A stretch of DNA of 64,000 bases, taken from positions 1-64,000 of the forward strand of contig CAIRMO010000135.1 in assembly GCA_903879705.1 (NCBI GenBank), in the 5' to 3' direction. A program made the translations under genes and the position numbers. Source of the stretch: an uncultured Candidatus Competibacteraceae bacterium (GTDB lineage Bacteria; Pseudomonadota; Gammaproteobacteria; Competibacterales; Competibacteraceae). Numbering within the stretch: the stretch's first letter is position 1; each line of letters starts with the position of its first letter. The notes under the pieces were generated by a model, which searched no databases, was not told the origin of the DNA, and was given only the letters and a program-made list of their open reading frames with translations. Positions 1 to 64,000 of this stretch are shown in pieces.

Positions 1-117
1 AAACAGGGTGATGATTATTAGAATTAATTAGGCGTTTTTGAACGCTTTGGGATTCTTTTATTCTTTTTTATTGGACTATCCTAAAGCCGCTAATTGATCC
101 GCTTAAAATCAGCCTAA

Positions 118-642
118 ATACAGAGACCGGGAATTGCTGCTTTGCTGGAGTATTCACGGGTGGGGCGCAAGGGCGTGGCGACCACATGGTTTGAGAGCCG
201 TGAGACTCTGGACGAGGCGCTGCTGTTTCTGCATCCCGCCATTATTGAAGCTGGAGCCACGATTCAGATTGACGGGGAATGGCCGCGCCTGTACGCCAAT
301 CGGGATGAACTGACCCGGCTGTTTCAGAACCTGATCGGTAATGCGGTGAAATATCGGGCGGCGGGGCAAGCGCCGGAGCTGGCGATCGTGGCCGAGCGGG
401 TCGGCAACGACTGGCGGGTGGCGGTGCGGGATCACGGTATCGGCATCGCCCCTGGCCAAATCGGGCGGCTATTCCAAGTCTTCCAGCGGTTGCAGGCGCG
501 GACTAAATACGAAGGAGTCGGAGTCGGGCTGGCGCTGTGCCGCAAGATTGTCGAACACCACGGCGGGCGGATCTGGGCGGAGTCGGCGGGCGGTGGGGAG
601 GGTTGTGTGTTTACGTTTATGTTGCCAATTCAGTCGCCGTGA
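118..642 (+). pseudogene. 5'-truncated sensor histidine kinase remnant (HATPase domain)
   Basis: The reading frame keeps the end of a phytochrome-type HisKA helix (LLEYSRVGRKG) and a complete HATPase_c domain. Counting from a TTG at 142, the N box QNLIGNAVKYR is at about 62-72, G1 DHGIGI at 97-102, the F box LFQVF at 110-114 and G2 GVGVGL at 125-130. The frame is closed by a TAA at 115-117 and the AT-rich DNA before it does not encode the phosphoacceptor His helix or any sensor domain, so the product cannot autophosphorylate. It lies upstream of a response regulator and a diguanylate cyclase, so it is probably what is left of their cognate kinase. The alternative is a free-standing ATPase fragment, which I consider unlikely. 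Confidence 0.7.
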
Positions 643-1000
643 CGGCTCGTTCTATCTGGTTGCCGATCAGCCGTGTGGCCCGGTGGCAATCCTTAATGCC
701 GGCGCGGTGCTGAATCAGGTTCTGAAATGGCTGCAATCCCGTCTGCAATATTCCTATAGCCGCGAAAGCGGGTATCCCGTTTTTCAGCGGCTGACTGGAT
801 TCCCGCATTCGCGGGAATGACGGAACCCGGGAGACCTAAATGTGAAAACCTGCTGGAAATTGGTATTATTCAATCAAGATAGCCCAACACGCTAAGGAGA
901 GCGAGAACAGGGGAACGCTTCGCGTTCCGCGCTATCCCTATCCCGCCCTAAAGGGCCTGCCCTCGCGAATGCAGGGGACGGGGTTTCTCGCACAATTCTG
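643..1000. other. Intergenic region without a gene, containing a palindromic repeat
   Basis: No reading frame with recognisable protein sequence is seen. The region holds a REP-like palindrome (761-823), a short hairpin around the gaacgcttcgcgttc sequence near 914-928, and a C/G-rich stretch before the response regulator. No convincing sigma70 promoter could be picked out. Confidence 0.5.
761..823. repeat. REP-like palindromic repeat, copy 1
   Basis: It has a left part, cgcgaaagcgggtatccc, and a right part with the inverted repeat tcccgcattcgcggga ending in atgacgg. The same two-part design recurs at 33026-33085 and 38764-38835, with single palindromes at 32972-33004 and 37071-37106. Confidence 0.8.
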
Positions 1001-1453
1001 ATGAACAAGCGACCGAACCGACCTTTCGTGATCTTGCTGGTGGAAGATGAACCCGCCGATGCCTATTTAATTAAGGTGGCGTTGCGCCAAACCCGGACAC
1101 AAATCGAACTGCACTGGGTCAACGACGGCGTCGAGGGGTTCGAGTTTCTGCGCCGGGAAAGTGACGATTTCCGCGCTGTGCCACATCCCGATCTGATCCT
1201 GCTGGATTTGAATATGCCCCGCATGGATGGCAGCGAATTTCTGACCGCCATCAAGCAAGACCCTAAGCTCTGCGATATCCCGGTGATCATGCTGACCACC
1301 TCCGACGTGGAGCGTGACGTGCTGATGTCCTACCAGTTGGGTGCCGCCGGCTATATCGTCAAACCGATAGAGCTTGCGGAACTGGCCGCTGCCGTGAAAG
1401 GCCTGGAAAACTACTGGTTTGGTGTGGTGCGGCTGCCGGAGATCGGGCGGTGA
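1001..1453 (+). CDS. CheY-like response regulator, Rcp1 type
   Basis: A single receiver domain of 150 aa with no output domain. The acidic pocket is VEDEP (residues 14-18), the phosphoacceptor is Asp69 in LILLDLNMP, the switch residues are T99/T100 and the conserved Lys is K121 in VKP. The insertion-rich form (NDGVEGFEFLRRE) resembles the regulators paired with bacteriophytochrome-like kinases (Rcp1 family). The kinase upstream is truncated, so this protein now needs another phosphodonor. The stop codon overlaps the GTG start of the diguanylate cyclase by 4 nt, which indicates translational coupling and a role in c-di-GMP signalling. Confidence 0.85.
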   Translation: MNKRPNRPFVILLVEDEPADAYLIKVALRQTRTQIELHWVNDGVEGFEFLRRESDDFRAVPHPDLILLDLNMPRMDGSEFLTAIKQDPKLCDIPVIMLTTSDVERDVLMSYQLGAAGYIVKPIELAELAAAVKGLENYWFGVVRLPEIGR

Positions 1454-3567
1454 ATAGCGGTGGACAACCACGCATCCTGCTGGTGGAGGACGATCCCGGC
1501 GATGCCGGACTGGTTCGGGTCTACCTGCGACGAGCGGGGATCACCAATGGCGATTCAGATCGGCTGATGTGGGTTACGACCTTGGCCGAGGCCTTGGAGC
1601 AGGCGCAGCACTTCAAGCCTGACATGGTGTTGCTGGATTTGTCCCTGCCGGACTCGGTGGGCTTGCCGACGATGAGCGCACTGCGGGCGGCGTTGCCCAA
1701 TGCGCCGATCGTGGTGCTGACGGGCCGCAATGACCCCGACTTTGCCTTGCAAGCCCTGGAAGGTGGCGCTCAGGATTATCTGGTCAAGGGCGAATTTGAT
1801 CACGATATGCTCAGTCGTACCGTCCGCTATGCCTTGGCGCGGGGCCAGTTGGAGTCGCAGTTGCGGCTATTGGATGCCGCGCTCAATGCGGCGGCCAACA
1901 GCATCATCATCACCGACCCCGAGGCCCGCATCGAGTGGGCGAATCCGGCTTTTGCCCAATTGACCGGCTACCCCCTCGACGAGGTACTCGGCCGCCTGCC
2001 GCAGGAACTGATCAAGTCTGGACGAACTCCGCCGGGGCTGTATCAATCGCTGTGGCAAACCATCCGCGCCGGTCACGTCTGGCATGGCGAAATAAACAAT
2101 CGGCGCAAGGACGGCAGTTTTTATTATGAAGATCTGACTATTACACCGGTAACGGATACCCAGGGCGCTATTCAGCATTTCGTGGCGATCAAACAGGACA
2201 TCAGCGAACGCAAGCAGGTGGAACTGGCGTTGCGCGAGAGCGAACAACGCTGGTATCTGGCACTGGATGGCGCCGGTCAAGGGGTCTGGGACTGGAACAT
2301 CGTCACCCACGAGGTGTTTTTTTCCCCGCAGTGGAAAGCCATGCTCGGTTACGACGAGCAGGACATCGGCAATACCATTCGTGAATGGGAAGCCCGGTTG
2401 CATCCCGACGATTGGGCGAACTGTTATCGGAATTTGCAGCGCCATTTTTCCGGCGAGACTCTGACGTATCGCGACGAACACCGGGTGCTGTGCAAGGATG
2501 GCAGTTACAAGTGGGTGCTTGATCAAGGCATGGTGTTTGGGTGGACTGCGGATCATCAACCGTTGCGGATGGTGGGCACACACACCGACATTAGCAAGCG
2601 TAAACAGGCCGACGAACAGATGCGGTTGTTGGCCGGGGTGTTCGCCAACACCCATGAAAGCATCATCATCACCACCGTCGATGGCTTGATTCTGGACGTG
2701 AATCCAGCATTTTGCGAAATGACCGGCTACGCCCGCGGGGAGTTGTTGGGGAAAAACTTCCGCCATTCGACCGGATTGATGGCCGGCTATGCTCCCGATA
2801 ATGCGCTGGATCAGAACCAGGAACTCAGGCCCAGTTTGCGCCGCCCGGAGTTTGATGCGGCGCTGTGGGAGGCCATGGCGCAGAACGGTTACTGGAAAGG
2901 GGAAGTGTGGAACCGGCATAAGAATGGCGCGATTTATCCGGCGCTGCTGACCCTGTCCGCCGTCCGGGATGATCAAGGGCTGGTGCGGCAATACATTGGC
3001 ATCGCCGCCGACATCAGCGTGTCCAAGCGGCACCAGCGCGAATTGGAGCGGATGGCCCATTACGACGCGCTGACCGGCCTGCCCAACCGGCTGTTGCTGG
3101 CGGATCGGATGCGGCAGGCCATTGCTCAGGCCCAGCGCAGCGGCAAACTGCTGGCGGTCGGTTATCTGGACCTGGATGGATTCAAACCGGTCAATGATCA
3201 GTACGGCCACGAAGCCGGTGACCAATTGTTGATCGAGATCGCCCGGCGTCTGGAAAAAGCCGTCCGCGTGATGGACACGGTCGCCCGGCTGGGCGGCGAT
3301 GAATTTGTGGTGCTGTTGCTGGAACTGACGCAGGTCGGGGAGTGCGAGCGGGTGCTGGCACGGATTCTCGACAGTCTGCAAGCACCGGTCTGTCTGGGCG
3401 CGGAAACGGTCACGGTGGGTGCCAGCATCGGCGTTTGCCTCTATCCGGGGTCGTGCAACGACGACCCGGACGGGTTGTTACGCTACGCCGATCAGGCCAT
3501 GTATCAAGTCAAGCAGAGCGGCAAGAACCGGTATTGCTTCTGGGATGCCAAAAGTCTTCAACTTTAA
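1450..3567 (+). CDS. Diguanylate cyclase with receiver and three PAS domains
   Basis: A 705-aa hybrid signalling protein. An N-terminal receiver (phosphoacceptor Asp63 in LLDLSLPDS) is followed by three PAS/PAC modules at about 140-255, 262-385 and 390-525, then a GGDEF domain at about 535-700. The active-site motif GGDEF is intact at 615-619, and an inhibitory I-site RVMD lies five residues before it (606-609), so product inhibition by c-di-GMP is expected. There is no EAL domain and no membrane segment, so it is likely a cytoplasmic c-di-GMP synthase regulated by phosphorylation and small ligands or redox state. It starts with GTG inside the end of the preceding regulator gene. Confidence 0.9.
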   Translation: MNSGGQPRILLVEDDPGDAGLVRVYLRRAGITNGDSDRLMWVTTLAEALEQAQHFKPDMVLLDLSLPDSVGLPTMSALRAALPNAPIVVLTGRNDPDFALQALEGGAQDYLVKGEFDHDMLSRTVRYALARGQLESQLRLLDAALNAAANSIIITDPEARIEWANPAFAQLTGYPLDEVLGRLPQELIKSGRTPPGLYQSLWQTIRAGHVWHGEINNRRKDGSFYYEDLTITPVTDTQGAIQHFVAIKQDISERKQVELALRESEQRWYLALDGAGQGVWDWNIVTHEVFFSPQWKAMLGYDEQDIGNTIREWEARLHPDDWANCYRNLQRHFSGETLTYRDEHRVLCKDGSYKWVLDQGMVFGWTADHQPLRMVGTHTDISKRKQADEQMRLLAGVFANTHESIIITTVDGLILDVNPAFCEMTGYARGELLGKNFRHSTGLMAGYAPDNALDQNQELRPSLRRPEFDAALWEAMAQNGYWKGEVWNRHKNGAIYPALLTLSAVRDDQGLVRQYIGIAADISVSKRHQRELERMAHYDALTGLPNRLLLADRMRQAIAQAQRSGKLLAVGYLDLDGFKPVNDQYGHEAGDQLLIEIARRLEKAVRVMDTVARLGGDEFVVLLLELTQVGECERVLARILDSLQAPVCLGAETVTVGASIGVCLYPGSCNDDPDGLLRYADQAMYQVKQSGKNRYCFWDAKSLQL

Positions 3568-3596
3568 TCTTTCCGTGTTATTCCGTGGCGGAGAGT

Positions 3597-5318
3597 TTAA
3601 AAATGGCCCGCCGCTTCAACATGCTTCACCAGCAATTGCAACCGCCGGCTATCCCGCCATTCATTGACGTCCAGTTGATAGGCCAACCGGGCGCGGGGCG
3701 GACAAGGTTCAGCGCAGTTGAACACGACCGCTTCCACTGCCCCTTTCATGCCGGGCAACTGCACGCCCAACTTGAGATGTTTGCCCCCGCCCATCGGCTT
3801 TTGCGAAACCACCTCGAACACATTATCGAATAGCGGTTCCGGAAATCCCTGCCCCCACGGCCCGCCAGCCCGCAACTGCTCGGCCGTCTCCAGCGCAATT
3901 TCTGCAACAGTCAACTCGCCATCGCTCCACAAGCAACCGTGCAAATCTTCTTCGCGCAGAATCCGACGGGCTTCGGCGTCGAATGCGGCCCGAAACGCCT
4001 CCAGATGGGCTGCTGGCAGACTCAGACCGGCGGCGAAAGCATGACCGCCAAAGCGGGTGATCAACCCCGGTTGCTGGGCGAAGATGGTCGCCAGCGCATC
4101 GCGGATGTGGAATCCCGCGATTGATCGCGCCGAACCGCGTAATTGCCCTGCCGCGTTGTCTGGCGCAAAGGCAATCACCGGCCGGTGCGCCTGTTCCTTC
4201 AGCCGCCCGGCGACAATGCCCACCACTCCCGGATGCCAGTCGGGATCAAACAGACAGAGTCCGAACGGCAGTTCGCTCCCGGTCACCGGCAGCCGCGCCA
4301 GTCCGGCCAGTGCCTGATCCTGCATATCGGCTTCGATGGTTTTGCGTTCGCGGTTGAGATCATCGAGTTGTTGCGCCAGTTGCCGGGCCTGCCCCAAGTC
4401 GTCGCACAACAGACAGTCGATGCTCAGGCTCATATCGTCCAGTCGCCCGGCGGCGTTGATCCGGGGGCCAAGTTGAAAAGCCAGATCGGTCGCAGTGACA
4501 CGCGCTGCCGGCCGTTTGGCGATCTCCAGCAGGGCCAGAATTCCGGGTACGCACCGCCCGGCGCGGATCCGCTGCAAGCCCTGCTCGACCAGAATGCGGT
4601 TGGTGTAGTCCAGCATCACCACATCGGCCACCGTGCCCAGCGCCGCCAGATCGAGAAATTGCGCCAGGTTCGGTTCGGGCAGCCCTTGCCCAGCGAACCA
4701 GCCGACCTCCCGCAACCGGGTGCGCAATGCCGTCAGCACATGGAAAATCACCCCGACCCCGGCCAGATGCTTGCTCGGAAACAGGTCGCCGGGCTGGTTG
4801 GGATTGACCAGCGCATCCGCCGCCGGCAAGGTCAGCCCCGGCAGATGATGATCGGTAATCAGCACTTTCATGCCGAGCGCCTGAGCCGCCAGTACCCCCT
4901 CATGACTGGAAATGCCGTTATCGACGGTAATCAGCAGATCAGGTTGCAGCTGAGCGGCGACGGCGACAATTTCCGGGGTCAGCCCGTAACCGTGGATAAA
5001 GCGGTTGGGCACCACATAGCGCACGTCCGCCGCACCTAGCGCCCGCAACGCCCGCACCGCCAAGGCGCAACTGGTGGCGCCGTCAGCGTCGAGATCGGCC
5101 ACGATGACGATTCGCCACCGGTCACGAAACGCGGCGTGAAGCAAGTCCACCGCCTGGGCCATGTTTTTGAATACGGCAGGCGAGGTCAAGCCGCGCAACC
5201 CCCGTTCCAGTTCGCTGGCGGAGCGGATGCCGCGTGCGGCGTAAATCCGTTGCAACAGCGGCGCAACCGGCAACTCAACGGGCGGCGCGGCGGGACGGCG
5301 AATAATGACAGTAGGCAT
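3597..5318 (-). CDS. recJ: Single-stranded-DNA-specific 5'-3' exonuclease RecJ
   Basis: RecJ degrades single-stranded DNA 5' to 3' in recombination and mismatch repair. With the ATG at 5318 the protein is 573 aa, close to the usual 577, and begins MPTVIIRRPAAPPVELP, which aligns with the family start. A longer frame from 5384 exists but its extra residues overlap an unrelated GGDEF-like remnant. DHH-family metal motifs are DLDADG (75-80), DNGISSHE (133-140) and TDHHLPG (155-161), followed by DHHA1 features (GSARS, FGGHAFAAG). It is convergent with the diguanylate cyclase gene and downstream of murU. Confidence 0.95.
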   Translation of the reverse strand: MPTVIIRRPAAPPVELPVAPLLQRIYAARGIRSASELERGLRGLTSPAVFKNMAQAVDLLHAAFRDRWRIVIVADLDADGATSCALAVRALRALGAADVRYVVPNRFIHGYGLTPEIVAVAAQLQPDLLITVDNGISSHEGVLAAQALGMKVLITDHHLPGLTLPAADALVNPNQPGDLFPSKHLAGVGVIFHVLTALRTRLREVGWFAGQGLPEPNLAQFLDLAALGTVADVVMLDYTNRILVEQGLQRIRAGRCVPGILALLEIAKRPAARVTATDLAFQLGPRINAAGRLDDMSLSIDCLLCDDLGQARQLAQQLDDLNRERKTIEADMQDQALAGLARLPVTGSELPFGLCLFDPDWHPGVVGIVAGRLKEQAHRPVIAFAPDNAAGQLRGSARSIAGFHIRDALATIFAQQPGLITRFGGHAFAAGLSLPAAHLEAFRAAFDAEARRILREEDLHGCLWSDGELTVAEIALETAEQLRAGGPWGQGFPEPLFDNVFEVVSQKPMGGGKHLKLGVQLPGMKGAVEAVVFNCAEPCPPRARLAYQLDVNEWRDSRRLQLLVKHVEAAGHF

Positions 5319-5334
5319 GAGTGAAGGAGTCCAG

Positions 5335-5412
5335 GGCCGATTCGACCCGGTTGCGGCCATTTTGCCTGGCCTGGTAGATGACAATGCGGGTCTGGCGGAT
5401 CGGTAGCTCCAT
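5335..5412 (-). pseudogene. Possible GGDEF-domain C-terminal remnant
   Basis: In the short gap between murU and recJ the minus strand encodes IVIYQARQNGRNRVES, which matches the last helix of GGDEF domains (family pattern ALYxAKxxGRNRV). Nothing else of a diguanylate cyclase is present and no intact start is associated with it. Chance similarity is possible because only about 16 residues match. Confidence 0.4.
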
Positions 5413-5414
5413 CG

Positions 5415-7072
<1,658 letters not shown>

Positions 7073-7325
7073 AGCTCATTTGCTCCATCCAGGGTGTGAT
7101 TGCAGGCATCATCAATCTATGCGATGTTAAGGCAGTTTAGTGAACGCTAAAACCCTGTTTCCGTGCAGCAATGACCCTACTCGCGCCATTGAGCCACCCA
7201 ACTGAGATGTTCCCTGTGAAACCATCGTCGCCGGTCATTCCCTTAACCTCAGGGCTTTCGCTTGCTGTGATGTGGAACGGGCATTTTGCCCGTTTCAACA
7301 CGCGCTGGAAGCCCGTGCTACGCCC

Positions 7326-7350
7326 CCTTTAACCTTTAACCTTCTTCCCT
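7326..7350. repeat. Heptamer array upstream of lptD
   Basis: On the plus strand CCTTTAA (7326-7332), CCTTTAA (7333-7339) and CCTTCTT (7340-7346) follow in register. Matching arrays lie upstream of fabA (29261-29294) and the fumarase gene (38711-38744), always with CCTT on the coding strand. Confidence 0.7.
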
Positions 7351-7355
7351 TCCCC

Positions 7356-9632
7356 GTGACCGCGCATTACCGGAACCTCCTGACGGGCATCCTGTTAATC
7401 CTGTTGCCGTTCACTGGCCTCCAGGCCCAGGCCGACGGCGCACCTTCGCCCTGGGCGCAGTGCGAAGTCGACGAATTGGCGCGGGACCTCGTGCCGGTCA
7501 CGCCGAATTTGCCGCCGCCGGATCAATTGCCGATTCAGGCCGAGGCCGAACGCGCCGAGTCCTCCCCCGCTCAATCGACCCTTGAAGGCCACGTCAGCCT
7601 GGCGCGGGGCGATCAGCGACTCCGCGCTAACCGGATCACCCTGGATCGCGTGACTAACCGCGCCAAAGCCGAAAACGGCTTTACCTACAGCGACCCCCAG
7701 CAGGTGTTGCGCGGTCAACAGGCCGAGGTGGATTTGAACGCCGAAGCGGGCTGGTTCCAGGATGCGGATTATTACTTGCCGCAGCGCAACGCCCAAGGTT
7801 TCGCCAAGGAAGTCCAGGTCAACCGCGCCGATCAGCACAGCCGGCTCAAGGAGGCCACTTACTCCACCTGCACCCGCGGCAAGGAGGTGTGGAAGTTGCG
7901 GGCTGACGAAATCAACCTGAACCAAGCGGAGGGGCGCGGGACGGCCCACGACATGGTGCTGGAGATCAAGGACACGCCGGTGTTCTATTTCCCTTATCTG
8001 TCGTTTCCGATCACTGACGCCCGGCAGTCGGGATTCCTGTTCCCGCGCCAAGGTTATGACAGCCAAACCGGTTTTGACCTGACCGTGCCCTATTACTGGA
8101 ACATTGCGCCCAATCAGGACATGACGATCGCCCCGCGCCTGATGACCGAACGCGGGATGCTGTTTGGCGTGGAATACCGTTATCTCACCCCCAACCGGCG
8201 CGGACTGGCTGGCTTCGAGTACATCCCGGATGATCGCCGCTATGAAGGCGCACGCGGGTCGATCAAGCTCAGCGACCGTGCGGCACCGCTGCCGGATTTT
8301 TACACCGACCTGCGCTATGAATACGTCTCCGATGACAGCTATATCAAGGATCTGAGCAACAATCTGGAGTTTCTAACGCCGAACTATCTGGAGCGGCATT
8401 TCGACGCCCGCTACTACGGCGACGGTTGGCAGGCGTTGGCGCGCGTGCAGGGGTTCCAGGTTCTCGATACCGCATTGTTTACCTTGACCGGTAACCCTTA
8501 CGAGCGCCTGCCGCAACTGCTGTTCAGCGGGGCCTGGCCGTCCGGCTCCGGCGGGTTGAGTTATCAGCTTTATGGCGAGATGGTCAATTTCCAGCAATCG
8601 GGCGTAGTGACCGGTCTGCGACTGGATTTATGGCCGACCGTGGGTTGGGCGTTGGAACAGCCGTGGGGCTATCTTAAACCGCAGGCCGGGTTTCGCTACA
8701 CCGGGTACCAGCTCGACAATACTGCGCCCGATGCCAACGCCGCGCCGGCCCGTTCCCTGCCAGTGCTGAGTCTGGACAGCGGCTTGATTTTCGACCGGCC
8801 GTTGCAAGCTGACTGGCTGGGTCTCGCCGTCGGGACGCAAACCCTGGAGCCGCGTCTGTTCTATCTATACGTTCCCTACCGCGATCAAAATGAGATTCCG
8901 CTGTTCGACAGCAGCGTCATGGATCGAGACCTGGACTGGCTATTCCGTAAAAACCGCTTCACCGGGACCGACCGGATGGGCGATGCCAGCCAGTTGACCG
9001 CGGCGTTGACCACCCGTTTGATCGACAGGCCGAGCGGCCGTGAACGGCTGCGGGTCAGCATGGGTCAGATCGAGTATTTCGCGGATCGCCGGGTCAACCT
9101 GTATCCCATCGAGCCGCCCCAGACTTCGGATAACTCCGGGTTGATCGCGCAAGGGCTGGTTAACCTGTCATCCCGTTGGACGGTGCAGGGCGGCGTCCAG
9201 ATGGAACCGGCTCGCAGCACGGTGCAGCGCAGTGGATTTGATCTGCGCTACTACGCCGACTCCCGACAATTGATCAACCTGTCCTATCTGCTGGATCGTG
9301 ACCCGCAAGGACTACGCAGTCTGGGCGATCAAATCCACTCGGTGGACGTATCACTGGCTTGGCCGGTGGCGAACCAATGGCGAGTAATGGCCCGCTGGAA
9401 TCAGGCGCTCAATCTCAGCCGCAATCTGGAAACCCTGGCTGGACTGGAATACGAAGACTGCTGCTGGGCGGTGCGGGCGGTGGCCCGGCAATACCGCGAC
9501 AGCCCGCAGGAAGTCGATGCCCAGACTGGCTTTTACCTCGAACTGGAATTGAAAGGGCTGTCCCGTTTAGGCAGCAGCCTGGAAAATCAGCTCCAAAGCT
9601 CTATTCTCGGTTATCAACCGATCCGCTATTAG
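7356..9632 (+). CDS. lptD: LPS-assembly outer-membrane protein LptD
   Basis: LptD, with LptE, inserts lipopolysaccharide into the outer leaflet of the outer membrane. The GTG at 7356 leaves a compact signal peptide (RNLLTGILLILLPFTGLQAQA); an upstream in-frame start at 7272 would add 28 residues and looks less natural. An OstA-like periplasmic domain precedes a long beta-barrel. The Cys pattern needed for the two long-range disulfides is present: one Cys near the mature N-terminus (CEVDEL), one at STCTRGKE, and the CC pair in DCCWAVRAV near the C-terminus. It is followed directly by surA, the chaperone needed for LptD folding. Confidence 0.94.
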   Translation: MTAHYRNLLTGILLILLPFTGLQAQADGAPSPWAQCEVDELARDLVPVTPNLPPPDQLPIQAEAERAESSPAQSTLEGHVSLARGDQRLRANRITLDRVTNRAKAENGFTYSDPQQVLRGQQAEVDLNAEAGWFQDADYYLPQRNAQGFAKEVQVNRADQHSRLKEATYSTCTRGKEVWKLRADEINLNQAEGRGTAHDMVLEIKDTPVFYFPYLSFPITDARQSGFLFPRQGYDSQTGFDLTVPYYWNIAPNQDMTIAPRLMTERGMLFGVEYRYLTPNRRGLAGFEYIPDDRRYEGARGSIKLSDRAAPLPDFYTDLRYEYVSDDSYIKDLSNNLEFLTPNYLERHFDARYYGDGWQALARVQGFQVLDTALFTLTGNPYERLPQLLFSGAWPSGSGGLSYQLYGEMVNFQQSGVVTGLRLDLWPTVGWALEQPWGYLKPQAGFRYTGYQLDNTAPDANAAPARSLPVLSLDSGLIFDRPLQADWLGLAVGTQTLEPRLFYLYVPYRDQNEIPLFDSSVMDRDLDWLFRKNRFTGTDRMGDASQLTAALTTRLIDRPSGRERLRVSMGQIEYFADRRVNLYPIEPPQTSDNSGLIAQGLVNLSSRWTVQGGVQMEPARSTVQRSGFDLRYYADSRQLINLSYLLDRDPQGLRSLGDQIHSVDVSLAWPVANQWRVMARWNQALNLSRNLETLAGLEYEDCCWAVRAVARQYRDSPQEVDAQTGFYLELELKGLSRLGSSLENQLQSSILGYQPIRY

Positions 9633-9644
9633 GTGCCGACTTCC

Positions 9645-11069
9645 ATGATCCGCATGAATAAATTGTTGCTGTTGCCCCTGCTGCTGTTGTTGCTGACCGG
9701 TCCCGGTCGGGCGGAAATGGCGTTCGGCCCCGGCCCTGAAGCCGCCGGCAGCACCCTGGACGCCATCGTGGCCGTGGTCAACGATGACGTGATTACCCGT
9801 CGGGAACTGGATGTGGCGGTGGCACAAATCGAGCGCCAGTTGCAGCAGAAGAAGGTGCCGATTCCACCCCGGCCCGTGATGGAGCGCCAAGTGCTGGAAC
9901 GCTTGATCCTGATCCAACTGCAAGTTCGCGCTGCCGAGCGCAACGGGATCAGCGTGGACGACGCCACGCTGAATGCGGCGATGGACACGCTGGCTCAGCG
10001 CAACAAGATGACGCTGACCCAACTGCGCCAGATGATTGAAAAAGATGGGGTCAGCTTCGCCCAGTTTCGAGACGACATTCGCCGGGAATTGCTGAGCGCC
10101 CGGCTGCGGCAGAAACTGGTAGACAGCCAAATTCAGGTCTCCGAGCAGGACGTGGCGAGTCTGCAAGCACAGATGGCGGGGGGGGAGAGCGCCGGCGGTG
10201 GCGGCAACGGTGCCGGCGGTGGGCGTGAGTACCACATTGCCCAGATTCTGATCGCGGTGCCGGAAAATGCCTCACCGGCGCAGATTGATGCGGCAAAGCG
10301 CAAGGCCGGCGAGGTACTGGCGCAATTGCGCAAGGGCGTCGATTTCCGGCAACTGGCGGTCAGCGCCTCGTCTGGACGACAGGCGCTGGAGGGTGGCGAT
10401 CTCGGCTGGCGCAGCGCGGATCAATTACCCACCTTGTTTGCTGAGACCGTGCCAAAACTGCGGCCCGGTCAGTTCAGCGAATTGATGCGCAGCCCCAGCG
10501 GCTTCCACATCGTCAAACTGCTGGAAATCCGGGGCGGTGGCCCGACACCGGCCTCTGCGCCGGCGGTCGATAAAAACGCGCTGGTCACGCAGACCCACGC
10601 CCGGCACATTCTGCTGCGCGCTTCTCCAAAATTAACCGACGACGAGGCCCGCCAGAAGCTGACGCAATTACGCACCCAGATCGAGAGCGGCCAGGATTTC
10701 GCGGCGCTGGCCCGGGCGCATTCCGATGACAAAAATTCGGCGGCAAAGGGCGGCGATCTGGGGTGGGTGATGCCAGGAACGGTGGTCCCGCAGTTCGAGC
10801 AGGTGATGATGCAGTTGCAGCCCAACCAGATGAGTCAGCCGTTTCAGACCCCGTTCGGTTGGCATATCGTCCAGGTGCTGGAGCGCCGCGAAGCTCCTGC
10901 GCCGCCCGAAGCGGAACACGCCCGGGTTCGCGAGGGATTGATGCGGCGGCGGGCCGATGAGGAATGGGAACAGGCGCTGCGCCGGTTGCGCGATGAGGCG
11001 TATATCGAGGTTCGTCTGGCACCGCTTCCCGCCTCGCCGGTCGAGGCGGCGGCGACTCAAACGCCATGA
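9645..11069 (+). CDS. surA: Periplasmic peptidyl-prolyl isomerase and chaperone SurA
   Basis: A 474-aa chaperone for outer-membrane proteins. A signal peptide (MIRMNKLLLLPLLLLLLTG...) precedes a SurA N-terminal domain (LDAIVAVVNDDVITRRELD) and two parvulin-type domains at roughly 200-300 (start YHIAQILIAVP) and 315-420 (start THARHILLRASP), each ending in FGWHIV or SGFHIV motifs. The start could be 9645 or 9654. It lies 12 nt after lptD and overlaps rsmA by 4 nt. pdxA, often found between surA and rsmA, is absent. Confidence 0.94.
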   Translation: MIRMNKLLLLPLLLLLLTGPGRAEMAFGPGPEAAGSTLDAIVAVVNDDVITRRELDVAVAQIERQLQQKKVPIPPRPVMERQVLERLILIQLQVRAAERNGISVDDATLNAAMDTLAQRNKMTLTQLRQMIEKDGVSFAQFRDDIRRELLSARLRQKLVDSQIQVSEQDVASLQAQMAGGESAGGGGNGAGGGREYHIAQILIAVPENASPAQIDAAKRKAGEVLAQLRKGVDFRQLAVSASSGRQALEGGDLGWRSADQLPTLFAETVPKLRPGQFSELMRSPSGFHIVKLLEIRGGGPTPASAPAVDKNALVTQTHARHILLRASPKLTDDEARQKLTQLRTQIESGQDFAALARAHSDDKNSAAKGGDLGWVMPGTVVPQFEQVMMQLQPNQMSQPFQTPFGWHIVQVLERREAPAPPEAEHARVREGLMRRRADEEWEQALRRLRDEAYIEVRLAPLPASPVEAAATQTP

Positions 11070-11854
11070 GTGCAACGGCGACGCATCGGCCCCGCAAACG
11101 ATTCGGCCAGCATTTTCTCCATGATCCCGGCGTGATCGCCCGGATTATGGCGGCCATTCAGCCGTTGCCCGGTCAGCGGCTGGTCGAAATCGGCCCCGGC
11201 CTGGGCGCGTTGACCATCCCGTTATTGCAAGCGGCCGGCGAACTGGACGCCGTGGAACTGGATCGGGATTTACCTGAGCTATTGCAGGCGCGATGCCAGG
11301 GAATCGGGATATTGCGGCTCTATCAGGCTGACGCGCTGACCTTCAATTTCGCGACCCTGCGCGGCACCGGTCCCCGACTGCGAATGGTCGGCAATCTGCC
11401 TTACAACATCGCTACGCCCCTGCTGTTTCATCTGCTGACCCAGGCTACCCACCTCCATGACCTGCATTTCATGTTGCAGCGGGAAGTGGCGGAGCGGATG
11501 GCGGCGGGGCCGGGCGATGCGGCTTACGGGCGGCTGTCGGTGATGATCCAGTACCGCTGTCGGGTCGAGGTGCTGTTCACGGTCGGGCCGGGCGCGTTCC
11601 AGCCACCACCAAAAGTGCAGTCGGCGGTCGTGAGGTTGATTCCACATGAAACATCGCCCGTCACGGTGCGCGATGAGGCCCGCTTCGCCGAAGTCGTGCG
11701 ACTGGCTTTCGCTCAGCGCCGCAAGACGCTGCGTAATTCCCTGCGTGAGGTGTTGGACGCCGCCCAAATCAAGGCTGCCGGTATCGAACCCGGTACTCGC
11801 CCGGAAACGCTGGATCTGACGGCGTTTGCAGCGTTGAGCGATGCCCTGGACTGA
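11066..11854 (+). CDS. rsmA: 16S rRNA dimethyladenosine transferase RsmA (KsgA)
   Basis: A 262-aa methyltransferase that dimethylates A1518 and A1519 in 16S rRNA helix 45. The N-terminal RKRFGQHFLHDPGVI, the SAM-binding VEIGPGLGALT and the catalytic NLPYNIATPL are all diagnostic. The C-terminal helical domain ends with RPETLDLTAFAALSDAL. It is translationally coupled to surA (ATGA overlap). Confidence 0.95.
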   Translation: MSATATHRPRKRFGQHFLHDPGVIARIMAAIQPLPGQRLVEIGPGLGALTIPLLQAAGELDAVELDRDLPELLQARCQGIGILRLYQADALTFNFATLRGTGPRLRMVGNLPYNIATPLLFHLLTQATHLHDLHFMLQREVAERMAAGPGDAAYGRLSVMIQYRCRVEVLFTVGPGAFQPPPKVQSAVVRLIPHETSPVTVRDEARFAEVVRLAFAQRRKTLRNSLREVLDAAQIKAAGIEPGTRPETLDLTAFAALSDALD

Positions 11855-11960
11855 GCGCCGAACCCACGGCTTGTTTCACGCCACCCAGCCGCTATCAGGC
11901 CCGGCTGTTTCTTAAAATGGTTTCGATGCGTACCACTGACTACTGTTCCAGGAGGCTCCG

Positions 11961-12860
11961 ATGATTGACCCACTGCGCCACGATGCTCCCGGCCCCTTTC
12001 ACGCTGACCAGTTGCGCGATGGCGACCGTTACGAACTCTCCAATGGCCACCCGATTTACTGCGCGCCCGCCGGCTGGCAACACGCCTCAGGCAGCGTCAA
12101 GGGTGGGCTGGTGCTGGACAGCGACCCGGATGTGCAATGGACCGGCGCGGATGTCGGCATCAGCCCGGACGGCGGAACGCTGCGGGCACCGGATGTCGTC
12201 GTGCGGACCACGCCGCCCACCGGAAACAGCACTTGGTTGACCGAAGCGCCACCCTTGGCGGTCGAATATGCGGGTCCGGGTCAGAACGAGCGGGAGTTGC
12301 GGGACAAAATTGCCGAGTTGCTGGCGGCGGGAACGGGCCTGGTGTGGGTGGTGCGATTAATCGGACCGCAACGGGTAGAAGTGCATCGTTTAAACGAGCC
12401 GATGAAGCTGTATAGCGCGAGTGATGTGCTGGAAGCGCCTGGGGTCTTGCGCAATCCGGTGCCGGTGCGGGCGCTGTTCGATCGGGACGCCGCGCATGAA
12501 GTGGTCTTGCGGAATCTGCTGCAACGCCGGGGCTATGCCAGTCTGGATGATGTGCGTGAAAAAGGTCGTGAGGAAGGTCGTGAGGAAGGTCGTGAGGAAG
12601 GTCGTGAGGAAGGTCGTGAGGAAGGTCGTGAGGAAGGTCGTGAGGAAGGTCGTGAGGAAGGTCGTGAGGAAGGTCGTGAGGAAGGTCGCGAGGAAGGGAT
12701 CGTGGACGCCATTCTGGTTTTGTTGCAGGGTCGGGGATTGGCGGTGGATACCACGGTCGAGGCGCGGGTGCGAACTTGCCATGACCGGGAGACCTTGCGG
12801 CGCTGGTTGCTAAGGGCGGCTCAGGCGGAGCGGGCCGAATCGCTATTCGGCGCTGATTAG
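11961..12860 (+). CDS. Uma2-type (DUF820) PD-(D/E)XK protein with REEG repeat linker
   Basis: A 299-aa protein with a strong ribosome site (AGGAGG) before the ATG. Residues about 20-145 match the Uma2 restriction-endonuclease-like fold: APDVVV supplies the Asp, AVEYAGPG the Glu and ELRDKIAELLAAG the Lys. After a link, a run of GREE units forms a highly charged helix, then a C-terminal piece (AILVLLQGRGLAVDTT) common to Uma2 and Rpn-type proteins. The biological role of Uma2 proteins is poorly known and I do not assign one. It sits where the permease partner of ybbA (ybbP) would be expected. Confidence 0.7.
   Translation: MIDPLRHDAPGPFHADQLRDGDRYELSNGHPIYCAPAGWQHASGSVKGGLVLDSDPDVQWTGADVGISPDGGTLRAPDVVVRTTPPTGNSTWLTEAPPLAVEYAGPGQNERELRDKIAELLAAGTGLVWVVRLIGPQRVEVHRLNEPMKLYSASDVLEAPGVLRNPVPVRALFDRDAAHEVVLRNLLQRRGYASLDDVREKGREEGREEGREEGREEGREEGREEGREEGREEGREEGREEGREEGIVDAILVLLQGRGLAVDTTVEARVRTCHDRETLRRWLLRAAQAERAESLFGAD
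12564..12695 (+). repeat. Eleven-copy 12-bp tandem repeat inside the Uma2-type gene
   Basis: The unit ggtcgtgaggaa repeats eleven times without interruption; only the last has one change (cgc for cgt). Each unit encodes GREE, so copy-number change keeps the frame. Near identity at silent positions indicates recent expansion by slippage. Confidence 0.95.
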
Positions 12861-12949
12861 CCGCTGGAAAAGGATCGTAAAAACCTGGACTGCGGTCATG
12901 AAGTGGGTTCCATGTGAAAGATCGTCCGGCGCGGTGCGCGATCTTCGCT

Positions 12950-13618
12950 TTAGCGGCTTTCCGGGCGCAACCGCCCGCCGTCCAGTTCCAGCACCCGATC
13001 GCAATACGCCGCCAGCTCCGGGTCATGGGTGACCAAAATCAGGGTAGCGCCGTGTTCGTGGTTGAGCGCAAACAGCAGTTCAATAATGCGGTGGCCGGTA
13101 TTCTGGTCGAGATTGCCGGTCGGTTCATCGGCGAACAGCAGATCGGGATCACCGGCAAAGGCGCGGGCAATCGCCACCCGCTGCTGTTCGCCGCCTGACA
13201 ATTGCCCCGGATAATGACGGGCGCGGGCCTGCAACCCCACCCGTTCCAGTAACTCCAGCGCCTGCCGGGCGGCGTCAGACTGACCCGCCAACTCCAGCGG
13301 CAGCATCACATTTTCCAGCGCGGTCAGACCGGTGAGCAACTGGAAAGACTGGAACACGAAACCGACCCGTTGCGCGCGCAACCGGGCGCGGCCATCCTCA
13401 TCGAGACGGCCCAGATCCGTCTCCGCCAGCCACACCCTGCCGTGGGTGGGCGTATCCAGCCCCGCCAGCAGCCCAAGCAGAGTGGACTTGCCGGAGCCGG
13501 AGGCCCCAACCACCGCCACGCTCTCACCGCAAGCAATGCTAAAGTTAATGTCGTCCAGGATGATCAACGGCCCTTCCGGGCTGATGACCTGCTTGCCCAG
13601 TTGTTCAACCCGCACCAT
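12950..13618 (-). CDS. ybbA: ABC transporter ATPase, YbbA/LolD-like
   Basis: An ATPase of 222 aa from the ATG at 13618 (an upstream GTG at 13675 would overlap tesA). Walker A is GASGSGKST, the signature is LSGGEQQRVAIARAF and Walker B is [12 protein letters not shown], with the H-loop in VTHDPE. The sequence and the divergent position next to tesA match E. coli ybbA. The expected co-transcribed permease ybbP does not follow; the next gene is the convergent Uma2-type gene, so the ATPase has no membrane partner here. Confidence 0.85.
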   Translation of the reverse strand: MVRVEQLGKQVISPEGPLIILDDINFSIACGESVAVVGASGSGKSTLLGLLAGLDTPTHGRVWLAETDLGRLDEDGRARLRAQRVGFVFQSFQLLTGLTALENVMLPLELAGQSDAARQALELLERVGLQARARHYPGQLSGGEQQRVAIARAFAGDPDLLFADEPTGNLDQNTGHRIIELLFALNHEHGATLILVTHDPELAAYCDRVLELDGGRLRPESR

Positions 13619-13644
13619 GGCGACGGCGTTCGCTCTTGACTCCA

Positions 13645-14295
13645 ATGCTTTCGATGATGACGACAATTTGCTCACGATGGTTTCCGATCCTGATGCTGTG
13701 GCTGGTGGCGTTGATGGGTGGGCTGGTCCACGCTGAGACGCCGGTGATTCTGGTGCTGGGCGACAGTTTAAGCGCCGCCTATGGTATTCCGGTAGAACGC
13801 GGCTGGGTCAACCTGCTCCAGCGCCGTCTGGCGGAACGCGGCTTTCCGCATCATATAGTCAATAATAGTATTAGTGGAGATACGACCAGCGGTGGTTTGA
13901 TCCGGTTGCCGGCGGCGCTGGCGCGGGAACATCCGGTCCTGGTCATTCTCGAACTGGGTGCTAACGATGGCCTGCGTGGGCAACCGATGATGGCGATGAC
14001 CGCCAATCTGGCGCGGCTGATCGAACTGGCGCAACAGGCTGGCGCAAAAGTAGCTTTGGCCGGGATGCGGATTCCACCGAATTACGGCCCGTTGTACACG
14101 CAAAAGTTTCAGGCGGCCTTCAGCGAACTGGCCAAGCGTTACAACATTGCCCTAATCCCGTTCCTGCTCGAAGGGGTGGCCGGCGATCCCGCCTTGATTC
14201 AGGACGATGGCTTACACCCCCGCGCTGAGGCGCAAACCCGGATTCTGGACAACGTCTGGCCGACGCTGGAGCCATTGCTGCAAAAACCGGAATGA
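13645..14295 (+). CDS. tesA: Acyl-CoA thioesterase I / lysophospholipase TesA
   Basis: A periplasmic SGNH hydrolase of about 216 aa. A hydrophobic signal peptide (FPILMLWLVALMGGLVHA) is followed by block I GDSLSAAYG with the nucleophile Ser, block II with Gly (NNSISGDTTSGG), block III GANDG with Asn, and block V DGLHP with Asp and His. Starts at 13636 (TTG), 13645 or 13654 are possible. Divergent from ybbA, with only about 26 nt between the preferred starts, as in many gammaproteobacteria. Confidence 0.9.
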   Translation: MLSMMTTICSRWFPILMLWLVALMGGLVHAETPVILVLGDSLSAAYGIPVERGWVNLLQRRLAERGFPHHIVNNSISGDTTSGGLIRLPAALAREHPVLVILELGANDGLRGQPMMAMTANLARLIELAQQAGAKVALAGMRIPPNYGPLYTQKFQAAFSELAKRYNIALIPFLLEGVAGDPALIQDDGLHPRAEAQTRILDNVWPTLEPLLQKPE

Positions 14296-14645
14296 TAGAC
14301 ACCCATTCTGGTGACTTTGGCGATTTTCACCTTATCTTGGTGCCTGGCCGGTTCAGTGCTGACCGTGCTGCCGGTCATGTTGCTGTTCGTGGTTTTGCAA
14401 AAACACTACATTACTGGAATCATGCTGGGTGGGATGAAGGGCTGAAACGCGCTTAAATCCCGCGCGCTGTAACTGAAAAACTCCTCATTAAGGAGTATCT
14501 TTAAGGGGAAGCTTCGCGGTGGAGCAGCGGGATGGTTTACGTTGCTGCCCAATCGAAGTGGGGAAGCCGCTGGCGCAGCCGGCGGTGGCATCCAAGCCAA
14601 TTCCGTCGGGGCCATGATCCTCCGACGGCGGAACGGAGACCGGTC
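14296..14645. other. tesA-fimV intergenic region
   Basis: The region contains the permease remnant (14311-14445), a short hairpin ctcctcattaaggag near 14480, and a 7-bp inverted repeat ccgtcgg/ccgacgg at about 14606-14629 just before the fimV ribosome site. A longer fimV frame from 14532 is open here but lacks signal-peptide character. Confidence 0.5.
14311..14445 (+). pseudogene. C-terminal remnant of a sugar ABC transporter permease (MalG type)
   Basis: The open frame encodes 44 residues and a stop. Its end, LTVLPVMLLFVVLQKHYI followed by TGIMLGGMKG and stop, matches the universal C-terminus of binding-protein-dependent sugar permeases (family pattern P-LLLFLFLQRYFVxGLTAGAVKG). No other part of a transporter is nearby, so this is a fossil left by a deletion or rearrangement. 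Confidence 0.7.
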
Positions 14646-16898
14646 ATGCTGAGCAGAATACTAGTCCAACTCACCTTTCTGGCCGCGCTGGCGATACCGC
14701 TCAGCGCTCTTGCCCTGGGCGTAGGCCCGATCGAGGTGCGCTCGGCGCTTAATCAGAATTTCGAGGCCGACATTCCCCTGATCATCAATAATCCGGTGGA
14801 ACTAACCGGCTTGGCCGTGCGGATTCCCCGCCAGCAGGACTTTGATCAGAATGGGGTGGAACGACTCGAACTGTTATCGACGCTCAAGTTCGCCATCCCT
14901 AAGCCCGGCGAACCGCCTGTGATCAAGGTGACTTCGCAGGAACCCATTCGCGAACCCAATTTCGACCTGCTGCTGGAAGTCGTCTGGCCGCGCGGTCGGT
15001 TATTCCGCGAATTTCCGGTTCATCTCGACCCCGAACTGTATGTCAACCGCCGGCAACCGCCGCCGCCAGCGCCCGTGTTGTCGCCGCCGCCGGTCATGGC
15101 TGCCGCGCCTACCGCCGTTGTACCGGTGTTGCCGCCCGCTCCCCCGGTCAGTTTCGAGGGCGCTTCGCTCTATCCGGTCAAGCCCGGCGAGACCTTGAGA
15201 GCCGTTGCCAACCGGGTCCGGCCCTCGACCGCCATCAGCCTGCCCCAGATGATGGCGATTCTGCTCGCCGGCAATCCCGAAGCCTTTGCGAACGGCAATC
15301 CCAATATCCTGCGTGCGGGTGCCACGCTCAAGGTGCCGACTCCGCAAGCTTTGGGGTTGCCGGGCGTAGCGTCGCCCCCTCCGGCTCTGGCGACGGCGCC
15401 ATCCCCGAATTTGGCAACGCCATCGGCTGAGCCGGGGACTACGCTTCCAGCGCCACCGATCTCGTTGCCCGCCCCCATCACGGACTCGATCCCACCGCCC
15501 ACTGCGACTACGCCGGTAATACCCCCGACATCGGTTTCAGTAACGCTGGCGCCGTTGCCGTCGCCAACCGAGCCACCCAAGGAAATCATTCCCCAAGCCA
15601 GCGCTCCGCAACCTGAACCCGTGTCACCGCCGGTCGCTGCTGCACCGCCCGAACCGGTGAAGCCAGCGCCGGTCGCTGCTGCACCGCCCGAACCGGTAAA
15701 GCCGGCACCCGTCGCTGTTGCATCGCCCGAACCGGTGAAGCCGGCACCCGCGGTTAAACCGTCGCCAGCAATCGAAACCGAGGCGATCTGGATGGACAAC
15801 CCGGTGGTCTGGATTGCCATGGTGCTGATCGTGTTGGCGGTGGCAGCGATGTCGTTGCTGCCCCTATTGCGGCGGACCGTGCGGACGAAACCGGCTGCTG
15901 CCGGTCCAGGCAGAGCAGGAACCCGCACGGGTGCTGCTGATTCACTGGCCCAGCTTCAGGATTCACAGCCTCGAACCCGCCGGGCACCGCCGGCTGCGGA
16001 GCTGGCCGCAGTTTCAGCGCTGACGGATCCAGCATCGCCGCGGCCTACGCCGGCTGCTAGTCTGGGACCAAGGCCAGCCGCTGCGTCAACGCCCAGGCCC
16101 ATCGACGAACTGCTGAAGGATATTGACTTTGGCCTTGGCACCGAGCAGTTGTCAAACCTGGCGGGTGGCAAGGGTGCCAAGCCGGCCAGTGCGGGCATAG
16201 CGCCACCGCGCTTGCCTGACGCCGAGCCGCCGACTTCATCGATTACTCCGGTCTCCAAACCGGAGATTCGCCCTGCCCCGCCGCCGATCAAGTTCGAAGC
16301 GCGGACACCTCCAGCGATGTCGTCTCAAGTCACGGACTTGCCGTCCGATTTTCGGCTGGATGGCATGGACTTCGATTTTGGTGATCTGAGCAATAGCACG
16401 ACTCGTTCGGTGCCTGAAGAATTGCCGCCGCTGGAAATCAGACCAGCGGCTGCGCACGCAAAACCGGTTGATTGGTCGCCGTTGACGCTGGATACGTTCG
16501 AGCCGCTGACCGAGCCGCACGCGATGGGTGCGGCGCAGGCCGTCATTAATGCATCGTCGGTTCCCGATGCGCCCGCCGCGCCGCCGGTATCGCAGAAATT
16601 TGAATTCAGCGATGTCAGCCAGGATTACCAGGCTATCCACGATGATTCATTCCGGCTGGACGAAGAACTGATGGGAATCAGCGGCGGATCGCTCGATCTG
16701 GGCCAGATGGATCTGGAGATATCGAGCGGCGGCGGCGCTCCAGGGGCTGATTTTGTCGAAACCAAGCTGGATTTGGCCACGGCCTATCTGGAGATGGGCG
16801 ATCAGGTTGGCGCACGCAGTCTTCTGGAAGATGTGCTACGCGAGGGCGATAACCTGCAAAAGAATCGGGCTGGAGAATTGCTCAAGAAGCTGGGATAA
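14646..16898 (+). CDS. FimV-like peptidoglycan-binding inner-membrane protein
   Basis: A 750-aa protein starting at the ATG preceded by GGAGA. A signal peptide (LVQLTFLAALAIPLSALA) leads to the FimV N-terminal domain (LGVGPIEVRSALNQNFEA, IKVTSQEPIREP). A LysM-like module (YPVKPGETLRAVANRV) is near residue 175. A long Pro-rich linker with a 39-bp triplicate follows, then one membrane segment (VVWIAMVLIVLAVAAMS), an acidic cytoplasmic region and the conserved FimV C-terminal TPR motif (TKLDLATAYLEMGDQVGA). In Pseudomonas FimV promotes type IV pilus assembly and twitching; no pilus genes are in this window. Confidence 0.88.
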   Translation: MLSRILVQLTFLAALAIPLSALALGVGPIEVRSALNQNFEADIPLIINNPVELTGLAVRIPRQQDFDQNGVERLELLSTLKFAIPKPGEPPVIKVTSQEPIREPNFDLLLEVVWPRGRLFREFPVHLDPELYVNRRQPPPPAPVLSPPPVMAAAPTAVVPVLPPAPPVSFEGASLYPVKPGETLRAVANRVRPSTAISLPQMMAILLAGNPEAFANGNPNILRAGATLKVPTPQALGLPGVASPPPALATAPSPNLATPSAEPGTTLPAPPISLPAPITDSIPPPTATTPVIPPTSVSVTLAPLPSPTEPPKEIIPQASAPQPEPVSPPVAAAPPEPVKPAPVAAAPPEPVKPAPVAVASPEPVKPAPAVKPSPAIETEAIWMDNPVVWIAMVLIVLAVAAMSLLPLLRRTVRTKPAAAGPGRAGTRTGAADSLAQLQDSQPRTRRAPPAAELAAVSALTDPASPRPTPAASLGPRPAAASTPRPIDELLKDIDFGLGTEQLSNLAGGKGAKPASAGIAPPRLPDAEPPTSSITPVSKPEIRPAPPPIKFEARTPPAMSSQVTDLPSDFRLDGMDFDFGDLSNSTTRSVPEELPPLEIRPAAAHAKPVDWSPLTLDTFEPLTEPHAMGAAQAVINASSVPDAPAAPPVSQKFEFSDVSQDYQAIHDDSFRLDEELMGISGGSLDLGQMDLEISSGGGAPGADFVETKLDLATAYLEMGDQVGARSLLEDVLREGDNLQKNRAGELLKKLG
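15633..15749 (+). repeat. Three-copy 39-bp repeat in the FimV-like gene
   Basis: Units start at 15633, 15672 and 15711 and encode 13-residue copies of the pattern VAAAPPEPVKPAP. Copies differ at several third positions, so the repeat is older than the Uma2 array. It lengthens the periplasmic linker. Confidence 0.9.
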
Positions 16899-16962
16899 AA
16901 AAGCCGGTTTTCTTCGGCTTGCCGGGCGAAGAACCTCCATCATTTTCGATCAAGGATCAACC

Positions 16963-17307
16963 ATGCGTTTGCGGCTGTTTATTGGATTTTTGTTACTGGT
17001 GCCGGGCCTGGCCTGGAGCCAGAATGCAGCCAAACCCGCTGGCCTGGAACCGATTCCCGATGGTCCTCCGGACGCTGTTGAAGAACAGGGCGTCCCTGCC
17101 CCGGAGGTGACTATCCGCCAGCGTGGCGCTCAGGGTTCAGTTGAGGAATACCGGGCGGGTGGAGTGCTGTACATGATCAAAATCAATCCGGCCAAGGGGG
17201 CGTCCTACTATCTGGTCGACTCTGACGGCGACGGCAACATGGAAACCCGCTACAACGATCTGCAAAGCAATATGGCGATTCCGGCCTGGGTGTTGTTGCG
17301 CTGGTGA
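16963..17307 (+). CDS. DUF2782 family periplasmic protein
   Basis: A 114-aa protein with a clear signal peptide (MRLRLFIGFLLLVPGLAWSQ). The core PEVTIRQRGAQGSVEEYR, then GGVLYMIKINPAKG and YYLVDSDGDGNME, is typical of DUF2782, a gammaproteobacterial family of unknown function. The DSDGDG stretch resembles a calcium-binding loop, but that is only a resemblance. It begins 64 nt after the FimV-like gene and may share its transcript. Confidence 0.8.
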   Translation: MRLRLFIGFLLLVPGLAWSQNAAKPAGLEPIPDGPPDAVEEQGVPAPEVTIRQRGAQGSVEEYRAGGVLYMIKINPAKGASYYLVDSDGDGNMETRYNDLQSNMAIPAWVLLRW

Positions 17308-17485
17308 TGCGGAAACGCACCGGCCACCCGATCGCGACCAGGACGCCGTCGCGGTGTAGTCCTTGTCCACCTTGCAACGAGCGTTGCGGCGGAATGGGCT
17401 ACCTCCTATCAGTACCTGGCAGCGGTGGTTGGGACTGCGGATATACTGGCAATCACGTTTTCCGCCTGCCTGGAGAAATCCCGCG

Positions 17486-20400
17486 ATGTTGCGTTTCCGT
17501 GGAAGTCCCGCCTTGTCGCTATTCCGCCTGGAAAAATTGCTGGCCGCCTTGCAGCAACGAGTTCCGTCCATCATTGGCGTCTATGCTGAATTCATTCATT
17601 GGGTGGATGGTCGCCTGACCACCCACGACCGCGAAGTGCTGGATCGACTGCTGCGCTACGGTCCCGTCACCCCGCACCATCATCTGACGAGCGAACCCAC
17701 CGCACTGGTCATTCCCCGTCCCGGCACCATTTCTCCCTGGTCCTCAAAAGCTACTGACATCGCCCACAACTGCGGCCTGCAACATGTTCGTCGCATCGAA
17801 CGCGGCGTGGCGTACTACCTCACCACGGCCCAACCGCTGACTGCCGCCGATTGGACCCGGCTACAACCGGCGCTGCATGACCGGATGACTGAAGTCGTCT
17901 TGTCGCCAGACGACGATCCGGCGGTCCTGTTTGCTCAAGCTGAACCTGCGCCCCTGACCCGCGTGGACCTGATCGGGGGTGGGCGGGCCGCGTTGGCCAG
18001 TGCCAACCGCGATTTGGGCTTGGCGCTGGCGGAGGATGAAATTGACTATCTCGCGGACTGCTTCGCCCGGCTGGCGCGTAATCCCACCGACGTAGAATTG
18101 ATGATGTTCGCTCAGGCCAATTCCGAGCATTGCCGGCACAAGATTTTTAACGCCGACTGGGTGATTGACGGCGTCCCACAAAACGATTCGCTGTTCGCCA
18201 TGATCCGCCATACCCACGCTTGCCATCCCGACAACGTCCTGTCGGCGTATAGCGACAATGCGGCGGTCATGCGCGGTTTTCCCGCCGGGCGATTTTTCCC
18301 CGATCCCGCTGACGGTCAATACCGCTACCACGTCGAACCGGTCCACATTTTGATGAAGGTGGAAACCCACAACCACCCGACCGCAATTGCCCCCTTTCCC
18401 GGCGCGGCGACCGGTTCCGGTGGTGAAATCCGCGACGAGGGCGCGACCGGGCGCGGGGCGAAACCCAAGGCGGGGCTGTGCGGCTTCTCAGTGTCCAACC
18501 TGCGGATTCCCGGCTTCATTCAGCCGTGGGAGCAGAACTACGGCAAGCCGGAGCGGATCGCCTCGGCGCTGGACATCATGATCGAGGGACCACTCGGCGC
18601 GGCGGCGTTTAATAACGAGTTTGGCCGACCCAATCTGGCCGGCTATTTCCGCACCTTCGAGGCGGACGGTCCCGATGGGCAACGGCGCGGCTACCACAAA
18701 CCGATCATGATCGCCGGCGGTCTGGGCAATATCCGGGAACCGGACGTGCATAAAGCCGCCCTCCCCGCGGGAACCACTATTGTGATCCTGGGCGGGCCAG
18801 CCATGCTGATTGGGTTGGGCGGCGGCGCAGCGTCCAGCATGGCGGCGGGCCGTTCGCATGAGGATTTGGATTTCGCCTCGGTGCAGCGCGGCAATCCGGA
18901 AATCCAGCGCCGCGCTCAGGAGGTGATTGACGGTTGTACCGCCCTGGGTGAACACAATCCCATTCTGTCGATCCACGATGTGGGTGCCGGCGGGTTGTCG
19001 AACGCGGTCCCGGAAATCGTGCAGGGCGCGGGGCAGGGCGGCGGTTTTGAACTGCGCGCGGTTCCCAACGCCGATCCCGGCATGACGCCGATGCAGATCT
19101 GGTGTAACGAGGCCCAGGAGCGCTATGTACTGGCGATTGCTGCGTCCGGTCTGGCGACCTTCCAGGCGCTGTGCGAACGGGAGCGTTGCCCTTATGCCGT
19201 CATCGGCGCAGCAACCGACGAACCGCACTTGATCGTCACTGACCGGCTGTTCGCCAACCGGCTGGTCGATTTGCCGATGGAGGTGCTGTTCGGCAAGCCG
19301 CCGAAAATGCAGCGCGACGCCACCCATGACGCAGAAAAGGCGCTGGGAGCAAGAACTGAGGGCGCGAGCGACCAAGAACGTATCTCGCTGGCTGAAGCGG
19401 TAGCGCGAGTACTGCGCTTCCCGGCGGTCGCCGACAAGAGCTTTCTCGTCACCATCGGCGACCGGACGGTGACCGGCCTCGTCTGCCGCGATCAAATGGT
19501 CGGGCCGTGGCAAGTCCCGGTCAGCGATGTCGCGGTGACCGCGACCAGCTTTGAGGCAACGACCGGCGAAGCCATGGCGATGGGCGAGCGTGCGCCGCTG
19601 GCGGTGTTTAATGCGCCGGCCTCCGGGCGAATGGCGGTCGGCGAGGCGATTACCAATATCGCCGCCGCCCGGATTGAACAACTGGGCGAGGTGAACTTGT
19701 CGGCCAACTGGATGGCGGCCGTCGGTCATCCCGGTGAAGACGTCCGGTTGTTCGACACCGTTAAAGCGGTGGGCATGGAATTATCTCCGGCGCTGGGCAT
19801 TGCCATTCCAGTCGGCAAGGATTCGCTGTCGATGAAAACGGTCTGGGAAGACGATGGCGAGCATAAAAGTGTGGTTGCGCCGCTCTCGCTGATTATTTCC
19901 GCTTTTGCACCGGTGATAGATATTCGCCGGACGCTGACGCCGCAATTAAAGACAAATTGCGGCGATACTGATTTACTGCTGATCGATCTCGGTCGCGGCC
20001 AAAATCGACTGGGCGGTTCAACGCTGGAGCAGATTTATCATCCGTTTGGCGACGCGGTTCCCGATCTGGATTCGCCTGATGATCTCAAGGCCTTTTTCGC
20101 GGTGATTCAGCAGTTGAATGCCGAGGGCCGACTGCTCGCCTATCACGATCGATCCGATGGCGGATTATTGGCGGTACTGGCGGAAATGCTGTTTGCCGGC
20201 GGGTGTGGCTTAACCATCTTGCTGGATGACTTGGCCGACAGTCCACTCCCCGCCTTATTTACTGAAGAATTGGGCGCAGTCATTCAGGTGCGGGCCACGC
20301 ACCGCCAAGCGGTCTTAAAGCAACTGGCCGCCGCCGGCTTGGGCGAATGCAGTCATGTCATTGGCGGCTTAAATAGCGAGGATCGGCTGATTCTACGCTT

Positions 20401-21385
20401 TGCCGGCGAAATCATTTTTACTGCCAGCCGTGTTGAATTGCGGCGACTGTGGTCAGAAACCGGTTATCAATTGCAGGCGTTGCGCGATCATCCCGACTGC
20501 GCGCGAGAAGCGTTTGACGCCGTCGACGATCCGACCAATCCGGGACTGAAGGCCCATCTGACTTTTAATCCCGCCGAGGATATTGCCGCGCCGTTTATTG
20601 CCAATGGGGCACAGCCGCGCATGGCGATTCTGCGCGAGCAGGGCGTTAATGGGCAGGTGGAAATGGCCGCAGCGTTCGACCGGGCGGGCTTCGCCGCCAT
20701 TGATGTCCACATGAGCGATTTAATCGCCGGCCGCATAACGCTGGACGGATTCGACGGGATCGTCGCCTGTGGTGGTTTCTCTTATGGCGATGTCCTGGGG
20801 GCCGGTGAAGGTTGGGCTAAATCCATCCTGTTCAATACCCGGATCCGCGATCAATTCGCGGCATTTTTCACCCGCCAGGACCGCTTCGGATTGGGCGTTT
20901 GCAATGGCTGCCAGATGTTATCCAGCCTGCATGAACTGATTCCCGGAACGGAAAGCTGGCCGCGCTTTGTCCGCAACCGGATTGAACAATTCGAGGCGCG
21001 GCTCAGTCTGGTGGAAGTATTACCGTCACCGTCGTTGTTTCTGCAAGGCATGGCGGGTTCGCGATTACCGGTTGCAGTGGCGCATGGTGAAGGGCGGGCC
21101 GAGTTTCGTGACGAGAACGGCGCGACTACGGTATTAAAAAACGGACTCGCGGCGCTACGGTTCGTTGATCATCTCGGACAGCCCGCGACGACTTATCCCG
21201 CCAATCCGAACGGTTCGCCGGGCGGCATCACTGGTTTAAGCAACCGCGATGGGCGCTTCACCATCCTCATGCCACACCCGGAACGGTTATTCCGCACCGT
21301 GCAGTATTCCTGGCATCCCGAAGGTTGGGGAGAAGATGGCCCGTGGCTGCGGCTGTTCCGCAATGCCCGGCGCTGGCTGGGATGA
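17486..21385 (+). CDS. purL: Phosphoribosylformylglycinamidine synthase PurL
   Basis: The large single-chain PurL (1299 aa, E. coli 1295) makes FGAM from FGAR, glutamine and ATP in purine synthesis. The ATG at 17486 follows GGAGA and begins [19 protein letters not shown], matching the family start. Recognisable parts are [38 protein letters not shown], two AIRS-type halves, and the C-terminal glutaminase domain with the nucleophile in [10 protein letters not shown] and the His/Glu of [10 protein letters not shown] decayed second copy of its 3' end lies at about 22500-22635. Confidence 0.96.
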
Positions 21386-21407
21386 AGTGGGCCGGGCCGT
21401 CGCTGCC

Positions 21408-21421
21408 CGGCGAAATCAACC
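21408..21421 (+). repeat. 14-bp direct repeat, left copy
   Basis: The sequence cggcgaaatcaacc follows the purL stop and recurs exactly at 22622-22635, after the decayed purL fragment. The two copies bracket the toxin-antitoxin patch. Confidence 0.8.
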
Positions 21422-21435
21422 GCTGATCCGATCGG

Positions 21436-21708
21436 TCAGGCGGCGCGGCGACCCTCAGCTTCAGGCGGAACTACCATCGAGATGCTCAATCGCAAGCCCG
21501 TCGCCGTACTGACTTTCAACACCGTAGTCCATTCTGGATGGCCCTCGGCGGAAAACGCCTGATAAAGGGTTTCCCGATCAAGGCCGGTTTGTCTGGCTAA
21601 TTGCTGAATACCCTTAGCTCGCGTGATAACGCCTAATGCATAGGCGGCCAGCGCTGGATCGTTTTCTTCCAGTACTGCATTCAGATAGAAAAAATGTAAC
21701 TCATTGAT
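21436..21708 (-). pseudogene. HigA-type addiction module antitoxin, 5'-truncated
   Basis: The minus strand encodes YLNAVLEENDPALAAYALG, then ITRAKGIQQLARQTGLDRE and TLYQAFSAEGHPEWTTVLKV, the complete helix-turn-helix core of the 'probable addiction module antidote' family. The C-terminus and stop (21436-21438) are intact. Upstream, the usual 20 or so N-terminal residues are replaced by AT-rich sequence with an in-frame stop TAA and no ATG in frame. No partner toxin gene of the HigB/RelE type is present. It might still be made from a non-ATG start, but truncation is the simpler reading. Confidence 0.75.
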
Positions 21709-21856
21709 TTTAAGTTAATCTGTTGGTTTTGCAGCCATTGAAAATCAATAAGTTACAAACATTTTTCGTTGTTTTAATTTTTTGTCGTGTACAGAGTCTG
21801 GGAACAACGACACGCCTTGCGCCGCTGGCGAAAGGGAAAAGCATCTACAATTTGAG

Positions 21857-21886
21857 TTGACGGCTTGGCAAAAATGAATCTACGAT
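21857..21886 (+). promoter_or_regulatory. Putative sigma70 promoter of brnTA
   Basis: TTGACG (21857-21862), an 18-bp spacer and TACGAT (21881-21886) lie just before the brnT ATG at 21893. No Shine-Dalgarno sequence precedes that ATG, and the predicted start site falls at or next to it, so the message may be almost leaderless. BrnT-BrnA complexes are known to repress their own promoter. Confidence 0.45.
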
Positions 21887-21892
21887 CCGGGC

Positions 21893-22165
21893 ATGATCAG
21901 CTACGACGAAACCAAGCGCCAGGCCAACCTGGTTAAGCACGGCTTTGACTTCATCGGCTGCGAAGCTGTTTTTCAAGGATTCACGCTAACCCGTGAAGAC
22001 CGCCGCGAGGCCTATGGCGAACTCCGTCTGCGAACCTTAGGGCTATGGAATGGCATCGTTGTCGTTATCATCCACACGCCCCGCGATCACTGTGACCACC
22101 TCATTTCAATCCGCAAAGCCGACCGCCATGAACAACGCAACTATTGGAAACACTATCCAGCCTGA
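21893..22165 (+). CDS. brnT: BrnT family toxin
   Basis: A 90-aa ribonuclease toxin of a type II toxin-antitoxin pair. Family features are the start MISYDETKRQANLVKHGFDF, the central REDRREAYGELRLRTLGLWNG-like block and the C-terminal HLISIRKADRHEQRNYW, where Arg, His, Arg and Tyr residues build the RelE-like active site. The 3' end overlaps brnA by 38 nt. The operon order toxin-antitoxin is normal for brnTA. Confidence 0.9.
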   Translation: MISYDETKRQANLVKHGFDFIGCEAVFQGFTLTREDRREAYGELRLRTLGLWNGIVVVIIHTPRDHCDHLISIRKADRHEQRNYWKHYPA

Positions 22166-22475
22166 ACTCCTGAACCAGACCGATTGGGCGCGAGTTCAAG
22201 CGATGACTGACGACGACATCGTGTTTGATGAAGATAACCCGCGCACCCAACCCGAAGACTGGGATAACGCCATCATCAGCCATTCCTACGCGGAGTTGCG
22301 GGAGAAACTGGCGGAACGGCACCGTGGCCCGCAAAAAGCGCCGTTAAAAAAGCAGGTAGCGATTCGGTTTTCACCGGAGGTGCTGGACTATTTCCGGGCG
22401 ACCGGCAAAGGCTGGCAAACCCGGATGGATGCGGCGCTACGCGAGTGGATTCACGATCACCCGCAAGCGGTTTGA
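22128..22475 (+). CDS. brnA: BrnA family antitoxin
   Basis: A 115-aa antitoxin. The N-terminal half is acidic (MTDDDIVFDEDNPRTQPEDW) and the C-terminal half is the DNA-binding part with KKQVAIRFSPEVLDYFRATG followed by KGWQTRMDAALREWI, the standard BrnA signature. The start at 22128 overlaps the brnT 3' end, so the two are translationally linked. It neutralises BrnT and autoregulates. Confidence 0.9.
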   Translation: MNNATIGNTIQPELLNQTDWARVQAMTDDDIVFDEDNPRTQPEDWDNAIISHSYAELREKLAERHRGPQKAPLKKQVAIRFSPEVLDYFRATGKGWQTRMDAALREWIHDHPQAV

Positions 22476-22499
22476 ACCGAAGGATACTGCCACAACATT

Positions 22500-22635
22500 A
22501 ATTGCCGGACACTGTAGCTGTAGCGAAGGATGGGCCGAGTTCCGCGATGAGAGCGGCGCGGCGTCTTGTTGACTCTTTCGGACAGCCCGCGGCGACCTGT
22601 CCCGCCAATCCCGCCGCCGTGCGGCGAAATCAACC
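22500..22635 (+). pseudogene. Decayed duplicate of the purL 3' end
   Basis: The DNA matches the last part of purL (about 21068-21210): gaaggatgggccgagttccg versus gaagggcgggccgagtttcg, and ttcggacagcccgcggcgac versus ctcggacagcccgcgacgac, with a deletion of roughly 30 nt between the blocks. In protein terms it keeps WAEFRDESGA, then in a shifted frame LVDSFGQPAATCPANP. It is too diverged to be a fresh duplication. Confidence 0.75.
22622..22635 (+). repeat. 14-bp direct repeat, right copy
   Basis: An exact second copy of cggcgaaatcaacc, about 1.2 kb from the copy after the purL stop (21408-21421). Confidence 0.8.
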
Positions 22636-22648
22636 ACCGCGGCGAAAT

Positions 22649-22921
22649 TCAGGCTGGCGCGGGCATGGCGCGGATGTGATGGATCAGGCGGCTCTTATGG
22701 CGAGCCGCTTTATTCATGTGAATCATGCCTTTACGCGCCATGCGGTCGATCACCGGCACCGCGATTTGATACTCGGCTTCGGCTTTGGCTGGATCGCCGC
22801 TGTGAATGGCCTTGATCACCCGCTTGATGTAGGTCCGCAGCATGGAGCGCATGCTGGCGTTATGCTGACGATGCTTCTCCGCCTGACGGGCGCGTTTCTT
22901 CGCTTGAACGGTGTTAGCCAA
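22649..22921 (-). CDS. rpsT: 30S ribosomal protein S20
   Basis: A 90-aa basic ribosomal protein that binds 16S rRNA early in 30S assembly. The start is a TTG at 22921 (LANTVQAKKRARQAEKHR), with AGGAG eight bases before it; the family start is MANxxxAKKRxRQ, so the upstream ATG frame extension is not used. A TTG start is the known state for rpsT in several gammaproteobacteria and relates to its autoregulation. Confidence 0.95.
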   Translation of the reverse strand: MANTVQAKKRARQAEKHRQHNASMRSMLRTYIKRVIKAIHSGDPAKAEAEYQIAVPVIDRMARKGMIHMNKAARHKSRLIHHIRAMPAPA

Positions 22922-23038
22922 AGTAAAAGCTCCTGATAAACAATGGGATAAATACAAAAGGATGGGAAATAAAAGGGTGGTAATGATTTACGCTTCCCGC
23001 CGCGCTGTCAATCCCTGGCTGGTTGCGGCCCGGGTTCT

Positions 23039-24313
23039 TCACCGCGCTGCCGCCAGTGCCTGTTCCAGATCGGCCAGGATGTCATCAATATGCTCGATGC
23101 CAATCGACAGCCGCACCAAGTCTTCGCTGACGCCCGCTTTAACCAGTTCTGCTGGCGACAGTTGGCGGTGAGTGGTGGTCGCCGGGTGGCAGGCCAAGGA
23201 TTTGGCGTCGCCGATGTTGACCAGGCGGGTCACCAGTTGCAGAGCGTCAATAAACTTGGTGCCGGCTTCGCGCCCGCCCTGGATACCGAAGCTGAGGACG
23301 CTGGAGCCGCGCCCGCCCATGTATTTATCCACCAACGGTTTGTCCGGGCTGTCGGCCAGCGCCGGATAGCGCACCCATTCGACCTGCGGGTGGTTCTTGA
23401 GAAACTCAGCCGCCTTGAGCGCATTTTCGCAATGGCGATCCATCCGCACCGGCAGGGTCTCGATGCCCTGCAAAATCAGAAAGCTGTTGAACGGCGAGAT
23501 CGCCGCACCGGTATTACGAAGCGGCACCACTCGCGCCCGGCCAATGAACGCCGCCGGCCCCAGCGCCTCGACATAGACCACGCCGTGATAGGACGGATCA
23601 GGGTCGTTCAGGCAGGCAAAGCGGGTTTTATGCTGATCCCAGGGAAAGCGCCCGGAATCGACGATGGCTCCGCCGATGCTGGTGCCGTGGCCGCCCATAT
23701 ACTTGGTCAGGGCGTGAACCACGATGTCTGCGCCATGCTCGAACGGTCGGCACAGATACGGAGTTGGCACGGTATTATCGACAATCAGCGGTACGCCTTG
23801 GGCATGAGCCATGGCCGCCAGCGCCCCGAAATCCACCACATTGGCCGCCGGATTGCCGATCGATTCACAGAATACTGCCTTGGTTTTGCCATCGATCAGC
23901 CGACCGAGCGCCTCGACATCGCGGTAATCGGCGAACCGCGCCTGAATCCCGAACCGGGGCAGAGTGTGGGCGAACAGGTTGTAAGTGCCCCCGTACAGGG
24001 TCGAAGTGGTGACGATGTTGTCGCCAGCCTCGGCGATGGTCATCAGCGCATAGGTGATCGCCGCCATCCCCGAGGCCACTGCCAACGCCCCTACTCCGCC
24101 TTCCAGCGCCGCCACCCGCTGTTCCAGAACCGCCGTAGTGGGATTCATGATCCGGGTGTAGATATTGCCCGGCACCTTGAGGTCAAACAGGTCAGCCCCG
24201 TGCTGGGTATCGTCGAAAGCGTAGGAAGTCGTTTGATAAATGGGAACGGCAACCGCCTTAGTGGTGGCTTCGGGCGTATAGCCACCGTGAATGGCGATCG
24301 TTTCAAGTTTCAT
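23039..24313 (-). CDS. O-acetylhomoserine sulfhydrylase (MetY type)
   Basis: A 424-aa PLP enzyme of the Cys/Met metabolism family, starting MKLETIAIHGGYTPEATT at 24313. It carries the phosphate-binding SGMAA block, VDNTVPTPYLCRPFEHGADI and the PLP lysine in HALTKYMGGHG (about residue 204). Long MetY proteins of about 425-430 aa make homocysteine directly from O-acetylhomoserine and sulfide; this one is of that length and carries the FNSFLILQGIETLPVRMDRH block. O-succinylhomoserine use cannot be ruled out from sequence alone. Confidence 0.88.
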   Translation of the reverse strand: MKLETIAIHGGYTPEATTKAVAVPIYQTTSYAFDDTQHGADLFDLKVPGNIYTRIMNPTTAVLEQRVAALEGGVGALAVASGMAAITYALMTIAEAGDNIVTTSTLYGGTYNLFAHTLPRFGIQARFADYRDVEALGRLIDGKTKAVFCESIGNPAANVVDFGALAAMAHAQGVPLIVDNTVPTPYLCRPFEHGADIVVHALTKYMGGHGTSIGGAIVDSGRFPWDQHKTRFACLNDPDPSYHGVVYVEALGPAAFIGRARVVPLRNTGAAISPFNSFLILQGIETLPVRMDRHCENALKAAEFLKNHPQVEWVRYPALADSPDKPLVDKYMGGRGSSVLSFGIQGGREAGTKFIDALQLVTRLVNIGDAKSLACHPATTTHRQLSPAELVKAGVSEDLVRLSIGIEHIDDILADLEQALAAAR

Positions 24314-24366
24314 GGGCGGGATTCCATTAGTTGCCAAGGGAAGATGAACGGCAAGTTTGAACGCGG

Positions 24367-24903
24367 CTATCGGGCCATGTCCAGCAGGGCCGCGCCATAA
24401 GCCAGCCCCTGCAACGCCAGCCAGGCGTAGATTGCTGCCAGCAGATCGTCGAACATGATCCCGAACCCGCCGCCGATGCGCTGATCTGCCTGCCGGATCG
24501 GCCACGGTTTGAGAATGTCGAACAGCCGAAATAGCGCAAAACCGGCAATCATCCATACCCACCCGGGCGGGGCGGCGATCATGGTAATGAAATAGCCCAC
24601 CACTTCATCCCAGACAATGGCCGGATGATCATGGACGCCCAGATCACGGGCTGTTCGGTCGCAAAGCCATATTCCCAGCCCGAAACCGGCGACGGTCAGC
24701 AGCAGGTAAGCCCACAGCGGCAAGGGTTGCGCCAGCAGATACAGCGGAATCGCCGCCAGTGTGCCGAAGGTGCCCGGCGCTTTCGGCGCACAGCCCGCGC
24801 CAAAGCCGAGCGCCAAAAAATGCACCGGATCGCGGAATACGCGAGCGCAGGGCTTGGCCGTGGCCGGCGAGGACGAGGAGGCAGGATTCATGGCACAAGG
24901 CAT
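24367..24903 (-). CDS. pgpA: Phosphatidylglycerophosphatase A
   Basis: A 178-aa inner-membrane phosphatase that makes phosphatidylglycerol from its phosphate. Family motifs are FGAGCAPKAPGTFGTLAA, the acidic HDHPAIVWDEVVGYFITM and FRLFDILKPWPIRQADQRI, with four hydrophobic segments. The start could be the ATG at 24903 or one four codons later. thiL, the common upstream partner, is absent; a TATAAT-like -10 on this strand lies at 24924-24929. Confidence 0.92.
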   Translation of the reverse strand: MPCAMNPASSSSPATAKPCARVFRDPVHFLALGFGAGCAPKAPGTFGTLAAIPLYLLAQPLPLWAYLLLTVAGFGLGIWLCDRTARDLGVHDHPAIVWDEVVGYFITMIAAPPGWVWMIAGFALFRLFDILKPWPIRQADQRIGGGFGIMFDDLLAAIYAWLALQGLAYGAALLDMAR

Positions 24904-25052
24904 CCATAAGCTACGGAACTCCCATTATAGGGCGAAGTTCTATCAGTTGACCGGCGATTTGCCCGCCCGCCAGTCGGCCTGAACTGAACCGGCGCTGGCT
25001 CATCAGTCAGGGATTTGAACGGCTAAATGCAAAGGATGCAAAATAAGCGCGG

Positions 25053-27107
25053 TCAGCCCGGAGCGGCGGCCCAGTTTCGTGCGGCCAGCAAAATCTGCCC
25101 GCGTAACTCGATCCAGCCAAACTGCTCCGCCAGCTCGGCGATCAGGGATAACCGCGCCCAGAGCCGTTCAGCGGCGATCTGCTGATCCTGAAGCGCCGGG
25201 GTCTTCTGGATAATGGACAGCAGGCGGTCAGCCAGCTTGTGCAGGAATCGGTGCATGCCAACCACCAGTTTCCGGAGCGGCGTGGCATGTTGATCGCCTT
25301 CCAGCCGGACGGCAAAGCGGTACAGCAGACCGATCTGGCGCAGCCTGCCCAGAAAGAGCGCCTGATCCGGCTCGCCACCTGCCGCGCCAAGCTTCTGTAG
25401 CGATTCATCGTGGATTTGCTGGCGGAGTTCGTGACCCAGCAACCAGCCCAGATCGTGGATATTGCCAATGCATTCAGCGACCACCGCCCCGCCCGGTCCA
25501 GGTGTTGCCATGACGGCGGCTTCACTGCCTTCCAGCAACCGTTCCGCCAGCACAATCAGTTCTTCAATCTCGACCAGCAGACCCACGACCCCGATCCGCG
25601 CCAGCGGATCGCGGTGTTTGAGGAAGGAGCGGATCAGGGCATTGGCCTTGCTCACCACCTGATTGACGAACAGCAGCAAAGTTTGTTGCAACCAGCGGCT
25701 CTCGGCGTCAGCGCCGAGTTCTTCCAGCGCGAGTTGCAGCAGATCCAGCCGCATCAGGTCGGCGGCAATTTGAAGCAGATGTGGACTGTCATCACTGAAC
25801 AACAGTGGGTTGAGGGTATTGGCGTAATCGCGGAACGCGCCGATCAGCTCCTGGATCAGTCGGGTGCGCGCCAAGTCCCCGGCTTGTGCATCACCCAACC
25901 GCTGACCCGCGTTATGAAGCAGCGCGAACAGCTGCACCAGTTCCAGCCAGTCACCGCGCGCTTCAGCCAGCGCCCGACCCGGAAACGGTGCCTGGCGTTC
26001 AATCTGCTCGGCCAACGCCGCCAGCGGCGCTCCGGCGCATAGCCATTGCAGACGTTGTTGATCCGTGGTCTGGTCCGCTGCAATCGCCGCAACCCAGGTA
26101 TTCAATCCTTTTGTCAATTGCTCTATCCGGGTGCCGGTGGCCTGTTCAGCCAGGCATTCCCGAACCAGCGCCGCTATTTGCCCCGCCAGCGCATCAAGAT
26201 TGACAGCCACGCTCTGGACCGGGGCGGGCGGTAGTGGCAACGATCGGCTCCCGGTCAGGATGAGCATTGTGGTCTCGTCCGAGGCAGTGCGCGCCTGCCG
26301 CAGGGCGACCGCAAACTCCATCGCACTGGCGAAGCGCTGGTTGCGGTCCTTGGCCAGCGCCCGCTGGATCACCGCGTCGAGCGCTGTTGACAAGGCGGGG
26401 TTAACCGTCGAGGGCGGCGCTGGATCAGCATGCAGCACTTGCTGCATCAACGCCGCCAGCGAACCCGCGACGAAGGGTTTGCGATGGGTCAGCAGGTAGT
26501 AGAGCAGTACGCCCACTGAAAACAGATCAGCCCGGCAATCCAGCCATTCGCCGCGCAGTTGCTCCGGGGCCATGTACAGCGGCGATCCGAGCAAATCACC
26601 CAACTGGGTCAATTCCGAACCGCTACAGTGGGCAATGCCAAAATCGGTGAGGGCGATGGTGTAGTCCCGGCGCACCAGAATATTGGCCGGTTTGAGGTCG
26701 CGGTGGAGAATGCCCCGCTGATGGATATAAGCCAGGGCATTGAGGATTTGCAGGATCATGGCCAGGCTCATGGCCTGCGGCAAATCCGGGTGATGATCGA
26801 CCAGCCGTCCCAATTCCTGGCCGGCGACGAAGTCCATGGCCAGATACACGATATCATCCTGTTCACCCCAGGCGTGGACCCGAACGATGCGCGGATGGCG
26901 TAGCTGCATCCCGATCTGCGCCTCCTGGTGGAACCGGCTGAGAATTGCGTCCCGTTCGGTGCCAATCAGCAGGTCAGCGCAGACCGTTTTGAGGGCGACC
27001 GGTTCGCCATCGTTGATTCTGACGCCGCGATAGACCACGCCCATCGCTCCCCGCCCCAGGATGGTTTCGATGCGATAGGCACCGAGGGTCTGGCCGGCTC
27101 GCAGCAT
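25053..27107 (-). CDS. Ser/Thr protein kinase with large unrecognised helical C-terminal domain
   Basis: A 684-aa Hanks-type kinase. The catalytic domain (about 10-275) has the glycine loop GRGAMGVV (18-25), Lys40, the HRDLKPAN loop (135-142), DFG (155-157) and APE (180-182), so it should be active. Unlike PknB there is no membrane segment or PASTA repeats. Residues about 300-684 are Leu/Ala-rich and predicted helical by eye, with no domain I recognise. The gene follows a STAS protein gene by 15 nt on the same strand, which suggests that the kinase acts in a partner-switching-like pathway. Confidence 0.85.
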   Translation of the reverse strand: MLRAGQTLGAYRIETILGRGAMGVVYRGVRINDGEPVALKTVCADLLIGTERDAILSRFHQEAQIGMQLRHPRIVRVHAWGEQDDIVYLAMDFVAGQELGRLVDHHPDLPQAMSLAMILQILNALAYIHQRGILHRDLKPANILVRRDYTIALTDFGIAHCSGSELTQLGDLLGSPLYMAPEQLRGEWLDCRADLFSVGVLLYYLLTHRKPFVAGSLAALMQQVLHADPAPPSTVNPALSTALDAVIQRALAKDRNQRFASAMEFAVALRQARTASDETTMLILTGSRSLPLPPAPVQSVAVNLDALAGQIAALVRECLAEQATGTRIEQLTKGLNTWVAAIAADQTTDQQRLQWLCAGAPLAALAEQIERQAPFPGRALAEARGDWLELVQLFALLHNAGQRLGDAQAGDLARTRLIQELIGAFRDYANTLNPLLFSDDSPHLLQIAADLMRLDLLQLALEELGADAESRWLQQTLLLFVNQVVSKANALIRSFLKHRDPLARIGVVGLLVEIEELIVLAERLLEGSEAAVMATPGPGGAVVAECIGNIHDLGWLLGHELRQQIHDESLQKLGAAGGEPDQALFLGRLRQIGLLYRFAVRLEGDQHATPLRKLVVGMHRFLHKLADRLLSIIQKTPALQDQQIAAERLWARLSLIAELAEQFGWIELRGQILLAARNWAAAPG

Positions 27108-27122
27108 AGCGGGTGTCCGGGC

Positions 27123-27452
27123 TTAGCCGAGGGCGGCGACCGCGGCGGCGAGGGTGGGATGAATGACGAAAATCGCCGAGAAGCCGCTGATCTCAAAGAC
27201 TTCACGGACGTTGTCACGCAAGGTCGCCAACGCCAGCCGACCGCCGGCCCGGTTACGCTTGGCTGCTACCAGCAAGACGCGCAACCCGGCGCTGCTGATG
27301 TAGTCCAGTGCTGCACAATCGATGGCAACGGCTTGATTTTCATCCAGTGCCGCGAGCAATCGGGTTTCAAATTCCCGGCAACTCAGGCTGTCGAGCCGAC
27401 CGACCGGTTTGAGGATTATGGTATTACCTTGGCGCTGTTCCTGAATGTCCAT
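27123..27452 (-). CDS. STAS-domain anti-sigma factor antagonist-like protein
   Basis: A 109-aa single STAS domain. The core AIDCAALDYISSAGLRVLL holds the conserved Ser of SpoIIAA/RsbV proteins (DYISSAGLR), which is the usual phosphorylation site. The start has GRLDSLSCREFE in place of the typical RLDAxxA helix. No SpoIIAB/RsbW-type anti-sigma kinase and no sigma factor are nearby. It is the first gene of a two-gene unit with the Ser/Thr kinase, which might phosphorylate it directly. Confidence 0.88.
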   Translation of the reverse strand: MDIQEQRQGNTIILKPVGRLDSLSCREFETRLLAALDENQAVAIDCAALDYISSAGLRVLLVAAKRNRAGGRLALATLRDNVREVFEISGFSAIFVIHPTLAAAVAALG

Positions 27453-27494
27453 CTATCATTCCTCGGATTCGTTGCAAGATTGGAAATGCGCGGT

Positions 27495-28712
27495 TTAGTT
27501 CTCAAACCGCCGCAATGCCAGTGTGGCATTGGTGCCGCCGAAGCCGAAGCTGTTGGAGAGCGCCACGTTAAGGTCTGCGTTATCGACCCGTTCCCGGACG
27601 ATGGGCAATCCTTCTGCCGCCGGATCGAGGGTTTCGATATTGGCCGAGGCGGCGATGAAGCGGTTATCCATCATCAGCAGGGTGTAGATCGCCTCATGTA
27701 CGCCCGCCGCGCCCAGTGCATGGCCGGTCAACGACTTCGTGGCGCTGATCGGTGGAACCCGCTCCCCGAAGACTTCCCGAAGCGCCTCCAGTTCGCGGAT
27801 GTCGCCGGCCGGGGTGCTGGTGCCGTGAGTGTTGATGTAGTCCACCGGTTCGGTTACGCCCTCCAGCGCCAGCTTCATGCAGCGCATCGCTCCTTCCCCG
27901 GAGGGTTGCACCATATCGTGACCGTCGGAAGTCGCGCCGTAGCCGATCACTTCGGCATAAATTCGCGCCCCGCGCCGTTGGGCGTGTCCCAGTTCTTCCA
28001 GCACCACGATGCCGCCGCCGCCGGAAATCACGAAGCCATCGCGGTTGGCGTCATAGGGCCGGGAGGCGGTGGTCGGCGTAGCGTTGTACTTGGTGGACAA
28101 GGCGCCCATCGCATCGAACAGGTGAGTCAGGCTCCAATGCACTTCCTCGCCGCCGCCGGCAAAGACGATGTCCTGCTTGTTCCACTGAATCAGTTCCGCG
28201 CCGTGGCCGATGCAATGGGAACTGGTGGCGCAGGCGGAACTGAGGCTGTAATTGGCGCCCTTGATTTTGAACGGGGTCGCCAGACAGGCGGTGGTGGTGC
28301 TGCTCATGGTGCGCGGCACCATGTACGGCCCGACCCGCTTCAGGCCCTTGGTGCGGAGCAGATCAGCGGCCTCGACGATGTTCTGCGGACTGCCGCCGCC
28401 GGTGCCGGTAATCAGCCCGGCGCGGGGATTGGATACCATCGCCTCCGGCAATTGCGCGTCGGCGATGGCCTCGCGCATGGCGAGGTAATTGAAGGCGGCG
28501 GCATTGCCCATAAATCGCAGCACTTTGCGGTCAATCTCCGTTGCCAGATCGACCCGTAACGGGCCGCGTACATGGGAGCGCAGCCCCATGTCTTTGTAAT
28601 CTGGCGCATATTCCAAACCGCTGCGACCCTGCCGCAGCGATTTCAGCACTTCCCAGCGGTCGTTGCCGATGCTGGACACGATGCCGATCCCGGTGATCAC
28701 TACTCGTCTCAT
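27495..28712 (-). CDS. fabB: Beta-ketoacyl-ACP synthase I FabB
   Basis: A 405-aa condensing enzyme of fatty-acid synthesis, starting [18 protein letters not shown] at 28712 after GAGG. The nucleophile is Cys161 in [13 protein letters not shown]; the active-site His residues are in [11 protein letters not shown] and TGHALGAAG. FabB elongates the cis-3-decenoyl-ACP made by FabA and is required for unsaturated fatty acids. It lies 11 nt after the fabA stop, forming the standard fabAB operon. Confidence 0.95.
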
Positions 28713-28723
28713 GATCTTTATCC

Positions 28724-29239
28724 TCAAAAGCCGTCGGTCGAGGTGAACAATCCGACCCGCAGGTCTTTGCCGACGTAAATGGTTCGACCATCGACATCGA
28801 CAGTGGCGTCGGCGATGCCCATCACCAGTTTACGCAGGATGACCCGCCGCATGTGAATGTGATACGTCAGTTTTTTCGCTTCGGGGCGCACCTGGCCGGT
28901 GAATTTGACTTCGCCGCAACCGAGCGCCCGCCCCCGGCCCAGCCCGCCCATCCAGCCGAGGAAGAATCCCACCAGTTGCCACATCGCATCCAGGCCCAGA
29001 CAGCCGGGCATGACCGGATCGCCGATGAAATGGCAGCCGAAAAACCACAGGTCAGGATGAATATCCAGTTCCGCGACAATCTCGCCTTTGCCGTACTCGC
29101 CGCCCTCAGCGCCGATGTGGACGATGCGATCCGCCATCAGCATGTTGGGCAGCGGCAGTTGGGCGTTACCGGGGCCGAACAGTTCGCCACGGGCGCAGGC
29201 GAGCAGTTCCTCGCGGGTGTAGCTGGATTGTCTATTCAC
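28724..29239 (-). CDS. fabA: 3-hydroxydecanoyl-ACP dehydratase/isomerase FabA
   Basis: FabA dehydrates and isomerises C10 intermediates to start unsaturated fatty-acid synthesis. I choose the GTG at 29239 (171 aa): it aligns with the E. coli start ([12 protein letters not shown] versus VDKRESYTKEDL), puts the catalytic His at 70 and Asp at 84 as in the family ([20 protein letters not shown]), and has AAGGA at a suitable distance. An ATG four codons upstream (29251) has no spaced ribosome site. A heptamer array lies 21 nt before the start. Confidence 0.95.
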
Positions 29240-29260
29240 GAACGGGGACATCCTTGGGAA

Positions 29261-29294
29261 TTAAAGGTTGAAGGTTGAAGGTTGAAGGTTAAAG
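29261..29294. repeat. Heptamer array upstream of fabA
   Basis: Plus strand: ttaaagg, then ttgaagg three times (29268-29288), then ttaaag. Layout and length equal those of the array before the fumarase gene. On the fabA message the repeats read CCTTCAA, so CCUU boxes sit just before the AAGGA ribosome site. Confidence 0.85.
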
Positions 29295-29368
29295 CAAACG
29301 GGAGTCCGCCCCCTTGGTCTTTTTCGGTGCGGGAGCCAAGACTGGGCTGAAATCCAAATGAAAAGGCA

Positions 29369-29374
29369 ATTATA
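29369..29374 (-). promoter_or_regulatory. Putative -10 box for fabA
   Basis: On the minus strand TATAAT is found about 130 nt before the fabA start, in a locally AT-rich gap. No good -35 box is seen at 17 nt, so an activator may be needed; fabA is FadR-activated in E. coli, but no FadR site is claimed here. Confidence 0.35.
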
Positions 29375-29432
29375 GGGATTTTTGCGTTTTGGTGGGGAGT
29401 GGCCTTACCCGAAACTGATGTGAACCACGCCT

Positions 29433-30485
29433 TCAATGGCGATGCCGATGGTGCGAGTCCGGGAAGTGGATATGGCCGTGCGTCAGCGGCTCATGGCGGT
29501 GCGAGTGGCGATGGTTGCGGCCGGTCGGTGCCTGTTCATCATGCGGGTGCTGGTGATGAGTATCGTGGCTATGTTCATGCTCGTGTTCCATCGCCTCGTG
29601 CCTGTGGAGGTGACTGTGCTGTTCGGTGAGGTGCAGCCAGACGCCCAGTGCCATCAATGCGGCGGCAATCAGCAACCGGGCGCTGACCGGCTCACCCAGG
29701 AGGGGAATAGCGAGAATTGCGCCGAAGAACGGCGCTACGGTGAAAAAGGCTCCGGTTCTGGCGGTCCCGAGATGCCGCAGGCCAACCACGAAAAGGGCCA
29801 AGCTCACACCATAGGCAAGAAAGCCCACCACCATCGCCCCGGCTAGAGGGGGCAGCGATGGCCAGGTCGCACCCAGTGCAAAGGCGCCGATCAAATTGAC
29901 TGAGCCAGCGACCCATCCCTTGACCGCGGCAATCCAGGTCGGATCCGCCAGCGAAATCTTGCGCGTCAGGTTGTTATCGAGTCCCCACGCGCAGCACGCG
30001 CCCAACACGGCCAGCGAAGGCCACAGTCCGGCAAAGCGGACTTCATCCGGCCAACTCAAAACCCCGGCACCGGCCACAATAGCGGCCATACCCAGCGCAA
30101 TCCGCCGGTCGAAGTTTTCCTTGAACGCAAACCAGGCCAGCAGGGCGGTGAATACGCCTTCGGCGTTCAGGAGCAGCGATGCACCCGATGCGGGCATTCC
30201 GGTCAAGCCCAACATCAATAACACCGGGCCGACGATGCCGCCCGCCACGATAGCGCCCGCGAACCACGGTTGTTCGTGGCGCGGGAGTCTGACGGCAGGC
30301 GCGTTGTTCAAACGACGATACAGCGTCAGGCCGATGCCGGAACCCAGGTAGAACAGGCCCGCCAGCAACCACGGGCTGATACTATCCAAGAGCAGTTTCG
30401 CCAGCGGCGTTCCCGCGCCGAACAACAAGGCGGCTCCGAGGGTGGCCGGAACGCCCGGTTGGCGTAGCGCTGTTGTCCAATTCAT
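29433..30485 (-). CDS. EamA/DMT family transporter with His-rich C-terminal tail
   Basis: A protein of about 350 aa (ATG at 30485; a TTG at 30524 is also possible, neither has a clear ribosome site). About ten hydrophobic segments form two EamA halves (LGAALLFGAGTPLAKLLLD; GACCAWGLDNNLTRKISL). The last 60 or so residues are very rich in His and Glu (HSHLHRHEAMEHEHEHSHD and more), a typical metal-binding tail. EamA proteins export metabolites; the tail suggests metal sensing or cargo, but the substrate is unknown. Confidence 0.85.
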   Translation of the reverse strand: MNWTTALRQPGVPATLGAALLFGAGTPLAKLLLDSISPWLLAGLFYLGSGIGLTLYRRLNNAPAVRLPRHEQPWFAGAIVAGGIVGPVLLMLGLTGMPASGASLLLNAEGVFTALLAWFAFKENFDRRIALGMAAIVAGAGVLSWPDEVRFAGLWPSLAVLGACCAWGLDNNLTRKISLADPTWIAAVKGWVAGSVNLIGAFALGATWPSLPPLAGAMVVGFLAYGVSLALFVVGLRHLGTARTGAFFTVAPFFGAILAIPLLGEPVSARLLIAAALMALGVWLHLTEQHSHLHRHEAMEHEHEHSHDTHHQHPHDEQAPTGRNHRHSHRHEPLTHGHIHFPDSHHRHRH

Positions 30486-30556
30486 AGGAGGCCATCCGGT
30501 TGATGCGATGCCGATCGGGTGCAACTTTGGTTAATGATTGTTAAGGAGGATTGCTG

Positions 30557-31147
30557 ATGACTACACCCGATGCCCTGATTCCCAACGCTATGCGCCTGGC
30601 GGAATTTGCTCACCGCCAGATCGGCCACCGCCGTAAAGCTCCGCCCGGCGAGGATCGTCCCGCCTATTTCCTGCATTTGACCGAGGTGGCCTGGTTGCTG
30701 CTGGATAGCGGTCTCCACGATGATGAACTGATCGCCGCTGCCTTCCTGCATGACATTATCGAGGACTGTGGCTATAGCGAAGCGGCGCTGGCGGAACAGA
30801 TCGGCCATCAGCGCGTGGCTGCGCTGGTGGCCGCCGTTTCGGAAACCGACAAGCAGCAGAGTTGGGAAGAACGCCAACAGCATTACCACGAGCAGTTGGC
30901 GGCACTGAATGATCCGGTCATTCTGGCGCTGTCCTGTGCTGACAAAACTTCTAACCTGACCGACATGAACCGGTTGCTGGCCAAGGGCTACTCGGTAGAC
31001 CGTTTCACCAAACGCGGTTTTGCATCGCAACAGGCGAAGTTTATGGCGCTGAATGCGTTGTTTCAGGGTCGGACGCCCGCACGGTTGTACCAGCGCTTCG
31101 AGCAGGCATTACGCGAATTTCAGGAACGGGGCCAGGCGCTGTCCTAA
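30557..31147 (+). CDS. HD-domain hydrolase, small alarmone hydrolase-like
   Basis: A 196-aa protein with a strong ribosome site (AAGGAGG) before the ATG at 30557. It has the HD pattern of RelA/SpoT hydrolase domains and MESH1: His40 (YFLHL), His65-Asp66 and Glu69-Asp70 in AAAFLHDIIEDCG, and the later Asp in LSCADKTSNLTDM. There is no synthetase domain. A role in (p)ppGpp or related nucleotide hydrolysis is plausible by family but not shown. It is divergent from the EamA gene and convergent with plsY. Confidence 0.75.
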   Translation: MTTPDALIPNAMRLAEFAHRQIGHRRKAPPGEDRPAYFLHLTEVAWLLLDSGLHDDELIAAAFLHDIIEDCGYSEAALAEQIGHQRVAALVAAVSETDKQQSWEERQQHYHEQLAALNDPVILALSCADKTSNLTDMNRLLAKGYSVDRFTKRGFASQQAKFMALNALFQGRTPARLYQRFEQALREFQERGQALS

Positions 31148-31162
31148 ATCACCCTTTTCTGA

Positions 31163-31762
31163 TTATCCTTCGGGCCGGTCGGTGCCGATAGAGTCTTCGG
31201 TGCCGGCCAACAAGTGGCGGATATTGGAGCGGTGCCGCCAGATCAGCAGGATCGCCATGATCAGAATTGCGGCGCTGTAGATCAGCGGTAAGCCGAACAG
31301 CCAGGCGTACAGCGGGGCCAGCGCGGCGGCGGTCAAGGCGGACAGCGAGGAAATGCGGACGGTGAAGGCCATGATTAGCCAGGTCGCCACCACCGCCAGC
31401 GCGGTCAGCCACGACAGGCCGAGGATGACCCCAAACGCGGTCGCGACTCCTTTGCCGCCTTCAAAGCCGAAGAACACCGGGTATAAATGCCCCAGAAATG
31501 CCGCCAGCCCGGTCAGCGCCAGTCCGACATCATCAACGCCCGCCCCTCGCGCCAGCAGCACAAGTAACAAGCCCTTGAGGAAATCGCCGGCCAAGGTAAT
31601 GGCAGCGGCTTTTTTGCCGCCGAAGCGCAGCACGTTGGTCGCGCCGGGGTTGCGCGATCCTTCGCTGCGTGGATCGGGTAGGCCCATGATCCGGCAAACG
31701 ATGATCGCGGTAGAAATGGAGCCGGCCAGATAGCCAAGTCCAACAAACAATGTGGTCAACAT
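31163..31762 (-). CDS. plsY: Glycerol-3-phosphate acyltransferase PlsY
   Basis: A 199-aa integral membrane enzyme that transfers the acyl group of acyl-phosphate to glycerol-3-phosphate, starting phospholipid synthesis. Diagnostic loops are AGSISTAIIVCRI, the DPRSEGSRNPGATNVLR motif, and VFFGFEGGKGVATAFGVILG. It is divergent from folB with about 98 nt between starts, an arrangement common in gammaproteobacteria. Confidence 0.95.
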   Translation of the reverse strand: MLTTLFVGLGYLAGSISTAIIVCRIMGLPDPRSEGSRNPGATNVLRFGGKKAAAITLAGDFLKGLLLVLLARGAGVDDVGLALTGLAAFLGHLYPVFFGFEGGKGVATAFGVILGLSWLTALAVVATWLIMAFTVRISSLSALTAAALAPLYAWLFGLPLIYSAAILIMAILLIWRHRSNIRHLLAGTEDSIGTDRPEG

Positions 31763-31860
31763 GGAACGTCGCTATTGAGTGCCTTCAGCAAAGCCGGGAG
31801 TGGGCCGGCGGGAACCGGGACTGTTTTGCATTAAGATAAGCTGCCGTCTGGAGTCCCCTC

Positions 31861-32217
31861 ATGGATCTTATCTTCATTCACGAACTGCGTGTTGAAACCA
31901 CGATTGGCGTTCATCCGCATGAGCGTCAGGCTCGCCAAACCCTGATCCTTGATCTGGAGCTGGGCGCGGATCTTCGTCCGGCGGCCACCACCGACCGGCT
32001 GAATGATACCCTTGATTATCAGGCCGTGGCGCGGCGGATAGGCGAATTAGCCGGTGTCAGCGAGGTGCAGTTGGTGGAAACCCTGGCCGAGCTGATGGCT
32101 GAATTATTGTTGCGGGAGTTTGCGGTGTCCTGGTTGCGGCTGACCTTGCGTAAACCTGGCGCATTGCCCGAAGCACGCGAAGCCGGGGTTTGCATCGAAC
32201 GCGGGCGGCGGGACTGA
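31861..32217 (+). CDS. folB: Dihydroneopterin aldolase FolB
   Basis: A 118-aa enzyme of folate synthesis that converts dihydroneopterin to 6-hydroxymethyl-dihydropterin. Family features are the start MDLIFIHELRVETTIGVHPHERQ, the LDYQAVARRIGEL block and the conserved Glu/Lys C-terminal core (WLRLTLRKPGALPEAREAGV). It is followed closely by folK. Confidence 0.94.
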   Translation: MDLIFIHELRVETTIGVHPHERQARQTLILDLELGADLRPAATTDRLNDTLDYQAVARRIGELAGVSEVQLVETLAELMAELLLREFAVSWLRLTLRKPGALPEAREAGVCIERGRRD

Positions 32218-32222
32218 GCGCC

Positions 32223-32774
32223 GTGGCCCAGGTTTATGTGGGCATCGGCAGCAATATTGAACCGGACCAGCACATTCGCACCGGACTGGCGGCGCTGCGC
32301 CAGCGCTTTGGCCCGCTGATGATTTCGACGATCTATGCCAATGCGGCGGTGGGGTTTAGGGGGGCGGATTTTCTGAATCTGGTGGTGGGTTTCACCACCG
32401 GTTTGACGATTCATGCCGTCGTTGCCGGTCTGCGTGAAATTGAGGCGATCTATCCGCCGGCGGGTGGCAACGGTTTGAAATTCACCTCGCGGGCGCTGGA
32501 CCTGGATTTGCTGCTTTACGACGATCTGGTATTACAGGAACAGGGTCTGCATATTCCCCGCCCGGAAATCACTCGCTATGCCTTTGTGTTGAAACCACTG
32601 GCGGAGATTGCCGGCGACCGGCGTCATCCAGTGCTGGGGCGCACCTTTGCCGAATTGTGGGCGGCCTTTAATCCAGCGCCGGACACGCTGAAGCCCCTTT
32701 CCCGCAAGCGGGCTAGGGGAGTGAACGGTTACGGGATATTCAGGCTTCCATCGCGCATTGACCGCATTATTTGA
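32223..32774 (+). CDS. folK: 2-amino-4-hydroxy-6-hydroxymethyldihydropteridine pyrophosphokinase FolK
   Basis: FolK pyrophosphorylates the product of FolB. It starts with GTG at 32223, five bases after the folB stop (VAQVYVGIGSNIEPDQHIR). The family motif RALDLDLLLYDDLVLQE and PRPEITRYAFVLKPLAEI are intact. The last 28 or so residues (from LKPLSRKRARG on) are encoded by a hairpin repeat also found at 56574-56612, so the native stop seems to have been lost and the frame extended through the repeat. Confidence 0.92.
   Translation: MAQVYVGIGSNIEPDQHIRTGLAALRQRFGPLMISTIYANAAVGFRGADFLNLVVGFTTGLTIHAVVAGLREIEAIYPPAGGNGLKFTSRALDLDLLLYDDLVLQEQGLHIPRPEITRYAFVLKPLAEIAGDRRHPVLGRTFAELWAAFNPAPDTLKPLSRKRARGVNGYGIFRLPSRIDRII
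32694..32732. repeat. 38-nt hairpin repeat, copy 1
   Basis: The sequence ccccttcccgcaagcggg-like block with ctaggggagtgaacggttac forms a stem (cccct...agggg around cccgcaagcggg). A close copy is at 56574-56612. Here it lies inside the 3' end of folK. Confidence 0.75.
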
Positions 32775-32970
32775 AAATGGCGGTCACGGGAAATGTCTTG
32801 TATTGATTCAAGGTCACCATACAGAAGGCCGCGCTAACCGTAGTGCAACCACGCCAGCCGACAAAGCTGGACGATCCGGGAACGGCGACAAGAATCACTT
32901 CACTGCCGTAACTGTAAGGTTCGTTGCAGTCCGATCCGCAGTCAATGCCGCACCGAATCTTTACGTCCTT
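32767..32970 (-). pseudogene. Detached C-terminal InlB-like repeat of the giant surface protein
   Basis: Minus-strand translation gives KIRCGIDCGSDCNEPYSYG, then SEVILVAVPGSSSFVGWRGC and a final FPVTAIFK followed by TAA at 32767-32769. This is a complete Cys-containing repeat of the same type as those ending the 1232-aa protein encoded at 33149-36847. It lies just past that protein's stop, separated by palindromic repeats, and was probably its original C-terminus. Confidence 0.8.
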
Positions 32971-32971
32971 G

Positions 32972-33004
32972 TGACTGGATTCCGGCGTCCATGCCGGAAT
33001 GACG
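32972..33004. repeat. REP-like palindrome, copy 2a
   Basis: The sequence gactggattccggcgtccat with gccggaatgacga is a palindrome whose arms (ttccggc/gccggaa) vary in step, so base pairing is conserved relative to copies with ttcccgc/gcgggaa. Confidence 0.8.
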
Positions 33005-33025
33005 AATTTTGATTCCTATTGAGAA

Positions 33026-33085
33026 TTGCGGGTATCCAGCCTTTTAAGCGAATGACTGGATTCCCGCTAATGCGGGAATGACGAA
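33026..33085. repeat. REP-like two-part repeat, copy 2b
   Basis: It has the left part ttgcgggtatccagcc and the right palindrome ttcccgctaatgcgggaa followed by tgacga. Together with copy 2a it sits between the last codons of the surface-protein gene and its detached C-terminal repeat. Confidence 0.85.
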
Positions 33086-33148
33086 AGAAGCAGGTAAAGT
33101 TCAGCCACCCTCTCCCACAGGGCGAGGTAAATGAATGGTTACATCACC

Positions 33149-36100
33149 TCACGGGTTTTTAAAACCATCCATCTTTACCACGCAGCTAGTAGGAGTTTGG
33201 CTGAAACATTGGCCTAACTTCCAGATGACTGGTGCTTTTGCGGTCAAAGTAACAACGGTATTAAGGGTATAGAATTTTTCACAGACGCTACCACAATTGA
33301 TTCCAGCCGGAACACTGGTTACGATTGCGGCTTTTGGGGTTACCTTCAATTTAGGCCGGAAAGCCGCTATGACTTTTTTAGCCGCCGTCATGCGTAATAC
33401 GCAAGATGGAGTGGTAGTTATGGCGCAATTACCACCCCAGTTAGCAAATTGCCAATTCAAATCCGTAGGCACGGCAGTCAAGGTAACAAGCTGGTCAAGT
33501 TTATAGGGTCTAGTGCAAGTAGCGGGACCACCGACGCAAGCAGGATATTCAGGAAGGGTGATTTTGCCTCCCTTACCTACAGTCACAGTCAAGATCGGCT
33601 TGAAAACAGCGGTGACGGTTTTGGCCCCATTCATGGGTATTTTGCATTGATTAGGAATATTAGGCACCGGCGTACAACCGACCCAACTGCCGAATGCAAA
33701 ACCAACCGATGGTGTAGCGGTGAGGATAACCTCAATGGCAGGATTCCTAAGGTCATAAAATTCAGTACAGTCAGTGCCGCAATTGATTCCAAGCGGGCTA
33801 CTGATTACGGTACCACTGCCAATTTTGACGACCTTCAGCATCGGCTTGAAAATAGCGATGACTGTTTTATCAGCAGCCATCGTTACCGTGCATCCAGTCA
33901 TACCAACACATGCTCCGCCCCATCCTGCAAATTGCCAGTCAGTAGCCGGAAAAACCGCAAGACTGACGATCATGCCGCTGGCAAAATTGGCGATGCAAAT
34001 CGTGCCGCAATTGATTCCGCTCGGATTGCTGACAACGACTCCATTACCGGTGCGATCCAAAATCAGCTTGTAAGTCTGCTCGACAATCGGGATGGTCTGC
34101 TCAACAGAATTATTGTCGATATTGTCGTCATTGACTGCCGCTGTGACCTGAGCGCTAATCGTGATTGAGCCTAATTGGTGAGGAGTCAATTTAAAAGTGA
34201 TGGTTCTATGAGCCTGCGCTGGTAAGGGGAAAGGGACAGGAGGGATGCCAGAGGCCGTATATTCCCCCCGGCAAGTCAGAATAGACATAACCCAAGGATC
34301 ACACGTTATATCTTGTTCTGGAGTCACTGCGCCCGGTGTAACAGTCGCAGGTAAAATCACCATGAACGCAATATTTGGTGCTGGTAAATTATCATTGCTG
34401 TCATTGTACGCAGTCAGAGTACACGTCATCGGTAGGTCAATAATAGCCGGTGAATCGCAGATCAAATGGAGCCGCACATCTACTGGCGCGGTCCCCAGTT
34501 TGGTGACGAAAGCATCCTTGCTACTGCCGTTGATAGTGTTATCGTGGGTACCGGGTGTCACTGGAAAATCGGAAGCCGAAGTTAACCCGGTCACATAAAC
34601 ACCGTAGATATGATGAAGGTTGTTAAAACCATCATCGAACGTCACATACCTGCCGGGAGGATCAATAGCGATGGCAGCGCCGCTATCAATGTTATTATTA
34701 CCTCCCAGATAAGTGGCATAAGCCAGTTGCGCTGAACCAATGGCGTCCATATTGATTTGTGCAACGAACGCATCCCGAGTTCCGCCCAGCGTTTTATCAA
34801 AAGCGCCAGCAGTGGCTGGAAATTTAGTGGAAGCCGTGGCTCCGGTTACATAGACATAATTTTCGCTATTCACTGAGTTATTAGCCAGAATAATCCTGGC
34901 GCCACTATCGGAATTTTCTCCACCCAAGTAAGTGGAATATTCCAGCGCACTACCAGTGGGATGAATTTTAGTGACAAAAGCATCCCCATTGCCGCCATAT
35001 GCTGTACCGAAAGCCCCGGAAGTGACCGGAAAATTGGTACTAGCGGTCCCGGTTACATAAGCATAGTATGCACTGTCCACGGTAATTCCAGCGCCACTGT
35101 CGGCACCTATTCCACCTAAATAGGTGGAATAAACCAGCGATGCATTGCCACCGGCAGGGTTGAATTTAGCAACGAAAGCATCAGTACTACCACTCAGCGT
35201 TTGATAAGCAGCGCCTGACGTATTCATATTAGTTGAAGCGGTAGAGCCAGTGATATAGATATTGCCTATAGTATCCACCGCAATTCCGGCACCCTTGTCA
35301 TCCTTGGTTCCTCCAAAGTAAGTCGAATACAACCGGCTCCAAGCAGCTGGTGCTGGAGGAGGAGGACTGTATTTGGTGACAAAAGCGTCAAAGCCACCGG
35401 CGAGTAACGGTTGATAGGGATTGGTCGTTGGAAAATTAGCATTTGGGTTAGTGCTAGAGTAAGTTGAATTTGTATAACCAGTTACATAAATATTTCCCGC
35501 CGCATCTACAGTAATATCAGTGCCACCTTCATCCTTGCTGCCGCCCAGAAGCGTGGTAGATAGCAGCAAACAGTCTCCTGGCTTATTCGGCTTAATCGAA
35601 ACAACAAAGGCGTCAGTCGAACCATTGACTACTGCTGGTGGCCCACCCATAGGGAATGTAGTAGAAGCGGTGGTTCCAGTGATGTAAAGCGTAGTAGTTC
35701 CATAATTTAGAAAATCTAGGGTAATTGCTGATGCAATATCATCTTTATCTCCAGTACCAGATATTAAACTAGAACATTCAAGAACAAAATTTTTATTAAA
35801 CCTTGAAATAAAAATATCCATTTTAGTATATGAAAGATCGCGGACACTACCAGGAAAATTGGCTGAAGCCGTTGCGCCAGTGACATAAGTAAAGCCGAGT
35901 TTATCTACAGCAATCCCGGTGGCATAATCATCGACCATGCCGCCCAAAAACGTCGAATGAGCCAGCACTGGATCAATCACCAAGGGTTGGCTGCGGTCAT
36001 AAACAGCAATCGCAAAACCAATTTCGGCAATTTTATTTTCTGCCTGAATATCGCTCGCCGACTCCGGCGCAGAACGCAGCACAAATTGCCCATCCACCGG

Positions 36101-36847
36101 TTGACGCCGGCCCGCGATGTCCTGATAAACCACCGGCTTGTGCCAACGCAGTTCGCCAACCGCCATTTTCAACAGCAAATCGCCGTTATCGGCCAGTGTT
36201 GCCTGCACGGCTTCATTCAGTCCGGCAAACTTGACCCGGATTTGCCCCGGATCCGCGCCCGGCGCGACCACAAAGTCGTATTCCAGTTGCCGCTGATTGC
36301 CGTAATAAATCAGATCAATGCCGGGATAAACGCCCTGTAGCTGCACCTTGCCATAAGTGGCGACGCCAATTTGCCATTGCTGGGGATCTTGCCCCCGGTA
36401 GTAATTGATCCGGCTTGGCAACGGATCCAAACCGCCGATTTCCGGTTGGGGATTGGCGTCAAGCAAACTCATCCGCAGTGCCGAAAATTTGACGGCTGCC
36501 GGATCCGATTCTGTAGGCGAAGATGCGCGGAGGTTGAACACCGCCTCATTAGGGGTAAGAAACAGCGTATAGCCCGGCCCACGCGAGAGAAACCGCACCT
36601 GCGCATCGGTCTGGCCCCGATTGGCTTCGAAGATCAGCGGCAGCTTGCCGTAAATGGTATTGGTGAGCGCCTTTGGGTCGTCAGCGGGTGCGGTAGCCGG
36701 GAGCGTCAAGGAAACGACGGCTGACGGTTGCGGAACCACCGCCTTCTCCGCCGCCAATATTCCTATCGCTAATGCCACCACGGCTAACAGACTGATCCAT
36801 AACGCCGTCCGGTTCCGCCCTTGATGTTCTGTGTGCGGGCTTTTCAT
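33149..36847 (-). CDS. Giant SBBP beta-propeller surface protein with InlB-like repeats (3' end broken)
   Basis: A 1232-aa exported protein. Residues 14-32 form a signal or anchor segment (LWISLLAVVALAIGILA). A DUF7948-like N-terminal domain (LIFEANRGQTDAQVRFLSRG) precedes about seven SBBP repeats with the pattern STYLGG...GAGIAVD...IYITG, consistent with a propeller. A DUF11-like domain follows, then four Cys-containing divergent InlB B-repeats (GINCGTDC, WGGAC). The last repeat stops short at KMDGFKNP, with a probable frameshift at an A/C run. The middle and 3' parts are clearly more AT-rich than neighbours, suggesting transfer. Function unknown; adhesion or matrix binding is a guess. Confidence 0.85.
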   Translation of the reverse strand: MKSPHTEHQGRNRTALWISLLAVVALAIGILAAEKAVVPQPSAVVSLTLPATAPADDPKALTNTIYGKLPLIFEANRGQTDAQVRFLSRGPGYTLFLTPNEAVFNLRASSPTESDPAAVKFSALRMSLLDANPQPEIGGLDPLPSRINYYRGQDPQQWQIGVATYGKVQLQGVYPGIDLIYYGNQRQLEYDFVVAPGADPGQIRVKFAGLNEAVQATLADNGDLLLKMAVGELRWHKPVVYQDIAGRRQPVDGQFVLRSAPESASDIQAENKIAEIGFAIAVYDRSQPLVIDPVLAHSTFLGGMVDDYATGIAVDKLGFTYVTGATASANFPGSVRDLSYTKMDIFISRFNKNFVLECSSLISGTGDKDDIASAITLDFLNYGTTTLYITGTTASTTFPMGGPPAVVNGSTDAFVVSIKPNKPGDCLLLSTTLLGGSKDEGGTDITVDAAGNIYVTGYTNSTYSSTNPNANFPTTNPYQPLLAGGFDAFVTKYSPPPPAPAAWSRLYSTYFGGTKDDKGAGIAVDTIGNIYITGSTASTNMNTSGAAYQTLSGSTDAFVAKFNPAGGNASLVYSTYLGGIGADSGAGITVDSAYYAYVTGTASTNFPVTSGAFGTAYGGNGDAFVTKIHPTGSALEYSTYLGGENSDSGARIILANNSVNSENYVYVTGATASTKFPATAGAFDKTLGGTRDAFVAQINMDAIGSAQLAYATYLGGNNNIDSGAAIAIDPPGRYVTFDDGFNNLHHIYGVYVTGLTSASDFPVTPGTHDNTINGSSKDAFVTKLGTAPVDVRLHLICDSPAIIDLPMTCTLTAYNDSNDNLPAPNIAFMVILPATVTPGAVTPEQDITCDPWVMSILTCRGEYTASGIPPVPFPLPAQAHRTITFKLTPHQLGSITISAQVTAAVNDDNIDNNSVEQTIPIVEQTYKLILDRTGNGVVVSNPSGINCGTICIANFASGMIVSLAVFPATDWQFAGWGGACVGMTGCTVTMAADKTVIAIFKPMLKVVKIGSGTVISSPLGINCGTDCTEFYDLRNPAIEVILTATPSVGFAFGSWVGCTPVPNIPNQCKIPMNGAKTVTAVFKPILTVTVGKGGKITLPEYPACVGGPATCTRPYKLDQLVTLTAVPTDLNWQFANWGGNCAITTTPSCVLRMTAAKKVIAAFRPKLKVTPKAAIVTSVPAGINCGSVCEKFYTLNTVVTLTAKAPVIWKLGQCFSQTPTSCVVKMDGFKNP

Positions 36848-37171
36848 GGTTTTTCTCCGTTAGTCTGAATTTCAAAGGGCCGTTGCACATAAAGTGCCAC
36901 ACCTGGATTAGGACACAAATAATCACAGCCCAACGATGGGCAATCGCGGACGTATGGGTATTGTTTGATGCGGGAGGGAGCGATACGCCCTCCCTTAGAT
37001 GGAGAGGGCTGGAGGTCACTGCTACTCAATTAAGGGAGCGATGCTTGATCCATAACGCCCAAGCTTTGTTTTCCGTCATTCCCGCATCCGTGGGAATGAC
37101 GGAAAAAGTGGACAACCCAACGTCCTGAATCCTTAACTTAATGGCAGTCGGGCTGGAGATGCAAACGATGA
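36848..37171. other. Intergenic region with palindrome
   Basis: It contains the REP-like palindrome at 37071-37106. Otherwise no gene is seen. The region upstream of the surface-protein gene start (36850-36990) has no clear promoter. Confidence 0.5.
37071..37106. repeat. REP-like palindrome, copy 3
   Basis: A nearly perfect palindrome, ttccgtcattcccgcatccg with tgggaatgacggaaaa. Only the single hairpin is present, extended by the arms ttccgtc/gacggaa. It lies downstream of the fumarase gene and could end transcription. Confidence 0.85.
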
Positions 37172-38686
37172 CTAAGCCGCAACCACCGGAATTTTGCCGA
37201 TCTTGATTTGCCACTCGCGCGGTCCAGTCTTGTGGACGCTGGAACCCTTGGAATCGACTGCCACCGTCACCGGCATATCCTTGACGTCAAATTCATAAAT
37301 CGCTTCCATGCCCAAATCCTCGAACGCCAGCACCCGCGCCGCCTTAATCGCCTTCGACACCAGATAAGCGGCACCGCCCACCGCCATTAAATACACCGCC
37401 CGGTTATCCTTAATGGCGTCAATGGCGACATCGCCGCGCTCAGACTTGCCGATCATGCCCAGCAGGCCGGTTTGTTCCAGCATTTGCCGAGTGAATTTGT
37501 CCATCCGGGTCGCGGTCGTCGGACCGGCGGGGCCGACCACCTCATCGCGCACCGGATCGACCGGCCCAACGTAATAGATAAAACGTCCGGTGAAATCCAC
37601 CGGCAGTTTCTGCCCAGCAGTCAGCATATCGGTCATCCGCTTATGCGCGGCGTCGCGCCCAGTCAGCATCTTGCCATTGAGCAGCAGCACTTCGCCCGGC
37701 TTCCAGTTCGCCACGTCGGCGCGGGTCACAGTGGCCAAATCGACCCGGCGGGCATTGGTCGGGGCGTAGGTTAGCTTCGGCCAGTCGTCCAGATTCGGCG
37801 GTTCGAGTTTAGCTGGCCCGGTCCCGTCAAGATGGAAATGGACATGGCGGGTCGCGGCGCAGTTCGGCACCAGTGCAATCGGCAGATTGGCGGCGTGGGT
37901 CGGGTAATCCAGCACCTTCACATCCAGCACCGTGGTCAGCCCGCCCAACCCTTGAGCGCCAATCCCCAGCGCGTTGACCTTCTCGTAAAGTTCGATCCGC
38001 AATTCTTCAGCGCGATTGTTGGGGCCACGGGCGATCAGGTCCTGAATATCCACCGGAGCCATCAACGATTCCTTGGCCAGCAACAAGGCCTTTTCTGGAG
38101 TGCCGCCAATGCCGATCCCAAGAATGCCCGGCGGACACCAGCCTGCGCCCATGGTCGGCACGGTCTTTAACACCCATTCAACCAGATTGTCGGACGGGTT
38201 CAGCATGGCGAATTTAGACTTGGCTTCGGACCCGCCGCCTTTGGCCGCGCAAATCACTTCGAGATGGTGACCGGGGACGATTTCGTAATGCACCACCGCC
38301 GGAGTGTTGTCCTTGCTGTTCTGGCGCTTGCCCGCCGGATCAAGCAGCACCGAGGCCCGCAGCTTGTTGTCAGGATTGAGATAGGCGCGGCGCACCCCCT
38401 CGTTGACCATTTCCTGCACACTCAAGGTCGTGTTCCAATGCACCTCCATGCCGACTTTCAGGAACACCAGTGCGATGCCGGTATCCTGGCAAATCGGCCG
38501 GTGGCCTTCGGCGCACATCCGCGAGTTGATCAGGATTTGGGCGATGGCGTCTTTAGCCGCCGGCGACTGTTCGCGCTCATAAGCCGCCGCCAATGCCTTG
38601 ATATAGTCAACCGGGTGGTAATAACTGATGTACTGGAAGGCATCGGCGATGCTCTGAATAAAGTCTTCCTGGCGAATGGTGGTCAT
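37172..38686 (-). CDS. Class I (4Fe-4S) fumarate hydratase
   Basis: A 504-aa single-chain class I fumarase that interconverts fumarate and malate. The alpha part has MCAEGHRPICQDTGIALVF, GWCPPGILGIGIGGTPEKA and VPNCAATRHVHFHLDGTGP, whose Cys residues bind the cluster. The beta part has GEVLLLNGKMLTGRDAAHKR, FIYYVGPVDPVRDEVVGPAGP and a C-terminal DSKGSSVHKTGPREWQ. Such enzymes are sensitive to superoxide. A heptamer array lies 24 nt before the ATG. Confidence 0.93.
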   Translation of the reverse strand: MTTIRQEDFIQSIADAFQYISYYHPVDYIKALAAAYEREQSPAAKDAIAQILINSRMCAEGHRPICQDTGIALVFLKVGMEVHWNTTLSVQEMVNEGVRRAYLNPDNKLRASVLLDPAGKRQNSKDNTPAVVHYEIVPGHHLEVICAAKGGGSEAKSKFAMLNPSDNLVEWVLKTVPTMGAGWCPPGILGIGIGGTPEKALLLAKESLMAPVDIQDLIARGPNNRAEELRIELYEKVNALGIGAQGLGGLTTVLDVKVLDYPTHAANLPIALVPNCAATRHVHFHLDGTGPAKLEPPNLDDWPKLTYAPTNARRVDLATVTRADVANWKPGEVLLLNGKMLTGRDAAHKRMTDMLTAGQKLPVDFTGRFIYYVGPVDPVRDEVVGPAGPTTATRMDKFTRQMLEQTGLLGMIGKSERGDVAIDAIKDNRAVYLMAVGGAAYLVSKAIKAARVLAFEDLGMEAIYEFDVKDMPVTVAVDSKGSSVHKTGPREWQIKIGKIPVVAA

Positions 38687-38710
38687 TTTGCACTCCGATA
38701 GGTGGGAAAG

Positions 38711-38744
38711 TTAAAGGAGAAAGGAGAAAGGAGAAAGGCTAAAG
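38711..38744. repeat. Heptamer array upstream of the fumarase gene
   Basis: Plus strand: ttaaagg, then agaaagg three times (38718-38738), then ctaaag. On the coding strand the units read CCTTTCT. It has the same number of units and the same border units as the fabA array. Confidence 0.85.
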
Positions 38745-38763
38745 AAGCAGAACTTTCGCGTTC

Positions 38764-38835
38764 CGTCATACTCGCGAAAGCGGGTATCCAGCCTCTCAGC
38801 GAATGACTGGATTCCCGGTTACGCGGGAATGACGA
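38764..38835. repeat. REP-like two-part repeat, copy 4
   Basis: The left part is cgcgaaagcgggtatccagc and the right palindrome is ttcccggttacgcgggaatg ending acga, joined by cctctcagcgaatgactgg. It lies between the EncFtn gene and the fumarase leader. Confidence 0.85.
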
Positions 38836-38849
38836 ATTAAGGGCTGCCG

Positions 38850-39146
38850 CTAGTCGTGGCCGTAGTGGGCAATGGGCTGGTCGGTAAACAGATAATTTCG
38901 CAACTCGTTATCAAAAGCCGGATCTTGTCGGCGAATCCACTCCAGCACCATTGCTGCATGTTCTTTTTCCTCGTCCCGGTTGTGGGCGAGAATGGCTTTC
39001 AACTCCTGGCTTTTGCAAGCGTTTACCCGCTGGTTATACCCGTCCACCGCTTCCAGTTCTTCCATCAGGGAAATGATCGCCCGGTGCATGTCGCGGGTTT
39101 GATCGGACAGTTCATTGATCGGCTCGTGATAGCCTTCATGCGCCAT
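38850..39146 (-). CDS. Encapsulated ferritin-like (EncFtn) protein without encapsulin
   Basis: A 98-aa two-helix protein. MHRAIISLMEELEAVDGYNQR followed by LAHNRDEEKEHAAMVLEWIRR is the signature of encapsulated ferritins, the ferroxidases stored inside encapsulin shells. By alignment with the Rhodospirillum rubrum protein the iron ligands are Glu30, Glu60 and His63; the second-sphere Trp is Gly36. The protein stops at FTDQPIAHYGHD and lacks the C-terminal targeting extension that docks EncFtn in the shell. No encapsulin gene is in the window. It probably oxidises iron as a free decamer or needs a distant shell. Confidence 0.85.
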   Translation of the reverse strand: MAHEGYHEPINELSDQTRDMHRAIISLMEELEAVDGYNQRVNACKSQELKAILAHNRDEEKEHAAMVLEWIRRQDPAFDNELRNYLFTDQPIAHYGHD

Positions 39147-39200
39147 TTGCGGTTCTCCTCGGTTGGGTTGCTGATTGAGAATCTGGAAAAAACGAATGCG

Positions 39201-39908
39201 TCAAAGCTCCGGGTTTAACACGCCATCGGCCAGTCGCCAGACCGCTTCCATCCGCGCCGCCAACGCGGAATCGTGGGTGACCACCACAAAACTGGTGCCC
39301 AGCGCACGGTTCAGCTCCAGCATCTGTTCAAAAACCTGTTCAGCGCTGTAGCGGTCAAGATTGCCGGTCGGTTCGTCGGCGAGTACGCACGCCGGTTCCG
39401 TAATCAGCGCCCGCGCCACTGCCGCCCGTTGCCGTTCGCCGCCCGACAATTCGCCCGGCTTGTGGGTTAGCCGCTGTTTCAGACCGACCCGATCCAGCAG
39501 TTCCGCTGCCCGCATCGCCGCCTGCGCCGGAGCTTCGCCGCGAATCAGCAACGGCATCGCCACATTTTCCAGCGCGGTAAATTCCGGCAGCAGATGATGA
39601 AACTGGTAAATAAATCCCAACTTGCGGTTGCGCAATCGGCCCCGGCCAGTATCGCTCATCCGGCTCAGTTCCTGCCCGGCCACCCACACCGAACCAGCGC
39701 TCGGCGTATCCAGCCCACCCAGCAGGTGCAGCAGGGTACTTTTGCCCGATCCGGAACTGCCGATGATCGCCAGCCGTTGGCCGCGCTGCACCTGAAAATT
39801 CACTTCCCGCAATACCTCCAGCCGTTCGCTGCCTTCGCGGAACGATTTGGCCAGTCCCCGGCATTCCAGCACGGTTTCGGCAGTGGCTACTTCGGCCTCG
39901 CTATTCAT
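39201..39908 (-). CDS. lolD: Lipoprotein-releasing ABC transporter ATPase LolD
   Basis: A 235-aa ATPase from the ATG at 39908 ([19 protein letters not shown]). Walker [10 protein letters not shown], signature [15 protein letters not shown] and Walker [13 protein letters not shown] are intact; [21 protein letters not shown] is the LolD type of Q-loop region. LolCDE releases lipoproteins from the inner membrane to LolA. The start overlaps the lolC stop by 8 nt. Confidence 0.94.
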
Positions 39909-41151
39909 AACGGAGCGCCTCCGCGGGCTGGGTTCGGGCCGCCCGCCAAGCCGGATAGAGGGTCGCCAGCGTCGCCAGCCCGAACGCCACCAAGCCGATG
40001 GTCGAGACATCGCCCCATTGCACCTGCGCCGGCAAGTCGCTGATCAAATACACATCCGGGGCCAGAAATTTGATACCAAACGTCCGTTCGATGAACGGCA
40101 CCACCACGTCCACATGCGTGGCCAGCGACACCCCGCCGATCAGGCCCAGCAGCGTTCCCACCAAACCGATAGTGATGCCCTGGACGATGAAGATGCCCAT
40201 GATGCTGAGCGGCGTTGCGCCCAAGGTGCGCAGGATGGCGATGTCGGCCTGCTTGTCGGTGACCACCATGACCAGCGCCGAGACGATATTGAATGCCGCC
40301 ACCGCCACGATCAGGGTCAGGATCACGAACATCGCGGTCTTTTCGATCTGCACTGCCCGGAAAAAGCTGGCGTGATCCTGGGTCCAGTCACGGGCGGAGT
40401 AGCCCTCTGGCAACTGGTTGGCGAGGTCGCGGGCCAGGCGCGGAGCCTGAAACAGATCGCGCATTTTCAGCCGCACCCCGCTGACCACGCCTTCGGGAAG
40501 CTGGAACAGTTTGCCAGCGTCGGCGACATGAACCAAAGCCAACCCCCGGTCGTATTCGTACATCCCGGCCTCGAAAATGCCCACCACATCGAACCGCTTG
40601 AGCCTGGGCAACACCCCCGCCGGCGTCACGGTGGTCTGCGGGGTGATGACGGTCAGCTTGTCGCCCACCCGCACCGCCAGCGCATTGGCCAGGGCCTTGC
40701 CGAGGATGACGCTAAATCCGCCAGGCCGCAGATCTGTCAGTGACCCTTGAATCATCTTGCCGCCGATGTCGGAAACCTGCTGCTCCTCCTGCGGCAGGAT
40801 GCCTTGCACCAGCGCGCCGCTGACCAGTGAAGCATGGTTGAGCATGGCTTCGCCGCGAATAAAGGGCGCGCCGCCTTGGACGTCGGGATGGCGCATGGCC
40901 TGGTCGCGCACCGCCTGCCAATCCTCCACCAGCCCGTTCCAGTGATTGATAGTGGCGTGAGCGGTCATGGACAGGATCCGCCCGCGCAGTTCCTGCTGAA
41001 AGCCGTTCATCACCGACAGCACCGTGATCAACGCGGTGATGCCGAGCGCAATGCCCAGCATTGAGGTCAGGGAAATGAAGGAAATGAAATGGTTGCGGCG
41101 TTTAGCGCGGGTGTAGCGCAGGCCGATGAACAGTTCCAGAGGACGAAACAT
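39901..41151 (-). CDS. lolC: Lipoprotein-releasing permease LolC/LolE
   Basis: A 416-aa permease with an N-terminal membrane helix ([22 protein letters not shown]), a large periplasmic MacB/LolC domain and three C-terminal helices. The family start [20 protein letters not shown] is clear. Only one permease gene is present; a single LolF-like permease can form a homodimer with LolD in lineages without separate LolC and LolE, so that may be the case here. Confidence 0.92.
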
Positions 41152-41204
41152 GACGGGATTCCGGGAAGAAACAACGGCGGTTGCCGGGCGGGCATTATAA
41201 ACAA

Positions 41205-41230
41205 TGACCGCCCGACAAAGCGGGCGGTCA
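41205..41230. terminator. Hairpin between comEA-like gene and lolC
   Basis: A perfect inverted repeat tgaccgcccg/cgggcggtca around a 6-nt loop, followed on the minus strand by ATTGTTT. It fits a terminator of the comEA-like gene, with weak U-tract. Confidence 0.5.
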
Positions 41231-41274
41231 CCGGGCCATTCATCGCCCAGTCAACTCGGTGCCGGACTATGCGG

Positions 41275-41697
41275 TCACTTGGCTGGAGCGGCTGGAACGG
41301 CGGGTATGATCGGAGCAGCGGGAACGACCGGAGCAGCGGGCATGACCGGAGTGGCGGGCATGACCGAAGCCTTTGGTGCGGCATGGACAACAGGAACAAC
41401 AGGCGCGGCAGGGACAGTAGCAGCACCGCCCACCGTGAGCATATCCTTGTTATCCATCAATATTTTGTTAAGAGATTTGTCCTTGATCCACCGCACCTTG
41501 AGCAGAGCATCGACCGATTTGAAAGGACCGTTGGCCTCGCGGTATTTGACAATCTCAGCCGCCCTGGCCGGGCCGATCCCCTTGATCCCCTTATCCAGTT
41601 GTTCCACGCTCGCGGTGTTGATGTCAATGGCCTGCGCGAACGCGAAGGTTGAACAGAACGCCAGGATCAGGCCAAAAAACAGTTGAAACAGCTTCAT
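41275..41697 (-). CDS. ComEA-like helix-hairpin-helix DNA-binding protein
   Basis: A 140-aa exported protein (signal peptide MKLFQLFFGLILAFCSTFAFA; GGAG before the ATG at 41697). The ComEA core INTASVEQLDKGIKGIGPA followed by RAAEIVKYREANGPFKSVDAL is intact. The last 45 or so residues are a low-complexity Ala/Pro/Val tail with repeated VMPA and VVPAAP units. In competent bacteria ComEA binds DNA in the periplasm; the tail is unusual and may span peptidoglycan. Confidence 0.85.
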   Translation of the reverse strand: MKLFQLFFGLILAFCSTFAFAQAIDINTASVEQLDKGIKGIGPARAAEIVKYREANGPFKSVDALLKVRWIKDKSLNKILMDNKDMLTVGGAATVPAAPVVPVVHAAPKASVMPATPVMPAAPVVPAAPIIPAVPAAPAK

Positions 41698-41852
41698 GAA
41701 GCACTCCTTGGAAATGCAGTTGGAAAGTTCTACCGGTGTCTGCCTCGTATCCAGCAGAGGCATTAACTGAAAATAGCGCAAGAACATATAAACGCAACCC
41801 GGAAATTTAATTTGACCTGAATCGAACAGGCGGAGTGAGGCATGGCGTCCAT

Positions 41853-43022
41853 TCAGGCGCTGGTTTTGATCGTCAGATCCGGCAACGGCTTGATCGTGGT
41901 CCACTGTTGGCACCCGGGACAGCACCAATGCAGAGATTTGACGATGAGACCACAGTGGTCACAACGATAACGGGCGGTGTTGTTGATCATCTGGGTGCTG
42001 ATGCAGTGCAGGGCGCGCAGATCGGCATATTCCACCCCTTCGCCCCGTTCCAGCTTGATCTCGACCAGCCGGCGGAGTCCCAACAGGGTCGGATATTCCC
42101 GCAGCTCGTCTTCGAGAAACTGGAGCGCCGCTTCCTGGCCTTCGTGGCGCTGTAGCCAGTCGGCCAAGGCATCAGTCACCCGCCCGCCGTGCTGCTGCCG
42201 CTGGAGTTGCCGCAGATGAACGATCCACTCGTCAAGCCGCCCCAAGGCGCTGTAGCACGCGCTGAGCGGCGCGATCACCTCCGGGAAATAACCCGGATCC
42301 TGCCGCTCAACCGCCTGGAAGGCCACGATGGCTTGCGAATAGTCTCCCGCCTGCATGGCCAGTTGTCCTAACAGCAGATTGGCGCGGGTACAACCGGGAT
42401 CCCGCACCAGCGCGTCGCTCAGCCAGGATTTGGCATCGGCGTCTTCGCCTCGCCCCCGCGCCTCTTCAGCCAGCTCGCAACAAAAATGGGCGATTTGCCG
42501 TCCGTGATATTCACCGCTAATCCGCTCCAGCCGGTCGCTGTAGGCGATCGCCTGTCGCCACTCTTTTTCCTGCTGGAAAATATGGATCAGCCGGGCTAAA
42601 GCGGTCCGGGTATGCGCAGGTTGATCCAGCAGTTCCCGGAACAGCGCCTCAGCCCGATCGAACAGCCCGGCGCGCAGGTAATCCTCGCCCAACTCCAGCA
42701 TGGCGCGGCGACGCTGACTGGAAGCCAGCCTGGGACGAGCGATCAGGCTGCTGTGAAGATGAATCGCCCGATCCATTTCACCGCGCCGCCGGAACAGATT
42801 GCCGAGCGCCAGGTGAATCTCGGCGGTATCCTGATCGACGTCGGCCAGGCGGGTAAAAACTTCGATAGCCAGATCCGGCTGGTCATCGATCAACAGATTC
42901 AGCCCCTTGAAGTAGTCGGTGCTACGGTCCGTCTCTCCACCACGATTCGCGCTCTCGCGGCGGGCGACCCACCAGCCGGAGGCGGCAGCAACCGGCAGCA
43001 GCAGCCACAGGAGTTCCATCAT
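41853..43022 (-). CDS. lapB: LPS assembly regulator LapB (YciM)
   Basis: A 389-aa TPR protein with an N-terminal membrane helix (LLWLLLPVAAASGWWVARR), which tunes LpxC turnover through FtsH. Several TPR units run from about residue 35 to 330. The C-terminus has the rubredoxin-like metal site YRCDHCGLIVKSLHWCCPGC, complete with four Cys. The order ihfB-lapA-lapB is conserved. The start may be the second Met. Confidence 0.94.
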   Translation of the reverse strand: MMELLWLLLPVAAASGWWVARRESANRGGETDRSTDYFKGLNLLIDDQPDLAIEVFTRLADVDQDTAEIHLALGNLFRRRGEMDRAIHLHSSLIARPRLASSQRRRAMLELGEDYLRAGLFDRAEALFRELLDQPAHTRTALARLIHIFQQEKEWRQAIAYSDRLERISGEYHGRQIAHFCCELAEEARGRGEDADAKSWLSDALVRDPGCTRANLLLGQLAMQAGDYSQAIVAFQAVERQDPGYFPEVIAPLSACYSALGRLDEWIVHLRQLQRQQHGGRVTDALADWLQRHEGQEAALQFLEDELREYPTLLGLRRLVEIKLERGEGVEYADLRALHCISTQMINNTARYRCDHCGLIVKSLHWCCPGCQQWTTIKPLPDLTIKTSA

Positions 43023-43047
43023 GGCCGGATTGCGGGTTCCCAGCGGA

Positions 43048-43350
43048 TCAATGCGCCTCCCGCCCGACTTTCCGCGTCAGCAGGCTGATTTCCTGATCCT
43101 TGCTGACGATCGCTTGCCGCAACCGGGCTACCTGCCAGCGCAGTGGCAACACCACAAACATCCCGACCAGCGCGGTGATCATTACCCCGGCGGCGAACGC
43201 GCCGACAATAACCCAGGCCAGTTCCAAGGTCGTCGTACCCATGAGGTAATTGACCTTCACCGGGTCGGTATGCAACGTGGAAAACTCCACGCCCAACACC
43301 AGCACAACCAGCAGAATTGCAGCGATCAGAATAAATTTAACCCAGAACAT
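43048..43350 (-). CDS. lapA: Lipopolysaccharide assembly protein A (YciS)
   Basis: A 100-aa inner-membrane protein from the ATG at 43350 (MFWVKFILIAAILLVVLVLG). It has two membrane helices and a short coiled C-terminus (LRQAIVSKDQEISLLTRKV), as in DUF1049/LapA. It partners LapB, which starts 25 nt downstream. Confidence 0.9.
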   Translation of the reverse strand: MFWVKFILIAAILLVVLVLGVEFSTLHTDPVKVNYLMGTTTLELAWVIVGAFAAGVMITALVGMFVVLPLRWQVARLRQAIVSKDQEISLLTRKVGREAH

Positions 43351-43412
43351 TTGGTTTCCCCTGTGGCGATGATGATCAGCCGATTTTGGGCTATCCCTGC
43401 CGACCCTACAAC

Positions 43413-43442
43413 AAAAAACCCACTGTAATGCCGTGGGTTTTT
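43413..43442. terminator. Bidirectional terminator after ihfB
   Basis: The inverted repeat aaaaaacccac/gtgggttttt around tgtaatgcc gives a stem with A-tract and T-tract on each side. It lies between ihfB and lapA and can end ihfB transcripts; part of the message may read through to lapAB. Confidence 0.8.
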
Positions 43443-43494
43443 GCACAGCAGCCGCCAATCGGCGGTCTGTTGAGTGCGTCAATCGGTTGGCCTG

Positions 43495-43797
43495 TTACAA
43501 AAATCGGTGACCGCCCAAGCGCTCATTGACCCGCTCACGCAGTTCTTTGCCCGGCTTGAAGTGCGGAACGTACTTGCTATCCAGCGTTACGGCCTCACCC
43601 GTCTTGGGATTGCGGCCCACCCGGGGGGAGCGAAAATGCAGCGAAAAGCTGCCAAACCCCCGAATTTCAATCCGCTCACCACGGGCTAGCGATTCGCTCA
43701 TTTGTTCCAGCAGAGTTTTAACCGTCTGCTCCACATCGTTATAAGGAATGTTGCTGCGCTTGCGCGCGAGAACTTCGATTAATTCTGCTCTCGTCAT
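43495..43797 (-). CDS. ihfB: Integration host factor subunit beta
   Basis: A 100-aa DNA-bending protein from the ATG at 43797 after [55 protein letters not shown] and [16 protein letters not shown] are diagnostic for the beta subunit. It lies downstream of rpsA as in E. coli. Confidence 0.96.
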
Positions 43798-43908
43798 GAA
43801 ATTTCTCCCACAAGCCATACTGCCAACAGCGCCTATTGCACCGCTATCTGCTGAAACCGGCCAGGAACTGGCGGCAACCGGTTTCATGAATTGCCACCGC
43901 GCCCGGTT

Positions 43909-45585
43909 CTAGTCCTCGTCGGGCGCGCTCATCTGCTCCTTGAAAATGTCGCCCAATGTCGCGCCGGTGCTGGACTTGCGGCTGTAGTCCTGCATCACCT
44001 CAGCTTCATCCGCCATGTCCTTGGCCTTGATGGACAGGGTGATGGTGCGGTTCTTGCGATCGACGCCGATAAATTTGGCCTCGATCTCCTCGCCTTCCTT
44101 GAGTGCCAGGCGGGCGTCTTCGATCCGCTCCCGCGTCAGTTCCGAGGTGCGCAAGGTGCCTTCGACGCCATTCCCCAGGTCGATCATCGCGCCCTTGGCG
44201 TCTACCGTCACGATCCGGCCCTTGACGATGGTGCCCTTGGGATGGTCGGCAACAAAGTTGGAGAACGGGTCCTTGTCCATTTGCTTGATGCCCAGCGAGA
44301 TCCGTTCGCGCTCCGGATCGACCGCCAGTACCACCGCATCGACATCCTGGCCTTTTTTGTATTGACGCACCGCCTCTTCGCCGGGAGCGTTCCAGGAAAT
44401 GTCGGACAGGTGAACCAGCCCGTCGATGCCGCCATCCAGGCCAATGAAGATCCCAAAATCAGTGATTGACTTGATCTTGCCGGATACCCGGTCGCCCTTG
44501 GCGTGGGTCTGATCGAACTCATCCCAAGGGTTCTGCTGGCATTGCTTCATGCCTAGCGAAATGCGGCGGCGTTCCTCGTCGATGTCCAGCACCATGACTT
44601 CGGTGTCGTCACCCAGCGCGACCACCTTGTTGGGATTGACGTTCTTGTTGGTCCAATCCATTTCGGAGACGTGAACCAGGCCCTCAACGCCTTCTTCGAT
44701 TTCGACGAAACAGCCATATTCCGCGATGTTAGTGACCTTGCCGAATACCCGGGTGCCGACCGGATAACGGCGAGCCAGCGCGATCCAGGGATCATCGCCC
44801 AACTGTTTCAAACCCAGCGAAACCCGATTGCGATCACGGTCGAACTTGAGGACCTTGATCCGGATGTTGTCGCCGACCGCGACCACTTCGGAGGGATGCT
44901 TGACCCGTCGCCAGGCCATGTCAGTAATGTGCAGCAGACCGTCAATCCCGCCCAAATCGAGGAACGCGCCGTAGTCGGTGAGGTTCTTGACCACGCCATC
45001 GACGATCTGGCCTTCCTGGAGATTCTGCAACAGCGCCTCGCGTTCGGCGCTGTATTCCTGTTCCACCACCGCCCGGCGCGATACCACGACGTTGTTGCGG
45101 CGGCGGTCGAGCTTGATGACCTTGAATTCCTGCTCCTTGCCTTCGAGATAGGCGGCGTCCCGCACCGGGCGCACGTCAACCAGTGAACCGGGCAGGAAGG
45201 CGCGAATTTCGCCGATGTCGACGGTGAAGCCGCCCTTGACCTTGCCGCTGATCAGGCCCTTGATGATTTCCTCGCCTTCGAACGCTTTTTCCAGGGCAGT
45301 CCAGACCCGGGCGCGTTTGGCCTTGTCGCGGGATAGTCGGGTTTCGCCGAAACCGTCTTCCAGCGCATCGAGAGCGACCTCGACCATATCGCCGACCTTG
45401 ATTTCGAGGACGCCTTCCTCGTTGTAAAACTGTTCAATCGGAATCAGTCCTTCCGATTTCAGACCAGCGTTGACGACTACGGCGTCCGCCCGGATTTCCA
45501 CCACCAGTCCCTGGACAATGGAGCCAGGCTGCATCTGCTTATTGGCCAGGCTCTGTTCAAACAGTTCGGCAAAACTTTCAGTCAT
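43909..45585 (-). CDS. rpsA: 30S ribosomal protein S1
   Basis: A 558-aa protein with six S1 (OB-fold) repeats, starting [13 protein letters not shown] at 45585, which matches the E. coli start. Repeats begin near [81 protein letters not shown] and [18 protein letters not shown]1 recruits mRNA to the ribosome, notably those with weak Shine-Dalgarno sequences, of which this window has several. Confidence 0.96.
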
Positions 45586-45778
45586 GGGTTGTAGGCTCAA
45601 AAAACCGGCGGACGAGCCGCCACGGGTGAGTTGAAACGGGGGGTTCGGTAACGCCGAACCGGTTAGGAGGACTGCGCTCCCGCGTAAACGACAGCTTTCG
45701 GGCTTGCGCCCGGAGCGCCCAGTCCGGCGCTCGATGGATCCGGTAAAGCGTAGTCAAGTCCATCGCCGGCGTAAAGAT

Positions 45779-46495
45779 TCAATCCTGCTGATGAGTGGGG
45801 ATTGGCCACTGTAGTCTGGCGTGTTGCGCTGCCCATTCGCAGACCTGGGCAATGCTCAGGTGCGTAGTATCCAGAATCTTTGCATCGGCGGCGGGCGTGA
45901 GTGGGGCGGCGGTGCGGTGGATATCACGGGCGTCGCGCACGGCGATCTCACGTTCAAGGGCGGCAAGGCTAACATTCATCTTGTTTTCACTCAAATTTTT
46001 TTCACTCAACTGGTTATGGCGGCGCCGGGCGCGTTCTCCAGGGTCAGCGGTCAAAAACAGTTTGAGTTCGGCATCCGGAAACACCACGGTTCCCATGTCC
46101 CGCCCATCGGCAATCAGGCCGGGAAACTGGCGAAAATCCCGTTGCCGTTGCAGCAGCGCGGCGCGAACCTGCGGCAACGCAGCGACCTGAGAGGCGGCAT
46201 TGCCGGCGGTTTCGCGGCGAATGGCCGTGCTGACTTCTTCGCCGTCCAGAATGATGTGCAGAATGCCACTCTCGCCCGCCGTGAACTCCACATCCAGCCC
46301 GGCGGCGATTGTTGCAACCTGTGGTTCATCATCCAGCGGCAGGTTGCGCCGCTGCGCCGCCAGCGCGGTCAACCGGTACAGCGCACCGCTGTCCAGCAAC
46401 CGCCAGCCAAGTTGAGTCGCTAACCATTGGCAGAGCGTACCTTTGCCGACCCCGCCAGGGCCGTCCACGGTAATGACCGGAGCCATGCCGTTCAT
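45779..46495 (-). CDS. cmk: Cytidylate kinase
   Basis: A 238-aa CMP/dCMP kinase. The P-loop is [13 protein letters not shown], the CMP-binding segment includes [10 protein letters not shown], and the NMP-lid region [20 protein letters not shown] is intact. Its ATG overlaps the aroA stop by 4 nt. Gene order aroA-cmk-rpsA is conserved in gammaproteobacteria. Confidence 0.95.
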
Positions 46496-47805
46496 GCCTG
46501 CTCCTGGAGTTTCAGGCCGGCGTCACGGGCGAGATCGGCAAATCCCGGAAACGAGGTGTTGACGTTGGCGCAGTCGAGAATCCGGATCGGCCCGCTCGCC
46601 CGCAACCCGGCCATCGCGAAACTCATGGCGATGCGGTGGTCGCCGTGGCTGTTCACCGTGCCGCCAGCCAAGGTTCCGCCCTGAATCACGATGCCATCAG
46701 CGGTCGCCCCGGCGGCGATCTGCAAGGCATTCAGCCCCTCGGCCATGACCTGAATCCGGTCGCTCTCCTTGACCCGCAATTCCGCCGCTCCGGTCAGCAC
46801 CGTGACGCCCTCGGCGCAGGCGGCGGCAATAAACAGCGCCGGAAATTCGTCAATCGCCAGCGGCACCAGGGCCTCGGGAATGCGGATACCGTGCAGCGGG
46901 GCATGGCGCACCCGCAAATCGGCGACCGGTTCACCGCCGGCCAGCCGGGGATTGAGGATTTCGATATCAGCGCCCATCAGCCGCAGAATATCGATCACGC
47001 CAGTACGGGTAGGATTAATGCCAACGTGTTCCAGCACCAGATCGGAACCGGGCGCAATGCTGGCCCCGACCAGGAAAAAAGCGGCGGAGGAAATGTCAGC
47101 CGGGACATCAAGGGGGGTTGCAGTCAAGTGCCCGCCGCCGCTGATCGCAACGGTCCGCTCACTGTCCCGGCGCAGCAGATAGCCAAAGCCGGCCAGCAGC
47201 CGTTCGGTATGATCGCGGGTCGGGGCCGGTTCAGTAATGCGGGTCATGCCTTCGGCGTAGAGGCCGGCCAGCAGCAGACCGGATTTGATCTGAGCGCTGG
47301 CCACCGGCAACGGATAATCAATGCCGATCAGGCGTTGCCCACCATGAATCTGCAAGGGCGCAGTTCCCTGCTCGCCGGTAGCAATCTGCGCCCTCATCAG
47401 CGTTAGCGGCTCAGTGATCCGTCGCATGGGCCGACGGGTCAGTGAAGCGTCGCCGGTCAGCACGCTGTCGAACGCCTGCCCGGCCAGAATCCCGCTCATC
47501 AACCGCATGGACGTACCGGAATTGCCCAGGTCCAGCGGTCCGGCGGGCGCTTGCAGCCCATGCAGGCCGACCCCGTGAATCGTGACTCGACCTTGATCGG
47601 GGCCGGCAATGACCACGCCCATCGCCCGGAAAGCGTTAAGCGTCGCCAGGCAATCCTCGCCGTCGAGAAAACCGGTGATGGTCGTGATTCCATCGGCCAA
47701 TGCGCCGAACATGATGGCGCGGTGGGAAATGGATTTGTCGCCGGGTACCCGCGATTGCCCGCATAGCGCGCCGCTGGGTTCGATGAAAAAGGTCAAAATA
47801 GTCAT
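46492..47805 (-). CDS. aroA: 3-phosphoshikimate 1-carboxyvinyltransferase (EPSP synthase)
   Basis: A 437-aa shikimate-pathway enzyme from the ATG at 47805 ([16 protein letters not shown]). Active-site parts are [71 protein letters not shown] and the final [14 protein letters not shown]. The GNSGTSMR and the Ala-containing phosphate loop look like the class II type less sensitive to glyphosate, which is family inference only. Confidence 0.94.
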
Positions 47806-47972
47806 GGGTTCGGAGTGTTGGATTTTAGGGCTTGGAACATCAGAATATAGCGGTTTGAATGATGGAGCTTGCTGCCATGTGGCGCAATTTCCAAGCCATT
47901 TCACTTGAAAGGGGTGGCCATGTTAGTTACGGCATTTAAAAAATTCATCAATTCAAAAGGTTAATCTTTGCT

Positions 47973-48554
47973 ATGTTACTCATGATCGACAACTACGACT
48001 CCTTTACCTATAACCTGGCGCAGTATCTTGGCGAGTTGGGTGAGGAGGTGCAGGTCTACCGCAATGACCAGATCACGCCGGACGGTATCGCCAAACTCGG
48101 TCCGGAACGGATCGTGCTGTCGCCTGGCCCAGGCACACCTATCAGGGCGGGAGTGTCACTGGCGACCATTGCCGCTTTCGCCGGCCAGATTCCGATCTTC
48201 GGGGTCTGCCTCGGCCACCAGAGTATTGGTCAGGCGTTCGGTGGCCACATTGTCCGTGCGGGTCAGGTCATGCACGGCAAAACCTCCGAGGTTTACCACC
48301 ACGGCCAAGGCGTCTTCGCCGACCTGCCCAACCCGTTTACCGTAGTCCGCTATCATTCGCTGGTCATCGAAAAAGCCACCCTCCCGGACCGCCTGGACGT
48401 GACCGCCTGGACCCAGACCCCGGACGGCGGGATCGATGAGATCATGGGAGTGCGGCACAAAAACCTGCCGGTTGAGGGAGTGCAGTTCCACCCGGAATCG
48501 ATCCTGACGGAACACGGCCATGCCCTGCTCCGCAATTTCCTGACCCGACTTTGA
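47973..48554 (+). CDS. trpG: Anthranilate/aminodeoxychorismate synthase glutaminase subunit
   Basis: A 193-aa class I glutamine amidotransferase with Cys79 in [16 protein letters not shown] and the His/Glu dyad in [13 protein letters not shown]. The oxyanion part SPGPGTP is present. It supplies ammonia for anthranilate synthesis; without trpE nearby it may also serve PabB (amphibolic TrpG/PabA). It starts a plus-strand trpGDC run divergent from aroA. Confidence 0.94.
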
Positions 48555-48580
48555 AGACACCGCCCCGGAGAATCAGCTTC

Positions 48581-49615
48581 ATGGCCATGACCCCACAGGA
48601 AGCGCTGCAACGCGCCATCGAACACCGCGAGATTTTCTATGACGAGATGCTGTCCTTGATGCAGCAGATCATGGCGGGTGAGATTTCCCCGGTGATGACC
48701 GCCGCCATTCTCACCGGCCTGCGGGTCAAGAAGGAAACCATTGGCGAAATCGCCGCCGCCGCGACCGTGATGCGCGAATTGTCCACCAAAGTCCACGTTC
48801 CGCCGCCCCATGATCATTTTGTCGATATCGTCGGCACCGGCGGCGATGGGGCGCACACCTTCAATATCTCGACTGCCGCAATGTTTGTGACCGCCGCCGC
48901 CGGGGCGCGGGTCGCCAAACACGGCAATCGCAGCGTGTCGTCCAAGTCCGGCAGTGCCGATGTACTGGAGGCGCTCGGCGTCCGCATTGATCTGAATGCC
49001 GAACAGGTCGCCGCGTGCATCGCCGCCATCGACATCGGTTTCATGTTTGCCCCCAACCATCATTCCGCGATGAAAAATGTTGCGCCGGTGCGTCGGGAAA
49101 TGGGGGTGCGGACTATTTTCAACATCCTCGGCCCGCTGACCAATCCCGCTAACGCGCCCAATCAACTGATGGGTGTGTTTCATCCGGATCTGGTCGGCAT
49201 TCAGGTGCGGGTGATGCAGCGGCTAGGCGCACAGCATGTGCTGGTGGTGTGGGGCAAGGACGGCATGGATGAAATCTCGCTGGGCGCAGCGACCCTGGTG
49301 GGCGAACTGCAAGACGACCAGATTGTGGAATACGAGATTCACCCGGAAGATTTCGGTTTGGCGATGATATCCAATCGCAGCCTCAAGGTTGAAACTCCCG
49401 ACCAGTCCCGGGAAATGCTGTTGGGCGCGTTAAATAATGAGCCGGGCGCTCCCCGCGACATCGTGGCACTGAATGCCGGCGCGGCGCTGTATGCCGCCAA
49501 TGTGGCCAGCTCTATCGCTGACGGCATCCGGCGGGCTCAGGATGTTTTAGCCAGCGGTGCGGCGCGAGCCAAGCTGGATGAATTTGTTCGCTGTACGCAA
49601 AAGCTGGCGACATGA
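48581..49615 (+). CDS. trpD: Anthranilate phosphoribosyltransferase
   Basis: A 344-aa enzyme joining anthranilate and PRPP. Motifs are [39 protein letters not shown], the anthranilate-side [19 protein letters not shown] and [20 protein letters not shown]. The ATG at 48581 follows GGAG; an earlier in-frame start at 48551 would overlap trpG. The stop overlaps trpC by 4 nt. Confidence 0.95.
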
Positions 49616-50436
49616 GCAACCCGCCGGACATTCTGCAAAAAATCCTCGCCCGCAAAGGTGAAGAAGTCGCCGAGCGCAGTAAACGGCTGAGTCTGGATGA
49701 ATTAGCCCGGCAGGTGGAGAACGTGCCGTCGCCCCGGCCATTCCGGGCGCGACTGGAACAGACCATCGCTCAAGGTCGAGCGGCGGTAATCGCCGAAATC
49801 AAGCGCGCCTCGCCGAGCAAGGGTTTGTTGCGCGATCCGTTTTTGCCCGCCGAAATTGCCCGCAGTTACGCCGCCGCCGGTGCGTGTGGGCTGTCGGTGC
49901 TGACGGATCGCGATTTCTTCCAAGGCCATGAAGATTATTTGCGGGAAGCGCGGGCGGCGTGCGAGCTGCCGGCGTTACGCAAGGACTTCATCATCGATCC
50001 TTATCAGGTTTATGAAGCCCGGCTGATCGGCGCAGATTGCATTCTGCTGATCGTCGCCGCGCTGGACGATGCGCCCTTGCGGGAACTGGCGTGGCTGGCG
50101 GCGCAGTTGCAGATGGATGTGCTGGTCGAAGTTCATGATGCTGAAGAACTGGCGCGGGCGCTGGCACTGGACCTCCCGCTGATCGGCATTAACAATCGTA
50201 ATTTGCGCACCTTTGAAACTCGGCTGGACACAACGCTGGAGCTGCTGGCCCGGATTCCCGCCAGTCGCACCGTGGTCACTGAAAGCGGGATTCACACCCC
50301 GGACGATGTGGCGTTGATGCGTGAGCATGGCGTCCACGCCTTCCTGGTCGGCGAGGCGTTCATGCGGGCGGCGGATCCCGGCGCAAAGCTGGCGGAACTG
50401 TTTGGAACAGGAGAATCTGAGCGCCAAACACGTTGA
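49612..50436 (+). CDS. trpC: Indole-3-glycerol phosphate synthase
   Basis: A 274-aa TIM-barrel enzyme, not fused to TrpF. Motifs are [59 protein letters not shown] and [12 protein letters not shown]. The C-terminus runs a few residues beyond the usual end ([12 protein letters not shown]) into the OsmC remnant, in another frame. Confidence 0.95.
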
Positions 50437-50536
50437 ACGGGCCATTCATCTGTCGGCTGAGAAGTACTGCTCAGCTTCGATTATGCTGGGCAAGACCGCC
50501 CAAATTACCCATACCTTTGAACTCCGGGAAGGCTAA
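50417..50536 (+). pseudogene. C-terminal remnant of an OsmC family protein
   Basis: In a different frame from the trpC end, the DNA encodes [19 protein letters not shown] followed by ASIMLGKTAQITHTFELREG and a stop. This is the conserved last helix and strand of OsmC/YhfA proteins, with the catalytic-type Cys (EKYCSASIMLGKTA). The N-terminal two thirds are missing. In Pseudomonas an OsmC gene lies near trpC, so a deletion joined trpC to the osmC tail here. Confidence 0.8.
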
Positions 50537-51501
50537 TCTCGGACACCTGGTTCGAAGCCGCTGCTCTCGCAGTATTCAAACCCTTGGCCGGTCAGGGGCG
50601 AGCGCAGCAGAAAGGTCTGCTCACCCACAGGCTGACACGCTGGTGGCTCCAGGACAATCTTGCCGGAGCCGTCGGGGATTTCGAGCATCAGCCGGGGCAG
50701 CAGATAGCCTGGCAACCGGCCCCGCAACGCCCCGATCAGCGTCATGGCCTGTGCCAGCGGCAACCGAAAATGGGCCGTGCCCGGAACCTGATCTGGGTAA
50801 TGCAGGTAGTACGGGGTCACGCCGGCCCGCGCCAATGCCCAGGACAGCTCGCTTAACGCCTCCGTGCTGTCATTGACCCCGCGCAGCAACACGCTCTGGT
50901 TGTACAACAGCGCGTGTGGGCGCAACCGGGCCATCGCCTGAACAAACCGCGCCGTAACCTCGCGGGCGTGGTTGACCTGCACCACGAATACATCAACCTG
51001 CTTAGCGACTTCCTCCAGCGTATCGCACCGGGCCGGCTGATAGACCGGGAACCGGGTATGGACCCGTACGCTGCCCAAATGGGGGATGCGCCGGAACGCG
51101 CTGATGATCTCCAGCAGGCGGGCATTCGGCAGAGCCAGCGGGTCGCCGCCGGACAAGATGATTTCGCGAATGGACGAATGTGCAGCGACATACGCGACCG
51201 CTTCCGCCAGTTCCGCATCATCCAGATCGGCTTCATGGCGTTCGATCCGATCCTTGCGGAAGCAATAGCGGCAATGAGCGGCGCAGCGGCTGGTGACCAA
51301 CAGCAGCGCCCGATCCGGGTAGCGGTGAACCAGCACCCGGCTGATGCCATTACCCTGCGGCGGATCGATCGGATCGGGGCGTTCTGGCAGCATTAGCCGG
51401 CTTTCCTCCTCGGCAAATAGGGTCATCCGCGCCAGCGGATCCTGGGGATCGTTCCAGTCAATCAGCGCCCGGTAGTACTCAGTTAATTTAACGGTCAGCA
51501 T
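50533..51501 (-). CDS. KamA/EpmB-family radical SAM aminomutase
   Basis: A 322-aa enzyme from the ATG at 51501 (AGGGG 11 nt upstream). The radical SAM cluster motif is C73-AAH-C77-RY-C80, SAM binding LSGGDPLALP follows, and the PLP lysine is probably the Lys of PDGSGKIVLEP near the C-terminus. The sequence RYCFRKDRIERHE resembles lysine 2,3-aminomutases, while the size and NQSVLLRGVND are shared with EpmB, which modifies elongation factor P with beta-lysine. No efp or epmA is in the window, so the choice stays open. Confidence 0.8.
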   Translation of the reverse strand: MLTVKLTEYYRALIDWNDPQDPLARMTLFAEEESRLMLPERPDPIDPPQGNGISRVLVHRYPDRALLLVTSRCAAHCRYCFRKDRIERHEADLDDAELAEAVAYVAAHSSIREIILSGGDPLALPNARLLEIISAFRRIPHLGSVRVHTRFPVYQPARCDTLEEVAKQVDVFVVQVNHAREVTARFVQAMARLRPHALLYNQSVLLRGVNDSTEALSELSWALARAGVTPYYLHYPDQVPGTAHFRLPLAQAMTLIGALRGRLPGYLLPRLMLEIPDGSGKIVLEPPACQPVGEQTFLLRSPLTGQGFEYCESSGFEPGVRD

Positions 51502-51551
51502 CGACAAAGCACCCCTAAAAATCACTAAAATTCTACGGTGGGAACTAACTT

Positions 51552-51860
51552 ATGGCCTATTATCGCTATCATGTTTTCTTTTGCACCAACCTGCGGGCCG
51601 ATGGATCGCAGTGTTGCCAGCCATGCGGCGCACAGGAAGCCCGCGATTATGTGAAGCAGCGCGTCAAGGCGCTGGGGCCGGCCATTCCCGACAAAGTGCG
51701 GATCAACACCGCCGGTTGTCTGGATCGCTGCGCCGAAGGACCGGTCATGGTGATTTACCCGGAAGCGATCTGGTATACCTATATTGACCGGGTCGATCTG
51801 GATGAGATCATCGAGGAGCATCTGGTCAACGGGCGCATGGTGGAACGGCTGCAAATTTGA
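51552..51860 (+). CDS. Thioredoxin-like [2Fe-2S] ferredoxin
   Basis: A 102-aa protein of the (2Fe-2S) thioredoxin-fold family. The Cys residues are C11 (FFCTNLR), C21/C22/C25 (CCQPCG), C55 and C59 (TAGCLDRCAEGP); four of them fit the cluster pattern. It is divergent from the radical SAM gene by about 50 nt and could donate electrons to it, which is inference from position. It precedes rplM. Confidence 0.85.
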   Translation: MAYYRYHVFFCTNLRADGSQCCQPCGAQEARDYVKQRVKALGPAIPDKVRINTAGCLDRCAEGPVMVIYPEAIWYTYIDRVDLDEIIEEHLVNGRMVERLQI

Positions 51861-51864
51861 ACCC

Positions 51865-51893
51865 TTGTAAAACCAGCCTTGCTTAAGTAGGAT
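51865..51893 (+). promoter_or_regulatory. Putative sigma70 promoter of rplM-rpsI
   Basis: TTGTAA (51865-51870), a 17-bp spacer and TAGGAT (51888-51893) lie about 46 nt before the rplM ATG. Confidence 0.55.
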
Positions 51894-51938
51894 ACCCGCC
51901 TTCCAAGTGGACGCGGATTTTTCGGAGTCGTTATTCTA

Positions 51939-52367
51939 ATGAAAACTTTCAGCGCCAAGCCGGCCGATGTCAAGCACGACTGGTATGTGATCGACGCCAC
52001 GGACAAGGTTCTGGGCCGGCTGTCGTCGGAAATCGCCCGTCGCCTGCGGGGTAAGCACAAACCCGAATACACGCCCCATGTCGATACCGGTGACTATATT
52101 GTTGTGGTCAACGCCGAAAAAGTGCGAACCACCGGGCGCAAGACCACCGACAAGATTTACTACCGGACCACCGGCTATATCGGCAATCTCAAGTCGATTT
52201 CACTGGACAAGATGTTGCAGCAACACCCGGAGCGGGTCATTCAGATTGCGGTGAAGGGGATGTTGCCCAAAAATCCGCTAGGTCGGGCGATGTTCCGCAA
52301 GCTCAAGGTCTATGCCGGCCCCGAACACCAGCATGCCGCCCAGCAACCGCTGCCGCTGGCTCTCTAA
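51939..52367 (+). CDS. rplM: 50S ribosomal protein L13
   Basis: A 142-aa ribosomal protein. [39 protein letters not shown] and [19 protein letters not shown] are family hallmarks. L13 is an early assembly protein of the 50S subunit. It is followed by rpsI after 31 nt, the universal L13-S9 pair. Confidence 0.97.
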
Positions 52368-52398
52368 CTCTCTGGCGCATCTCAGGAATAGAACAGGC

Positions 52399-52791
52399 AT
52401 GGCTCAAACTCAGCATTACGGCACTGGCCGGCGCAAGACCGCGACTGCCCGGGTTTTTCTGCGTCCGGGTACCGGCAATATCCTCGTCAACCAGCGGCCC
52501 CTGGATGAGTACTTTGGGCGCGAAACTTCCCGGATGGTGGTGCATCAGGCCTTGGAACTGGTCAACTTTAAAGAGAAGTTCGATATTTACGCCACGGTCA
52601 AGGGCGGCGGCATTACCGGTCAGGCTGGTGCGATCCGCCACGGCATTACCCGCGCCCTGCTCGAATACGATGAAAGCCTGCGTCCGGCCCTGCGCAAGGC
52701 TGGTTTTGTGACCCGCGATGCCCGCGAGGTCGAGCGCAAGAAGGTCGGCCTGCGCAAGGCCCGCCGTGCCACCCAGTACTCCAAGCGTTAA
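52399..52791 (+). CDS. rpsI: 30S ribosomal protein S9
   Basis: A 130-aa ribosomal protein starting [19 protein letters not shown]. The C-terminal tail [17 protein letters not shown], which reaches the P-site tRNA, is intact. The start at 52399 is chosen by alignment; the open frame extends upstream into rplM. Confidence 0.97.
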
Positions 52792-52801
52792 CCGGTTCGT
52801 T

Positions 52802-52875
52802 TGGGGGATCGTCTAGCGGCAGGACTGTAGACTCTGACTCTACCAACCTAGGTTCGAATCCTAGTCCCCCAACCA
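52802..52875 (+). tRNA. tRNA-Gln (anticodon CTG)
   Basis: The 74-nt sequence folds as a tRNA. The acceptor stem is TGGGGGA/TCCCCCA, the anticodon stem GTAGA/TCTAC with loop CTCTGAC gives anticodon CTG, and the T arm is CTAGG-TTCGAAT-CCTAG. The CCA end is encoded. The U-A first pair and TGGGG start agree with glutamine tRNAs. Confidence 0.93.
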
Positions 52876-52880
52876 AATTG

Positions 52881-52909
52881 ACCCGCTTTGAATTCAAAGC
52901 GGGTTTTTT
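52881..52909 (+). terminator. Rho-independent terminator after tRNA-Gln
   Basis: The perfect inverted repeat cccgctttg/caaagcggg around aatt is followed by six T residues. Confidence 0.92.
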
Positions 52910-52979
52910 GTTGCAGGAATACGATGCTGTTGTTTTTTTGCCCACAATCCCAAAATTTTGTGTTTTTTTTGAAAATCAG

Positions 52980-53008
52980 TTGCATTTCCGCCTTAGAGTG
53001 CGTATAAA
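52980..53008 (+). promoter_or_regulatory. sigma70 promoter of first porin
   Basis: TTGCAT (52980-52985), a 17-bp spacer ending in gtgcg and TATAAA (53003-53008), in AT-rich DNA. The second porin has the same layout (TTGCTT, 17 bp, TATAAA). The predicted 5' leader is about 58 nt. Confidence 0.75.
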
Positions 53009-53072
53009 TCTCATCAATGAATTGTGAACACCCTTTTGTTGTTTGTATACAACGCAAACCTAGGAGTTAATC

Positions 53073-54239
53073 ATGAAAAAGTCTACTCTCGCGCTGGCCG
53101 TAGCTGCGGCGCTGACCGGTTTTGGTTCGTTGGCCCATGCGGATACCACCCTGTATGGTTCTGCCCGGGTATCCGTCGACTATAACGATCCGAATAGTAA
53201 CAATGTTACCAAGAATAACCCCGAAGCCAACTGGGACGTGTACAACAACACTTCCCGACTGGGAGTACGCGGCGAGGAAGATCTGGGCGGCGGCTTGGCG
53301 GCCATCTACCAGTATGAGTTCGGTGTTGATGTCACCGAGGGTGGCAACTTCACCAGCAACCGGCCCAAGTGGGTCGGGCTAAAGGGAGCGAGCTGGGGTT
53401 CGGTGACGTTGGGCACCCAATGGACGCCCTACTACAACGTCATCGGCGTTGGTGATATTTTCAACAGCAGCAAGGTGTTCAATTCTACTAGTTCCTTCGC
53501 TGCGGCAACCACAACCTCTCCGGTTCTGAACACTTACTTGGGCAATACTTTCGGGCTGCGGATGGATAACAGCCTGATCTACACCTCGCCCAACTGGAGT
53601 GGGTTCGGTGTCCAAGCCATGCTGGTCATGAACGGCACCTGCCCGCCGACCGATCCCCAGGTGCCGAAGGATCTGTGCGGGTATGACGGCAACAAGTTGC
53701 CTGCCAACCTGAGCGATGGCGTGGATATGTACAATATCTCCGCCTCCTACAAGAACGGGCCGTTCTTTGCGGGCGCGACCTATATGGCGCTGGACGGCCC
53801 GACCTTCCAAGCTAGCACGAACATTGGTCAGACCGTAACCTGGGTTCCTAATTGGGGTGGTGATCAGTGGGGTTTGGCGTTTGGCTATAACTCCGGGCCG
53901 TTTGCGGTCAGCTTTGCCTATGAAAATGGCGACCTGAACACCGTGTACAGCGGCACCTCCGCGAACTACTACCTGACCGGCCAGTACACCTTCGGTAACA
54001 ATGTCATCCGGGGGTCATACGGCTTCCTGACCCCGAATGATAGCCGGATTTGGTGGACGACGACTAATAACGCCTTGGTATCTGCGGAACAGGGCGACCT
54101 GAACAACTATGCGGTTGGCTACCAGTACAACTTCAGCAAGCGCACCCGTGCTTGGGTTGAGTACTTGGGCACCAGCGCTAACGGGGATTTCTACGGCGAT
54201 GTGGGCGTAGTCTCCATCGGTACCCGCGTCGACTTCTGA
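53073..54239 (+). CDS. Gram-negative porin (OmpC/general diffusion type), copy 1
   Basis: A 388-aa outer-membrane porin. The signal peptide MKKSTLALAVAAALTGFGSLAHA is followed by DTTLYGSARVSVDYND, a first beta-strand typical of neisserial/burkholderial-type porins. GGLAAIYQYEFGVDVTEGG leads to the constriction region and the chain ends with VSIGTRVDF, with the terminal Phe required for BAM recognition. AGGAG precedes the ATG. The next gene is a diverged paralogue, so this is a tandem duplication. Confidence 0.93.
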   Translation: MKKSTLALAVAAALTGFGSLAHADTTLYGSARVSVDYNDPNSNNVTKNNPEANWDVYNNTSRLGVRGEEDLGGGLAAIYQYEFGVDVTEGGNFTSNRPKWVGLKGASWGSVTLGTQWTPYYNVIGVGDIFNSSKVFNSTSSFAAATTTSPVLNTYLGNTFGLRMDNSLIYTSPNWSGFGVQAMLVMNGTCPPTDPQVPKDLCGYDGNKLPANLSDGVDMYNISASYKNGPFFAGATYMALDGPTFQASTNIGQTVTWVPNWGGDQWGLAFGYNSGPFAVSFAYENGDLNTVYSGTSANYYLTGQYTFGNNVIRGSYGFLTPNDSRIWWTTTNNALVSAEQGDLNNYAVGYQYNFSKRTRAWVEYLGTSANGDFYGDVGVVSIGTRVDF

Positions 54240-54274
54240 TTTGCGGCGGCCGCTAAGGCCGGTTTGAATTCCTA

Positions 54275-54299
54275 CGGACGCCCTCGGGCGTCCGTTTTT
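54275..54299 (+). terminator. Rho-independent terminator after first porin
   Basis: The inverted repeat cggacgccc/gggcgtccg around tc is followed by ttttt. Confidence 0.9.
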
Positions 54300-54374
54300 G
54301 TTTCTGCCTCCAGCCCGGCGTTTCCATCGATAGTTGCGTTTACGCCAATAAGTTGTATTTTTATAAAGAAAGAG

Positions 54375-54403
54375 TTGCTTTTTTACCGCAATGCGTATAT
54401 AAA
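54375..54403 (+). promoter_or_regulatory. sigma70 promoter of second porin
   Basis: TTGCTT (54375-54380), a 17-bp spacer and TATAAA (54398-54403). The leader of about 105 nt contains an imperfect repeat of ccaatcaactatcatattga with attgg, which can fold as a hairpin. Confidence 0.75.
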
Positions 54404-54514
54404 TTATCCCAACGAAGCTCCAAGATGGCTTTCCAATCAACTATCATATTGATTGGAAAGCGAATCTTGAAACAACTCACTTAGTGGTTTTCAAACAACT
54501 TAAGGAATTTTGCC

Positions 54515-55735
54515 ATGAAAAAGTCTGTTCTTGCTCTGTCCGTCGCCGCTGCGCTTGCCGCCCCTCTTGCCGCCCAAGCCGATACCATCCTGTACGGATC
54601 AGCACGGGTGTCTGTGGATTACAACGATGAGGATGTTCCTTTTTATTTATTCAATCCGGCAGGCACATCTATTATCGGGTTGGGTACAAAGTCTTCTCCT
54701 GCTTGGGATATGGTCAACAATGATTCGCGTCTCGGCGTTATCGGAAGTGAAGATTTAGGTGGTGGACTGAGTGCAGTCTATCAGTATGAGTTCGGGGTCG
54801 ATGTCACCGAAGGCGGTAACTTCGAGAGTAACCGTCCTAAATACGTCGGCCTTAAAGGCGGTTTTGGCACTCTGACCTTAGGCACCCAGGAAACTCCCTA
54901 CTACCATGTCGCTGGCGTCACTGACATCTTCAACAGCGGCAAAACCTTTACCGGGCCGGTCTGGTTAGGTGGTTCTTTCAACGGCTTTAAGGTTGACTTT
55001 TCCGGCAATACATCTCGTGGCACCGGTAATTTAGTCCGTTATGACAATAGTGTTTACTATGTCAGTCCGGAATTTAGCGGTTTTAGCGCTGAAGCCATGC
55101 TGGTTATGAACGGCGTCAACAGTCTCAACTCACCGCTTGGGGTCAATAGCCCGGTTTATTCGGATGGCGTCGACGTTTGGAATATCGCGGCCAAGTACAG
55201 TAATGGCCCCTTCTTTGCCGGCGTCAGCTACATCAAGTTGGATGGGGAGAGTAATGCTTTCCCGATTAAACTGAATAATGGACTGGTGCAAACCATGGAC
55301 TTTAACCTCGACCAGTGGACGGTGGGCTTAGGATATAACTCCGGGCCGTTCAGTGTGGGATTCACTTACGAGCAGGGTACGCTGAATGAGTTTGGTTTTC
55401 TCAGCAATCTCAGATACGACGGCGTTCGCATTGGCGGAGATGACGCGACCAACTACTACCTGACGGGTTCCTATACCTTCGGCAACAATGTGATCAGTGC
55501 AGCTTTTGGTCAATTGGATCCTGGCACTCAAGGCCTCGACAAGGTCGACAATTACGTTGTGGGCTACCAGTACAACCTCAGCAAGCGCACCCGGCTGTGG
55601 GCTGAGTACATTGGGCGAAGCTCTGATCCCCAGTTAAACGTGTTGCGTCCGGTGGCTGGGGGCGGTGGCTTGGCTTATTACAATCCTTACGCCGATCAGA
55701 ACGCGGTTTCCATCGGCACTCGTGTGGACTTCTAA
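54515..55735 (+). CDS. Gram-negative porin, copy 2
   Basis: A 406-aa porin similar to copy 1: signal peptide MKKSVLALSVAAALAAPLAAQA, DTILYGSARVSVDYND, GGLSAVYQYEFGVDVTEGG, YQYNLSKRTRLWAEYIGRS and the C-terminal VSIGTRVDF. Surface loops differ in length and sequence, the usual sign of phage or substrate selection. It has its own promoter and terminator, so the two copies can be regulated separately. Base composition is lower in GC than copy 1, which suggests different codon selection or origin. Confidence 0.93.
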   Translation: MKKSVLALSVAAALAAPLAAQADTILYGSARVSVDYNDEDVPFYLFNPAGTSIIGLGTKSSPAWDMVNNDSRLGVIGSEDLGGGLSAVYQYEFGVDVTEGGNFESNRPKYVGLKGGFGTLTLGTQETPYYHVAGVTDIFNSGKTFTGPVWLGGSFNGFKVDFSGNTSRGTGNLVRYDNSVYYVSPEFSGFSAEAMLVMNGVNSLNSPLGVNSPVYSDGVDVWNIAAKYSNGPFFAGVSYIKLDGESNAFPIKLNNGLVQTMDFNLDQWTVGLGYNSGPFSVGFTYEQGTLNEFGFLSNLRYDGVRIGGDDATNYYLTGSYTFGNNVISAAFGQLDPGTQGLDKVDNYVVGYQYNLSKRTRLWAEYIGRSSDPQLNVLRPVAGGGGLAYYNPYADQNAVSIGTRVDF

Positions 55736-55766
55736 TTTAGCCTGAGGACAACAGGCGTAAGGGCGG

Positions 55767-55800
55767 ACGGGCGCGGCCATTGGGTAGCGCCCGTTTTTTA
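55767..55800 (+). terminator. Rho-independent terminator after second porin
   Basis: The stem acgggcgc/gcgcccgt is followed by six T residues. Confidence 0.88.
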
Positions 55801-55812
55801 TTTCAACGCCAT

Positions 55813-56475
55813 TCAACTCCGGATTGTTTCTATTCCCCCATCCACCATCCCTAGCAACAGCACATCGGCTGGACGCAATGCAAACAAACCGACCGTGACG
55901 ACCCCGGCGATATTATTGAACTCCGCTTCCATTTTAACCGGCTCCAGAATGTGCAGGTTGTAGACATCCAGAATCAGGTTGCCGTTATCAGTAATGAAGT
56001 TCTCCCGCAATACCGGCTGGCCGCCTCGCCTCAGCAATTCCCGTCCGACATGACTGCGGGCCATTGGGATCACTTCGACCGGCAGTGGAGATGTACCCAA
56101 TACGTCAACCAGTTTGGATTGATCAGCGATGCAGATAAATTGCTCGCTGGCGGCAGCAATAATTTTCTCGCGAGTCAATGCCCCACCACCGCCTTTAATC
56201 ATCTGCAAATGGCGGGTGATTTCATCAGCCCCATCGACATATAACGGCAACGGCCCGACCGCATTCAAATCCAGCACCGGGATTTTGCAGGCTTGCAACT
56301 GGTGCGTGGTCGCCTCGGAACTTGATACCACGCCATCCAAGCGGTGTTTAATCCGCGACAAGGCGGCAATAAAATAGCCGACCGTTGATCCGGTGCCGAT
56401 TCCCAGTACGTCCACGTCTTGGACGTACTCTAAAGCCGCTTCGGCGACGCGTTTTTTCAGATCATCGCTGGACAT
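55813..56475 (-). CDS. rpiA: Ribose-5-phosphate isomerase A
   Basis: A 220-aa pentose-phosphate enzyme from the ATG at 56475 (AGGAGA upstream). [52 protein letters not shown]-type sequence with the catalytic Asp and Glu residues, and the C-terminal [19 protein letters not shown] are standard. It is convergent with the second porin. Confidence 0.95.
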
Positions 56476-56573
56476 CCGGCATTCTCCTGTCAATCGTTGG
56501 TTGAAACCGGGCCTCGGCACCCGCTAACCCACAGCCTGAAAAACGGTATAAAAACTAATTGGTAAGCGTTCAG

Positions 56574-56612
56574 TCCCCTCTCCCGCAAGCGGGCCAGGGG
56601 AGTAAACGGTTA
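56574..56612. repeat. 38-nt hairpin repeat, copy 2
   Basis: cccctctcccgcaagcgggc followed by caggggagtaaacggttac. It matches the element in the folK 3' end at nearly every position. It overlaps the stop codon of the 5-formyltetrahydrofolate cyclo-ligase gene and can form a strong hairpin. Confidence 0.8.
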
Positions 56613-57218
56613 CCACCGCGTTTCTTCAAAAACACGCAGCGCCTGTTCGGTCACAGCGGCGTCCAGTGGCACATCCCACGACTGGCGGGGCAGTTCCGCG
56701 ACCTTTTGGAATTCGTAGCTCAGTCCAATTAACCAAGGCCGATGATCGAGATAGCCGGGTTTAAGTAGAAAGGCAAAGCTACGGTCATAGAAGCCACCGC
56801 CCATGCCTAGGCGCGTCCCGGTCTGGTCGAAGGCGACTAACGGCATCAAGACCAGATCCAGCTCGGTCGGCTCCAGCCATTGTTCTGGAGAAACATCAGG
56901 TTCGGGAATATTGAAGCGGTTGTGGCGCAATGGCGTTCCGGGCGAGTACGGCGCGAACCGGAGCGACTGCGGCGGCGAGTCAGCCAGTACCGGCAGATAA
57001 ACCGCTTTATTCACATTCCAGGCCCATTCCAGCAGCGGCAACGGATTCAGTTCGCCGTAGCAGGCCCAATAACCGGCAATCCGCCGGGCAGCGACAAATC
57101 CCGGCCAGTCGGTCAGCCGGTCAGTGACAGCCCGCGCCGCCTGACGCTGTTTCACAACCGGCAATTCGCGGCGCAGGGCGCGCAACTGTTGACGAAGCTG
57201 GGGTAGATCGGGGGGCAC
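56610..57218 (-). CDS. fau: 5-formyltetrahydrofolate cyclo-ligase
   Basis: A 202-aa enzyme (E. coli YgfA) that returns 5-formyl-THF to the folate pool and is linked to persistence. LRQQLRALRRELPVVKQ, the ATP loop LVLMPLVAFDQTGTRLGMGGG and FYDRSFAFL are family features. Its position just downstream of 6S RNA is conserved in gammaproteobacteria. Confidence 0.93.
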   Translation of the reverse strand: MPPDLPQLRQQLRALRRELPVVKQRQAARAVTDRLTDWPGFVAARRIAGYWACYGELNPLPLLEWAWNVNKAVYLPVLADSPPQSLRFAPYSPGTPLRHNRFNIPEPDVSPEQWLEPTELDLVLMPLVAFDQTGTRLGMGGGFYDRSFAFLLKPGYLDHRPWLIGLSYEFQKVAELPRQSWDVPLDAAVTEQALRVFEETRW

Positions 57219-57242
57219 GGCGGGTTAGAGTGGAAAGCCATA

Positions 57243-57268
57243 AAAAAGGCGACGGGTTGCGTCGCCGG
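57243..57268 (-). terminator. Terminator between 6S RNA and fau
   Basis: On the minus strand GGCGACG/CGTCGCC around CAACC is followed by TTTTTT. Confidence 0.88.
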
Positions 57269-57282
57269 GTGTTGCTGGAAAG

Positions 57283-57500
57283 GGGGCGTTCTCCGCCTGC
57301 GCCGTCTCGGACTTTTGCCCTTGAGCCGCGAGGATCAAGTCGGGGAACAGGGCGGCGCGTCAGGCTTTCCGCCGGGCTGGACTAAATTCGCCAACCCAGT
57401 GGACATGCACACTTGCGCCGACAACTGATCACCTTGGGTAAAACAAATTAGGTTCAAGGAGTACCCAGTCCACTACTCGAACGCCGCAGAGAACGCCCGA
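57283..57500 (-). ncRNA. ssrS: 6S RNA (ssrS), regulator of RNA polymerase
   Basis: The gap between zapA and fau has no protein frame and is the conserved site of ssrS. On the minus strand GGGCGTTCTCTGC near the 5' end pairs with GCGGAGAACGCCC near the 3' end, giving the closing stem. Between them lies a long, largely self-complementary rod (GTGGACTGGG near 57465 with CCACTGGGTT near 57395, and GGCGGAAAGCC) with an unpaired central part, the promoter-mimic design that binds sigma70 polymerase. Exact ends are estimated; length about 218 nt is slightly longer than in E. coli. Confidence 0.8.
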
Positions 57501-57527
57501 ACTGAAAATTGCTTGGCGTTGTCGCTA

Positions 57528-57836
57528 TTATAGCGCCGCTTCACCCAGGAAGGCGTCAAGTTTTTGCAATAAATCCCGCACCTGGCGCTGGATGGCAGCG
57601 TGGCCGGTCACCACCTGCCGTTGTTGCCTCAACAGTTCATGGCTGAAATTAAGCGCCGCCATCACCGCCATCGCCTCCAGACTCAGCGATTTACCGCCCT
57701 GATCGCGGATTTCCCGCATCCGCTCGTCGAGGTTGCGAGCGGCTTCCAGTAGTTCGTCGCGTTCAGCGGACGGACAGGCGAAGCGGTATTCATGGCCGAT
57801 GAGCTGCACATTGACGCCGATCATGTCCTGACTCAC
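57528..57836 (-). CDS. zapA: Cell division protein ZapA
   Basis: A 102-aa FtsZ-bundling protein. GVNVQLIGHEYRFACPSAERDE-type start, AARNLDERMREIRDQGG and the long C-terminal coiled coil MAALNFSHELLRQQRQ are diagnostic. It promotes Z-ring formation. It overlaps the upstream coiled-coil gene by 4 nt and precedes 6S RNA. Confidence 0.92.
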   Translation of the reverse strand: MSQDMIGVNVQLIGHEYRFACPSAERDELLEAARNLDERMREIRDQGGKSLSLEAMAVMAALNFSHELLRQQRQVVTGHAAIQRQVRDLLQKLDAFLGEAAL

Positions 57837-58111
57837 GAGTTTTGCTCCAGACCTTTCAGTCGCACGATCATGGCCTCGATGCGGGCGCGGGCATGTTCAT
57901 ACTTGTCGCGGAGGGTGTCGCGCTCGGCGACCAAGGCGTCATGCTGTTCACGCAGCACCTGATTTTCTTGCGCCAATCGCCCGCACAACGCCAGCAGTTG
58001 ATCCACCCGTCGGCTCAAGACTACCAGATGGAATACCGCAATTTCAGATGCAGCGTCAAGCCCGGCAAGTGGGTCTGGCGGGCTACTCTGGTCAAGGTCA
58101 TCGTTTTTCAT
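57833..58111 (-). CDS. TIGR02449 family coiled-coil protein (ZapB-like)
   Basis: A 92-aa protein whose C-terminal 60 residues form a coiled coil (LVVLSRRVDQLLALCGRLA, then QENQVLREQHDALVAERD). Proteins of this kind lie next to zapA in many gammaproteobacteria and are presumed division partners. It is not a true ZapB by sequence, so I leave the symbol empty. Confidence 0.78.
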   Translation of the reverse strand: MKNDDLDQSSPPDPLAGLDAASEIAVFHLVVLSRRVDQLLALCGRLAQENQVLREQHDALVAERDTLRDKYEHARARIEAMIVRLKGLEQNS

Positions 58112-58234
58112 AGGAAATACTATAAGGCGGTCATTGCGCCCCGGTCAATTTTAACCTTGCATTCAGGGTTCGACCACGAATGTTAAGTGCTAGGATAGCC
58201 TGTTGCGGCTTTTCGCCCCGGAACTGGAGTCGCC

Positions 58235-58789
58235 ATGTCCGCCCTTCATCCCCCGCTGTTTGAACGACTGATCCCATTGCTCGATCCGCTGCACCCCGCC
58301 GAACTGCATGGTTTGCTCTGCGGTTTGTTGTGCGCTGAGGGTGAGCTGGCGCTGGATCGCTGGTTGCAGATGGCCCGCGAGGCGCTGGCCGATGATGTGG
58401 AACTGAGTGCGTCCGTTCAGGATCTATTGGCGAAGCTGCTCGATTATGGCGTGGCGCAACTGAGCGATCCTGATGACTCGGTCACCCCCTTGCTGCCGGA
58501 CGATAGCGCCCCATTGCCTCAGCGGGCTGATGCGCTGGGCGAGTGGTGTCAAGGTTTGCTGTACGGGCTGGGGATGGGTCATGTTGAACAGCGCGGCGGC
58601 CTGTCCGGGGAAAGTCGGGAATTCCTGCGCGACGTCGCGGATATTGCCCAGGTAGGCTTCGACCAAGCCAGCAATGAAACAGATGAAACCGCCTATGCCG
58701 AAGTGGTCGAATATCTGCGAATTGGCCTGTTGATCATCCAGCATGATTTGCGCCTTGCCGCCCCATCTGATGCGTCTTCTCCCCACTGA
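58235..58789 (+). CDS. UPF0149 family protein (YgfB/YecA)
   Basis: A 184-aa protein with HPAELHGLLCGLLCAEGELALDRW, EWCQGLLYGLGM and the acidic end DETAYAEVVEYLRIGLLIIQHDL, the UPF0149 signature. YgfB relatives bind regulators such as AlpA in Pseudomonas and affect antibiotic response. The genes zapA and pepP on either side match the conserved neighbourhood. Confidence 0.9.
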   Translation: MSALHPPLFERLIPLLDPLHPAELHGLLCGLLCAEGELALDRWLQMAREALADDVELSASVQDLLAKLLDYGVAQLSDPDDSVTPLLPDDSAPLPQRADALGEWCQGLLYGLGMGHVEQRGGLSGESREFLRDVADIAQVGFDQASNETDETAYAEVVEYLRIGLLIIQHDLRLAAPSDASSPH

Positions 58790-58809
58790 ATCCACCGGAA
58801 CCCTTGCCG

Positions 58810-60180
58810 ATGTTTGCCCGCGCCATTCCGCCTGCCGTATTCGCCCGCCGCCGTCAAACCCTGTTGGAACGGATGGGGCCGGGTTCCATCGCCCTGTTGC
58901 CGGCTGCTGCGTCGATGTCCCGCAACCGCGATGTTCATTATCCGTTTCGGCAAGACAGCGATTTTTACTACCTGACCGGGTTCCCCGAACCGGAAGCGCT
59001 GGCAGTGCTGATTCCCGGCGGTGATCCCGAGTTTCTGCTGTTCTGCCGCGAGCGCGATCCGCACCTGGAAATCTGGCATGGTCGCCGGGCCGGGCCGGAG
59101 GGCGCGATGGCGCGTTATGGCGCGAACCACGCTTACCCCATCGCTGCGATGGACAAAATTCTGTTGCCGCTGCTAGAACACTGCGAGCGGGTGTATTACG
59201 CGATTGGCTATCAACCGGAATTTGACCGGCAGGTGCTGGACTGGATCAACCGGGTGCGCGGCAAGGCCCGCACCGGGGTTCGCGCCCCGACCGTGTTTAT
59301 TGCTCTGGAGCAATTGCTGCACGAGTTGCGGCTGCACAAGGAGCCGGAAGAAATCGCGGTGATGCGCGAATCGGCCCGGATTGCCGCCGAGGCGCACTGC
59401 CGGGCGATGCAGACCTGCCGTCCGGGGATGCTGGAATATGAGATTGAGGCGGAAATTTTTCATACTTTTGTCCGGCATGGCGCGGGCTGGGCGTATCCGT
59501 CCATCGTCGCTGGCGGCGATAACAGTTGCATCCTGCATTACACCGAGAACAATGCGCCGTTACTGGACGGCGATCTGCTGCTGATTGACGCCGGTGCCGA
59601 ACTGGATGGCTATGCCTCGGACATTACTCGCACGTTTCCGATCAATGGCCGCTTTTCCGGCGAGCAGCGGGCGATTTACGAGCTGGTGCTGGCCGCCCAA
59701 TACGCGGCGATTGCCAAAGTGAAACCCGGTGGCCATTTTAACGACCCGCATGATGCCGCAGTGCGGACCTTGACCGAGGGACTGGCGGCGCTGGGGTTGT
59801 TGCCGGATGAGGCGGTGGAGGAGCTGATTAAGGAAGATCAGCACAAGCAGTTTTATTTGCACCGGACCGGACATTGGCTGGGCATGGACGTTCATGATGT
59901 CGGCATTTACAAAACCGGCGAGGACTGGCGGGTGTTTGAGTCGGGCATGGTCACGACCGTTGAACCCGGACTCTATTTGCCTGCCGGTGGTCAGGCCATT
60001 GATGCGCACTGGGCGCGGCTGGGAGTGCGGCTGGAAACCGAGCTTGAGGAACGCTGGCAGCGGATCGGGGTGCGGATTGAAGACGATGTGCTGGTCACGG
60101 CGGAGGGCAACGAAGTTCTGAGCGCCGCCGCACCAAAAGAGGTTACGGAGATTGAGGCGCTGATGCGGGAGGGGCGGTAA
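58810..60180 (+). CDS. pepP: Xaa-Pro aminopeptidase P
   Basis: A 456-aa dimanganese pitta-bread peptidase. The N-terminal creatinase-type domain (FRQDSDFYYLTGFPEPEA) is followed by the metal ligands in LLIDAGAELDGYASDITRTFP (two Asp), HRTGHWLGMDVHD (His), TTVEPGLYLP and GVRIEDDVLVT (Glu). The ATG at 58810 is chosen over an upstream TTG. ubiH, the usual next gene, is missing; an RNA ligase gene is found instead. Confidence 0.95.
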   Translation: MFARAIPPAVFARRRQTLLERMGPGSIALLPAAASMSRNRDVHYPFRQDSDFYYLTGFPEPEALAVLIPGGDPEFLLFCRERDPHLEIWHGRRAGPEGAMARYGANHAYPIAAMDKILLPLLEHCERVYYAIGYQPEFDRQVLDWINRVRGKARTGVRAPTVFIALEQLLHELRLHKEPEEIAVMRESARIAAEAHCRAMQTCRPGMLEYEIEAEIFHTFVRHGAGWAYPSIVAGGDNSCILHYTENNAPLLDGDLLLIDAGAELDGYASDITRTFPINGRFSGEQRAIYELVLAAQYAAIAKVKPGGHFNDPHDAAVRTLTEGLAALGLLPDEAVEELIKEDQHKQFYLHRTGHWLGMDVHDVGIYKTGEDWRVFESGMVTTVEPGLYLPAGGQAIDAHWARLGVRLETELEERWQRIGVRIEDDVLVTAEGNEVLSAAAPKEVTEIEALMREGR

Positions 60181-60241
60181 CCACGACGGGTTGGAAACTG
60201 GACAGCGATTTGCCAACCTTTCAAAAAGGAGTGGTAGCAAC

Positions 60242-60892
60242 ATGCTTGAATATCCGAAAATTGAAACCCTTTATAACCGTGACGAAAAGACCCACAGAGT
60301 CATTCCTGAGCAATTACGTTTGGCGGAGTTTGGCAATATCCGCCGTTGGCAAATTACCGAAAAAGTGGATGGAACCAATATTCGCATTGGTTTATCCCCG
60401 GATGGCAACGTCAGCTTCAATGGCCGAACCGACAATGCACAAATGCCGGCGCCACTGGTGAACTATTTGCAAATAACCTTTACTGCCGAAAAATTAGGCG
60501 CAGTATTTCCTGCTGCCAATCAAGACGAGGTGTTGTTATTCGGCGAAGGTTATGGGGCAAAAATCCAGAAAGGCGGTATTTACCGTCGCGATATGGCCTT
60601 TCGTTTATTCGATGTGCTGGTGGGGCCTTGGTGGCTGGAACCGGACGATATTGCTGATGTGGCGGCAAAACTCAACATTCTGACCGTGCCTTTTTTAGGC
60701 GAAATTGACACCCTGCCCCGTACCCGTGATGACTTAAAAACACTGCTGGGCAATGACGGAAATAGCACAGTCTCTATTCAAGATCAGGGGAGTGGTGGAC
60801 GCGCCGAGGGCATCGTTGCCCGAACGGTTCCGCTATTACTGACCCGGCGCGGACAACGACTGCTGTGGAAACTGAAGTTTCGGGATTTTTAA
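60242..60892 (+). CDS. RNA ligase family protein (Rnl2-like nucleotidyltransferase)
   Basis: A 216-aa covalent nucleotidyltransferase with a strong AAGGAG before the ATG. Motif I is EKVDGTN with the AMP-accepting Lys41, motif IIIa-like FRLFDVLVG follows LLFGEGYGAKIQKGG, motif IV is EGIVAR (189-194) and motif V is LLWKLKFRDF with Lys210/Lys212 at the very end. All catalytic motifs are present, but there is no extra domain. Base composition is lower in GC than pepP and pheA, suggesting acquisition from a phage or plasmid. Its substrate is unknown; RNA nick sealing is expected from the family. Confidence 0.82.
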   Translation: MLEYPKIETLYNRDEKTHRVIPEQLRLAEFGNIRRWQITEKVDGTNIRIGLSPDGNVSFNGRTDNAQMPAPLVNYLQITFTAEKLGAVFPAANQDEVLLFGEGYGAKIQKGGIYRRDMAFRLFDVLVGPWWLEPDDIADVAAKLNILTVPFLGEIDTLPRTRDDLKTLLGNDGNSTVSIQDQGSGGRAEGIVARTVPLLLTRRGQRLLWKLKFRDF

Positions 60893-60989
60893 GGGATGTT
60901 GACTGAATCGCCGGTTATTCAGACTGAATATTTTTATTTCGCCATGCCAACGGGTGTTTCCACAGCCTGCTGAAGCACTGCACCGGCTA

Positions 60990-62075
60990 TTACAAAACAC
61001 CCTTTGGATACGATCCCAGCACCCGGAATAGACTGGCTTGTTTACACAATTCCGTGAGTGCCATCGCGACGGGTGCGTCCTGAATATGGCCGTCCAAGTC
61101 AATAAAAAAGACATAATCCCACATTCCGCGCCGGGAGGGGCGGGACTCAATCCGGGTCATACTGACGTTATTGCGGGCCAACGGCTCCAGCAAGTTGAAC
61201 AAGGCTCCGGGCCGATTCAGCGATGCGACTAATAGCGCGGTTTTATCATCACCGGAAGGTGCAATCGGTTGAGCGCCGATGATGAGAAACCGGGTCGTGT
61301 TATTCGGCTCGTCTTCGATATTACGAACCAGGGTCGGCAGTTGATAAATATCGGCGGCACCCTGCCCGGCAATCGCCGCTGCATCAACTTCATCCCGCAC
61401 CCGCAGCGCTGCTTCTCCATTGCTGCTGACTTCGATTTGCTCGACTCGCGGCAGATTCGCGTCCAGCCACTCCCGACATTGTGCCAGCGATTGCCGATGA
61501 GAATAAATTTGGCGAATCGCGGTTAATTCAGTCGCGTGGGTGATTAAATGATGATTAATCCGCAGTTGCACTTCACCGCAAATCCGCAGTGGCGATTGTA
61601 GAAACATGTCCAAGGTGTGATTGACTACGCCTTCAGTGGAGTTTTCCACAGGCACTACCCCGTAATCAGCCGATCCGGCTTCAACTTCGCGGAACACTTC
61701 ATCAATCGCCCGCAAGGGAATGCTGCGGATAGACTTGCCAAAATGCTTAAGCGCCGCCGCTTGGGTGAACGTCCCTTCCGGGCCGAGAAAAGCGATTTTT
61801 AACGGCTCTTCCAGCGCTAGACAGGCTGACATGATTTCCCGGAACAGCCGGGCCATTTCTTCGCTGCTCAAGGGACCATGATTAGCCTCGATCACCCGCC
61901 GCAACACCTGCGCCTCGCGCTCCGGGCGATAAAAATTGCCCGTCGCCCCGGCCGCCCGCTTGATTGCACCGACCTGCTGGGCACATCGCGCCCGCTCGGC
62001 AATCAGCGTCTGTAATTGCCGATCCAGCGTATCAATCTCCTCACGCAGGCTTTGCAGACGCTCCGCTTCGCTCAT
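60990..62075 (-). CDS. pheA: Bifunctional chorismate mutase/prephenate dehydratase (P-protein)
   Basis: A 361-aa enzyme for phenylalanine synthesis. The chorismate mutase part is at about 1-90 ([19 protein letters not shown]), the dehydratase part at about 95-270 ([34 protein letters not shown]) and the regulatory ACT domain at the end ([30 protein letters not shown]). ESRPS is the Phe-binding motif. It overlaps gyrA by 4 nt; serC, common between them, is absent. Confidence 0.95.
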
Positions 62076-64000
62076 GCGGCGGCCTCCTCGTCGCCCTGAT
62101 CCGGGGTCGATCCGTCGTCGTCCACCACCGGATCATCGCCAACCTCGATCTCGCCGATTCCCTCAATCTTTTCCAACCCGACCAGTTTTTCGCCGCCCTG
62201 CAATCGAATCAGGGTTACACCTTGGGTGTTGCGGCCAACCCGCGAAATGCCCTCAACCGGGGTTCGCACCAAGGTGCCACCATCAGTAATCAGCATGATT
62301 TCGTAATCATTTTCCACCTGTACCGCGCCAATCACCTGACCGTTACGTTCGGTGGTTTGAATGGCGATCACGCCTTGGCCACCCCGGCCCCGCCGGGGAT
62401 ATTCGGCTACCTCGGTGCGCTTGCCGTAGCCGTTTTCGGTCGCTGCCAATACCGTTCCCTCGCCGACCACGATCAGCGCGATGACTTTCTGCCCTTCACC
62501 CAAGCGAATGCCGCGCACCCCGCAGGCTGAACGTCCGGTGTTGCGCACTTCAGTTTCGACAAAGCGCAAGGCTTTACCGGCATCAGTGAACAACATTACA
62601 TCGCTTTGGCCATTGGTTAATTCCACGTTTACCAGTTGATCGCCTTCGCGCAGATCAATAGCGATGATGCCGTTAGTCCGCGGGCGTGAGTATTCCGAAA
62701 GGGGAGTTTTCTTAACGGTACCGTTAGCCGTGGCAAAGAACACGAAGTGATCATCGCCAAATTCCCGCACTGCCAAAACCGCATTGATTCGTTCGCCTTC
62801 TTCCAAAGGCAACAAATTAACAATGGGCCGCCCTCGGGCAGTCCGTCCAGCTTGCGGCAATTCATAGACCTTTTTCCAATACACCTTGCCGCGATTGGAG
62901 AAACACAACACTGTATCGTGAGTGCTGGCGACAAACAGCTTATCGACGAAATCTTCTTCCTTGACGGTAGTCGCTGCCCGCCCCCGTCCACCGCGCCGTT
63001 GCGCCCGATACAGCGACAGCGGTTGCGCTTTGACATAGCCGGCATGAGACAACGTCACCACCATCGCCTCTTCGTTAATCAAGTCTTCCAGATTAAGATT
63101 CTGCTCGTCGCGCAGAATTACGGTGCGGCGCGGGTCGTTGTACTGGGTACGCAGCTCCAGCAATTCAGCGCGAATGACTGCGGTTAACCGATCCGGCTCT
63201 GTGAGAATTTCAAGATGATCAGTAATCCGGGTCAGCAATTCCTGATACTCGTCCAGTAATTTCTGCTGTTCCAGCCCAGTCAGTCGATGCAGTCGCAAAT
63301 CCAGAATGGCCTGCGCTTGAATCGGCGATAGCCGATAGCCAAACGCGCTCAAACCAAGTTCCGCCGGCAGATCTTCGGGCCGTGCGATGTCCCCGCCAGT
63401 ACGCGCCAGCCAATCCGCGATCACTCCCGGCGTCCAGACTTGTTTCAGTAACCCGGCCTTGGCGGCGGCCGGATCGGCAGCAGCCCGAATCAGCACAATC
63501 AGCGGATCAAGATTGGTCAACGCCACCGCCAGCCCTTCTACAATGTGAGCGCGGTCGCGGGCTTTGCGGAGATCGAACACCGTGCGCCGAACCACGACCT
63601 CGCGGCGGTGAGTCAGAAACGCTTCCAGCATTTTCTTGAGATTCAGCAGACGCGGTTGGCCGTCCACCAGCGCCACCATGTTGACGCCAAACACCCCTTG
63701 CAATGCAGTGTGCTGGAACAGGTTATTGAGAACCACTTCACCGGATTCGCCGCGCCGCAGTTCGATATAAATCCGCAAGCCGTCCTTGTCCGACTCATCG
63801 CGCAATTCGGAGATGCCTTCCAGCTTTTTACCCTTGACAAGTTCGGCGATTTTCTCAATCAGTCGAGCTTTGTTCACCTGATAAGGCAATTCAGTAACGA
63901 TAATGGCCTGGCGATTGCGAATTTCGTCGGTTTCAATGGCAGTTTTCGCCCGCATTTGCACCCGACCCCGCCCGGTTTCATAGGCTTCTCGAATGCCGCG
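62072..64000 (-). CDS. gyrA: DNA gyrase subunit A, C-terminal part (cut by window edge)
   Basis: The frame is open to the right edge, where it reads [14 protein letters not shown], so the gene starts beyond 64000. About 643 residues are visible: the end of the breakage-reunion domain, the coiled-coil tower ([18 protein letters not shown]), and the beta-pinwheel with the GyrA box QRRGGRG. An acidic tail ([18 protein letters not shown]) closes the protein. The quinolone-resistance region and catalytic Tyr lie outside the window. It overlaps pheA by 4 nt. Confidence 0.95.

What the first reader, a model, noticed from the sequence alone, without database searches (positions are those of the whole stretch)
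38850..39146. EncFtn ferroxidase without encapsulin and without a targeting tail
Seen: a 98-aa protein with intact iron ligands (Glu30, Glu60, His63), ending right after the second helix region, and no shell gene nearby. Known: encapsulated ferritins normally carry a C-terminal docking peptide and sit beside the encapsulin gene, because the open decamer cannot store iron by itself. Inference: it may have a free, storage-independent role or use another compartment. The Trp to Gly change near the iron entry (Gly36) could alter activity.
Basis: partly seen in the sequence, partly recalled or inferred. Interest (0 to 1): 0.6.

Follow-up and report, generated by a model that had tools for sequence, protein, structure and literature searches.

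The report
Shell-less, tailless encapsulated-ferritin relative
A small iron-oxidising protein that normally works inside a protein shell is made here without shell or docking tail; this turns out to be the commonest form in its bacterial class, and its gene neighbours elsewhere suggest a job in peroxide defence rather than iron storage in a shell.

Summary
Confirmed: window 38850-39146, MINUS strand, encodes an intact 98-aa EncFtn (PF22277, 143 bits) with iron ligands E30, E60, H63, no targeting peptide, and no encapsulin found in its Competibacteraceae-like (Gammaproteobacteria) genome. It is ordinary rather than exceptional. In 369 genomes of the class, 98 carry a full-length EncFtn and only 19 an encapsulin. 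Proteins split into tailless (0-9 aa beyond residue 94) and tailed (20 aa or more). Tailed forms sit beside encapsulin, with one exception (G074). The tailless kind is already named (s-FLP / Non-EncFtn) and has a solved relative, N. europaea NE0167 (3k6c). Not found in the papers searched: tailless EncFtn genes repeatedly sit in tight same-strand clusters with peroxide-defence genes (rubrerythrin-RFO-DUF3501, peroxiredoxin plus reductase, catalase) in 31 of 155 loci, 0 of 20 tailed loci, and co-occur with DUF3501 (odds ratio 4.5; 7.3 at one genome per family). Best explanation: a free decameric ferroxidase that removes Fe(II), perhaps with peroxide, in oxidative-stress defence; inferred, not assayed. 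This genome itself lacks that operon, rubrerythrin and any PF00210 ferritin. Trp36Gly is in the assembly and private to this genome. A free role is favoured; another compartment is not.

The parts
38850..39146 (-). Tailless EncFtn (s-FLP) gene, 98 aa, stop codon 38850-38852
   Evidence: ORF; PF22277 143 bits; TIGR04535 over cut-off; best solved relative 3k6c, 3e-48; model matches 3k6c and 5da5
39154..39159 (-). Shine-Dalgarno AGGAGA, 7 nt before the ATG
   Evidence: sequence
39057..39059 (-). Codon of Glu30, di-iron ligand (Rru Glu32)
   Evidence: aligned with R. rubrum EncFtn; ligand role from PMC5012862; invariant in 177 relatives
39039..39041 (-). Codon of Gly36 (GGG); Trp (TGG) in the sister genome, Trp in almost all relatives
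38967..38969 (-). Codon of Glu60, di-iron ligand (Rru Glu62)
38958..38960 (-). Codon of His63, di-iron ligand (Rru His65)
39201..40010 (-). lolD, lipoprotein-release ATPase; same strand, 54 bp upstream; also upstream in the sister genome, so possibly co-transcribed
   Evidence: TIGR02211 328 bits; synteny in G068
37172..38686 (-). Class I (Fe-S) fumarate hydratase, same strand, 163 bp downstream; same neighbour in the sister genome
   Evidence: TIGR00722 and TIGR00723 over cut-off

Best explanation
It is a short ferritin-like protein (s-FLP): an EncFtn without the cargo tail that works free in the cytoplasm. Shown here: intact ligand set, no tail, no encapsulin, purifying selection, and operon links of its relatives. 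Inferred: as in 3k6c, ten subunits form an open ring with a di-iron site at each subunit interface; Fe(II) enters through the E29/E32 gateway and is oxidised there by O2 or, more likely in this setting, by H2O2. That removes the two Fenton reactants without storing a mineral; Fe(III) is passed on or released. The relatives' place in rubrerythrin-RFO-DUF3501, peroxiredoxin-reductase and catalase gene clusters suggests the job is peroxide and iron stress defence. In this genome, which lacks detectable ferritin, rubrerythrin and DUF3501, it may be the main protein of this kind, beside lolD and an Fe-S fumarase of an oxidant-sensitive type.
For: Tailless form and encapsulin are uncoupled: 79 of 98 EncFtn genomes have no encapsulin, while all 19 encapsulin genomes have a tailed EncFtn. 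Four genomes hold both forms at separate places. The tail label changes about 5 times on the tree (at least 3 forced by starred branches), and two tailless proteins (L159, L181) fall among tailed ones in genomes without encapsulin. Immediate same-strand neighbours: Fe-S CCG protein 17, DUF3501 14, AhpC/Redoxin 6, catalase 3, pyridine-nucleotide-disulphide reductase 3 of 140; none of these is in the top 25 of the control of 150 ORFs further out, whose highest count is 2. 31 of 155 tailless loci against 0 of 20 tailed have such a partner at +-1. Co-occurrence with DUF3501: 59/83 against 101/286, p 8.5e-9; one genome per family 29/37 against 40/120, p 2.6e-6. No dependence on PF00210 ferritin (odds ratio 1.0).
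Against: No activity or phenotype was measured. The window's own neighbours (lolD, fumarase) are not peroxide-defence genes, and its genome lacks DUF3501 and rubrerythrin, so the role is transferred from relatives. About 80% of tailless loci have no such partner at +-1. Fisher tests are not fully corrected for phylogeny. Gly36 could reduce activity in this one protein.
Confidence: 0.6

Rival explanations
1. It is a cytoplasmic iron-handling protein (Fe(II) oxidation and hand-over, or buffering), with no special tie to peroxide; the operon links reflect general iron homeostasis.
For: Complete ferroxidase ligand set; encapsulated relatives oxidise iron without a shell but do not store it (PMC11202242); no ferritin in this genome.
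Against: Recurrent partners are peroxidases and their reductases, not iron uptake or Fe-S assembly genes; presence is independent of ferritin presence across the class.
Confidence: 0.25
2. It is a cargo after all: the short C-terminus is an undefined docking peptide for a shell not recognised here, an open question raised in PMC11202242.
For: s-FLP could sterically fit a shell (PMC11202242); the family-2 shell search was uninformative.
Against: No PF04454 or PF05065 protein in a genome estimated 100% complete; 112 of 177 distinct proteins have a single residue after position 94; where encapsulin exists the EncFtn beside it has a tail of 20 aa or more, most ending in a GSL- or IG-type motif.
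Confidence: 0.05
3. In this genome the protein is impaired: Trp36Gly, next to Tyr37 of the di-iron site, reduces activity and the gene is on the way out.
For: Trp36 is in 155 of 157 tailless relatives and in every relative of the window's family examined; one transversion TGG to GGG.
Against: dN/dS about 0.11 against the sister, like lolD beside it; all ligands kept; 3k6c carries Leu at this place and still forms decamers (PMC11202242).
Confidence: 0.1

Closest known systems
s-FLP / Non-EncFtn, N. europaea NE0167 (PDB 3k6c)
   Same: Tailless, about 95 aa, same ligands; residues 1-94 align (E 3e-48); top fold match at 83% identity over the aligned columns
   Different: Leu instead of Gly at position 36; here four extra residues YGHD at the end; different organism
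EncFtn with targeting peptide, R. rubrum Rru_A0973 (5da5), H. ochraceum (5n5f)
   Same: Core fold and di-iron site
   Different: Those carry a disordered tail with a docking peptide and work inside encapsulin; here both are absent
Dps
   Same: Proposed role: removing Fe(II) with H2O2 to prevent Fenton chemistry (general knowledge)
   Different: No PF00210 match here; Dps is a closed 12-mer that stores iron, EncFtn is an open ring
Aerobic-type rubrerythrin operon RBR-RFO-DUF3501 (PMC5114695)
   Same: Tailless EncFtn lies between RFO and DUF3501 in 13 loci
   Different: The text of the paper does not mention encapsulin or EncFtn; the window genome lacks this operon

Membership tests
EncFtn-like (PF22277 / TIGR04535) | Profile match over the curated cut-off across the domain | tested here: met
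   143 bits against 27 and 134 against 125
EncFtn-like (PF22277 / TIGR04535) | Di-iron ligands Glu, Glu-X-X-His and Tyr | tested here: met
   E30, Y37, E60, H63 present and invariant in 177 relatives
EncFtn-like (PF22277 / TIGR04535) | Helix-hairpin fold with short third helix | tested here: met
   model helices 15-43, 47-74, 76-87; best fold match 3k6c
EncFtn-like (PF22277 / TIGR04535) | Decamer with ferroxidase activity | not testable with these tools
   decamer known for 3k6c (PMC11202242); needs purified protein
Encapsulin cargo (FLP-TP) | C-terminal targeting peptide | tested here: not met
   ends PIAHYGHD; no extension in any downstream frame
Encapsulin cargo (FLP-TP) | Encapsulin gene in the genome, usually adjacent | tested here: not met
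   PF04454 absent, controls ring
s-FLP (short EncFtn) | EncFtn core without long disordered C-terminus or apparent targeting peptide | tested here: met
   98 aa, 4 residues beyond position 94
Classical ferritin / Bfr / Dps (PF00210) | PF00210 match | tested here: not met
   not among the Pfam hits up to E 1
Peroxide-defence operon partner | Tight same-strand linkage to rubrerythrin-RFO-DUF3501, peroxiredoxin or catalase | tested here: not met
   met in 31 of 155 relatives' loci but not in the window, whose neighbours are lolD and fumarase

The most novel reading that the evidence does not exclude
Tailless EncFtn is a distinct functional class: a free ring-shaped ferroxidase or peroxidase of bacterial H2O2 defence, and an overlooked component of the aerobic rubrerythrin-RFO-DUF3501 system, from or to which encapsulated EncFtn has switched several times by gain or loss of tail and shell together.
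Probability: 0.45. Interest if true: 0.6.

Novelty: new member of a known kind. Interest (0 to 1): 0.35.

Why it matters
Reviews leave open whether short EncFtn proteins are encapsulated by an unknown signal (PMC11202242). The class-wide separation of tail and shell argues that they are not, and the operon links give a testable function for a protein family named after a shell that most of its members in this class do without. The annotation 'encapsulin-associated ferritin-like protein' (TIGR04535) is misleading for these proteins.

Tried and rejected
A missed frame adding a targeting peptide: rejected (sister ends alike). Encapsulin elsewhere: none. Another HK97 shell: PF05065 none; PF19307 uninformative because its controls were silent. 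Replacement of classical ferritin: rejected as a class-wide rule, since tailless EncFtn is independent of PF00210 (odds ratio 1.0), although this genome itself lacks PF00210. A promoter in the 54 bp after lolD: none found by consensus scan, which proves little. The first genome search used the wrong strand and was repeated. One alignment failed on a wrong coordinate and was redone. The neighbour at L126 -1 grouped with rubrerythrin by BLAST but had no Pfam hit in the stretch given, so that one assignment is doubtful.

Full report
Observation. The gene lies on the minus strand at 38850-39146, with a good ribosome site. It is an EncFtn by Pfam and NCBIfam models. Its best solved relative is N. 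europaea NE0167, 3k6c, itself tailless. The AlphaFold model (pLDDT 84, only 32 sequences) has three helices and matches 3k6c first, then R. rubrum EncFtn. So the protein ends after the third short helix, not the second. The iron ligands are intact. There is no targeting peptide in frame or in other frames.

Shell. The window lies in a 3.62 Mb, 148-contig genome estimated 100% complete. By its nearest named relatives it is Competibacteraceae-like, Gammaproteobacteria. It has no encapsulin, no HK97 phage capsid and no second EncFtn. It also has no PF00210 ferritin, bacterioferritin or Dps, no rubrerythrin and no DUF3501. The sister G068 has two PF00210 matches. Absence in a draft assembly is not proof.

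How unusual is it? In 369 genomes of the class, 98 have a full-length EncFtn match (E under 1e-20) and 19 have encapsulin; all 19 are among the 98. From 190 loci I took 177 distinct EncFtn proteins. Tail length beyond residue 94 is bimodal: 0-9 residues in 157, 20 or more in 20. The tailed ones belong to the 19 encapsulin genomes plus G074 (L150), which has a Lys/Pro/Ala tail and no encapsulin; one tailed case (L188) is in one frame with encapsulin sequence. Genomes G014, G196, G236 and G247 hold a tailed copy at the encapsulin and a tailless copy elsewhere. On a tree of 131 proteins (94 columns, weakly resolved, bootstrap not settled) the label needs about 5 changes, at least 3 forced. Tail and shell therefore come and go together. 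The tailless group is known as Non-EncFtn (PMC5012862) or s-FLP (PMC11202242). That review asks whether the short end hides a docking signal; the data here argue that it does not.

Function. I collected the immediate same-strand neighbours (gap up to 150 bp) of tailless genes and, as control, ORFs three or four places away in the same loci. Pfam counts: CCG Fe-S protein 17, DUF3501 14, AhpC/Redoxin 6, catalase 3, disulphide reductase 3 of 140; in the control of 150 no family exceeds 2 and none of these appears among the 25 listed. In 13 loci the order is RFO - EncFtn - DUF3501, mostly with rubrerythrin upstream where the locus reaches that far (rubrerythrin checked). Gaps are often under 60 bp. 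Other loci have AhpC - EncFtn - thioredoxin reductase, EncFtn - peroxiredoxin - glutathione-reductase-like, or catalase - EncFtn. In all, 31 of 155 tailless and 0 of 20 tailed loci have such a partner. The 31 come from clusters chosen after seeing the neighbours, so the unbiased Pfam comparison is the better evidence. Tailless EncFtn co-occurs with DUF3501 across genomes (odds ratio 4.5; 7.25 at one genome per family). The rubrerythrin-RFO-DUF3501 cluster is a described oxidative-stress system (PMC5114695). That paper does not name EncFtn, though its Figure 3 marks unnamed hypothetical proteins. I found no paper linking the two in the searches made, which cover open-licence papers only.

Window gene. 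Its neighbours are lolD (54 bp upstream) and class I fumarase (163 bp downstream); among the loci compared only the sister genome shares this pair. The peroxide link is therefore by family, not by its own operon. dN/dS against the sister is about 0.11, close to lolD's 0.14, so the gene is maintained. Trp36 to Gly is one base change (GGG for TGG), absent in the relatives of its family examined. Tyr37 beside it belongs to the di-iron site by analogy with Rru Tyr39 (PMC5012862). The effect is unknown.

Verdict. It is a member of a known kind. The broader pattern, a free form tied to peroxide defence, is the part worth following.

Noticed in passing
window 799-818, 33060-33079, 37078-37097, 38811-38830: Four copies of ATTCCC-N8-GGGAAT, a dispersed palindromic repeat resembling the Neisseria dRS3 element (from memory); 0.28 expected by chance. 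One lies just downstream of the EncFtn gene.
   Followed up: partly
L150 (G074): EncFtn with a 28-residue Lys/Pro/Ala-rich tail without a docking motif, in a genome without encapsulin; perhaps a nucleic-acid-binding tail.
   Followed up: no
L143, L077, L119, L125, L127, L129, L156, L160: Rubrerythrin - Fe-S oxidoreductase - tailless EncFtn - DUF3501 gene clusters.
   Followed up: yes
L130, L192, L196, L193, L194, L201, L208 and the window gene: Competibacteraceae tailless EncFtn often end in His-rich HGHx (YGHD in the window), a possible metal-binding end.
   Followed up: no
L188 (G196): EncFtn and encapsulin sequence in one open frame, with Ser at position 36.
   Followed up: no
window genome G000: No PF00210 ferritin, no rubrerythrin and no encapsulin found in a genome rated 100% complete.
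   Followed up: partly
window 33149-36847, minus: 1232-aa protein with a weak SBBP beta-propeller match (NF047494, under its cut-off).
   Followed up: no
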